DNA of 37,413 nucleotides from Gemmatimonadota bacterium (lineage in GTDB: Bacteria; Gemmatimonadota; Gemmatimonadetes; Longimicrobiales; Gaopeijiaceae). The notes under the pieces are model-generated. The model saw only the letters and a program-made list of their open reading frames with translations, was not told the origin of the DNA and made no database searches. Where the stretch lies: assembly GCA_007125125.1 (NCBI GenBank), contig SLDT01000121.1:1-37413 (forward strand), given 5' to 3'. How positions within the stretch are numbered: the stretch's first letter is position 1; each line of letters starts with the position of its first letter. Below are positions 1 through 37,413 of the stretch, one piece after another. Made by a program: the position numbers and the translations under genes.

Positions 1-1
1 C

Positions 2-1147
2 GAGCAGGCGCGGGAGGCGATGGCCGGGCTCGACGAGGCGCGCCAGGCGATGGAGCGGGCGGCCGCGGAGAGCCGCGCGGGCGACCGGGAGGCGGGATCT
101 CAGGAGGCCCGGGAGGCGGCCGAGGCGGCGCGAGAGGCGCTCGAGGGGCTCGAGGAGGCGCGCATGGAGTGGCTCGAGGAGTGGATGGAGCAGCTCCGGG
201 AGGCGCTTCGAGGGAGCGCGGAGGACGCGCTGGCCCTGGCGCGCCGGCAGGACGAGGTGCGGATCCGGGTGCCGGGTGCCGAGGCGGAGCTCCGGGGGAC
301 CCTCCAGGTCGAGGAGGCGGCGATCCTCGAGGGTGTACGGAACCTCGCGACCCGCCTGGCCCTCGCGACCCGGCAGGCGCCGCAGCTCGGCCGCGAGGTG
401 CTCGGGGCGCTCGCCGAGGCGCAGGAGGCGGGGCTGTCCGTGACGGAGGGACTCGAGCGGCGCTCGGGTTCGACGGGGCAGGCGGCGCAGGCCTCGCTCC
501 ATGTGATCCGGCACCTGAACCGTGCCGCGCTCCTCGCCCTCCAGGGGCTCGACCAGGTGGGGGAGGGGGGAGAGGGGGGCGAGTCACAGGCCTTCCAGGA
601 CCTGATGGACGAACTCGAGTCGCTCGCGGGCGAGCAGTCGGCGGCGAACGAGGCGGCGCAGCAGGCGGCCGCCGATGCCTCGGCCGACGGGGCCGACGCG
701 CAGCGCCAGGAGGCGGCCGGGGGACAGGAGGAGGTGGCCCGCCGCCTCGAGGAACTCGCGCGGGGGGCGGCGGGTGACGCGACCTCCTCGCAGATCCGGG
801 AGATGGCCGAGGAGGCGCGCGAGCTCGCCCGGGAGCTCGACGAGGGACGCCTCGACGCCGAGGTGCTCGACCGCCAGCGGGAGCTCCTCGAGCGCCTCCT
901 GAGCGCGGGGCGGACCCTCGAGCGGGACGGGCCCACGGAGGAGCGCGAGGGGACGGTGGCCGGCCAGGTCGAGCGGAGGGCGATCGCGCCCCTCCCGCGC
1001 ACCCTCCTCGAGGGGAGCTTCCTCGCTCCGCCGGGGCCGGAGGAGCTGGGCCGGCTCACCCCCGCGGAGCGGCGCCTCGTCCTCGAGTACTTCGAACGGC
1101 TGAACCGGCGGGGAGCCGGGGGGACCGATCCGGGAGGCGACCGATGA
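2..1147 (+). CDS. DUF4175-like coiled-coil protein, C-terminal part (5' end outside window)
   Basis: The frame is open from base 2, so the gene starts upstream; 381 residues are visible. The first in-frame ATG inside the window (position 20) lies in the middle of a helical repeat and is unlikely to be the true start. The visible part is almost entirely Ala/Glu/Arg/Leu-rich amphipathic helix with coiled-coil character. It ends in a more conserved-looking tail around LTPAERRLVLEYFERLNRR. This resembles the C-terminal half of the large DUF4175-type proteins of Gemmatimonadota and Bacteroidota, whose N-terminus is normally membrane-anchored and which often sit near MoxR/DUF58/vWA genes; that assignment is from memory of the family. 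The stop overlaps the next start by ATGA, implying cotranslation with the exported protein downstream. The molecular function is unknown. Confidence 0.7.
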   Translation, partial: EQAREAMAGLDEARQAMERAAAESRAGDREAGSQEAREAAEAAREALEGLEEARMEWLEEWMEQLREALRGSAEDALALARRQDEVRIRVPGAEAELRGTLQVEEAAILEGVRNLATRLALATRQAPQLGREVLGALAEAQEAGLSVTEGLERRSGSTGQAAQASLHVIRHLNRAALLALQGLDQVGEGGEGGESQAFQDLMDELESLAGEQSAANEAAQQAAADASADGADAQRQEAAGGQEEVARRLEELARGAAGDATSSQIREMAEEARELARELDEGRLDAEVLDRQRELLERLLSAGRTLERDGPTEEREGTVAGQVERRAIAPLPRTLLEGSFLAPPGPEELGRLTPAERRLVLEYFERLNRRGAGGTDPGGDR

Positions 1148-1773
1148 GAGGGTGGTGGGCCCTCGTCGCGGCACTCGCCGTCGCGCTCCCGGGGGCGCTC
1201 CCGGCGCAGGAGCCCGAGCCCCCGCCCCCGCCCCCGGCCGAGATCCCGGCGCTCCTCGCGGCGGGGGGGGAGTCGGCGGGGCTCGCGAAGGTGGGGATCC
1301 TGCACCGGGTCGGGGAGCTCCCGGAGCCGCGGGCGACCCGCTGGGTCCAGCTCTACGCCCTCGTGGGCACGGCCTCGCCCGGGGGGAGCGCCCTCGCGGC
1401 CTCCGGGCTCCTCGAGGCCGAGGAGGAGCGCGAGCGCGAGGGGGCCGGGGCGATCGTGGAGGGGATCGAGGGCCTTCCCGACGAGGACCGGCTTCCCCTC
1501 CTGGCCTTCGCGGCCCTCCTCCTCGAGCGGGCCGACCCGGACGAGGCGGCGCGCCTCCGCGAGCGCTTCGTCGAGGAGAGCCCGGAGGTGGGGGAGGGCC
1601 CGCCCCAGGGCTACGAGGTGCGGGTCCGGCTCGCGCGCCGGCTGATCGAGACGGGGGGGAGCCGCGACCGGGCGGCCGGGCTCCTCGAAGCGGTGATCCT
1701 CGCTGCCCCGAACCACCCGGTGACCCCCGAGGCACGGCGGCTCCTCGCGGGGCTCCGGAGCGACCGGCGATGA
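1144..1773 (+). CDS. Small exported protein, helical-repeat-like, function unknown
   Basis: This 209-residue protein begins with a clear Sec signal peptide (hydrophobic stretch about residues 4-18, cleavage plausible after LPAQ). A proline run follows, then Ala/Leu/Glu-rich helices. The C-terminal half (ARRLIETGGSRDRAAGLLEAV, then HPVTPEARRLL) reads like degenerate TPR helices, but I cannot assign a named family. The start is fixed by the 4-base ATGA overlap with the coiled-coil gene upstream, and the stop overlaps the next start in the same way. The three genes therefore form one tightly coupled unit. A periplasmic partner role for the upstream membrane protein is an inference from that coupling. 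Confidence 0.65.
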   Translation: MRGWWALVAALAVALPGALPAQEPEPPPPPPAEIPALLAAGGESAGLAKVGILHRVGELPEPRATRWVQLYALVGTASPGGSALAASGLLEAEEEREREGAGAIVEGIEGLPDEDRLPLLAFAALLLERADPDEAARLRERFVEESPEVGEGPPQGYEVRVRLARRLIETGGSRDRAAGLLEAVILAAPNHPVTPEARRLLAGLRSDRR

Positions 1774-1808
1774 CGATGACGGTGACGATGACGATGACGC
1801 CCCCCCCC
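1768..1808 (+). repeat. ATGACG hexanucleotide repeat plus 9-C tract at a gene start
   Basis: Bases 1770-1799 are five tandem ATGACG-type units (the middle one reads GTGACG), followed by nine C (1800-1808). The array contains the previous gene's stop codon, four in-frame ATG and one GTG. Six-base unit changes would keep the reading frame, while slippage in the C tract would break it. Confidence 0.8.
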
Positions 1809-3077
1809 TCGACCCCGGGCCGGGCCCTGCGGTGCACCCTCGCGGCGGTGCTCGTCTGCGTGTTCCTGCCCGTGGCCCTCGCGGCCCAGCACCTCCTCGT
1901 CCCGATGGACCGAGGGCAGATGAACCACCTGAAGGCCTACGGGCTGACCTACTGGGTCCTCGAGCAGGGAGAGACGGCGGAGTGGCTGCTGAACTACCGC
2001 GGGGGTGCCTTCCTCCTGCCCGACCGGGAGGGGGTGCGGAGGGAGGCGGCGCTGCGCGGGGTGGCGGTCGAGTCCCTCTCGGCCGATGCGGAGCTCCGGA
2101 TGCGCGGAGTGATCCTCGAGGGGAACATGGAGGCGGTGCCCCTCGAGAGCCCGCCCCGGATCGCGATCTACACCCCGCCGAACCAGCAGCCCTGGGACGA
2201 TGCGGTCACCCTCGCGCTGACCTACGCGGGGATCCCCTACGAGACGATCTGGGACGGGGAGGTGCTCGAGGGGAGGCTCGACGACTACGACTGGGTGCAC
2301 CTGCACCACGAGGACTTCACCGGGCAGTACTCGAAGTTCTACCCGAGCTACCGGAACGAGCCCTGGATGCGCGACGAGGTGGCGCGCAACGAGGAGATGG
2401 CCAGGCGCTTCGGCTTCTCCGACGTGCCGGCGCTCAAGTCGGAGGTGGCCGAGACGCTGCGGGAGTACGTCGTGGGGGGGGGCTTCCTCTTCGCGATGTG
2501 CTCGGCGACGGAGACCCTCGACCTGGCGCTCGCGGCGCGCGACGTGGACATCACCGCGCCCTGGGCCAATGGCCGGCAGCCCGACCCCGACGCGGCCGAG
2601 CGGCTCGACTGGTCGCGGACCTTCGCCTTCCAGGGCGCGCAACCGGAGCTCTCCGGGTCGGTGAACGCCTTCTCGGACATCGACACGCACCAGGTGAACA
2701 CCTTCCGGAGGCAGCCGCTCAGGACCTTCCGGCTCTTCGAGTTCAGCGCGAAGCTCGACCCGGTGCCCTCGATGCTCGTGCAGAACCACGAGTCGGTGCT
2801 CCCGGACTTCTACGGGCTCACGACGGCGTTCCGCGAAGACCGGATCAAGCCGGGGGCGACGATTCTGGCGCGCGACGGGAACCGGGTGAAGTACCTCCAC
2901 GGGACCCTCGGCGAGGGGACCTGGACCTTCTACGGGGGCCATGACCCCGAGGACCCCGAGCATCAGATCGGGGACGCGCCGACGAACCTGGACCTGGTCC
3001 CGAACTCCCCGGGATACCGGCTGATCCTGAACAACGTGCTCTTCCCGGCGGCGCGCCCGACGCCGCGCAAGACCTGA
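1770..3077 (+). CDS. Exported protein of the family often labelled 'asparagine synthetase B', GATase1-like
   Basis: A 435-residue protein. I chose ATG 1770 because it overlaps the previous stop (ATGA). Three more in-frame ATGs (1776, 1788, 1794) and a GTG (1782) follow inside a hexanucleotide repeat, so the real start is ambiguous within 8 codons. After a proline patch comes a signal peptide (about residues 18-38, cleavage near LAAQ), so the protein is exported. The mature start, HLLVPMDRGQMNHLKAYG, and the following LNYRGG are hallmarks of a Bacteroidota/Gemmatimonadota family often annotated asparagine synthetase B. No N-terminal catalytic Cys or ATP-PPi loop is visible, so I regard that name as wrong. 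RIAIYTPP, DYDWVHLHHEDF and VGGGFLFAMCSATET suggest a flavodoxin/GATase1-like fold related to DUF4159. Function unknown. Confidence 0.6.
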   Translation: MTMTVTMTMTPPPSTPGRALRCTLAAVLVCVFLPVALAAQHLLVPMDRGQMNHLKAYGLTYWVLEQGETAEWLLNYRGGAFLLPDREGVRREAALRGVAVESLSADAELRMRGVILEGNMEAVPLESPPRIAIYTPPNQQPWDDAVTLALTYAGIPYETIWDGEVLEGRLDDYDWVHLHHEDFTGQYSKFYPSYRNEPWMRDEVARNEEMARRFGFSDVPALKSEVAETLREYVVGGGFLFAMCSATETLDLALAARDVDITAPWANGRQPDPDAAERLDWSRTFAFQGAQPELSGSVNAFSDIDTHQVNTFRRQPLRTFRLFEFSAKLDPVPSMLVQNHESVLPDFYGLTTAFREDRIKPGATILARDGNRVKYLHGTLGEGTWTFYGGHDPEDPEHQIGDAPTNLDLVPNSPGYRLILNNVLFPAARPTPRKT

Positions 3078-3091
3078 GGGCCCCGGCGCCG

Positions 3092-5710
3092 GTGGAACCT
3101 CTTCGCCTCGCCCCCGAGGCCGCCCGGGCGATCCGTGCCGAGATCGAGCGCGCCGGGGGGCGGGAGGTCTGCTTCCTGGCCTCGGTCGACGGAGCGCGGC
3201 AGATCGTGAACCCGCGGGCGGTGGCGCGCGGGAACCGGCACGCGGTGCTTGCCGCCGCCTCCGGGGCCTCGGCGGGGGAGATCCTCCTGCACAACCACCC
3301 CTCGGGCGAGCTCGAGCCCTCCGACCCGGACCTGGCCCTCGCGGCGCGCGTCTACGAGGAGGGGCTCGGTACGGGGATCATCGACAACGGCGCGACCCGC
3401 CTCTACGTGGTCGTCGAGCCCCCGGAACCCCGCGAGCGGGTCCGGCTCGACCCGGCCGAGGTCACCGCCGCCCTTGCCCCGGGGGGTGCCCTCGCGGCGC
3501 GTCACCCCGGCTTCGAGGACCGCCCCTCGCAGCGTGCGATGGCGACGCGCGTGACGGAGCGCTACAACGAGGGCGGGGTCCTCGTCGTCGAGGCGGGCAC
3601 GGGGACGGGGAAGTCGCTCGCCTACCTCCTCCCCGCGGCGCACTGGGCGCTCGCGAACGGGGAGCGGACCGTCGTCTCGACGAACACGATCAACCTCCAG
3701 GAGCAGCTCGTCGGGAAGGACCTCCCCCTCGTCCAGTCGCTCGTGGACGGGGAGCTGCGCTGGGCCCTCGTGAAGGGGCGCGGGAACTACGTCTCGATCC
3801 GCCGCCTGCTCCTCGCGGCCGAGACCGCCCCCCTCCTCTTCGAGAACGACCGCGCCGCCGAGCTCGAGGCGCTCGTGGAGTGGAGCGAGAACACGCGCGA
3901 CGGCTCCCTCTCGGACCTCGCGACCGCCCCCTCGCCCGAGGTCTGGGAGGAGGTCCGCTCCGACGGGGACATCTGCCTCAAGGCGCGCTGCCCCCACTTC
4001 CAGGCCTGTTTCTACCAGCGCGCACGGAGGAAGGCCGCCTCGGCCGACATCCTCGTCGCGAACCATGCCCTCCTCCTCTCGGACGTGGCGCTCCGCGAGA
4101 CGACGGACAACTGGGCCCAGTCGGCGGTGCTCCCCCCGTATCGCCACGTCGTCCTCGACGAGGCGCACAATGTCGAGGACGCCGCGACGCAGCACCTCGG
4201 CGCCGAGGTGACCCGGATCGGGCTCCTGCGCACCCTCGGGCGCATCGAGCGCAAGGACAGGGGGGTCGTCTCGAGCATCGCCGAGATCCTGCGCGGGGCA
4301 GGGGAGGGGGGCGAGGCCTCCCGCACCCTCCTCCGCATCCAGGACCGCCTCCGCCCGTTGCTCAAGCGGGCGCGCACGAGCCTCGCCGGCTTCTTCGACC
4401 TCCTCGAGCCCCGCGTCCCCTCGGGGACGGACGACCCCCTCCGCCTCGGGCGCGGCGACCCGCGGGACCCGGGCGAGGATCCCGAGGTGATCGCCGCCCT
4501 CGACCGCCTCACCGCCGCGCTCGGCCGGCTCGAGCGCGAGGTCGAGGAGCTCCGCCTCCGCCTCGAGGGCGACGAAGTCGTGCGGGAGCGCCTCGAGGGG
4601 CGGCTTCTCGACCTCCGGTCCCTCGAGCGGCGCCTCGAGGGGGCCCGCCACGGGCTCTCCCTCGTCCTCGACCCCGGCGAGCGGGAGAGCGCCTTCGTGC
4701 GCTGGATCGAGGGGGAGTGGCGCGACGGGATCCTCCGCAACGTGCGTCTCGCTGCGGCCCCCGTCGAACCCGGCCAGCGGCTCCGCGCCGCCCTCTTCGA
4801 GCGGGTCGAGGCCGCCGTGCTCACCTCGGCGACCCTCTCGGTCGGGCGGGGCGGGTTCGGCTTCGTCCGGGGCCGGCTCGGCCTCGACGCCTCCGACCCC
4901 GCACCCCCTGTGCAGGAGGCCGAGCACCCGGCCTTCGAACTCGCCTTCGCCGATCCGACCCCGGTCATCGACCTCTCGGCCGAGGCGGCCCCGCCCCCCC
5001 TCGAGGTCGTCGAGGAGGTCGTGGCCTCGCCCTTCCGTTACGAGGAGCAGGCACTCTTCGCGGTCCCGACCGACCTCCCGGACGCGGGGGCCGCTCCCGC
5101 GTTCCAGGCCGCCACCGCGCGCGTCACCCTCGAGCTCGCCGCGATGACCGGGGGGGGCATCTTCGTGCTCTTCACCTCGTACCGCGCGATGCGCGACGTT
5201 GCGCACCGCCTCCGGCAGTCGGGCGAGGAGGGCCGCCGCCCCCTCCTCGTCCAGGGCGAGGCCCCCCGCCACCGCCTCCTCGCCGACTTCATCCGCTCGG
5301 AGCGGGCGATTCTCCTCGGGACGACCTCCTTCTGGGAGGGGGTCGACGTCCCGGGCGAGCCCCTGCGCGGCCTCATCATCCAGAAACTCCCCTTCCGGGT
5401 TCCCTCCGAGCCGGTCACCCAGGCCCGCATGGAGGCGCTCGAGGCCCGGGGGAAGAGTCCCTTCAACGGCTACCTCCTCCCCCTCGCGGCCCTCCGGCTC
5501 AAGCAGGGGTTCGGGCGCCTCATCCGGGCCCGGAGCGATCGCGGGGCGATTCTCCTCCTCGACCACCGGATCCTCACGAAGGGCTACGGGCGCCTCCTCC
5601 TCGGAGCGCTCCCTCCAGCCCCCCTCGTGAAGGGCCCCTGGGAGGAGCTCCGCACCAGCCTGCGGGCCTTCTACGGGGAGCCCGCTTGCTCCCCGGGGCC
5701 CGATGGGTAG
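3092..5710 (+). CDS. JAMM (RadC-like) domain fused to DinG/XPD-family ATP-dependent DNA helicase
   Basis: An 872-residue protein, GTG start, with GAGGG at 3076-3080 as a plausible ribosome site. Residues about 10-115 are a RadC-type JAB/MPN domain with an intact JAMM motif: E25, H67-N-H69, S77 and D80 in HNHPSG..PSDPD. The rest is an SF2 DinG/XPD-type helicase: Walker A AGTGTGKS (168-175), DEAH box 356-359, LTSATLS motif, motif V region ILLGTTSFWEGVDVPG (about 738-752) and motif VI QGFGRLIR (about 803-810). Three cysteines of the Fe-S cluster arrangement are present (C295, C300, C306), but the first expected ligand in KGRGNYVS is Ser235. The family unwinds DNA or DNA-RNA hybrids 5'-3' during repair; the JAMM domain predicts zinc-dependent peptidase activity or a structural role. 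It begins 14 bp after the exported protein. Confidence 0.9.
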   Translation: MEPLRLAPEAARAIRAEIERAGGREVCFLASVDGARQIVNPRAVARGNRHAVLAAASGASAGEILLHNHPSGELEPSDPDLALAARVYEEGLGTGIIDNGATRLYVVVEPPEPRERVRLDPAEVTAALAPGGALAARHPGFEDRPSQRAMATRVTERYNEGGVLVVEAGTGTGKSLAYLLPAAHWALANGERTVVSTNTINLQEQLVGKDLPLVQSLVDGELRWALVKGRGNYVSIRRLLLAAETAPLLFENDRAAELEALVEWSENTRDGSLSDLATAPSPEVWEEVRSDGDICLKARCPHFQACFYQRARRKAASADILVANHALLLSDVALRETTDNWAQSAVLPPYRHVVLDEAHNVEDAATQHLGAEVTRIGLLRTLGRIERKDRGVVSSIAEILRGAGEGGEASRTLLRIQDRLRPLLKRARTSLAGFFDLLEPRVPSGTDDPLRLGRGDPRDPGEDPEVIAALDRLTAALGRLEREVEELRLRLEGDEVVRERLEGRLLDLRSLERRLEGARHGLSLVLDPGERESAFVRWIEGEWRDGILRNVRLAAAPVEPGQRLRAALFERVEAAVLTSATLSVGRGGFGFVRGRLGLDASDPAPPVQEAEHPAFELAFADPTPVIDLSAEAAPPPLEVVEEVVASPFRYEEQALFAVPTDLPDAGAAPAFQAATARVTLELAAMTGGGIFVLFTSYRAMRDVAHRLRQSGEEGRRPLLVQGEAPRHRLLADFIRSERAILLGTTSFWEGVDVPGEPLRGLIIQKLPFRVPSEPVTQARMEALEARGKSPFNGYLLPLAALRLKQGFGRLIRARSDRGAILLLDHRILTKGYGRLLLGALPPAPLVKGPWEELRTSLRAFYGEPACSPGPDG

Positions 5711-5713
5711 ATT
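5686..5713 (+). promoter_or_regulatory. Candidate sigma-70-type promoter
   Basis: TTGCTC (5686-5691) and TAGATT (5708-5713) are 16 bp apart, overlapping the helicase stop codon, about 90 bp upstream of the small membrane protein gene. The AT-rich TAGATTAGAA stands out in this very GC-rich sequence. The -10 matches TATAAT at 4 of 6 positions and the -35 at only 3 of 6. No mapped transcript is available. Confidence 0.35.
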
Positions 5714-5803
5714 AGAACGTCCCCCCCGCGGGGACGCAGCCGAACGCGGTCGAGCGGCCCCCTCCGCCCTGCCGCCCCCCATCCCACTCCGGACCCGGAT
5801 TCC

Positions 5804-6007
5804 ATGACCCGCATCTTCGGTCTTGCGGTTGGTGCCCTCTGGCTCGTCTTCACCTACATGGCCTTCAGCGCGGGCTCGGCCGGGCGCCAGGCAGGACAGC
5901 CGGACGTCGCCTTCTGGTACACGGCCACGGCGCTTCTTCTCGGACTCGCGGCGCTCGTCGCCATCGTGGGCACCCTCCGCCACCGTCCGTCCGGCCCGCG
6001 CAAGTAG
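5804..6007 (+). CDS. Small two-helix membrane protein
   Basis: A 67-residue protein with two hydrophobic segments (about residues 5-23 and 40-58) separated by a polar Gly/Gln loop, and a basic tail ending HRPSGPRK. By the positive-inside rule this tail is probably cytoplasmic. There is a 93-bp gap before it carrying a candidate promoter, and the fumarylacetoacetate-hydrolase family gene follows 9 bp after its stop. I recognise no family. The two clean membrane helices and the tight downstream spacing favour a real gene over a chance frame. Confidence 0.6.
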   Translation: MTRIFGLAVGALWLVFTYMAFSAGSAGRQAGQPDVAFWYTATALLLGLAALVAIVGTLRHRPSGPRK

Positions 6008-6016
6008 CCAGCGGCG

Positions 6017-6655
6017 ATGGTGGCCAAACCTCCGCGTCCGGGCAAGATTGTCTGCGTCGGACGGAACTACGCCGCGCACGCCCGCGAGCTTGGCCACGAG
6101 GTTCCCGCCGAGCCCCTCCTCTTTTTCAAGCCCCCTTCGGCGATCATCCCTGCGGGCGGTGAGATCGTCGTTCCTGCCGGCGTCGGCCGGGTCGACTTCG
6201 AGGGCGAGGTTGCCTTCGTCGTCGGCACCCGCGCACGGAGCGTTCCCCGTGAAGAAGGGTGGGGCGTGCTCTCCCACCTCGCCGCGGCGAACGACGTGAC
6301 CGCGCGCGACCTCCAGCGGACCGACGGGCAGTGGACGCGGGCCAAGGGCTTCGACACCTTCCTCCCCCTCGGCGAGCCGGTGGCCCTCGAGGGAGTCGAC
6401 CGCGATGCCCTCGAGCTGCGCACCCTCGTGAACGGGGAGCTCCGCCAGCTCGGCCGGATCGGGGAGATGATCTTCGACCCGCCGACCCTCGTGAGCTTCA
6501 TCTCGGGGATCATGACCCTCGAACCGGGCGACCTGATCCTGACGGGGACCCCGGAGGGTGTGGGCCCCCTCGCCCCGGGGGACGAGGTCCAGGTCCGGAT
6601 CGAGGGGGCGCCCCCCCTGCGGAACCGCGTCGTGGCGGGTGCCCGGGATGGGTGA
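6017..6655 (+). CDS. Fumarylacetoacetate hydrolase (FAH) family protein, acylpyruvase/YcgM-like
   Basis: A 212-residue protein, the usual length for single-domain FAHD1/YcgM-type enzymes. The FAH fold signatures are all visible: KIVCVGRNYAAH (10-21), FFKPPSA (36-42), the metal ligands E62 and E64 in DFEGE, D93 in ANDVTARD, K110 in RAKGFD, and LILTGTPEGVG (173-183). Family members cleave or decarboxylate C-C bonds of acylpyruvates or oxaloacetate, or act as hydratases, using Mg2+ or Mn2+ in the cytosol. The sequence alone does not identify the substrate. It overlaps the aminotransferase gene by 8 bp, so the two may act on a common 2-oxo/amino acid route (inference). Confidence 0.85.
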   Translation: MVAKPPRPGKIVCVGRNYAAHARELGHEVPAEPLLFFKPPSAIIPAGGEIVVPAGVGRVDFEGEVAFVVGTRARSVPREEGWGVLSHLAAANDVTARDLQRTDGQWTRAKGFDTFLPLGEPVALEGVDRDALELRTLVNGELRQLGRIGEMIFDPPTLVSFISGIMTLEPGDLILTGTPEGVGPLAPGDEVQVRIEGAPPLRNRVVAGARDG

Positions 6656-7844
6656 GGCGCTCGAGCCCGCGTTCCCCCCGCGTTCGCGCGCGCTGGAGGC
6701 GCTCCCGGGGTATCCAATGGCGGGGATCCCGGAGCGGCGCCGGGCGCTCGAGGAGGCCGGGGTCGATGTGATCGACCTGGGGGCGGGCGACGCCGACCTC
6801 GCACCCCCGCCGGCAGCGGTCGAGAGGCTCCGGCGGGCAGCGGGCGAGGCGCGCTTCTCGCGCTACCCCTTCCAGCTGGGGCATGTCCCCTTCCGGGAGG
6901 CGGCGGCCGGATGGATGGGGGAGCGCTTCGGGGTCGAGGTGGACCCCCGGAGCGGGCTCCTCCCCGTGATCGGCTCGAAGGAGGGGATCGCGCACCTCCT
7001 GATGGCGATCCTGAACCCGGGCGATGTGGCGGTCTTTCCCGACCCCGGCTACCAGGCCTACCGCGGGGGCACGACGCTGGCCGGGGCGGAGTGCCACCCG
7101 GTGCCGCTTCTTCCCGGCGATGACTTCCTCCTCCCCTTCGACCGGCTTCCGGCCGAGGTCGTGCGGCGCACGCGGGTCCTGATCCTGAACTACCCGAACA
7201 ACCCGACCGCCGCGATCGCGCCGCGCGCCTACCTCGAGCGGGCGGTGGCCTTCTGCCGGGAGCACCGGATCGTGCTCCTGCACGACCACGCCTACTCCGA
7301 GATCGCCTTCGACGGGTATCGGCCCCCCTCGATCCTCGAGATCCCCGGTGCGTCGGAGGTGGCGGTCGAGTTCCACTCCCTGTCGAAGAGCTACAACATG
7401 ACGGGGTGGCGGCTCGGGTGGGTGGCGGGGTCGCCCGAGCTCGTGGCCCTCCTGGCGCGCCTCAAGACCTTCGTAGACACCGGGGCCTTCCTCGCGGTGC
7501 AGGAGGCGGGGGTGGGCGCGCTCGAGTCCTGGCGCGACTGGCTCCCGGGGAATGTCGAGGTCTTCCGGCGCCGGCGGGACGCGGCGGTCGCGGGCCTCGC
7601 GGCGGCGGGCTTCGAGGTGCGGGTCCCGAAGGCGACGATGTACCTCTGGGTCCCCGTGCCGGGCTCGGTGCCGGGTGAGGGTGACTCCCGCGCCTTCGCC
7701 CTGCGCGCCCTCGAGGAGACGGGGGTGATCGTCCTTCCCGGTGCGGGGCTCGGCGCCGGGGGGGAAGGCTTCTTCCGGATCGCACTCACCGTGGGCGAAG
7801 ACCGGCTCCGCGAGGCCGCCTCCCGCCTCGCGACACTTCTTTAG
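6648..7844 (+). CDS. PLP-dependent class I/II aminotransferase (DapL/alanine-transaminase-like)
   Basis: A 398-residue fold-type I aminotransferase. Start ATG 6648 overlaps the FAH gene by 8 bp; the frame is open further upstream but homology-like sequence begins only here. Key residues are present: YPNNPT with N185, HDHAYSEI with D213 and Y216, the Schiff-base lysine K247 in SLSKSYNMTGWRLG, and R377 in FFRIALT for the substrate carboxylate. The pattern LGAGDADLAPP..YPFQLGHVPFREA resembles the LL-diaminopimelate/alanine aminotransferase branch, but the true substrate cannot be read from sequence. The stop codon TAG (7842-7844) is part of the TTAG target duplication of the element that follows, so the insertion happened exactly at the gene end without damaging the protein. 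Confidence 0.88.
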   Translation: MGEALEPAFPPRSRALEALPGYPMAGIPERRRALEEAGVDVIDLGAGDADLAPPPAAVERLRRAAGEARFSRYPFQLGHVPFREAAAGWMGERFGVEVDPRSGLLPVIGSKEGIAHLLMAILNPGDVAVFPDPGYQAYRGGTTLAGAECHPVPLLPGDDFLLPFDRLPAEVVRRTRVLILNYPNNPTAAIAPRAYLERAVAFCREHRIVLLHDHAYSEIAFDGYRPPSILEIPGASEVAVEFHSLSKSYNMTGWRLGWVAGSPELVALLARLKTFVDTGAFLAVQEAGVGALESWRDWLPGNVEVFRRRRDAAVAGLAAAGFEVRVPKATMYLWVPVPGSVPGEGDSRAFALRALEETGVIVLPGAGLGAGGEGFFRIALTVGEDRLREAASRLATLL

Positions 7845-7874
7845 AAGGCTGTTGAAGAAGTACAGCGGCCCCCG
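7845..7874 (+). repeat. Left terminal inverted repeat of the MITE
   Basis: Thirty bases identical to the reverse complement of 8086-8115; identity stops abruptly at both the inner and outer boundaries. Confidence 0.9.
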
Positions 7875-7903
7875 CGAAGGGGTCTTACGGTCCTGGTCAA
7901 GGC

Positions 7904-7944
7904 GGAGCGCCGACAGCGATGCAGTAGCATCGGTGAGGCGCTCC
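7904..7944 (+). repeat. Internal hairpin 1 of the MITE
   Basis: GGAGCGCC (7904-7911) pairs with GGCGCTCC (7937-7944). Inside it, after a 5/4-nt internal loop, CGATGC (7917-7922) pairs with GCATCG (7927-7932) around the tetraloop AGTA. Confidence 0.75.
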
Positions 7945-7990
7945 AACGCGGATCCGGGGCCGCAACCCCCCATCGCCCTTAGGGTTGGGG

Positions 7991-8078
7991 CGGAACGGGG
8001 CCGCCTCGGTCGTTGGTTCGCCTCGACGTAGCCACGGCTATGTCTTCGCCGAACCGCCTACGATTCGGCCCCGTTGCG
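7991..8078 (+). repeat. Internal hairpin 2 of the MITE (long imperfect stem)
   Basis: AACGGGGCCG (7994-8003) pairs perfectly with CGGCCCCGTT (8066-8075). Further in, GGTTCG (8015-8020) pairs with CGAACC (8050-8055), and TAGC/GCTA (8029-8040) closes an apical hairpin. The whole arm could fold as a roughly 90-nt rod in DNA or RNA. Confidence 0.7.
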
Positions 8079-8085
8079 CTCCCAA

Positions 8086-8115
8086 CGGGGGCCGCTGTAC
8101 TTCTTCAACAGCCTT
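8086..8115 (-). repeat. Right terminal inverted repeat of the MITE
   Basis: Perfect 30-base partner of 7845-7874. The TTAG immediately outside (8116-8119) repeats the TTAG at 7841-7844. Confidence 0.9.
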
Positions 8116-8170
8116 TTAGCGGGGAGGGCCCGCGGGCGGGTCTGCCCGGAACCGCCCCCCGGAGGTGGGT

Positions 8171-8176
8171 TACAAA
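8171..8176 (+). promoter_or_regulatory. Candidate -10 element, possibly leaderless start
   Basis: TACAAA (4 of 6 matches to TATAAT) ends 5 bp before ATG 8182, so a transcript from it would be nearly leaderless. A competing reading is that GGAGGT at 8161-8166 is the ribosome site, although its 15-bp spacing is long. Confidence 0.3.
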
Positions 8177-8181
8177 TCCCA

Positions 8182-9060
8182 ATGAACTCCCCCGATCCCC
8201 GCACTCCACCCGACGGCACGTCCGAGGCGCGCGCCGAGGTGCACGCCGGTCATGGGAGGGAGAGATCGGCCTTCCAGTGGGGGATCGGCCTGTCGATCGT
8301 GGCCCACATCCTCCTTCTCGCCCTCTATCCCGTGGTCATGGAGCGCCTGTCACCGGACCTGCGGGAGGTGGAGCGCGAAGACCCGGTGGACTTCGAACGC
8401 GGGATGGAAATCGTCCTGCTCCTCGAGACGGAGCCGGCCGAGGAGGAGTTCGAGGACCCGCCGGAGGCACGGGTCGAGCCGGAGGTCGTTCCCGAGCCCC
8501 CGCCCGAACCGGACGTTGAAGTGGCGGAGCCTCCTGCGCCTCCCGTGATCGACCTGCCCACCCTCCCTGCCGAGCCCCCGGCGGTGGCCGACCCGGACGC
8601 GGAGCCGCCTACGGTGGCCGAGCTCCTGCGGCCTCGGGCCGGAGACCCGCGCCTCTGGGCCCCGCTCACCGCCGAGTACCTCGAACTCACGGACGCGGAG
8701 CGCGCCCAGATCATGCTGCAGTCGATGCTCCGCACATGGAACGACTCCATGGCCGTGGCCCGGGCGCTGGCCGACCGGTCCACGGACTGGACCTACACCG
8801 ACGAGGAGGGGCGCCGGTGGGGGATCTCCCCTGGCAGGCTCCATCTGGGAGACTATTCCGTGCCACTGCCGATCGTCTTCGAGGCGCCAAACTGGATCCG
8901 CAACGACATGGCTCGGCGTCAGTGGATCAATGACGACATCGCTCGTGGCGCGGCGGCCCACCAGATGCGGGAGACCTGGGCCGAGCGTGCCCAGGAGATC
9001 CGACGCCGGATGGATGAGGAGCGTGCACGGCAGCGGGGTGGAGGCGACGGGGGGAACTGA
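8182..9060 (+). CDS. TonB-like membrane-anchored, proline/glutamate-rich protein
   Basis: A 292-residue protein. The start is ATG 8182; the frame runs further upstream but only through the mobile element. A single N-terminal helix (about residues 33-53, WGIGLSIVAHILLLALYP) resembles the anchor of TonB-type energy transducers. Next comes a Pro/Glu-rich stretch (about 75-140) of the kind that spans the periplasm. The C-terminal part (about 155-292) contains RWGISPGRLHLGDYSVPLP and a charged helix, but not the usual TonB receptor-binding domain that I would recognise. An energy transducer or other envelope-spanning role is possible; I would call it TonB-like only in architecture. The MITE immediately upstream may have replaced or altered its promoter. 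Confidence 0.7.
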   Translation: MNSPDPRTPPDGTSEARAEVHAGHGRERSAFQWGIGLSIVAHILLLALYPVVMERLSPDLREVEREDPVDFERGMEIVLLLETEPAEEEFEDPPEARVEPEVVPEPPPEPDVEVAEPPAPPVIDLPTLPAEPPAVADPDAEPPTVAELLRPRAGDPRLWAPLTAEYLELTDAERAQIMLQSMLRTWNDSMAVARALADRSTDWTYTDEEGRRWGISPGRLHLGDYSVPLPIVFEAPNWIRNDMARRQWINDDIARGAAAHQMRETWAERAQEIRRRMDEERARQRGGGDGGN

Positions 9061-9106
9061 GGCACGGGCGGGGCCTCCCGGGGTGGTCGCCCTGTCCTCG
9101 CCAGCA

Positions 9107-9112
9107 TAGATT
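9107..9112 (+). promoter_or_regulatory. Candidate -10 element for the rpiA operon
   Basis: TAGATT in the 95-bp gap between the TonB-like gene and rpiA, 44 bp upstream of the start. The same hexamer forms the -10 candidate at 5708-5713. No convincing -35 lies 16-18 bp upstream. Confidence 0.3.
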
Positions 9113-9155
9113 CCCGGCGAGAGTCTTCACTCCCCTCAGACAAGGATCAGCAGGC

Positions 9156-9884
9156 GTGCAGGGACAGGCCGAACAGGAGAAGGCGGCAGCGGGCCGGGCC
9201 GCGGTGCGCGAGGTCCGGTCAGGAATCCGCCTCGGGCTCGGGACCGGAAGCACGGTGCGGCACTTCCTTGACGCGCTGGCCGAAGCGCTCGAGGCGGGCG
9301 AGATCGACGACATCGTGGGGGTTTCGACCTCAGAGGAGACGGAGCGGCGCTGCCGCGAGCTCGGGATCCCGACCACGGATCCGATCGACGGTTCCTTCGC
9401 ACTCGATCTGGCCGTTGACGGGGCCGACGAGGTGGATCCATCCCTCGACCTGATCAAGGGACTCGGCGGCGCCCTCCTTCGGGAAAAGATCGTGGTCGAG
9501 GCTGCCGCGCGCTTCGTCGTGATCGTCGACTCGGCAAAGCGGGTCACCCGCCTGGGGACCCGCTCTCCCCTTCCGGTCGAGGTGGTACCCTTCGGCTGGC
9601 GAAACCACCTCGAGCCCTTCGAAGCGGTCGGCGCGCGGCCCGTTCTTCGCACCCGGGCCGACGGAGCGCCCTACCTCACCGACAACGGGAACCTCGTGCT
9701 CGACCTCCACTTCGCCGAGGGCATCCACAACCCGCTCAGCCTCGACCGCACTCTTCGCGGGCGCACAGGGGTCGTCGGGACCGGGCTCTTCACCGGATGC
9801 GTCGACGAGGTCTTCATCGGCACTCCGTCCGGTGTGGAGAGGTTGCGGCGAGACGCAGCCCTGCACTCGGAGGGGCCCGGGTGA
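9156..9884 (+). CDS. rpiA: Ribose-5-phosphate isomerase A
   Basis: A 242-residue protein, slightly longer than the E. coli enzyme (219). It interconverts ribose 5-phosphate and ribulose 5-phosphate in the non-oxidative pentose phosphate pathway. Signatures: GLGTGST (27-33), DLAVDGADEVD (84-94) and KGLGGALLREK (101-111). D88, D91, K101 and E110 have exactly the spacing of the E. coli active-site residues D81, D84, K94 and E103. The GTG start is supported by AAGGAT at 9142-9147. Its stop overlaps rpe by GTGA, giving two consecutive pentose phosphate steps in one unit. It is probably the first gene of a long operon reaching 21281. Confidence 0.95.
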   Translation: MQGQAEQEKAAAGRAAVREVRSGIRLGLGTGSTVRHFLDALAEALEAGEIDDIVGVSTSEETERRCRELGIPTTDPIDGSFALDLAVDGADEVDPSLDLIKGLGGALLREKIVVEAAARFVVIVDSAKRVTRLGTRSPLPVEVVPFGWRNHLEPFEAVGARPVLRTRADGAPYLTDNGNLVLDLHFAEGIHNPLSLDRTLRGRTGVVGTGLFTGCVDEVFIGTPSGVERLRRDAALHSEGPG

Positions 9885-10588
9885 GCCGGCGCGAGGGCGG
9901 TCGTCCGGTCGGGATCTCCCCGTCCATTCTCTCGGCCGACTTCGGCCGCCTCGCAGCCGATGTCGAGGCCGTGGTCGCCGCGGGAGCGGACTGGATCCAT
10001 GTCGACGTCATGGACGGGCACTTCGTCCCGAACATCACGATCGGTCCCGGGGTGACAGCGGCCGTGCGGCGTGCGACGGGGGTGCCCGTGGACGTCCACC
10101 TCATGATCGAGCACCCGGAACGTTACCTGGAAGCTTTCCGTGAGGCCGGAGCGGACCGGATCACCGTGCACTACGAGGCCTGCGCGCATCTGCACCGGGT
10201 CGTCGAGCGAATCCGGGAGCTCGGGGCCCTCCCCGGGGTTGCGATCAACCCGGCTACTCCGGTCGAGGTGCTGCGGGACATCCTGTCGGAGGTCGATCTC
10301 GTGCTCCTGATGACGGTGAATCCCGGCTTCGGAGGGCAGCGCTTCATCCCGACGGCACCATCCCGTCTGCGCCGCCTTGTCGATCTGCTTGCAGACGCCC
10401 GGGTCCCCGATGGGCTCGAGGTCCAGGTCGATGGTGGAATCGACGCCGCCACCGCACCTGCCGTGGTCGAGGCCGGGGCCACGAACCTCGTTGCGGGATC
10501 GGCGATCTATGGCTCAGAGGGTGGTGCCGCGGAGGGGGTTCGTGCCCTTCGTCGGGCCATCGAGGGGGCAGGAGTCAGGAAGGCATGA
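9881..10588 (+). CDS. rpe: Ribulose-phosphate 3-epimerase
   Basis: A 235-residue TIM-barrel epimerase (E. coli 225) converting ribulose 5-phosphate to xylulose 5-phosphate. Seen: ISPSILSADF (12-21), the metal/catalytic set H40, D42 in WIHVDVMDG, H73 in VDVHLMI and D184 in VQVDGGID, plus the phosphate-binding region NPGFGGQ (147-153) and VAGSAIYG. The start is GTG 9881, which overlaps the rpiA stop and has GGAGG just upstream; GTG 9911 is a less likely alternative. Its stop overlaps the HPt start (ATGA), an unexpected coupling of a metabolic gene to signalling genes. Confidence 0.95.
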   Translation: MSRREGGRPVGISPSILSADFGRLAADVEAVVAAGADWIHVDVMDGHFVPNITIGPGVTAAVRRATGVPVDVHLMIEHPERYLEAFREAGADRITVHYEACAHLHRVVERIRELGALPGVAINPATPVEVLRDILSEVDLVLLMTVNPGFGGQRFIPTAPSRLRRLVDLLADARVPDGLEVQVDGGIDAATAPAVVEAGATNLVAGSAIYGSEGGAAEGVRALRRAIEGAGVRKA

Positions 10589-10953
10589 ACGCCCCGACCC
10601 CGACCCTCGACCAGGCCGTCCTCGACCGGCTCCTCGATTGGGGAGGAGACACGCTCCTCGCTCGAATGATTGACCTCTTCCTCGAGGCAGCTCCGGCAAG
10701 GGTCGAAGAGATCGAAGATGCCTCGGTGACGGGTGACCTCGAGGCTCTGGCTCGGGCCGCCCACTCACTCAAGTCCTCGGCCGGCAACCTCGGAGCGGAG
10801 CGGCTGCGACGAGCCGTCATCGAACTGGAGACGTTCGGCCCCGAGGCGACCCTTGACTGGCTCGTGGCACGGGCTGCGGCGACACGAGCTGAATACTCCG
10901 AAGTGGAACGGACCCTTCGGGAGATTCGAGAATCCATGGCAACGGAGGGATAG
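10585..10953 (+). CDS. Histidine phosphotransfer (HPt) protein
   Basis: A 122-residue all-helical single-domain protein. The phosphorylatable histidine is H60 in the classic ARAAHSLKSSAGNLG motif (57-71), followed by the conserved-looking helix ERLRRAVIELE. HPt proteins shuttle phosphoryl groups between receiver aspartates in multistep phosphorelays in the cytosol. It overlaps rpe by ATGA and lies 1 bp before a single-domain receiver, with the hybrid kinase next. Because the kinase's own receivers have lost their aspartates, this HPt most likely takes phosphate from the separate receiver and passes it to the last receiver of the REC-GGDEF-REC protein (inference). Confidence 0.88.
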   Translation: MNAPTPTLDQAVLDRLLDWGGDTLLARMIDLFLEAAPARVEEIEDASVTGDLEALARAAHSLKSSAGNLGAERLRRAVIELETFGPEATLDWLVARAAATRAEYSEVERTLREIRESMATEG

Positions 10954-10954
10954 G

Positions 10955-11329
10955 ATGACTGCCACGGTTGCGGTTGTGGAGGACAATCCGGACAACCGAC
11001 TCCTCGTGCGTGCGCTGCTCGAGGACGAGTACGACATCGTCGAGTACGAGACGGGAGTCGACGCCCTTGATGGTTTCGGGTCATCGCGACCGAACCTCGT
11101 GCTCCTCGACATTTCCCTGCCGGGAATGGACGGCACGGAGGTGTTGCGCAGGATGAGGGCCGAGCCGGCCCTGTCGCGCATTCCGGTGGTTGCCCTCACG
11201 GCACATGCGATGTCGGGCGACCGGGAGCGTTTCCTGGCCGAGGGGTTCGACGATTACGTGACGAAGCCGATTGTTGACGAGACGGTGCTCTTCGACGCGA
11301 TTCGGCGACTCCTGGCGGAGAGCGGCTGA
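10955..11329 (+). CDS. Single-domain response regulator (CheY-like receiver)
   Basis: A 124-residue receiver with no output domain and a complete active site: acidic pair E9/D10 in VVEDNPDN, phosphoacceptor D52 in LLDISLPGMDG, T82 in ALTAHA and K104 in VTKP. The start ATG 10955 follows GGAGGG at 10944-10949; the longer open frame upstream overlaps the HPt gene and is not coding. It lies 11 bp before the hybrid kinase. By analogy with DivK- or Spo0F-type proteins it probably acts as a diffusible relay intermediate between kinase and HPt. Confidence 0.9.
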   Translation: MTATVAVVEDNPDNRLLVRALLEDEYDIVEYETGVDALDGFGSSRPNLVLLDISLPGMDGTEVLRRMRAEPALSRIPVVALTAHAMSGDRERFLAEGFDDYVTKPIVDETVLFDAIRRLLAESG

Positions 11330-11340
11330 CCCCCGCGACC

Positions 11341-14300
11341 ATGAGCGAGGAACGGGCGATCTCGAGGGCTCCTGCCCGGGCCGCAGGGGCCGAGTTCGAG
11401 GGCATGGAGACGCCCCCCGAACTGCGACCGGATCGCACCCGTGGGAGGCTCGTGGCCTACCTGCTCCTCGCCATCGTGCTCGGAGCGGTCGCCTTTCGCG
11501 TCGCGGGCGACGGAACGCAGATGGCGCCCGAGCTGCGGTCTGTCCTCGAGATCACGGCCGTCGTTCTGGCGATCATGATCGCTGCGCTCGCACTCGTCCG
11601 GTTCTACTCCGGGCGGAACCGGACGATTCTCTACATCGGCACCGGCTTTCTCTGCACGGCGTTCCTCGACGCCCATCATGCCTTTGTCACGAGTCCGGCA
11701 GGTCCCTTTTCCATCTCCATCCAGACTGAAGCGGCAGACCTCTCGGTCTGGACCTGGCTCGCTTCGCGACTCTTCCTGTCGCTCTTCCTCTTCGTGAGCT
11801 GGCTGGCCTGGTACGTGGAGGAGCGGGAGAAGGGGGCTGCCGCCGAGGAGATGGAAGATGAGCTGTCCGTCTACATCACCGCCTTCGGCCTGACCGGACT
11901 CATCTTCGCCTTCTTCCTCCTGACCCCCCTGCCGGGAGCCTTCCGGCCCGACTCGGCCTTTACGCGACCGATGGAGCTCGGGCCCGCGGTCTTCTTTCTT
12001 CTTGCCACCCTTGGATACCTGCGAAAGGGTACCTGGAGGAGAGACTCCTTCGAACACTGGCTCATTCTCGCTCTCATCGCCGGCCTGATGGCCCAGGGCG
12101 GTATCCTTCCCTACTCGAACACACCCGATGACCTTCCTGATCTCACAGGTCGGATCCTGAAGGTCACCGGATACCTCTTCGTGCTGGTGGGTCTATTGAC
12201 GAGCGTGCACTCGGCCTTCCGGCAGCAGGCAGGTGTCGCCGACGCGGTTCTTGCGGCGAACACGGCGCTGGCGCGGGAGGTCGAACAGCGTCGGCGTGCC
12301 GAGACCATCCTGTTGGAGAAGGAAGAGCGGCTCAGCGACCTGCTCGACCATGCGAACGACCTTGTCCAGACGACGGACCCCGAGGGCCGGCTGCTCTACG
12401 TGAACCGCACGTGGTTGCGTGTCTTCGGGTTCGGCGACGGGGAATGGAAGGGGCTGAACGTGTTCTCACTCGTCGATCCCTCCATGCGGGACAGGCTGCG
12501 GGAGGTCCTGCGAGGGGCGTTGGGAGGCGAGACGATGGGTGGCTACCGGCTCTCCTTCCGCACGAAAGAAGGGGAGCAGGTCGTGCTCGAGGGTAGTGCG
12601 AACGCCCGCTTCGAGGATGGAAGGCCGACGGCCGTGCGAACGATCTTTCGCGACGTGACGGAACAGACCCGGGTCGAGCAGGAGCTGGCCCGATCGCGGG
12701 CGAACCTCGATGCGCTCTTTGAAAGCACGGGTGACGCCATCTGGTCCGTGGATTCGGACCACCGCCTCGTGGCTTTCAACTCTGCCTTCTCCCTCACATC
12801 CGAGGCGATCACCGGGCGGGCACCGAAGCCGGGACAGGAACCCGAGTACGTCGTGGCACCCTGGGAGGTGTCATGGTTCCGCGAGTGCTATGGCCGCGCG
12901 CTTCAGGGCCACCGCTTCTCGGCTTCCCGAGAGGAACGACTGGCGGGGGAACTGCGCACCTACGAGCTCTACTTTCATCCGCTTGAAGGGCCGGAGGGGC
13001 CGGAGGGGGTTGTGGTCTTCAGCAGGGACATCACCCGGCGCAAGCAGATGGACATTGCGCTTCGGGAGGCCAAGAAGGAGGCGGAACAGGCGAACTGGGC
13101 AAAGAGCCAGTTCATGGCGAACATGAGCCACGAACTGCGCACCCCGCTGAATTCCGTGATCGGCTTTGCGAACCTTCTTCTGCGCAACCGTGCCGGTAAC
13201 CTGGGCGATCGCGACCGCGAGTTCCTCGAGCGAATTGTCTACAACGGGAAGCACCTGCTCGACCTGATCAACCAGATCCTCGACCTCTCGAAGATCGAGG
13301 CGGGGAGAATGGACCTGGACCTCCGTGAAATCCGGCTGCAGGAGTTCGTGCCCTCCGTCATCTCCCAGCTCGAGGGCCAGGTGGCCCATCGCCCCGTCGA
13401 CCTGCGCCACCACTGGAGCGGGGAGCTTGTACCACTGCATACGGATGAGAGCAAGCTCAGGCAGGTGCTCATCAACCTGGTTGGCAATGCGCTCAAATTC
13501 ACGGAGGAGGGCAGCGTGACCGTCGAGATCGAGACCGAGTCGGAGAGCGGTATGGCTCGACGAATCCATGTACGAGACACGGGGATCGGCATTCCCGAAG
13601 ACCGGCTCCAGGCGATCTTCGAGGCGTTCAGGCAGGCTGATGGCAGCACCGCGCGCCGTTTCGGCGGGACGGGGCTTGGCCTTGCCATCTCGAGGGCGCT
13701 GTGCAACCTCCTCGGGTACTCGCTCTCCGTCACCTCGATCGAAGGCGAGGGTTCGACCTTCACGGTTCACCTCGATGGCGGTCGGGACCCGAGCGTCCGA
13801 AGCCGGCCGGAGGTCGAAGTCGAAGCAGGGGATCGAGAAGCGTCCGAAGCCCAGTTCCACCTCTCTCCACTCGCGGGGAGGCGCGTGCTCGTCGTCGATG
13901 ACGATCCCGAGGTTCGGACCCTGGTCGCCGGGCATCTCGAAGATCAGGGGTGCGAGGTAACGAACGCGGCGAGCGGAAGGGCCGCTCTCGCCACGGCGAG
14001 GGCCAGTCGCCCCGAGATGATCATCACGAAGCTCCTGATGCCGGGGATGAGCGGATGGGAGTTGCTCGAGCGGCTCCGCGACGACCCGGAACTCGCGGAC
14101 ATCCCCGCCGTGATGACCTCGTTGCTCGAGGCAGGGGTCGATGACGACGTGCCCGGGCCGATCGACCTCCTGCGCCGACCGGTCGACCGGGAACGCTTGA
14201 TCCGTGTCTACGGGCGCACGATGCTCTCGTCACACGGGCGCGCACTCGTGGTCGACCGCGACTCGCGCAGTCGTGGGACGGTCCGGCGCTACCTCGAAGA

Positions 14301-14613
14301 GGCCGGGCTTGTCGTACACACGGTCGACGAGGTCGAACAGGGGAGAGAGCTCCTCGAGCGCATGGAGGTGGACCTGGTGCTCCTCGGTCTGGGTGACTCT
14401 CTGGTCGAGCGGCTGGGTCTGGCCGAGGCACTCCGACAGACGGGGCACGGGGTCCCGGTGGTACTCCTGCTCTCGGAGAACAGCAACGGTGCGGAGCGGG
14501 AGGTGCTGCGCACGCCCCTGAACCGAGACCAACCCGACAGCCTGGACCGTGGCGGGGCCATCGTGGACATGCTCGGCAGGTACTTTGGGACCCGAACCGG
14601 GGTCATCGCATGA
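11341..14613 (+). CDS. Membrane hybrid histidine kinase, two PAS domains, two degenerate receivers
   Basis: A 1090-residue protein. About seven or eight membrane helices lie between residues 38 and 295 (MASE3-like; GFLCTAFLDAHHAF is typical). PAS domains follow at about 330-445 and 455-570. HisKA carries H597 in MSHELRTPLNS. The ATPase domain shows the N box near N716 (NLVGNALKF), DTGIGIP near 745 and GGTGLGLAIS. Two receiver-like domains end the protein (about 846-960 and 963-1085). The first keeps VVDDDPEV but has K897 where the phosphoacceptor Asp belongs (IITKLLMPGMSG). The second has G1016 there (LVLLGLGDS). The kinase core looks active, but phosphotransfer within the molecule should be impossible. 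The signal sensed is unknown. It overlaps the next gene by ATGA. Confidence 0.9.
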   Translation: MSEERAISRAPARAAGAEFEGMETPPELRPDRTRGRLVAYLLLAIVLGAVAFRVAGDGTQMAPELRSVLEITAVVLAIMIAALALVRFYSGRNRTILYIGTGFLCTAFLDAHHAFVTSPAGPFSISIQTEAADLSVWTWLASRLFLSLFLFVSWLAWYVEEREKGAAAEEMEDELSVYITAFGLTGLIFAFFLLTPLPGAFRPDSAFTRPMELGPAVFFLLATLGYLRKGTWRRDSFEHWLILALIAGLMAQGGILPYSNTPDDLPDLTGRILKVTGYLFVLVGLLTSVHSAFRQQAGVADAVLAANTALAREVEQRRRAETILLEKEERLSDLLDHANDLVQTTDPEGRLLYVNRTWLRVFGFGDGEWKGLNVFSLVDPSMRDRLREVLRGALGGETMGGYRLSFRTKEGEQVVLEGSANARFEDGRPTAVRTIFRDVTEQTRVEQELARSRANLDALFESTGDAIWSVDSDHRLVAFNSAFSLTSEAITGRAPKPGQEPEYVVAPWEVSWFRECYGRALQGHRFSASREERLAGELRTYELYFHPLEGPEGPEGVVVFSRDITRRKQMDIALREAKKEAEQANWAKSQFMANMSHELRTPLNSVIGFANLLLRNRAGNLGDRDREFLERIVYNGKHLLDLINQILDLSKIEAGRMDLDLREIRLQEFVPSVISQLEGQVAHRPVDLRHHWSGELVPLHTDESKLRQVLINLVGNALKFTEEGSVTVEIETESESGMARRIHVRDTGIGIPEDRLQAIFEAFRQADGSTARRFGGTGLGLAISRALCNLLGYSLSVTSIEGEGSTFTVHLDGGRDPSVRSRPEVEVEAGDREASEAQFHLSPLAGRRVLVVDDDPEVRTLVAGHLEDQGCEVTNAASGRAALATARASRPEMIITKLLMPGMSGWELLERLRDDPELADIPAVMTSLLEAGVDDDVPGPIDLLRRPVDRERLIRVYGRTMLSSHGRALVVDRDSRSRGTVRRYLEEAGLVVHTVDEVEQGRELLERMEVDLVLLGLGDSLVERLGLAEALRQTGHGVPVVLLLSENSNGAEREVLRTPLNRDQPDSLDRGGAIVDMLGRYFGTRTGVIA

Positions 14614-15890
14614 TCGATCGGTCCGAAACAGGAGGGGGGTCGGGAGTGACGAAGAGCGTACTCCTCGTCGAGCCCGAGATCGAGCTGGGTCACCTCCTCG
14701 AAGTCCTTCTGCGACTGGTCTTCGATGAAGTCGTCCGGGTCCGGAGCGCGGCGGAGTTCGAGGCGGCCCTCGTCGACCTCAAGCCATCGGCCGTTGTCCT
14801 TGGCCTCCTCCTGCCCGACGGGGATGGCCGCGATCTCCTGAGGCGAATCCGGGCCGCGTCGCCACTGCTTCCCGTCCTTGCGATCGACATCTCCCCGGGT
14901 GGTCAGCTGCGGGCCCCGGCACTCCTTGCCGGCGCGGACCATGTCGTGACGACGCCTCCGGACCCCGCACTCCTGGTCGCTGCTCTCGAAGGCATGATGA
15001 GGCGGGCCCAATCCGCCGAGAGAGCTTCTCACCATGATGCGCTCACCGGACTCCTGAATCGGTCCGGAATTCGGGCCGAGTGGGATCGTATTCTCGCGAT
15101 GGGATTCGGCCCCCCCGCGGTCGCGGTTCTCGAGTTTGACGACTTCGATCGCCTTCGGGGGGAGGGAGGCGTGGAATGGTCGGAAGACCTGCTCCTGCAA
15201 GCGGCACACAAGCTCCAGGCGGAGCTGGAGCCTTCCGGCACCCTCGGTCGCTGGGCCGGCGAGACCTTCCTTGCACTGCTCCCGGGTCTGAGCAACAAGA
15301 GGGCGGTCGCACATCTGGAGACTGCCCTCGCCGCGTTCCGGGATGCTCGCTTTCCCGCAGCTACCGGCAAGGACCTTCGCCTGGCCTTCTCTGCGGGCGT
15401 CACTGTTCCGGCGACGGGGGCCACCTTCGACGAGGTCGTGGCCGGGGGCGCCCGCCTTCTGGAACGAGCGCATCGCGGCGGGGGAGGCCGCGTCGAGGGC
15501 AGTCGGTCAGAGCCGGACGAGTCGAGCGAGGGGGTGATTCTCCTCGCCGAAGACGATCCGCTCACCGCGGAATTGCTTCGGCATCGCCTCGAGCGGGAGG
15601 GATACAGACTCCTGCATGCGAAGGACGGGATCACGGCGTACGACTGGGCTCTCGCGAACCCGGTGGCCCTTGCCATTCTCGATGTGAAGATGCCGGGGAT
15701 GGACGGATTCGAACTCCTCGAGCGCCTGAGGCGTATTCCTTCATGGGCTGGAGTGCCGATCGTCATGCTCACGGCGCTCGGGCGAGAGTCCGACGTCGTG
15801 CGAGGATTTCGTCTCGGGGCGGACGACTACGTCGTGAAGCCCTTCTCGCCCCAGCAGTTCCTCGCCAGGATTCGCCGGTTCCTCCCGTGA
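14610..15890 (+). CDS. REC(degenerate)-GGDEF(degenerate)-REC signalling protein
   Basis: A 426-residue protein if it starts at ATG 14610, which overlaps the kinase stop. GTG 14646 has a much better ribosome site (AGGAGGG, 14630-14636) and would remove 12 residues. Domain 1 (about 14-135) is receiver-like with G65 in place of Asp (VVLGLLLPDGDG). Domain 2 (about 145-290) keeps HDALTGLLNRSG but reads AGETF (216-220) where GGDEF is required, so cyclase activity is not expected, and no RxxD inhibitory site is evident. Domain 3 (about 308-425) is an intact receiver with AEDD, D358 in ILDVKMPGMDG, MLTA and VVKPF. It is probably the terminal phosphoacceptor of the local relay, acting by binding partners. 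It overlaps the HEAT gene by GTGA. Confidence 0.88.
   Translation: MIDRSETGGGSGVTKSVLLVEPEIELGHLLEVLLRLVFDEVVRVRSAAEFEAALVDLKPSAVVLGLLLPDGDGRDLLRRIRAASPLLPVLAIDISPGGQLRAPALLAGADHVVTTPPDPALLVAALEGMMRRAQSAERASHHDALTGLLNRSGIRAEWDRILAMGFGPPAVAVLEFDDFDRLRGEGGVEWSEDLLLQAAHKLQAELEPSGTLGRWAGETFLALLPGLSNKRAVAHLETALAAFRDARFPAATGKDLRLAFSAGVTVPATGATFDEVVAGGARLLERAHRGGGGRVEGSRSEPDESSEGVILLAEDDPLTAELLRHRLEREGYRLLHAKDGITAYDWALANPVALAILDVKMPGMDGFELLERLRRIPSWAGVPIVMLTALGRESDVVRGFRLGADDYVVKPFSPQQFLARIRRFLP
14630..14636 (+). promoter_or_regulatory. Strong ribosome site supporting alternative start GTG 14646
   Basis: AGGAGGG lies about 10 bp before GTG 14646, whereas ATG 14610 has no recognisable ribosome site and would depend on coupling to the kinase stop. 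The two starts differ only by a Gly/Ser-rich 12-residue leader. Confidence 0.5.
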
Positions 15891-16972
15891 CCGACTTGGG
15901 TCTCCTGCTCCTGGCGGGCCTCAATGCCGAGTGGCTCATGGGCAGTCTTCTCGGGGTCATGATCGGGCTTGCCCTGCTCGCACTCGGCTTCGGGCTGATC
16001 ACGGTCTTTCTGAGGGCACGCAACGACGGTCGTGCTTCCCACTTCGGCGACGCGGAACGATTCTGGACGCCGCACATCCTCGACGCCCTCGAAGACCCGG
16101 ACAGCATCCAGGAGCTCGCAGCGGGAGTGCCCGCCCGGGACCGGGAGGCCTACCTCCGCACCCTCTTTCGACTGGCCGTGAGGATTCGCGGGATCGAACA
16201 GGTTCGGATCGAGGCCCTCGCACGCCCTCACCTGCATCTGACGGAGCGCATGCTCCGGGACTCGCGACCCGAGGAGCGGGCACAGGCGGTGCGCACCCTC
16301 GGAACCCTGGATCCGGCATCGCATCGGGAAGCCCTTCTCCACTCTCTGAAGGACCCCTCGCCCCTGGTGGCGATGACCGCCGCGCGGGCGCTTTGCCGGC
16401 CCGACGATCCGGAGGCCCTCGAGCGGGTTCTTCGCACGATGGAACGCTTCGAGTGGTGGAGCCGCGGATTCCTGGCTTCGATTCTCGCCGGTGCGGGGGC
16501 CGAAGCCTCGGAGGTGCTTCGCGGCATCCTCGCCGATCCGTCCGCCTCGATCTCGCTGCGAGCAGTCGCCGCAGAGACGCTGACCCGCCTCGACGACCTC
16601 GACGCCGCTTCCGTCGCCGCCTCCGTCCTCGAGTCGTCCGAGGGAATCGACATTCGGGTTTCCTGTCTGCACCTTCTCGCCGCGACCGGACGGCCCGAAC
16701 ACGTCGAACTCGTGCGCCGCCTCACGTCCGACCCCGCCTTTCCGGTTCGAGCCGCGGCATTCAGGGCGCTCGGACAACTGGGGGGCAGAGCAGATCTCGA
16801 TCTCCTTGCCGAGGGGATGGCCACGGATCCCTCGCCGTGGGCCGCGCTCAGGGCAGGGCAGGCGCTCCTCGCGGCGGGGGGGCGGCACATCCTCGAGGCC
16901 GAGGCCACCCGGGACGACCCCATGGGCACCCTCGCCCGCCAGGCGCTGTCTGAAGCCGGAGTGCTCGGGTGA
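15887..16972 (+). CDS. Membrane-anchored HEAT-repeat protein
   Basis: A 361-residue protein. One N-terminal membrane helix (about residues 15-42, LMGSLLGVMIGLALLALGFGLITVFL) is followed by a cytoplasmic helical solenoid. HEAT-type repeats are visible as RPEERAQAVRTLGTL, KDPSPLVAMTAARAL, DPSASISLRAVAAETL and DPAFPVRAAAFRALGQLG. Such solenoids are protein-binding scaffolds. It is fused by GTGA overlaps to the REC-GGDEF-REC gene upstream and the glycosyltransferase downstream. I infer that it links the relay to the transferase at the inner membrane. The GTG start is set by the overlap; no strong ribosome site is seen. Confidence 0.85.
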   Translation: MTDLGLLLLAGLNAEWLMGSLLGVMIGLALLALGFGLITVFLRARNDGRASHFGDAERFWTPHILDALEDPDSIQELAAGVPARDREAYLRTLFRLAVRIRGIEQVRIEALARPHLHLTERMLRDSRPEERAQAVRTLGTLDPASHREALLHSLKDPSPLVAMTAARALCRPDDPEALERVLRTMERFEWWSRGFLASILAGAGAEASEVLRGILADPSASISLRAVAAETLTRLDDLDAASVAASVLESSEGIDIRVSCLHLLAATGRPEHVELVRRLTSDPAFPVRAAAFRALGQLGGRADLDLLAEGMATDPSPWAALRAGQALLAAGGRHILEAEATRDDPMGTLARQALSEAGVLG

Positions 16973-18399
16973 TCGATCTCATCTGGGAGGTCATTCTCGG
17001 TTTCAACCTTTTCGTACTTGCCTATTTCCTCCTGCTGAACACGGCCTCTCTCGCGCTGAGCCTCGTCTCGCTCCGAGCACTCCGCCGCTATGGCTCCAGC
17101 ATGAGAATGGTCGACCTTCGAGAGCTCATCTCCGGCGCCGGTGCCCCCCCGGTCACGATCATCACTCCTGCCTACAATGAGGCGGCGCATGTCGTCGAGT
17201 CCGTCCGGTCCCTGCTGACCCTCGAGTACGACGAGTACGATGTCCTCGTCGTGAACGACGGTTCGACGGACGAAACCTTCGCTCGTCTCAGCACGGCCTT
17301 CGATCTCCGGCCCGCGCCCCGGTTTCCGACCGCCGCCCTTCACACCCAACCCGTGCGCGGAGTCTACCGGAGTCACCGCCATCCGAAGCTCTGGCTGGTG
17401 GACAAGGAAAACGGAGGAAAGGCGGACGCCCTGAACGCGGGCCTGAACCATGCACAGACCCCGCTCTTCTGTGCGCTGGACGCCGATACCCTCCTCGAAC
17501 GAGAAGCGCTCCTGCGCATCGTGCGCCCCTTTCTGGAAGACTCGCGTACCGTGGCAGCGGGGGGAATCCTTCGGGTCGTGAACGGGTGCACCGTCCGACA
17601 TGGAGAAGTCGTCGACGTGGCACTGCCCAGGCGAATCCTCTCGAGGTTCCAGGTGCTCGAGTACTTCCGAGTCTTCCTGGCGGGACGCATGGGCTGGAAC
17701 GCCCTCGGCGCAAGCCTGGTCATCTCCGGCGCGTTCGGGGTGTTTCGACGAAGCACCGTGGTCGACGCGGGTGGGTACGCAACGGACACGGTCGGAGAAG
17801 ACATGGAGCTCGTCGTGCGACTGAACCGGCATTGCCTCGACGGGGGGATCCCCTACCGGCTCAGCTTCATTCCGGATCCCGTGGCGTGGACCGAAGTGCC
17901 CGAGGACTTCAACTCCCTCGGTCGGCAGCGAGACCGATGGCAGAGGGGACTCATCCAGAGCCTGTGGCGCCACAGGAGCATGCTCCTCCGCCCCCGCTAC
18001 CGCCGGGTGGGGATGGTCGCCTACCCACACTTCACTGCCTTCGAGATGGTGGGTCCCTTCATCGAGTTCCTGGGGTACAGCGCCTTCATCGCGACCCTCG
18101 TCTTCGGCCGCGCCACGCCGGAGTACGTGGCTGCCTTCCTCGCCGTGGCCGTCGTCTTCGGTGTCGTTCTCTCACTCGTGGCCGTTGCGATGGAAGAACT
18201 CACCTTTCGCCGCTATCCTCGCTGGAGCCACATCGCCCAGCTCTTCCTGCTCGCAATCGCCGAGAACCTCGGGTACAGGCAGCTCGTTACCTGGTGGCGC
18301 GCCCGGGGCACACTCTCGGCACTCCGGCGGCGAGACGGATGGGGCACCCCCGATCGGAAGGGCTTCCAGCGCGAGGCTCAGTCTCCCAACCGTGGATAA
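16969..18399 (+). CDS. Family 2 glycosyltransferase, processive polysaccharide-synthase type
   Basis: A 476-residue inner-membrane protein: one N-terminal helix (about 8-35), a cytoplasmic GT-A domain (about 60-330) and about three C-terminal helices (about 350-440). Catalytic landmarks of cellulose/poly-GlcNAc/hyaluronan synthase-like GT2 enzymes are present: N96-D97-G, D171-A-D173 in CALDADT, the base in GED (276-278) and Q320-RDRW-324. The nucleotide sugar and product cannot be told from sequence; no PilZ domain is seen. The GTG start overlaps the HEAT gene stop, with GGAG upstream. The pairing suggests the HEAT protein and the relay regulate polymer synthesis (inference). Confidence 0.88.
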   Translation: MIDLIWEVILGFNLFVLAYFLLLNTASLALSLVSLRALRRYGSSMRMVDLRELISGAGAPPVTIITPAYNEAAHVVESVRSLLTLEYDEYDVLVVNDGSTDETFARLSTAFDLRPAPRFPTAALHTQPVRGVYRSHRHPKLWLVDKENGGKADALNAGLNHAQTPLFCALDADTLLEREALLRIVRPFLEDSRTVAAGGILRVVNGCTVRHGEVVDVALPRRILSRFQVLEYFRVFLAGRMGWNALGASLVISGAFGVFRRSTVVDAGGYATDTVGEDMELVVRLNRHCLDGGIPYRLSFIPDPVAWTEVPEDFNSLGRQRDRWQRGLIQSLWRHRSMLLRPRYRRVGMVAYPHFTAFEMVGPFIEFLGYSAFIATLVFGRATPEYVAAFLAVAVVFGVVLSLVAVAMEELTFRRYPRWSHIAQLFLLAIAENLGYRQLVTWWRARGTLSALRRRDGWGTPDRKGFQREAQSPNRG

Positions 18400-18405
18400 A
18401 CTTCG

Positions 18406-19881
18406 ATGACCGATCCCAGCCCCTCCTTTGATGCCATTCGCGTGAGGAAGGTGAACCGGGCCGCACCCCGTCCCGAGGGCGACTTCGTGCTCTACTGGAT
18501 GATCGCCCACCGCAGGCTCGAGTGGAACCACGCGCTCGAGCGGGCCGTCGACTGGGCGCGGGCTCTCGATCGGCCCCTCCTGATCTTCGAGGCGCTGAGG
18601 GCCGGATATCGCTGGGCTTCACCGAGGCTTCACCGCTTCTGCATCGACGGCATGGCGGAACACGCCGAGCGTCTCGAGGGAAGCCGGGTCGGCTACTTTC
18701 CCTGGGTCGAGCCCGAGCCAGGAGCCGGAAAGGGGCTTCTCGAGGCACTTGCCGCGCGGGCGGCTGTCGTGGTCACGGACGAGTTCCCCTCCTTCTTCAT
18801 TCCTCGAATGGTCGAGGCCGCCGGCGAAAAGCTGGGGGTGCGTCTCGAGGCTGTCGATGCGAACGGGCTCCTCCCGATCGCACGGCACGGGCAACGTTTC
18901 ATCTCTGCATACCTCTTCCGCCGGCACCTGCAGAGGGTGCTACCGGAGCACTTGAGTGATCTCCCCCGCGAGCATCCCCTCACGGGCGACCCTCTGCGGC
19001 CCTTCGCGGGAATCCCGACCGAGGTGGCCGAGCGCTGGCCCGCGACGCCCCGAGCATCGCTCGAGCGCGGTTCGGGGCTCATCGAATCGATCGGACTCGA
19101 TGCCGGGGTCCAGGCCGTGCCGGCGCGAGGAGGGCGCAAGGGTGGGCTGGAGCGACTCGAGCGCTTCCTCCAGGAGGGACTGCCGGGATACGCCGAAGGG
19201 CGCAAACATCCCGACGAGGGCCATCCAAGTGGCCTCTCGCCATGGCTTCACTGGGGGCACATTGCGAGCCATGAGGTCGTGCGCCGGGTCCTGGCCAGTG
19301 AAGAGTGGAACCCTTCGCGCCTCGGAGGTGATGCGAAGGGTGCGCGCCAGGGGTGGTGGGGGGCATCGGCCGACGTCGAGGCCTTCCTCGACCAGATCGT
19401 GACATGGCGGGAGCTGGGCTACGGAACCGCCTGGAATGATCCGGACCACGAACGATACGAGTCGCTCCCCGACTGGGCTCTTGCAACCCTCGATGAACAC
19501 AGGGACGACCCCCGGCCTCATCTCTACGACCTCGAGGCCTTCGAGGAGGCGCGAACCCATGATCCGATCTGGAACGCTGCCCAGGGGGAGTTGCGGGAGA
19601 CGGGGGTGATCCACAACTACCTGCGGATGCTCTGGGGCAAGAAGATCCTCGAGTGGTCATCGTCGCCCGAGGAGGCTCTCGAAACGATGATCCATCTCAA
19701 CAACCGCTGGGGGCTCGACGGCCGAAACCCCAACTCGACCTCCGGGATCTTCTGGATCCTGGGACGTTACGACCGTGGTTGGCCCGAGCGGCCCGTCTTC
19801 GGGACGGTGCGTTCGATGAGTTCGGACAGCACGCGACGAAAAGTCCGACTCGACCGGTACCTCGAGCGGTTTGGGGGGTAG
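18406..19881 (+). CDS. phr: Class II CPD photolyase
   Basis: A 491-residue FAD-dependent deoxyribodipyrimidine photolyase, which repairs UV-induced cyclobutane dimers using light. Class II features: the N-terminal photolyase domain with GDFVLYWMIAHRRLEWNHAL (25-44), and the C-terminal FAD domain with ETGVIHNYLRMLWGKKILEW, LNNRWGLDGRNPNS and GRYDRGWPERPVFGTVRSMSS. The length is typical. It lies 6 bp after the glycosyltransferase and 8 bp before the SRPBCC-SDR gene on the same strand. The ATG has no clear ribosome site. Linkage to a signalling/polysaccharide operon raises the possibility of shared light or stress control, but no regulator of that kind is seen here. Confidence 0.93.
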   Translation: MTDPSPSFDAIRVRKVNRAAPRPEGDFVLYWMIAHRRLEWNHALERAVDWARALDRPLLIFEALRAGYRWASPRLHRFCIDGMAEHAERLEGSRVGYFPWVEPEPGAGKGLLEALAARAAVVVTDEFPSFFIPRMVEAAGEKLGVRLEAVDANGLLPIARHGQRFISAYLFRRHLQRVLPEHLSDLPREHPLTGDPLRPFAGIPTEVAERWPATPRASLERGSGLIESIGLDAGVQAVPARGGRKGGLERLERFLQEGLPGYAEGRKHPDEGHPSGLSPWLHWGHIASHEVVRRVLASEEWNPSRLGGDAKGARQGWWGASADVEAFLDQIVTWRELGYGTAWNDPDHERYESLPDWALATLDEHRDDPRPHLYDLEAFEEARTHDPIWNAAQGELRETGVIHNYLRMLWGKKILEWSSSPEEALETMIHLNNRWGLDGRNPNSTSGIFWILGRYDRGWPERPVFGTVRSMSSDSTRRKVRLDRYLERFGG

Positions 19882-19889
19882 CTCCGCAC

Positions 19890-21281
19890 ATGCCTGTCTT
19901 CCGTTATCGAATCGAGCTTGACCATCCGGTCGAACGCGTCTTCGCGTGGCATACCCTTCCCGGCGCCTTCGAGCGCCTGACCCCGCCCTGGGAAGAGGTT
20001 CGGGTCCGGGAACGCGAGGGGGGCATCAGGCCCGGAGGCCGCGTGGTCCTCGGGCTCCGGAAGGGACCGGTCGAACTCCGATGGGAAGTGGAGCACACCG
20101 CCTATGAAGAGAACAGGCTCTTCGTGGACGAGCAGGTCGAAGGACCCTTTTCTCGCTGGAGGCACGAGCATCGCTTCTCTCCCCTGGGAGAGGGCCGTGC
20201 CCTGCTCGAGGACGTCGTGGAGTGGGAGGCTCCCCTCGGCTCCCTTGGACGCACCTTCTCCGAGTCCTTCATCGAGCGCTCGCTCGAGCGGCTCTTTGCC
20301 TTCCGGGGTCGGCGCCTCGCGAACGACCTCGATCTCCACCGCCGCTTCGAGGGGAGGTCGCGCCCCCTGCGCGTGGCGGTCACGGGGAGCACCGGGATGA
20401 TCGGGAATGCCCTCGTCCACTTCCTCCGGACCGGAGGACACGAGGTGCTTCGGGTGCGGAGGGGCCGGGGGGACGGGGGGGGCTCGGACCTGCACTGGGA
20501 TCCGGGGGCGGGGACGATCGACCGCTCCGGGTTCGAAGGGCTCGATGCCGTGGTGCACCTTGCCGGGGAGCCGATCGCGGGGGTGCGCTGGACCCGGGCA
20601 AAGCGGGAGGCGATCCTCCGGAGCAGGGAAGAAGGGACGAAGCTCCTGGCCGATGCCCTGGTCGAACTCGAGCGTCCCCCCGAGGTGCTCGTCTCGGCTT
20701 CGGGAGTCGACTACTACGGGGACCGCCCGGGGTCGGAGTTTCTGACCGAGAACTCGGAGTCGGGCGAGGGGTTCCTGGCCGAGGTGTGTCGGCGCTGGGA
20801 GCGCGCGACGGCGAGTGCCCGCGCCGTGGGCATCCGGACCGTTCACCTCCGGACCGGCATCGTTCTCTCCCCTGCCGGAGGGATGCTCGGGACGGTGCTC
20901 CTCCCCTTTCGCCTGGGTGCGGGGGGTCGCATCGGTTCCGGACGGCAGTACATGTCCTGGATCGACCTCGACGACCACATCGGCCTCGTCCACCATGTCA
21001 TCGGGACCCCGAGCGTGAGGGGCGCGGTCAACGCGACGGCGCCGAATCCCGTCCCGAACGCCTCCTTCGCGGACGTCCTCGGCCGGGTCCTGGGACGCCC
21101 CACGCTGGTCCCCCTTCCCGGCGTCGCGGTCTCGGCCATGCTCGGCGAGATGGGGCGGGAGCTCCTGCTCCAGGGACAGCGCGCGCTTCCCGAGAAGGCG
21201 CTCGATTCAGGGTACCGCTTTCTCTACACCGACCTCGAGGACTCCCTCCGCCACCAGCTGGGCCGCCCCCAGAATCGGTAG
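19890..21281 (+). CDS. SRPBCC domain fused to TIGR01777-type NAD(P)-dependent epimerase/SDR
   Basis: A 463-residue fusion. Residues 1 to about 150 form an SRPBCC/START-like ligand-binding domain (FRYRIELDHPVERVFAWHTLPGAFERLTPPW). From about 160 it is an extended SDR of the YfcH/TIGR01777 group: Rossmann motif GSTGMIG (166-172), DAVVHLAGEPIAG, SASGVDYYGDRP, RTGIVLSPAGGML and the C-terminal RALPEKALDSGYRF. The start is ATG 19890 with GGGGGG about 10 bp upstream. This fusion occurs beside photolyases in some light- or singlet-oxygen-responsive clusters, which matches the gene before it. The substrate is unknown. Its stop directly abuts the stop of the convergent plsC gene. Confidence 0.88.
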   Translation: MPVFRYRIELDHPVERVFAWHTLPGAFERLTPPWEEVRVREREGGIRPGGRVVLGLRKGPVELRWEVEHTAYEENRLFVDEQVEGPFSRWRHEHRFSPLGEGRALLEDVVEWEAPLGSLGRTFSESFIERSLERLFAFRGRRLANDLDLHRRFEGRSRPLRVAVTGSTGMIGNALVHFLRTGGHEVLRVRRGRGDGGGSDLHWDPGAGTIDRSGFEGLDAVVHLAGEPIAGVRWTRAKREAILRSREEGTKLLADALVELERPPEVLVSASGVDYYGDRPGSEFLTENSESGEGFLAEVCRRWERATASARAVGIRTVHLRTGIVLSPAGGMLGTVLLPFRLGAGGRIGSGRQYMSWIDLDDHIGLVHHVIGTPSVRGAVNATAPNPVPNASFADVLGRVLGRPTLVPLPGVAVSAMLGEMGRELLLQGQRALPEKALDSGYRFLYTDLEDSLRHQLGRPQNR

Positions 21282-21971
21282 TCAGCTCGGAGAAGAGGGT
21301 GGCCAGGCCTGCGCGGCTCCTTCTTCGTGCAGCTCGAGGTGTGCCCGGATCGTGCGGGCCGCACCCTCGACCGCCCTCTCGACCCCTGCCGGATCGAGGC
21401 TTTCCCCTCCCGAGACCGCAACGGGCTCGTCCGCCAGGAGCCATGCCTGCGGGGCGATCGAGTGTCCAGGCTCGAGGTGCATGGCAAGGGGGAGCACGAG
21501 ACAGGGAGCGAGGGCGCGTGCGACAAGGCGGAGCCCGGGTCTGAAGTCGAGGGGTTCGCTCCAGGCAGGCCGAATTCGTCCCTGCGGGAAGAAGGCAACA
21601 AAGAGCCCCTCCTCCACCTCGCGCAGCGCCGAGATCTCGCGAAGGGCACCGCGCAGAGTCTGGGGACGTCCCGGGTCGAACCCCACCCCTCCGAGGAAGC
21701 GGAGGGTACTGCTCCGAGAGAGCTCGCGCTCGAGCATGATCGTCCGGTGGACGCCCTTGGGGCGAAGCACGCGCTGGACCTCGCGCACGAGAAAGCCGTC
21801 GAACCAGCTCATGTGGTTTGCCGCGACGAGGATCGGCAGATCGGGAGGCGGGGGCCGATCGGGAAGGCCGGCAAGGTGGATGGCCCCGATGCGACGTCTC
21901 AGCCAGGGTCGAAATCCCGTCTCGAAGAGCCGCCAGGCCGCGGGCGACCCGCGCCGCGGGACGAGGCTCAT
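21282..21971 (-). CDS. plsC: 1-acyl-sn-glycerol-3-phosphate acyltransferase family (PlsC-like)
   Basis: A 229-residue LPLAT-family enzyme. The catalytic HX4D motif is NHMSWFD with H53 and D58. The second family motif reads FFPQGRIRP (127-135) where FPEGTRS is usual, so the Glu is Gln here. A third conserved region, LVLPLAMHLEP, is also visible. Such enzymes acylate lysophosphatidate or other lysolipids at the inner membrane; the motif change leaves the exact acceptor uncertain. It is the second gene of a two-gene - strand unit, its ATG overlapping the stop of the exported protein upstream (ATGA). Confidence 0.8.
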   Translation of the reverse strand: MSLVPRRGSPAAWRLFETGFRPWLRRRIGAIHLAGLPDRPPPPDLPILVAANHMSWFDGFLVREVQRVLRPKGVHRTIMLERELSRSSTLRFLGGVGFDPGRPQTLRGALREISALREVEEGLFVAFFPQGRIRPAWSEPLDFRPGLRLVARALAPCLVLPLAMHLEPGHSIAPQAWLLADEPVAVSGGESLDPAGVERAVEGAARTIRAHLELHEEGAAQAWPPSSPS

Positions 21972-22765
21972 CCCTGACAGCCCGGGGCAAGGGGAACGGG
22001 ACGCGAGCGATCGCGCTCGAGGGCGGCGGTCACCTCGAGCCTCCGCGGATCATCGGTCGGGAGGAGCTCGAGCGTGGTGTCACCCATGGCCTGCAGTGTA
22101 CGGCTGGGGAGCTGTCCGACCTGGGTTGGCAGGAGGCGTGCGACGGCATCGAGATCGGCTCGCACATCGGCGTTCCTGCCGAGGAGCGAGGGTAGAAAGG
22201 CGGTCGAGACGAGCCGAAGGTACCGGACCTCGAGGTGGTCCGGGTGGGCCCCGACCTGCCGGTCCAGTTCGGCCAGACCTGCCCGCAGGTCCCTCATCCT
22301 TGCAACCGGCCAGAAGCCGTGCTTCGCACGCAGGACGGTGAGCGCCCCCTGGTAGGAGCGCACGAGGGCGGGTGCCGGGCCATCCATCGTCCTCGCCAGG
22401 CGGGCTGCTTCAACCTCGGCCCGCTCCAGCTCCTCTTCGTATGAGATCGCGAGGATGTAGAGCGACCGAAGTCGCTGCAGTTCGACGGCATCGCCGGGTG
22501 CGCCCGCGGAGCACCCGGCGAGGTGACGGAGGTCGGCGCGGGCGATGTCGAGGGTGGTCCGTTCGCCTGCGCGGCTCTCCCGCGCGTCCGTGGATGGACT
22601 GCCGGCCGCCTGAGCATGGAGGGCGGGTGGCAGGAGGAGTCCGGCGACGAGGATCAGTACGGCCGTTCGGGGTGCGAGGCGGGAACCCCAGCCCGAGGTC
22701 GGGGGTGCAGTTGAGAACGACGGTTCTTCCTTCCTCGCCTTGAGATCGTCCGCTCTGTGATCCAT
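21968..22765 (-). CDS. Exported protein of unknown function
   Basis: A 265-residue protein with a long polar N-region, then a hydrophobic signal segment (about residues 33-51, ending LHAQA), so it is probably periplasmic. The mature part is helical (YILAISYEEELERAEVEAARLARTM) with TPR-like spacing, but I recognise no family. It is coupled to the PlsC-like gene by ATGA overlap. No internal Met allows a shorter start before the signal segment, so the start at 22765 stands. That leaves only 5 bp to the divergent amidohydrolase start, so its promoter must lie inside the neighbour. Confidence 0.65.
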   Translation of the reverse strand: MDHRADDLKARKEEPSFSTAPPTSGWGSRLAPRTAVLILVAGLLLPPALHAQAAGSPSTDARESRAGERTTLDIARADLRHLAGCSAGAPGDAVELQRLRSLYILAISYEEELERAEVEAARLARTMDGPAPALVRSYQGALTVLRAKHGFWPVARMRDLRAGLAELDRQVGAHPDHLEVRYLRLVSTAFLPSLLGRNADVRADLDAVARLLPTQVGQLPSRTLQAMGDTTLELLPTDDPRRLEVTAALERDRSRPVPLAPGCQG

Positions 22766-22770
22766 TTGCC

Positions 22771-23613
22771 GTGCCTTCTTCTCCGCTGATCATCGACTGT
22801 CACGCCCATATCGGTGAGTTCCGAGGCTACGATCTCTCCGAGGAGACCCTTCTCGAGGAAATCGACCGGGAGGGGGTATCCCTGGCGCTCGTCTCAAACA
22901 TCGACGGAGCCACCGTGTCGGGGAAGACCCGCGGCCTCGACGAGGGTGCGGCAAACCGGGCGACGGCGCACGCTGTTCGCCGGCACCCGGATCGGTTGCG
23001 GGGCCTTCTGTGGGGTCGTCCGGGACAGGGATCGCCGGAGGCCCTCGAGCGCTTCGTCACCGAGTCCCTCGCAGCGGACGAGGCCGGACGCTGGACCCGC
23101 CGAGTCTTCACGGGACTGAAGCTCCACCCGGAGATGAACCAGTTCGAGGCGGATGCCCCCGAGGTTGACGGCTACATGCGCTTCGCGCGGCGTCACCGGT
23201 TCCCGGTCGTGATTCATTGCGACGCCGGGGTCGATGAGGCGTCACCGGAGCGGATCATCGCGCTCGCCGCACGTCACCCGGAGGTTCCGGTCGTTCTCTA
23301 TCACATGGGCTTCGGGGGGCCGCACGAGCAGACGATCGAACGGACGGCATCGGCCCTCGAGGCGGGCGAGGCCGAGCTGTACCTCGAGACCGCGCAGGCC
23401 TCGGTCGAGGCGGTGCTCGAGGCCCTGCGCAGGGTTGGTCCCCGCCGGGTTCTCTTCGGAACCGACGCCACATACTACGGAAAGGGTCACTACGCCCGCT
23501 ACCATGCCCTGCTGGCTGCCCTCGAGGGAACGCTCTCACCCGAGGAACTCACCCGGGTGCTCGCGCTCAATTCCATACAACTCTTCGCGCTCGAACGGGA
23601 GCATGACTCGTGA
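22771..23613 (+). CDS. Amidohydrolase_2-type metal-dependent hydrolase
   Basis: A 280-residue TIM-barrel hydrolase. Metal ligands are visible: H11 and H13 in IIDCHAHIG, H149 in VVIHCDAG, H178 in VLYHMGFGG and D232 in LFGTDATYYG; GLKLHPE (116-121) adds a further active-site region. Family members include decarboxylases and hydrolases of cyclic or aromatic acids; the substrate is unknown. The GTG start at 22771 has no ribosome site and nearly touches the divergent start at 22765. The stop overlaps pdxH by GTGA. Confidence 0.8.
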   Translation: MPSSPLIIDCHAHIGEFRGYDLSEETLLEEIDREGVSLALVSNIDGATVSGKTRGLDEGAANRATAHAVRRHPDRLRGLLWGRPGQGSPEALERFVTESLAADEAGRWTRRVFTGLKLHPEMNQFEADAPEVDGYMRFARRHRFPVVIHCDAGVDEASPERIIALAARHPEVPVVLYHMGFGGPHEQTIERTASALEAGEAELYLETAQASVEAVLEALRRVGPRRVLFGTDATYYGKGHYARYHALLAALEGTLSPEELTRVLALNSIQLFALEREHDS

Positions 23614-24242
23614 TCCAGACTGACGGTTCCCTTTTCGGAACCCTCTCGGCCGAGGACCTCGGCGCCGACCCCATCCGTGGCTTCGAGCGCTGGCTCGAGG
23701 AGGCCGAGGCCGAGAGCTCGATCCGCTATCCGAATGCGGTCATCCTCTCGACCCTCCGGGAAGACGGCGTCGTGGACGGTCGCGTCGTGCTCCTGAAGGG
23801 GGTGGATGAGCGCGGCTTCACCTTCTTCACGAACTACCGCTCCTCGAAGGGGCGGGCACTCAAGGCGAATCCGGTGGGGGCCCTGACCTTCTACTGGGAC
23901 CCGATGGGCCGGCAGGTCCGGGTGCGCGGAAGGGTCGAGCGACTCCCGGGAGAGGAGTCCGACGCGTACTTCGCGACCCGACCGAGAGACAGCCAGATCG
24001 GGGCCTGGGCATCGGCCCAGAGCGAGACCCTGGCGAGTCGGGAGGCACTGCTTGAACGTGTCCGTGCCCTCGACGAGGACCATCGAGGTCGCGCGGTGCC
24101 CCGGCCGGAGCAGTGGGGAGGTTTTCTCCTCGTGCCTGACGAGATCGAGTTCTGGCAGGAGGGCGCCTTCCGCCTGCATGACCGATTCCTCTTCGAGCGT
24201 TCGGGTGTGGAAGGCTGGAGCGTGCGACGCCTCAGTCCCTGA
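23610..24242 (+). CDS. pdxH: Pyridoxamine 5'-phosphate oxidase
   Basis: A 210-residue FMN enzyme (E. coli 218) that makes pyridoxal 5'-phosphate from pyridoxamine or pyridoxine phosphate. Diagnostic motifs: RVVLLKGVDERGFTFFTNY, SSKGRAL for FMN and substrate, RPRDSQIGAWASAQS, and the C-terminal EFWQEGAFRLHDRFLFER...RRLSP. The GTG start overlaps the amidohydrolase stop. Its 3' end overlaps the convergent trmH gene by 11 bp. Its product could supply cofactor to PLP enzymes such as the aminotransferase at 6648, but that link is generic. Confidence 0.95.
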   Translation: MIQTDGSLFGTLSAEDLGADPIRGFERWLEEAEAESSIRYPNAVILSTLREDGVVDGRVVLLKGVDERGFTFFTNYRSSKGRALKANPVGALTFYWDPMGRQVRVRGRVERLPGEESDAYFATRPRDSQIGAWASAQSETLASREALLERVRALDEDHRGRAVPRPEQWGGFLLVPDEIEFWQEGAFRLHDRFLFERSGVEGWSVRRLSP

Positions 24243-24903
24243 GGGAGCTGGAGAATCCTTCGGGAAGTTCACCCTCCGGGCCGAGGCTCGGGTAGGGGAG
24301 GCCGGCTTCGCGCAGGCGCCGAGCGAGTTCGGGCCGGCACCACTCGAAGAGGATTCTGGCGTGGCTCGCCGGATCGAGGCGTGGCGCGTCGTACATGCCG
24401 GCGTCGGCTCGTTGTCGCTGGACTTCGTAGAGGAGAAGGGCCGCAGCGACGCTCACGTTCAGGGAGCGCACCATTCCGAGCATCGGGATCAGGACGGTGT
24501 GGTCGACGACGGCCAGCGAGGCCTCGCTCACCCCATGGAGCTCGGCGCCCATGACGAAAGCGGTCGGACGAGTGTAGTCCGGCGCCCTGAAGTCGAGCGC
24601 ATCTGGCGACGGATGAGCGGCGATGACCTGAAAGCCCTCCTGTTGCAGGCGTCCGATGGCGGCGGGACCCTCATCGTGCTCGTGCACGCGGATCCACTTC
24701 GCGGTGCCCCCCGAGGTGTCGCGGTGGAGCTTGAGCCCCCGCTCGGGAAAGACTGCGTGAGCCTCGAGGACGCCAACAGCGTCGCAGGTCCGGAGAATTG
24801 CCGAGAAGTTGTGCTCCTTGTTCACGCGCTCCATGAGCACGGTAAGGTCGGGCTGGCGGCGGTCGAGTACACTGCGAAGGCGGTGGTAGCGTTCGGGGAG
24901 CAT
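24232..24903 (-). CDS. trmH: tRNA (guanosine-18-2'-O)-methyltransferase
   Basis: A 223-residue SPOUT methyltransferase (E. coli TrmH 229) that 2'-O-methylates G18 in the tRNA D-loop. The N-terminus ERYHRLRSVLDRRQPDLTVL is typical of TrmH. SPOUT motifs: NFSAILRTCDAVG with N32 and R38, FVMGAELHGVS, and IPMLGMVRSLNVSVAAALLLYE. I chose ATG 24903 by alignment with TrmH; the frame continues upstream but is not TrmH-like. No good ribosome site is seen before it. The 3' end overlaps convergent pdxH. Confidence 0.92.
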   Translation of the reverse strand: MLPERYHRLRSVLDRRQPDLTVLMERVNKEHNFSAILRTCDAVGVLEAHAVFPERGLKLHRDTSGGTAKWIRVHEHDEGPAAIGRLQQEGFQVIAAHPSPDALDFRAPDYTRPTAFVMGAELHGVSEASLAVVDHTVLIPMLGMVRSLNVSVAAALLLYEVQRQRADAGMYDAPRLDPASHARILFEWCRPELARRLREAGLPYPSLGPEGELPEGFSSSLRD

Positions 24904-24975
24904 GCGCACCGGGTCGGGGGGAGTTGAATGGACGAGGTGTCGGCCGCCCCTGTCGCGAACAGGCCGAATGTCGCA

Positions 24976-24981
24976 ATATAG
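24976..24981 (-). promoter_or_regulatory. Candidate -10 element for trmH
   Basis: On the - strand this reads TATATT (5 of 6 matches to TATAAT), 72 bp upstream of the trmH start in the 142-bp divergent gap. No good -35 is evident. It is the most AT-rich spot in the gap. Confidence 0.35.
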
Positions 24982-25045
24982 CGAACCGATGGCTTGCCAC
25001 GGGGTTGCCACCGAGAATCGCGACTGAACCCGAGGTGCAGAGACC

Positions 25046-25876
25046 ATGTTTCGAGCCGGAATCCTGGTGTTGGCTTCCGCTGCCCTCCTCCTCTTCGAGG
25101 CGGGTGAGGTTCTGGCGCAGCAGAGAGGCTTCATGGCGAACGAGGGGCGCCGTGCGGGACCCATCCGGGAGGGTCTCCCGGAGGTTCAGGGGGGGTTCAT
25201 GTTCTGCCGGCTCTGGTACGATTCCGTTCGACGGGAGCCCCGGGGGCTGGGCTGGAGCACGGACTATCCATCGGGTGATCGCAACCTCATGTTGCGACTC
25301 AGCTATCTGACGCCCGCGCCGATCAACTGGTGGCTCGACGGGATTCCCGGACATGCCGTGGTGCGGGCGACGGACCCGGACCGTTTCCGGTGCCCCTTTC
25401 TCTTCACCTCGGATGTGGGCACGGTGGGCTTCAGCCGGGACGAGGTCGAGGGGCTGCGGGAGTACCTTCTGAAGGGCGGCTTTCTCTGGGTCGACGACTT
25501 CTGGGGTGAACGGGCGTGGGGGAACTGGAGCCGGGAGATCATGACCGTGCTGCCCGAGTACGAGATCGTCGACCTCCCCCTCGACCATCCGCTCTTTTCG
25601 GCCGTGTACCAGGTCGACGAGATGCCGCAGATCCCGGCCTACCAGTTCTGGATGCAGACGGGAGGGCAGACGTCGGAGCTCGGAGCCGAGTCGGCCACGC
25701 CGAACCTTCGTGCGATCAAGGACGAGACCGGTCGCATTCTGGTGCTCATGTCGCACAACACCGACATCGCGGATGGCTGGGAGCGGGAAGGCGAGGGCGG
25801 GGAGTTCTTCCAACGCTTCTCCCCTCCGGCCTACGCCCTCGGCATCAATGTCCTGATCTGGGTCATGAGCCACTGA
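25046..25876 (+). CDS. DUF4159 domain exported protein
   Basis: A 276-residue protein with a signal peptide (residues 1 to about 24, cleavage near VLAQ). The mature region matches DUF4159 as I know it: GGFMFCRLWYDS, LTSDVGTVGFSRDEVEGLREYLLKGGFLWVDDFWG, LDHPLFSAVY and a C-terminal INVLIWVMSH. The fold is class I GATase-like without catalytic residues I can identify. GAGGTG at 25032-25037 supports ATG 25046. It stands alone here. In these bacteria DUF4159 genes often accompany MoxR/DUF58/vWA clusters, and the left end of this window carries related exported proteins. Function unknown. Confidence 0.85.
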   Translation: MFRAGILVLASAALLLFEAGEVLAQQRGFMANEGRRAGPIREGLPEVQGGFMFCRLWYDSVRREPRGLGWSTDYPSGDRNLMLRLSYLTPAPINWWLDGIPGHAVVRATDPDRFRCPFLFTSDVGTVGFSRDEVEGLREYLLKGGFLWVDDFWGERAWGNWSREIMTVLPEYEIVDLPLDHPLFSAVYQVDEMPQIPAYQFWMQTGGQTSELGAESATPNLRAIKDETGRILVLMSHNTDIADGWEREGEGGEFFQRFSPPAYALGINVLIWVMSH

Positions 25877-26984
25877 GCGCAGCGACCGCCGTTGCCTGCC
25901 CGTCGAAGAGATGCGTGGTCAGGAAGGCCGCGGTGCGCGGAAGGCTCAGAAGCATGTCGAACGGGTTGTGCCCGGCGCCTGGGTAGATGTGTGCCTCGAA
26001 GGCCGGCTCTCCTCGGCCGAGTGCATCCATGGCGGCGATCAGACGCTCCGCCTCCTCGACGGGGACGACGGTATCGGCGGTGCCGTGATGGAGCTGAACG
26101 GCGGGCAGGCGATCGGCAAAGCGCGCAGGGGACCGCCTCAGGAGCTCGAGCCGTGCCCAGTCGAGGGTTCCGGTGCCTTGTCTGAGGGGGTCGAGAACCA
26201 GTTCCTCGAGAGCGACCACGCCGGGCAGGTTGGGCGGGACTCCCTGCAGGACCTCGCGCACCACCCCCTCCACGAAGGGCCCGAAGAAGTCGGTCGGAGC
26301 GAAGAACGACACGACCGCACGAATGCGCGGATCCCTCGCCCCGGCGAGGAGGCCGACCGCGCCACCACGACTGAGACCGACAAGCCCGATCCGGGAGGGG
26401 TCGGCCGCCGCGACCGTTTCGAGGGCGACCTCGAGGAGGGCCAGGGACTCCTCCACATCGCCCGTCCAGGGGAGGGAAGGTCCCTCTGCAACCCAGCTCT
26501 CACCCCCGAAGCGGAGTGACTCGCCTCCGAAGGCGGGAACGACGAGGATGGCATCGCGCCCCCTGATGCCGAGCACCGTGACCGCGGTCAGAACCTCGAC
26601 GAGATCGACCCCCGAATCGCCTCCGTGGAGGTAGAGGAGCACGGGGACCGGCTCCGAGGGGGGCACTGTGGGCAGGAGAAGGGCCCCGGTGTGGCGGCGT
26701 CCCTGGACGAGGTGCGAGACGACCCGCACCTCGACATCTTCCCCGCCGAGCGACGCCGACCCTGCCCCCTCGAGGGTGACCCCCTCGGCGGCCGGACTCC
26801 AGCCCGCCCACTCGGACTCGACCTGGGCGCGCTCGGCCATGGTCGGAGGGGCGAAGAGTGCCGCGACATCGACCCCGCCAACGACATCCGACCCGTTCGC
26901 TGGCCCGGAGGGGGAATCGCCGCACCCTGCCAGGCCGGCAAGGGCCACCGCCGCGAGCAGGAGGGCGAAGCGGAAGGTCGGCAT
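25863..26984 (-). CDS. Alpha/beta-hydrolase lipoprotein (prolyl oligopeptidase/DLH-like)
   Basis: A 373-residue protein with a lipoprotein signal: hydrophobic residues 6-20 and lipobox LAGC at 18-21. The hydrolase domain has the oxyanion-region LYLHGGDSG (117-125), nucleophile elbow GLSRGG with S205, acid D304 in HHGTADTVVP and H339 in YPGAGHNPF, a complete triad. It is probably a membrane-tethered periplasmic esterase or peptidase; the substrate is unknown. I chose ATG 26984 because the signal peptide begins there. It follows the DsrE-like gene by 28 bp on the same strand. Its 3' end overlaps the convergent DUF4159 gene by 14 bp. Confidence 0.85.
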   Translation of the reverse strand: MPTFRFALLLAAVALAGLAGCGDSPSGPANGSDVVGGVDVAALFAPPTMAERAQVESEWAGWSPAAEGVTLEGAGSASLGGEDVEVRVVSHLVQGRRHTGALLLPTVPPSEPVPVLLYLHGGDSGVDLVEVLTAVTVLGIRGRDAILVVPAFGGESLRFGGESWVAEGPSLPWTGDVEESLALLEVALETVAAADPSRIGLVGLSRGGAVGLLAGARDPRIRAVVSFFAPTDFFGPFVEGVVREVLQGVPPNLPGVVALEELVLDPLRQGTGTLDWARLELLRRSPARFADRLPAVQLHHGTADTVVPVEEAERLIAAMDALGRGEPAFEAHIYPGAGHNPFDMLLSLPRTAAFLTTHLFDGQATAVAALSGS

Positions 26985-27012
26985 GGCGCGGGAGCCCGTC
27001 CGGGGGGCCGCG

Positions 27013-27378
27013 TCAGAAGGTGAGGGTCGCGCTGTGGGTCTTCGCCCCGCGCGCCATGTCACCCGCTCCACCCATCCGGGCGTACTCGACGAGGTCCTCC
27101 TCGCCGATCCCGCGCGCCGCCGCACAGGGGGTGCAGACGATGACCCGCAGGTCGTGCCCGCGCAGGAACGACACGACCTCGTCGATCGTGGGGAGCCCCA
27201 CCGCCTTGATCTGCGAGAGGTCGGTCGCGCGGTGCGCCAGGTACGTTGCCTCCTGCATGAGGAAGATCTCGGGGGGCTCACCGGGAAACTCTCCCGACTC
27301 GATCGCCCCCTTCAGCGCGACGAAGGGAAGCGCGGCGTGGTTCGGCTGATCGGGTCCGTGGGTGGCGATGACGAACAT
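27013..27378 (-). CDS. DsrE/DsrF-like protein
   Basis: A 121-residue single-domain protein. MFVIATHGPDQPNHAALPFVALKGA (written in part here: VIATHGPD, 3-10) and IFLMQEAT (38-45) show the DsrE-like alpha/beta fold. VIVCTPCAAARGI holds C82 and C85, the region where sulfur-carrying cysteines lie in this superfamily. Members transfer sulfur or act as small accessory proteins in sulfur or redox metabolism; no dsr or tus partner genes are nearby, so the role is open. ATG 27378 has GGAGAA about 7 bp upstream. It lies 65 bp after the glucan synthase gene, so it may be transcribed with it. Confidence 0.78.
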   Translation of the reverse strand: MFVIATHGPDQPNHAALPFVALKGAIESGEFPGEPPEIFLMQEATYLAHRATDLSQIKAVGLPTIDEVVSFLRGHDLRVIVCTPCAAARGIGEEDLVEYARMGGAGDMARGAKTHSATLTF

Positions 27379-27435
27379 GGAGTTCTCCGCAGTCTGCTTG
27401 GTGGAAGTCGGGCTGGCTCCTGGCCAATCGAGGGT

Positions 27436-27450
27436 CGGGTTGACTACCCG
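27436..27450 (-). terminator. Weak hairpin at the glucan synthase stop codon
   Basis: CGGGT/ACCCG, a 5-bp stem with a 5-nt loop, overlaps the stop codon. There is no U tract, so it is at best a weak attenuation or RNA-end structure. Confidence 0.2.
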
Positions 27451-30400
27451 GCTTCGCCTTCCGGGGTTCGACCGGAGGCGCCGAGAACAACCCTGATCGC
27501 AGCAGCCCCCTCGGTGGGGAGGGGAATCGCCCCCGGGTCGACGTCCCTCCCGTCGACACGGCACGTCCGGATCCCGCGCGACACCCCGTCGGGGTTGTCG
27601 ACTCGAATCTCGACCCGGCGCCCCTCGATCACCCACTCCACCTCGAAGCCGGGCCAGTCCGGAGGGATCGTGGGATCGAGCAGGAGCCGGTCGCCCTCCC
27701 GCCGCAGCCCGAGGATGTCTTCAAGGGTGACCCGATAGATCCAGCCCGCGGAGCCCGTGTACCAGGTCCACCCTCCTCGTCCCGTGTGCGGGTGGGTCCC
27801 GTAGATGTCGGCCGCCACGACGTAGGGCTCCACCCGGTAGCGTGCCGTCCCTTCGGCCCCTTCCGCATGGCGCACCGGGAGGATCTGCTCGAGGAGCTGG
27901 CCCGCCCGGGCGCCGTCGCCCGTCCGGGCAAAGGCGCTCATGAGCCAGGCCGCCGCGTGCGTGTACTGTCCACCATTCTCCCGGACCCCTGGCGGGTAGG
28001 TGGCGATGTATCCGGGGTGAGGGCCGTGCCCGTCGAAGGGCGGAGTGAGGAGGAGCGAGAGCCCCGACTCGCGATCCACGAGCCGCTCCCAGGCCGACTC
28101 GAGGGCCCGAGCGGCCCGAGCCGGGTCGGCCCCACCCGAAAGCACGGACCATGACTGGGCGATCGAGTCGATCCGAGCCTCGGGAGCGAGACGCGAGCCG
28201 AGGGGCGCGCCATTGTCGAAGAAGGCGCGGCGGTACCAGTCTCCGTCCCACCCAGTCGCCTCCACCGCAGCGAAGAGGGCATTCATGCGCTCCTCGAACT
28301 CGCGTGCGAACCCGGTCTCACCCCGGCGCACCGCCACCTCCGACATCGCCCTCAGGACCGTCCCCATGAACCATGCCATCCAGATGCTCTCGCCCCTGCC
28401 GTCGCGGCCAACGCGGTCCATTCCGTCGTTCCAGTCACCCGTGCCGATGAGAGGAAGTCCCCGCGCCCCCCGTCGACCCCAGGCGAGCTCCACCGCCCGG
28501 CATGCATGCTCCCACAGCGTCCCTTCCTCGGTCGACTGCTCGAACGCCTGGTAGCGCTCGTCCGTTCCCTCGCCGAGGGGTTCTCCACGGAGGAAGGGAA
28601 CCCTCCGTTCCAGGAGTTCGAGGTCGCCCGTCCATCGCACCGTTCCACAGAGCACGAAGGGGAGCCAGAGCAGGTCGTCCGAGCAGCGCGTGCGCACGCC
28701 CCGCGTCGTCCCCGGATGCCACCAGTGGAGCACGTCGCCCTCTTCGAACTGCCGGGCGGCGGCCTCCTCGAGCTGGCGCCGGGCGAGCCCGGGGTCGAGG
28801 TGGAGCATCGTGTAGGCGTCCTGGAGCTGGTCCCGGAAGCCGAAGGCCCCTCCCGACTGGTAGAAGCCGGTGCGCCCGCGGATCCGCGACGAGAGGGTCT
28901 GGTAGGGGAGCCAGCCGTTCACCATCCGGTCGAGGGCCTGATTCGGAGTGCGAACGCGGACCCGCTCGAGGAGGCGTGTCCACTCCGGGCGAGAGACCCT
29001 CGGTGCCGGGGGCGGAGCCGGAGCGTCCGATCGAACTCGAGCGAGCCGTTCGACAAGTTCGTCCCGGTCGTCGGCGACCCCCAGGAAGAAGCAGACCTCT
29101 TCGACCGCTCCGGGTGCGATCACGAGCTGGGTCTGGAGCGCTCCGCAGGCTTCGCCCTGGCTGCGCGCTCCCTCGGAGAAGCGCCCGGGTTCGAGGCCCG
29201 CAGGCCGACGATCGAGGCGTCCGGGACGCCCGAGGAACTCCTCCCGGTCGACGCTCGCTCCGTCCGGGGCCCTGTCCGTGGTGAGGAAGGCAAGCCGTCC
29301 GGCGAACCCCTCGACGAAGGGATTGCGGGCGATGATGGCTCGTAGCGCAGGATCGTAGCGCGAGAGGATGTGGGCGTTCGTCGCCTGCCGGTGCGTGCCG
29401 AGGACCCAGTCCGCGAAGAAGGCGATCTGAATTCTCCGCGTGCGTTCGCCGCGGTTCTCGAGCCGGACCCGGACCACCTTCACGGGCTCTGCAGGGTGAA
29501 GGCTCCACTCGACCACCTCGAGGAGCCCGGGGGAACCGGCCTCGAGGCGCGACCCTCCCCACCCGTGGCGAACCCGGTGCGCCCGCCTGCGTCCCAGCGG
29601 TCGGGGACTCGGACTCCAGAGTTCTCCACTCTCCTCATCCCGGAGATAGACGACTTCGCCCGGAAGGTCGAGGACCGGGTCGTTCGACCAGGGCGTCAGC
29701 CGAAACTCCCCCGCATCGCCCGCCCAGGTGAATCCGCCCCCGGCCTCCGTCACCAGGAAGCCGATCTCGTCCCGGGCCACGACGTTCGCCCAGGGGGCGG
29801 GGGTCACCTCGCCCGGCCCGAGTTCGACGAGGTACTCGCCCGAGTCTGCTTCGAACCCGCCGTGGGCCGAAGGCTCGGAAAGCGTTGGGAGGGGTTCCAG
29901 CTCCGGCTCCCGTTCGCCGGGACGAGGGAGCGCCGGAGCCGGGGTGGCCGGCGGAAAGACGCGTGCCCCTGCCCGCAGCTCCTCGAGGTTCCGTGCGAGG
30001 TCGCCCCGACCCTGGTCGAGGGAGACGGTCGCCAGCAGGCGCAACACCTCGCGCTCCTCGGCAGCGAGCTCCCGTGTTGGCACGATGTGCACCCCGCCCC
30101 GGCCCCCGAGGTCGGGCGCGTGCGGTTCGTGGAGCACGCCACGCACGAGGTCGCGCACCGGGTCTTCGTAGCCACCGCCCCCCTCGTCTTCGACCACGAG
30201 GTCGACCGTGAGCCCTCGCGCTCGCCAGAATGCCTGGGCGCGGAGCAGGGAAACAAGGAGCTCCGGGTCGTCCGGGTTTCGAATCCGGAGGTGCACGATC
30301 GGGAAGTCGCCGGAGATGCCCCAGCGCCATAGCCTCGGCATGGACAGGTCATCGCCCCCGGCCGGGGCGAGCCCGACTCGCCGGACACCTCTCGGATAGA

Positions 30401-33400
30401 GTGTGTGCGAGAGGAGTTCTTCCCAGAGCGGAAGTTCCGCCGGCTCGGCACCCAGCTCGAGGAGTTCTCCCTCGGCTCGGGAGCGGGCGTGGACCACGAG
30501 CCAGTTCGCACGCCGCGAGGTGGCGAGGTCGACAAGACTGCGTTCCACCTCCGCCGCCTCCCGTCCCGCCCCGAGAACGAGGGTGAGACGAGCCTCCCCG
30601 AAGGCTGGCAGTTCGAGCTCGACGATCGCGGCCGCGATCGGGTCGATCGGGTGCCAGGGCTCGGACAGCGTCGCCGGGGCCGAGGGACGGGTGAGTGCCC
30701 GTGGGGCATCCGGTGAGCCTCCCCTTCCGAAGAAGGCCATCCGGTCGCTCTCCCATCCGACGACGCGTGCCGTCTTCGAGGTCTCCGAGCGGAGGGTGAT
30801 CCCGAGGGCCGGGGGGTCCTCGTCCGCACCTCTCGGGCGCCGCTCGAAGAGGAGGCCCTCCGCACCCGTCAGGGGGCGCACCCGAACGAAGAGCTTGTGG
30901 AAGGCAGGGTGCCGGAGATCGTCGCCCGGGGGGGCGAGGGCGATCTCCTGCCAGAGGGCAAGGCGCAGCCTTCGCGTCTCTCCTCCCTCGTTCACGAAGC
31001 GAAGGGTGCGGATCTCGATGTCGTCCTGGGGGGCCACGCTCACCCGCATGTGGGCCCGCAGGCCACGCGCTCGCCCGAGGTACTCCGCTCCATGGGGGAA
31101 GAAGGTGATTCGCGCCTCGTCTGCTTCGTCGCCCGGCTCCGGGAAGGGGCCCCAGGGGCTTCCCCCCTCCTCGTCGAGGACCCTGAGGTGCGGTCCGCCC
31201 GGCGCCCGGCCAGGCCCGGGGTGACCGCGCACAAGGCTCCACTCGCCCCAGCGGGAGCTTCCTGCTCCCGAGGATCCGAGGTGCAGGGCATAGCGGCCGT
31301 TCGACAGGAGGTGGACCGGGGGGGGCAGGCGGTCGGCCGCCGGCTGCCAGGGGGTGAAGGCCTCCTCGTCGAAGGCCGGAGTCCGGGGTGCCGGGGTCGA
31401 CAGGCGGACCTCCTGGGTGCCCCGCCGCCAGGGAATCCGCTCGTGGAGGAAGGGCTCGACCGTGCCCATCCGCGGATCCCGATGCATGCGCTCGACATGC
31501 CGATCGCCCGTGAGGTAGTTCCCCAGCGCGGCGAGGATCATCCCGTGGTGGTGGCTCATGTACGAACGCACGACGGCGGGACCGTCATCGCTCTCCCGGG
31601 TGCGACCGAAGTCCAGGGCCTCGTAGGGACCCCACGGACCCATGCCGCCAAGAGCCCTCAGTCGCTCGAGGTTCTTCTCCACCGCCGCAGGGGCCCAGGC
31701 GACGGCCATGAGCGAGGCGTAGGGGGCCACGACGTGACGCGGCTCCGTCTCGCGACGGAGCGCAAGGTCGGAGATCCCGAAGGCACGGTACTGATAGTGT
31801 CCCTGGTGGTCCAGGAGGTGATACCCCGACTCGGAGACCCCCCACGGACGCTTCACTTTCTCGCCGTGCCGGCGCTGCACCCGGATGGCCTGGGACACGG
31901 CGGCGTGGAGGAGGGACTCCGGAGGGGTCCGGAGAAAGAGGGTTGGCATGACGTACTCGAACATCGTGCCGGACCAGGAGAGGAGGACGGGCCCGCCCGC
32001 GGCCTCCACGAAGGGGCGCCCGAGGTGCAGGTAGTGCTCGAGCGGAACGTCGCCGCGGGCCATCGCAACCGCCGACGCGATCCGGGCCTCCGAGGCGAGC
32101 AGGTCGTAGTGGTTCCGGTCGAGTTCCCCGTCGCTGAGCGAGAGGCCGATCCGAAAGAGCCGTCGACGACTGTCATAGAGGAACCCGAACTCCATCTCGC
32201 CGACCCAGCGGTCCAGCTCCGCTTCGACGAGATCGAGGTCACGGGCGATGAGCTCGGCCGACGCCCGGCTCCGGGCAAGAGCTGTGCTCAGGGGACCATC
32301 CGCATCTCCGAGTGCACGCTCTGCCTCGCGCAGCCGGGCCGGAAGGTCCTTCAGCGCGGGAGCGGGCTCCAGGATGCTCCGGACGAGGCCCTCGTTCGCC
32401 TCTTCGTTCGCGGAGAGTCCGAGCCAGGGGGCGAAGAGCGACACCTCGAAGCGGGCCTGCTCCACCTCGGCACGAAGGTGTCCGAGCCAGGCCGCGGTGG
32501 GTTCGCCACTTGCTCCGGAGCTGCTTCCCTGTCTGGTGGTGGCGCGAAGGAGGTGGGCCGAGAGCTCGGGGAGAAAGCGGTCCTGCAGCGTCTCGAGACA
32601 GTCCGACCAACTCTCCAGGTCGAGCCCACCCGGAGCGAGGCTGGCCGTGCTCCAGTCCTCGAGGCGCGCAAGGGCCGAGTGGATCCCGCTTCCCGGCGCT
32701 CCGTTTCCGCTCTCCCGGGCGACCTCGCGCAGGACCCGGATCGTGTCATGCACGCCACGAGCGCGCACTCCCGGACGGGGTCCATGGCTCCGGAGCTCTT
32801 CCAGTGCCCCGCGCACGACGAGGAGGGAGGCGGCGAGGTTGCCCGAGTCGACGGTCGATACGTAGAGCGGCGAGAGGGGTGCAAGGGTGCGCGTGTCGTA
32901 CCAGTTCAGGAGGTGTCCACGATGCCGATGGAGGCGTCCCATCGTGCTCAGGGTGTTGCCGATGCGCGCAATCAGGTGGGGCGAGCCAACGAAACCCAGG
33001 TCCCACGCGGTGAGGCTCGAGACGAGGGCCATTCCGATGTTCGTCGGGGAGGTGCGCTCGGCGAGGATGCCCCGCGGGTCTTCCTGGAAGTTGTCGGGAG
33101 GAAGCCAGTTCGTCTCGGGGCCCTGGAAGCGCTCGAAGAATCCCCAGGTCCGGCGCGCGAGGAGCCGTGCCTCGACCGGAGGAAAGGTGCCTTCGTCCGG
33201 TTCGGGGAGCGGGCGCCGCTCCACGGCGCTGAGCTGCGCGAGGGCGGGCGAGGCGAGCCAGAGAAGGAGGATCGCCGCGACCCAGGCTGGAAAGGAGTCG
33301 CCGGGCGAGAGGAGTGCGAGGGCTCCGAGTCCCAGGGCCAGCACGGGCCCTGCCCACATGTCGCGCGTGATCCGAACGAGCGAGGGACGTGAGCCGAGGC

Positions 33401-35873
33401 TCCGTGCAACTGCGGCAGCGGTCGTCCACTCGAGGAGCCCTCGCCGTGTGCGATGGACCCGGTTCAGCGTCCGGACGATGGCGTCAAGGTTCGAGCGTGC
33501 CTCGGCCGGGAGGAAGGCGAGCTCGAGCAGCCCCCGTCCGGCGGCGCGCCACAGCGCTCTGGCCTCCGACCCGAGATCGCCCCTCGTGGGAGGGGTGCGC
33601 ATGGCCCGGACGAGCGCATCGAGGAGGGAGAAGAAGACGGGGAGCCCCAGGGTCAGGGCGGCGAGCGCCCCGACCGCGCCGGCCATCTCCGGGTAGAGTG
33701 TCCACGAGAGCACCAGGAGAAGGAGGAGCGCCGGGGGCTGGAGGGAACGCCGAAGGTTGTCGAGGACCTGCCAGCGAGCAAGGAGGCCGAGGGGGTTTCG
33801 GCCCCGCCGGCCTCCGGGAAGGGGTACGTGACGGCCAAGCCAGGGCAGGAGCTGCCAGTCGCCCCGTATCCACCGGTGCGATCGGCGCAGCCAGGCCAGC
33901 GGATGGGCGGGGAAGTCCTCGAGAACGATCACGTCGGCCACGTAGCCGGCCCGGCCGTGCGAGCCCTCGAACAGATCGTGGCTCAGGATGCTGTTTTCCG
34001 GCACGCGACCGTGCAGGCTGGCCTCGAAGGCCGCGACATCGTAGATCCCCTTCCCGGCGAAGATTCCCTCGTCGTAGAGGTCCTGGTAGACGTCGAAGGC
34101 GGCATGGGCATAGAGGTCGAGGCCCCGCATCCCCCCGAAGATCCGGAAGAAGGGGGTGTCGCCGCCGGGGTCGGGAAGGATCTCGAGGCGCGGCTGGAGC
34201 ACCGTGTAGCCTTCCTCCACCCCCCGATCGGGCCCGAGACGGGGGCGGTTGAGGGGATGCGCGTGGGTGCCGACCAGACGCTGCGCGGCCCCGCGCGGGA
34301 GGAGCGTGTCCTGGTCCAGGGTGATGACGAAGGGAATCTGTCTCAGCCGTTCCCGGTCTCCGGCGGCCACCCAGAGCTCGGAGGGTGACCCGAGGAGCAG
34401 GGCATTGAACTGACTGAGCTTTCCGCGCTTGCGCTCCCATCCCATCCAGCAGCCTTCGGCTTCGTTCCATCGCCTTCCTCGATGGAGGAGGACGAACGGC
34501 CCGCCCGCTCCTTCGCGACCATAGCGAGCGTTCAGACGGTCGATCTCCCTTCGGGCGGTCTCAAGGAGGTGTTCGTCTTCGGGGAGGCGCTCGCTGGGTG
34601 CGTCCGGGAAGTCCGAGAGAAGGACGAAGGTGACCGCGGGATCGGGGTTTGCGAGGTAGTTCACCTCGAGGGTGTGCACGACCTCGCGGATCGCCTCGGG
34701 CGAGGCGAGCATCGTGGGCACGGCCACCGCGGTGGCTGCTTCGGGGGGAATGCCCTGCCGGAAGTCCATTCGCGGAAGGGCGCGGGGACGCACGACACGA
34801 CCCACCGCCCAGTTCGTGAGCGAGACCGAGATGCCGAGAATCGGGATGAAGGCGAGCCCGAGGAGGAGCAGGGCCGCCCCGGGGGCAAGACCGGCCCCGA
34901 GCGCGAGGAGCCCGGCCAGCGCGAGCGCAACGATGCAGCAGGGATAGGCGATCCCGAGGAGTGCGCGACGGCGAGCGGGTGAGGTGCGGATCGAGGGTCT
35001 CGCCCCGAGGGTCCGGATCAGCTCCTCTGCCTGTCGACCGATGAGCCAGGCACCGACGTGATGGGAGCGCTCGCCGGACACCGCCTGACTCGCGAGCTCG
35101 ATCGCCGTGCGGGCGACCTCGGGCTCGGACCGGCCGGTGGCGTGGGCGATGTCCTCGACGGCATGGCGGTACCGGTCCCGGGTCCGGAAGTCCATCCCTC
35201 GGTGGAGTCCCGCCGGGTCCTCGCGAAGGAGCGACTCGACGATCGACAGCTCCTCGACGAACTCTCTCCAGTCCTGGTTGCCCGCTACGCGCAGGGACAC
35301 CACGCCGGAGCCGATGCGACCACCAGCGACCTGCTTTCCGGTCGTCTCCTGCACCTCTCGGTCGAGCCACTCGAGCAACGCGAGGCGTAGCATGACGGGA
35401 AGTGCCCAGAGTTCCGCGAGCGAGAGAGGCTCGCGCTCTTGGAATCCGCGGATGAAGTGGCGCAGCTCCTCCAGCTCGAGCCGCCCCTGAACGGCGTCGA
35501 CCCAGTGGCGCGCGATCAGGTCGGCGCGCGTCGAGGCGGGGCCGTTGCCAGACTGCTCGGGGAGGAGGGGGAGACGGCGGCAGAGTCCGGGGGTGAGCGA
35601 CTCGAGAATCGTGTCGAGTGCTCCTTCGATGACGTACTCGTTGTCGAGGATCCACGCCGCGGCCTGACGGGGCAGGGAGGGCCGGGCTCCGGACTCCGTC
35701 AGGGAGCGGAGGTGCTCCCGAAATCCACCTTCGAGCTTTCGTGCCCGAGCACGGAGGTCACGAGCCGAACCCCTGCGGGGGTCGAGGGGCCGGCCCCGCC
35801 GACGGAATTCATCGGCCAGCTCCCGGCCTTCGCGTCGTGCCTCCCGGATCTTCCTTGCGGCTGCCGGGATCAT
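27444..35873 (-). CDS. ndvB: Cyclic beta-1,2-glucan synthase-like (GT84-glycoamylase-GH94)
   Basis: A 2809-residue protein, the usual size of rhizobial NdvB/Cgs (about 2800-2900). ATG 35873 overlaps the stress-protein stop (ATGA). Order: a helical N-terminus; membrane helices about 300-360; a GT84 domain (about 390-700) with TLDQDT near 516-521, SHDLFEG and RRSHRWIRGDWQ near 663-675; further helices about 705-755 and 835-880; a glycoamylase-like domain (about 1225-1500; LLSWSGTMFEYVMP, WGVSESGYH); carbohydrate-binding modules; and a C-terminal GH94 domain with GDWNDGM at D2480-D2483. Known homologues initiate, elongate, cyclise and trim beta-1,2-glucan from UDP-glucose at the inner membrane. 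No ndvA-like exporter is in the window. Whether the product here is cyclic is unproven. Confidence 0.9.
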   Translation of the reverse strand: MIPAAARKIREARREGRELADEFRRRGRPLDPRRGSARDLRARARKLEGGFREHLRSLTESGARPSLPRQAAAWILDNEYVIEGALDTILESLTPGLCRRLPLLPEQSGNGPASTRADLIARHWVDAVQGRLELEELRHFIRGFQEREPLSLAELWALPVMLRLALLEWLDREVQETTGKQVAGGRIGSGVVSLRVAGNQDWREFVEELSIVESLLREDPAGLHRGMDFRTRDRYRHAVEDIAHATGRSEPEVARTAIELASQAVSGERSHHVGAWLIGRQAEELIRTLGARPSIRTSPARRRALLGIAYPCCIVALALAGLLALGAGLAPGAALLLLGLAFIPILGISVSLTNWAVGRVVRPRALPRMDFRQGIPPEAATAVAVPTMLASPEAIREVVHTLEVNYLANPDPAVTFVLLSDFPDAPSERLPEDEHLLETARREIDRLNARYGREGAGGPFVLLHRGRRWNEAEGCWMGWERKRGKLSQFNALLLGSPSELWVAAGDRERLRQIPFVITLDQDTLLPRGAAQRLVGTHAHPLNRPRLGPDRGVEEGYTVLQPRLEILPDPGGDTPFFRIFGGMRGLDLYAHAAFDVYQDLYDEGIFAGKGIYDVAAFEASLHGRVPENSILSHDLFEGSHGRAGYVADVIVLEDFPAHPLAWLRRSHRWIRGDWQLLPWLGRHVPLPGGRRGRNPLGLLARWQVLDNLRRSLQPPALLLLLVLSWTLYPEMAGAVGALAALTLGLPVFFSLLDALVRAMRTPPTRGDLGSEARALWRAAGRGLLELAFLPAEARSNLDAIVRTLNRVHRTRRGLLEWTTAAAVARSLGSRPSLVRITRDMWAGPVLALGLGALALLSPGDSFPAWVAAILLLWLASPALAQLSAVERRPLPEPDEGTFPPVEARLLARRTWGFFERFQGPETNWLPPDNFQEDPRGILAERTSPTNIGMALVSSLTAWDLGFVGSPHLIARIGNTLSTMGRLHRHRGHLLNWYDTRTLAPLSPLYVSTVDSGNLAASLLVVRGALEELRSHGPRPGVRARGVHDTIRVLREVARESGNGAPGSGIHSALARLEDWSTASLAPGGLDLESWSDCLETLQDRFLPELSAHLLRATTRQGSSSGASGEPTAAWLGHLRAEVEQARFEVSLFAPWLGLSANEEANEGLVRSILEPAPALKDLPARLREAERALGDADGPLSTALARSRASAELIARDLDLVEAELDRWVGEMEFGFLYDSRRRLFRIGLSLSDGELDRNHYDLLASEARIASAVAMARGDVPLEHYLHLGRPFVEAAGGPVLLSWSGTMFEYVMPTLFLRTPPESLLHAAVSQAIRVQRRHGEKVKRPWGVSESGYHLLDHQGHYQYRAFGISDLALRRETEPRHVVAPYASLMAVAWAPAAVEKNLERLRALGGMGPWGPYEALDFGRTRESDDGPAVVRSYMSHHHGMILAALGNYLTGDRHVERMHRDPRMGTVEPFLHERIPWRRGTQEVRLSTPAPRTPAFDEEAFTPWQPAADRLPPPVHLLSNGRYALHLGSSGAGSSRWGEWSLVRGHPGPGRAPGGPHLRVLDEEGGSPWGPFPEPGDEADEARITFFPHGAEYLGRARGLRAHMRVSVAPQDDIEIRTLRFVNEGGETRRLRLALWQEIALAPPGDDLRHPAFHKLFVRVRPLTGAEGLLFERRPRGADEDPPALGITLRSETSKTARVVGWESDRMAFFGRGGSPDAPRALTRPSAPATLSEPWHPIDPIAAAIVELELPAFGEARLTLVLGAGREAAEVERSLVDLATSRRANWLVVHARSRAEGELLELGAEPAELPLWEELLSHTLYPRGVRRVGLAPAGGDDLSMPRLWRWGISGDFPIVHLRIRNPDDPELLVSLLRAQAFWRARGLTVDLVVEDEGGGGYEDPVRDLVRGVLHEPHAPDLGGRGGVHIVPTRELAAEEREVLRLLATVSLDQGRGDLARNLEELRAGARVFPPATPAPALPRPGEREPELEPLPTLSEPSAHGGFEADSGEYLVELGPGEVTPAPWANVVARDEIGFLVTEAGGGFTWAGDAGEFRLTPWSNDPVLDLPGEVVYLRDEESGELWSPSPRPLGRRRAHRVRHGWGGSRLEAGSPGLLEVVEWSLHPAEPVKVVRVRLENRGERTRRIQIAFFADWVLGTHRQATNAHILSRYDPALRAIIARNPFVEGFAGRLAFLTTDRAPDGASVDREEFLGRPGRLDRRPAGLEPGRFSEGARSQGEACGALQTQLVIAPGAVEEVCFFLGVADDRDELVERLARVRSDAPAPPPAPRVSRPEWTRLLERVRVRTPNQALDRMVNGWLPYQTLSSRIRGRTGFYQSGGAFGFRDQLQDAYTMLHLDPGLARRQLEEAAARQFEEGDVLHWWHPGTTRGVRTRCSDDLLWLPFVLCGTVRWTGDLELLERRVPFLRGEPLGEGTDERYQAFEQSTEEGTLWEHACRAVELAWGRRGARGLPLIGTGDWNDGMDRVGRDGRGESIWMAWFMGTVLRAMSEVAVRRGETGFAREFEERMNALFAAVEATGWDGDWYRRAFFDNGAPLGSRLAPEARIDSIAQSWSVLSGGADPARAARALESAWERLVDRESGLSLLLTPPFDGHGPHPGYIATYPPGVRENGGQYTHAAAWLMSAFARTGDGARAGQLLEQILPVRHAEGAEGTARYRVEPYVVAADIYGTHPHTGRGGWTWYTGSAGWIYRVTLEDILGLRREGDRLLLDPTIPPDWPGFEVEWVIEGRRVEIRVDNPDGVSRGIRTCRVDGRDVDPGAIPLPTEGAAAIRVVLGASGRTPEGEAG

Positions 35874-36865
35874 CCGGTCTGATGCCTCGACGTTGTTCGG
35901 GGTCGGGGAGAGCTCTTGGCGGAGCGGTCTTCGAGCACACCTGCCGGGGCACCCTCGCCGGCCATGTCCTGCAGGAGAAGTAACGGCTGGGACGCCGAGA
36001 GGAGCGTCGTGGCCGCCACGCTGCCGAGGGGCCACTCCGTGGCTGCTCCCCGACCGTGGGCCGAGAGGACGATCAGGTCCGAGGCACGGGTCGTGGCAAG
36101 ACGATTCAGCGTCCTGGCCACACCACCGTCGGGTTCGACAATGAGGCCTTCGATCTCAAGCTCTTCGCCGCCCAGACAGCGAGCCATCTCGTCCATGTAC
36201 TGGCGGGCCGCACGACGGTTTCCCTCTCGAATCTCCTCGACCGGTGCCGGCATCGTATCGCCCGACGGGTCTCGGCTGAGGACCTCGGGAATCGCAAGAA
36301 CGTGCACCATCTGGAGCCGGGCGCCCGTGGCCCGGGCGAGTCCGGCGGCTACGCCCAGCGCCCAGTCTCCGCGAGGCGAGCAGTCGACGGGGGCAAGGAT
36401 CTCCTGATACTCGAAGGCATCGGGTGATGGCGGCTCGTCCCGGGATCGGACGAGCAGGACCGACACACCGGCACTGATCGTGACGGCGAGCGCGGTTCCT
36501 CCGAGGACGGTGGGAGCCCGCGTGCCGGAGCCGTGATCCGTCACGATGACAAGGTCGTGACCACCACCTCGAATCGCCGCGACGATCTCTTCCGAGGGGA
36601 CACCCTCCCGCACGCGCGTCTTCACCCGAACCCCCGGCTTGCGGAGCCTGCCGGCCACCTCTGACAGGTACGCTTCGGCGCGTGCATCGGCCAGGCGCCA
36701 GGCCAGGGGGTCTGCCGGCTCATCGGGCCCGCGACGGCCCGGGTCGTTCACCACCCGCAGGAGTTCGACCTCCGCGCCCAGTGCCCGGGCGAGGAGCGAA
36801 GCATGGCCCAGTGCGCCTTCGGCGGACCGGGAGCCGTCGAGGGGAACGAGAATGCGCTTGATCAT
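35870..36865 (-). CDS. Tandem universal stress protein (UspA ×2)
   Basis: A 331-residue protein with two Usp domains: about 1-145 (start MIKRILVPLDGSRSAEGAL) and about 155-310 (start YQEILAPVDCSPRGDWALG). The ATP-loop region in domain 2 is AHGRGAATEWPLGSVA, close to the G2xG9xG(S/T) consensus. The equivalent in domain 1 (DHGSGTRAPTVLGGTA) is looser. ATG 36865 has GGAGG 5-6 bp upstream; the longer open frame upstream is not Usp-like. The stop overlaps the glucan synthase start, so the two are translated together. That suggests stress- or energy-linked control of glucan production (inference). Confidence 0.9.
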   Translation of the reverse strand: MIKRILVPLDGSRSAEGALGHASLLARALGAEVELLRVVNDPGRRGPDEPADPLAWRLADARAEAYLSEVAGRLRKPGVRVKTRVREGVPSEEIVAAIRGGGHDLVIVTDHGSGTRAPTVLGGTALAVTISAGVSVLLVRSRDEPPSPDAFEYQEILAPVDCSPRGDWALGVAAGLARATGARLQMVHVLAIPEVLSRDPSGDTMPAPVEEIREGNRRAARQYMDEMARCLGGEELEIEGLIVEPDGGVARTLNRLATTRASDLIVLSAHGRGAATEWPLGSVAATTLLSASQPLLLLQDMAGEGAPAGVLEDRSAKSSPRPRTTSRHQTG

Positions 36866-37018
36866 GGAGCCTCCGGGCAGACGCGGGTGATTGGCGACCC
36901 ATCCAGCCATGCGAGCCCCGTGCCGCGCGGAAGAAAGCTCCAGGGTGCGGGATGACAGGGGGTTCGATCTCGTTGGCGTTTCGGGGCCACGTGTGGCGCG
37001 AGCACTCGAGTCCCGGCG

Positions 37019-37038
37019 GTCGGACACTTCGTCCCGAC
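37019..37038 (-). terminator. Possible hairpin downstream of the serine-hydrolase gene
   Basis: GTCGGAC and GTCCCGAC pair with one bulge around a 5-nt loop, about 38 bp after the stop at 37077. No U tract follows. The rest of the 211-bp gap (36866-37076) shows no gene and no clear promoter apart from the GGAGG serving the stress protein. Confidence 0.3.
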
Positions 37039-37076
37039 AAGATGAGCGAGGGGGCCGAGCCTCGGTTGCACCGGGG

Positions 37077-37412
37077 CTACTCCGGGACGCGGTCGAAGCG
37101 AAGCCCGCGGATGCGGGTCTGGTTCGCGGTGAAGCCGGTGATGCGCCCCTCCTCGTCGCGCTCGAAGTGCACCTCGCCGAACCCCCCGGCCTGGAAGCGG
37201 TCCAAGGCCCGGGGCTGGAAGGTGCGCTCGCCCGTGCGGAAGTGCGAGGCAACGAGCCGCCCCTCGCGCACCTCGAGGCGGTAGCCGGTGAGGAGCTCCG
37301 GGCTGTGGTACTCGCCCTCGTACTCGCGGAGCTCCTCGGGGCCGGGCTCCCAGGGGTCGGGCGCCTGGCCCTGGCCCTGGCCCTGACCGCCCCCGCCCCC
37401 GCCACCGCCGCC
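37077..37412 (-). CDS. C-terminal end of a probable serine hydrolase (5' end outside window)
   Basis: The frame is open to the window edge; 111 residues are visible. It begins with eight glycines and a QGQGQGQ linker, then a beta-rich domain: ELREYEGEYHSPEL, TGYRLEVREGRLVASHFRTG, FGEVHFERDEEGRITGFTAN and IRGLRFDRV. This is the typical C-terminal lipocalin-like/DUF3471-type barrel of class C beta-lactamase-family serine hydrolases in Gemmatimonadota and relatives. The catalytic SxxK domain would lie outside the window, so the assignment rests on this tail. GTG 37271 is an internal valine, not a convincing start. Confidence 0.6.
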   Translation of the reverse strand, partial: GGGGGGGGGQGQGQGQAPDPWEPGPEELREYEGEYHSPELLTGYRLEVREGRLVASHFRTGERTFQPRALDRFQAGGFGEVHFERDEEGRITGFTANQTRIRGLRFDRVPE

Positions 37413-37413
37413 C

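Follow-up and report, generated by a model that had tools for sequence, protein, structure and literature searches.

A RadC-type JAMM domain joined to a DinG/YoaA-like helicase in Gemmatimonadota, with a serine at the predicted iron-sulfur site

Introduction

What a RadC-type JAMM domain contributes when it is joined to a DNA helicase is the question raised by one gene in the window, i.e. the whole stretch of 37,413 nucleotides analysed here from a Gemmatimonadota bacterium (GenBank assembly GCA_007125125.1, contig SLDT01000121.1). The function of RadC was listed as unknown in 2003 (PMC300881), and a peptidase is one of the two published leanings for the RadC-type JAMM domain. Iyer and Aravind argued that RadC is a nucleic-acid enzyme without the ubiquitin-tail groove, and cited RadC-DinG fusions in favour of a nuclease and against ubiquitin-type substrates; RadC is also fused to other DNA-binding domains (PMC5512222). 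The fusion found here is not novel but belongs to an architecture already named RadC-like DinG, a subgroup whose reference protein comes from Desulfuromonas soudanensis and which was modelled with zinc and described as never studied experimentally (Cheng 2025, PMC11981726).

Results

Gene and domain architecture

The gene is a single uninterrupted frame on the forward strand without an internal stop, and carries the following features.

3092..5710, + strand: RadC-like DinG gene, 872 aa, GTG start
3092..3421, + strand: N-terminal RadC-type JAMM (JAB/MPN+) domain, residues ~1-110 (Pfam RadC, AlphaFold2 model, Foldseek)
3164..3166, + strand: JAMM E25, the catalytic Glu, invariant in 72 sequences
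3290..3298, + strand: JAMM H67-N68-H69, with metal ligands H67 and H69, invariant in 72 sequences
3320..3331, + strand: JAMM S77-x-x-D80, the motif Ser and the metal ligand Asp, invariant in 72 sequences
3422..3496, + strand: linker, residues 111-135, between the Pfam RadC and DEAD matches, with a short helix at 121-126 in the model
3497..5707, + strand: DinG/YoaA-type SF2 helicase, residues 136-872, with motor domains and Fe-S and Arch regions (profile, sequence and fold matches)
3596..3616, + strand: Walker A GTGTGKS, residues 169-175, conserved
3794..3796, + strand: S235 (TCG), first Fe-S ligand position, aligned with E. coli DinG C120
3974..4009, + strand: the other Fe-S cysteines C295, C300 and C306, Cys in 110 of 110 rows
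4157..4168, + strand: DEAH box, residues 356-359 (family alignment)

At the N-terminus, Pfam RadC (PF04002) matches residues 11-91 with an E-value of 6.4e-7 (29.8 and 34.0 bits against a gathering cut-off of 22.1), and the spacing H67-x-H69-x7-S77-x2-D80 agrees exactly with the E-Xn-HXH-X7-S-X2-D motif on an MPN fold. The AlphaFold2 model of residues 1-137 (pLDDT 95) has RadC 2qlc as its best Foldseek match (E 5.9e-5), followed by CSN5, Rpn11 homologues, AfJAMM and PfJAMM1; among its top 50 structural matches none is described as a nuclease, and all the top ones are JAMM/MPN proteins. In the C-terminal part the helicase motifs are complete in the family alignment, and DEAD, DEAD_2 and Helicase_C_2 each exceed their own Pfam cut-offs. 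The whole-protein model (pLDDT 90.8, pTM 0.89), in which residues 850-860 form a C-terminal helix, matches E. coli DinG 6fwr best (Foldseek E 4.8e-43), and also S. aureus DinG and CasDinG. The second-ranked sequence match (phmmer) is S. aureus DinG, annotated as a 3'-5' exonuclease. The initial annotation had read an intact RadC-type JAMM domain joined to a DinG/XPD helicase, and this is confirmed by the Pfam and fold matches, with E25, H67, H69, S77 and D80 all present at the positions it named. It is almost certain that the protein is a RadC-like DinG, namely a helicase with an N-terminal JAMM domain. A 1104-aa open frame lies antisense to the gene (2963-6277, - strand) and is probably a by-product of the high G+C codon usage.

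Relation to known proteins

With the RadC-like DinG subgroup the protein shares the domain order of an N-terminal RadC-like domain and a DinG-like, more precisely YoaA-like, helicase, the conserved JAMM residues (E, two H and D), and a genome without HolC (PF04364), which was absent from 39 of 39 genomes while the E. coli and Caulobacter controls were positive. It differs in that the window's order (Longimicrobiales) has Ser as the first Fe-S ligand (SCCC). The Fe-S domain of the subgroup has four or three cysteines, three being still counted as Fe-S (Cheng 2025, PMC11981726), and the window protein has three plus Ser235, with a predicted cluster. Another trait of the subgroup is an alpha-7 helix at the C-terminal end of motor domain 2, for which the modelled helix at 850-860 is a candidate counterpart.

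E. coli YoaA and DinG resemble the protein in the helicase, YoaA being its top NCBIfam model (536.8 bits) and DinG its closest fold, but both lack the JAMM domain, and the window protein stays below the YoaA equivalog cut-off of 680 and has no HolC partner. Stand-alone RadC shares the HNHPSG...PSxxD signature and the top structural match, whereas the window domain is fused to a helicase and falls far under the cut-offs of the full-length RadC models NF000642 (28.6 vs 180 bits) and TIGR00608 (24.3 vs 133.85); an ordinary separate RadC is encoded on another contig of the same genome. ExoDinG and pExoDinG likewise join a helicase to an N-terminal domain, catalytic or decayed, which is a DnaQ-type exonuclease there and a JAMM domain here. 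A type IV CRISPR CasDinG was considered as well: PADLOC typeIV_DinG scores 434.7, yet the three Fe-S cysteines are kept, and no csf-like gene was found among the neighbours scanned with Pfam. A defence or CRISPR role was rejected because the cysteines and the gene context do not fit.

Spread of the fusion

Matches were found in 55 of 58 genomes comprising the window's own and near relatives, most of them beginning at residues 1-4, and in 209 of 249 Gemmatimonadota genomes, where nearly all listed matches include the JAMM domain and start at query residues 1-7. Altogether, the fusion occurs in more than 100 assemblies, isolates included (Geobacter argillaceus, Geomonas limicola). Outside the phylum, a GTDB contig scan found it in Desulfuromonadales/Geobacteraceae, isolates among them, in Calditrichota, KSB1 and Sumerlaeota, and further in Acidobacteriota, one Acidimicrobiia bin and Halobacteroidaceae. 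Planctomycetota and Gammaproteobacteria labels inside the window's clade are probably mis-binned; in the tree, one sequence so labelled does not differ from a Gemmatimonadota sequence.

The fusion therefore survives both objections raised in advance, a joining error and relatives with separate genes split near residue 125. In one genome (G099) the JAMM and helicase halves stand apart, and this was rejected as a genuine separate-gene case, because the helicase half sits at a contig end that explains the split. A mobile-element origin was likewise rejected: plasmids and phages match the helicase, with coverage of the query below 80% in every record, and every listed phage match begins downstream of the JAMM domain. 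The fusion is ancient, and it is a chromosomal gene, not one derived from a mobile element.

Constraint on the JAMM site and its repeated loss

No substitution occurs at E25, H67, N68, H69, P70, P76, S77 or D80 in 72 aligned members, which are 33-72% identical to the query. The alignment excluded members whose JAMM domain had already proved decayed or partial, and the invariance is thus a property of the intact class. That the five JAMM residues are invariant at such divergence speaks for a catalytic site.

In other members the site has been lost. In G014, G161 (2.0 Mb) and G033 (1.8 Mb), the JAMM domain is recognisable, with homology of E 4.4e-19 in G161, and its metal site is broken; a Fusobacterium homologue likewise has a decayed JAMM domain (E 2.7e-8). 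This DinG is unannotated, at 2414-4882 of Fusobacterium vincentii NZ_CP084075.1, a record listed as a 2.1 Mb 'plasmid' that looks like a chromosome deposited under that label. In G008, G022 and three f5 genera (g58, g66, g69) the JAMM domain is gone, and similarity begins at about residue 106-116 or later. The helicase of G022 carries DUF1707/SHOCT-like helical repeats at its N-terminus, where the JAMM domain would stand.

The tree gives six changes between intact and lost JAMM sites, a count to be read as about six given the long branches, and the helicase is retained through every one, whether the domain was lost or its active site decayed. Therefore, the JAMM domain is separable from the helicase, and it appears to be an optional accessory enzyme, strictly maintained wherever it is intact. 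The helicase is thus of use even where the JAMM chemistry is gone. Stand-alone RadC is absent from all three Gemmatimonadota genomes with decayed sites, which represent two lineages (g15 and G033), and several genomes with intact sites also have none; with two decayed lineages, redundancy between the JAMM domain and stand-alone RadC is suggestive only.

A serine at the predicted iron-sulfur site

S235 pairs with E. coli DinG C120 in the phmmer alignment. Among the 110 family rows, 53 carry Ser at the first Fe-S position and 57 carry Cys, with no third residue, and the three remaining positions are Cys in all 110. A tree built without the S235 column needs a single switch, and a branch with an SH-aLRT of 96 separates all the Ser rows from the rest. 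In additional genomes Ser is present in the readable copies of f1, f2 and f3 (the window's order), even where the JAMM domain is decayed or missing, the f4 and f5 copies carry Cys where readable, and a second tree again gives one change. The Cys-to-Ser change is thus fixed in the window's order, Ser occurring in every readable copy within it and Cys in every copy outside.

For archaeal XPD, changing Cys to Ser at three of the four cysteines lost the cluster and abolished helicase activity, Cys113 of the T. acidophilum enzyme being the sole tolerant position (PMC2435149). Provided that S235 is ligand position one of four, a fixed Ser there is unexpected, because the corresponding XPD change abolishes helicase activity. 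Either the cluster would be Ser- or solvent-ligated and working, or the window's order would differ in its Fe-S dependence. Cheng 2025 (PMC11981726) mentions single C-to-H/S/D variants for DinG-like proteins in general, and S235 therefore counts as a variant and introduces no new principle. What this analysis adds is the Ser at the predicted Fe-S site (SCCC), fixed by a single change on the tree, and the repeated loss of the JAMM site described above.

Neighbourhood and regulation

The gene directly upstream is the following.

1791..3077, + strand: upstream neighbour, coding part of ~428 aa, start codon uncertain (synteny)

Its product starts with what resembles a signal peptide and matches no Pfam or NCBIfam family. 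The order of a ~430-aa protein without family match, the RadC-like DinG and an FAH-family hydrolase is widely kept in Gemmatimonadota and not elsewhere, and neither of these two neighbours gives a link to DNA repair or protein-crosslink repair. Farther along the window are a 2863-aa frame (27444-36035, - strand) with GH94 supersandwich, GH94 catalytic and glycoamylase domains, which looks like a giant enzyme of the cyclic beta-glucan synthase type, and a hybrid sensor kinase (11341-14613, + strand) with MASE3, PAS, HisKA, HATPase and receiver domains.

A scan for consensus LexA-type boxes in the upstream regions of 32 relatives from outside Gemmatimonadota gave nothing persuasive in 31. In the Geobacteraceae relative L096 a LexA-like palindrome of the Geobacter type, GGTTCACATATGTAAACC, lies 78 bases ahead of the gene start. 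SOS control was rejected, this being the one clear palindrome among the 32.

Discussion

Based on these findings, we propose, tentatively and with a probability of roughly 0.37, that the protein couples its motor to a JAMM hydrolase acting on a protein obstacle, where both the substrate and the coupling are what we infer. First, the Fe-S-type motor (XPD/DinG/YoaA-like) would translocate 5'-to-3' on single-stranded DNA where there are gaps, stalled forks or other disturbances. Upon meeting a bound or crosslinked protein it would push into it and unfold the obstacle, and the tethered JAMM site could then hydrolyse what has been exposed, the favoured target being a DNA-bound protein, cut at a peptide or isopeptide bond. 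The direction of translocation and the zinc are presumed from knowledge of the families. The protein would thereby resemble FANCJ and SPRTN in one chain: FANCJ, which belongs to the XPD family of helicases, unfolds crosslinked proteins for cleavage by SPRTN (PMC12279946). The likeness, an XPD-family helicase plus a metalloprotease on DNA, is a functional analogy only, as those are two separate eukaryotic proteins and SPRTN is a SprT-type protease, not a JAMM enzyme. A protein obstacle appears slightly more likely than nucleic acid as the JAMM substrate; the JAMM active site and the precedent of FANCJ and SPRTN (PMC12279946) tip the balance.

The structural matches to RadC and to JAMM peptidases count for this proposal, as do the invariant JAMM residues, the complete helicase motifs, the repeated loss that marks the JAMM site as separable, and the presence of the fusion in most Gemmatimonadota and several other phyla; the nuclease argument for the RadC branch, the N-terminal nucleases of other DinG subgroups, the uninformative neighbours and the scarce SOS boxes in relatives outside Gemmatimonadota count against it. 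The initial annotation suggested a peptidase that removes or trims a protein on DNA or on R-loops ahead of the helicase. A peptidase is compatible with the fold and the site, whose top structural matches are all JAMM/MPN proteins, and is opposed by the argument that the RadC branch is a nuclease (PMC5512222), while nothing was found in support of the R-loop link. A fuller version, a one-chain machine for DNA-protein-crosslink repair in which an XPD-family motor feeds its own JAMM protease and which in the window's order would run with a Ser-ligated (3 Cys + 1 Ser) cluster, seems decidedly doubtful. We know of no JAMM protein of the RadC branch with demonstrated peptidase activity.

The rival that survives best, though rather unlikely, is that the JAMM domain hydrolyses nucleic acid, as a nuclease or otherwise, and would be the metal-dependent equivalent of the ExoDinG DnaQ domain, cutting the strand exposed by the motor. 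It sits at the same N-terminal position as the nucleases of other DinG subgroups (PMC11981726), RadC fusions to DNA-binding domains point the same way (PMC5512222), and so does the second-ranked match to the putative exonuclease DinG of S. aureus; the metal site, however, is of the JAMM hydrolase type, and neither our top 50 structural neighbours nor the DALI search of Cheng 2025, which found no structural similarity of the RadC-like domain to nucleases (PMC11981726), include a described one. It is unlikely that the domain is mainly structural or regulatory, through protein-protein docking or metal sensing, with hydrolase activity minor. G014, G161, G033 and the Fusobacterium homologue do keep the JAMM fold and not the metal ligands, and other lineages manage without the domain, but in intact members the catalytic residues themselves, beyond the fold, are invariant, and the lack of stand-alone RadC in both decayed lineages hints that the chemistry became dispensable there. 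That a sequencing or assembly error fused two genes has virtually no chance of being right, for it is supported by nothing except the odd architecture and is refuted by relatives, the identical fusion recurring across assemblies that include isolates.

The fusion places the RadC-type JAMM domain, a puzzle since 2003, on a DNA motor of a defined kind. Through the natural Cys-to-Ser change one can ask whether four thiolate ligands are a requirement of XPD-family helicases, and the intact, decayed and deleted JAMM versions found within one phylum make peptidase, nuclease and structural roles separable by experiment.
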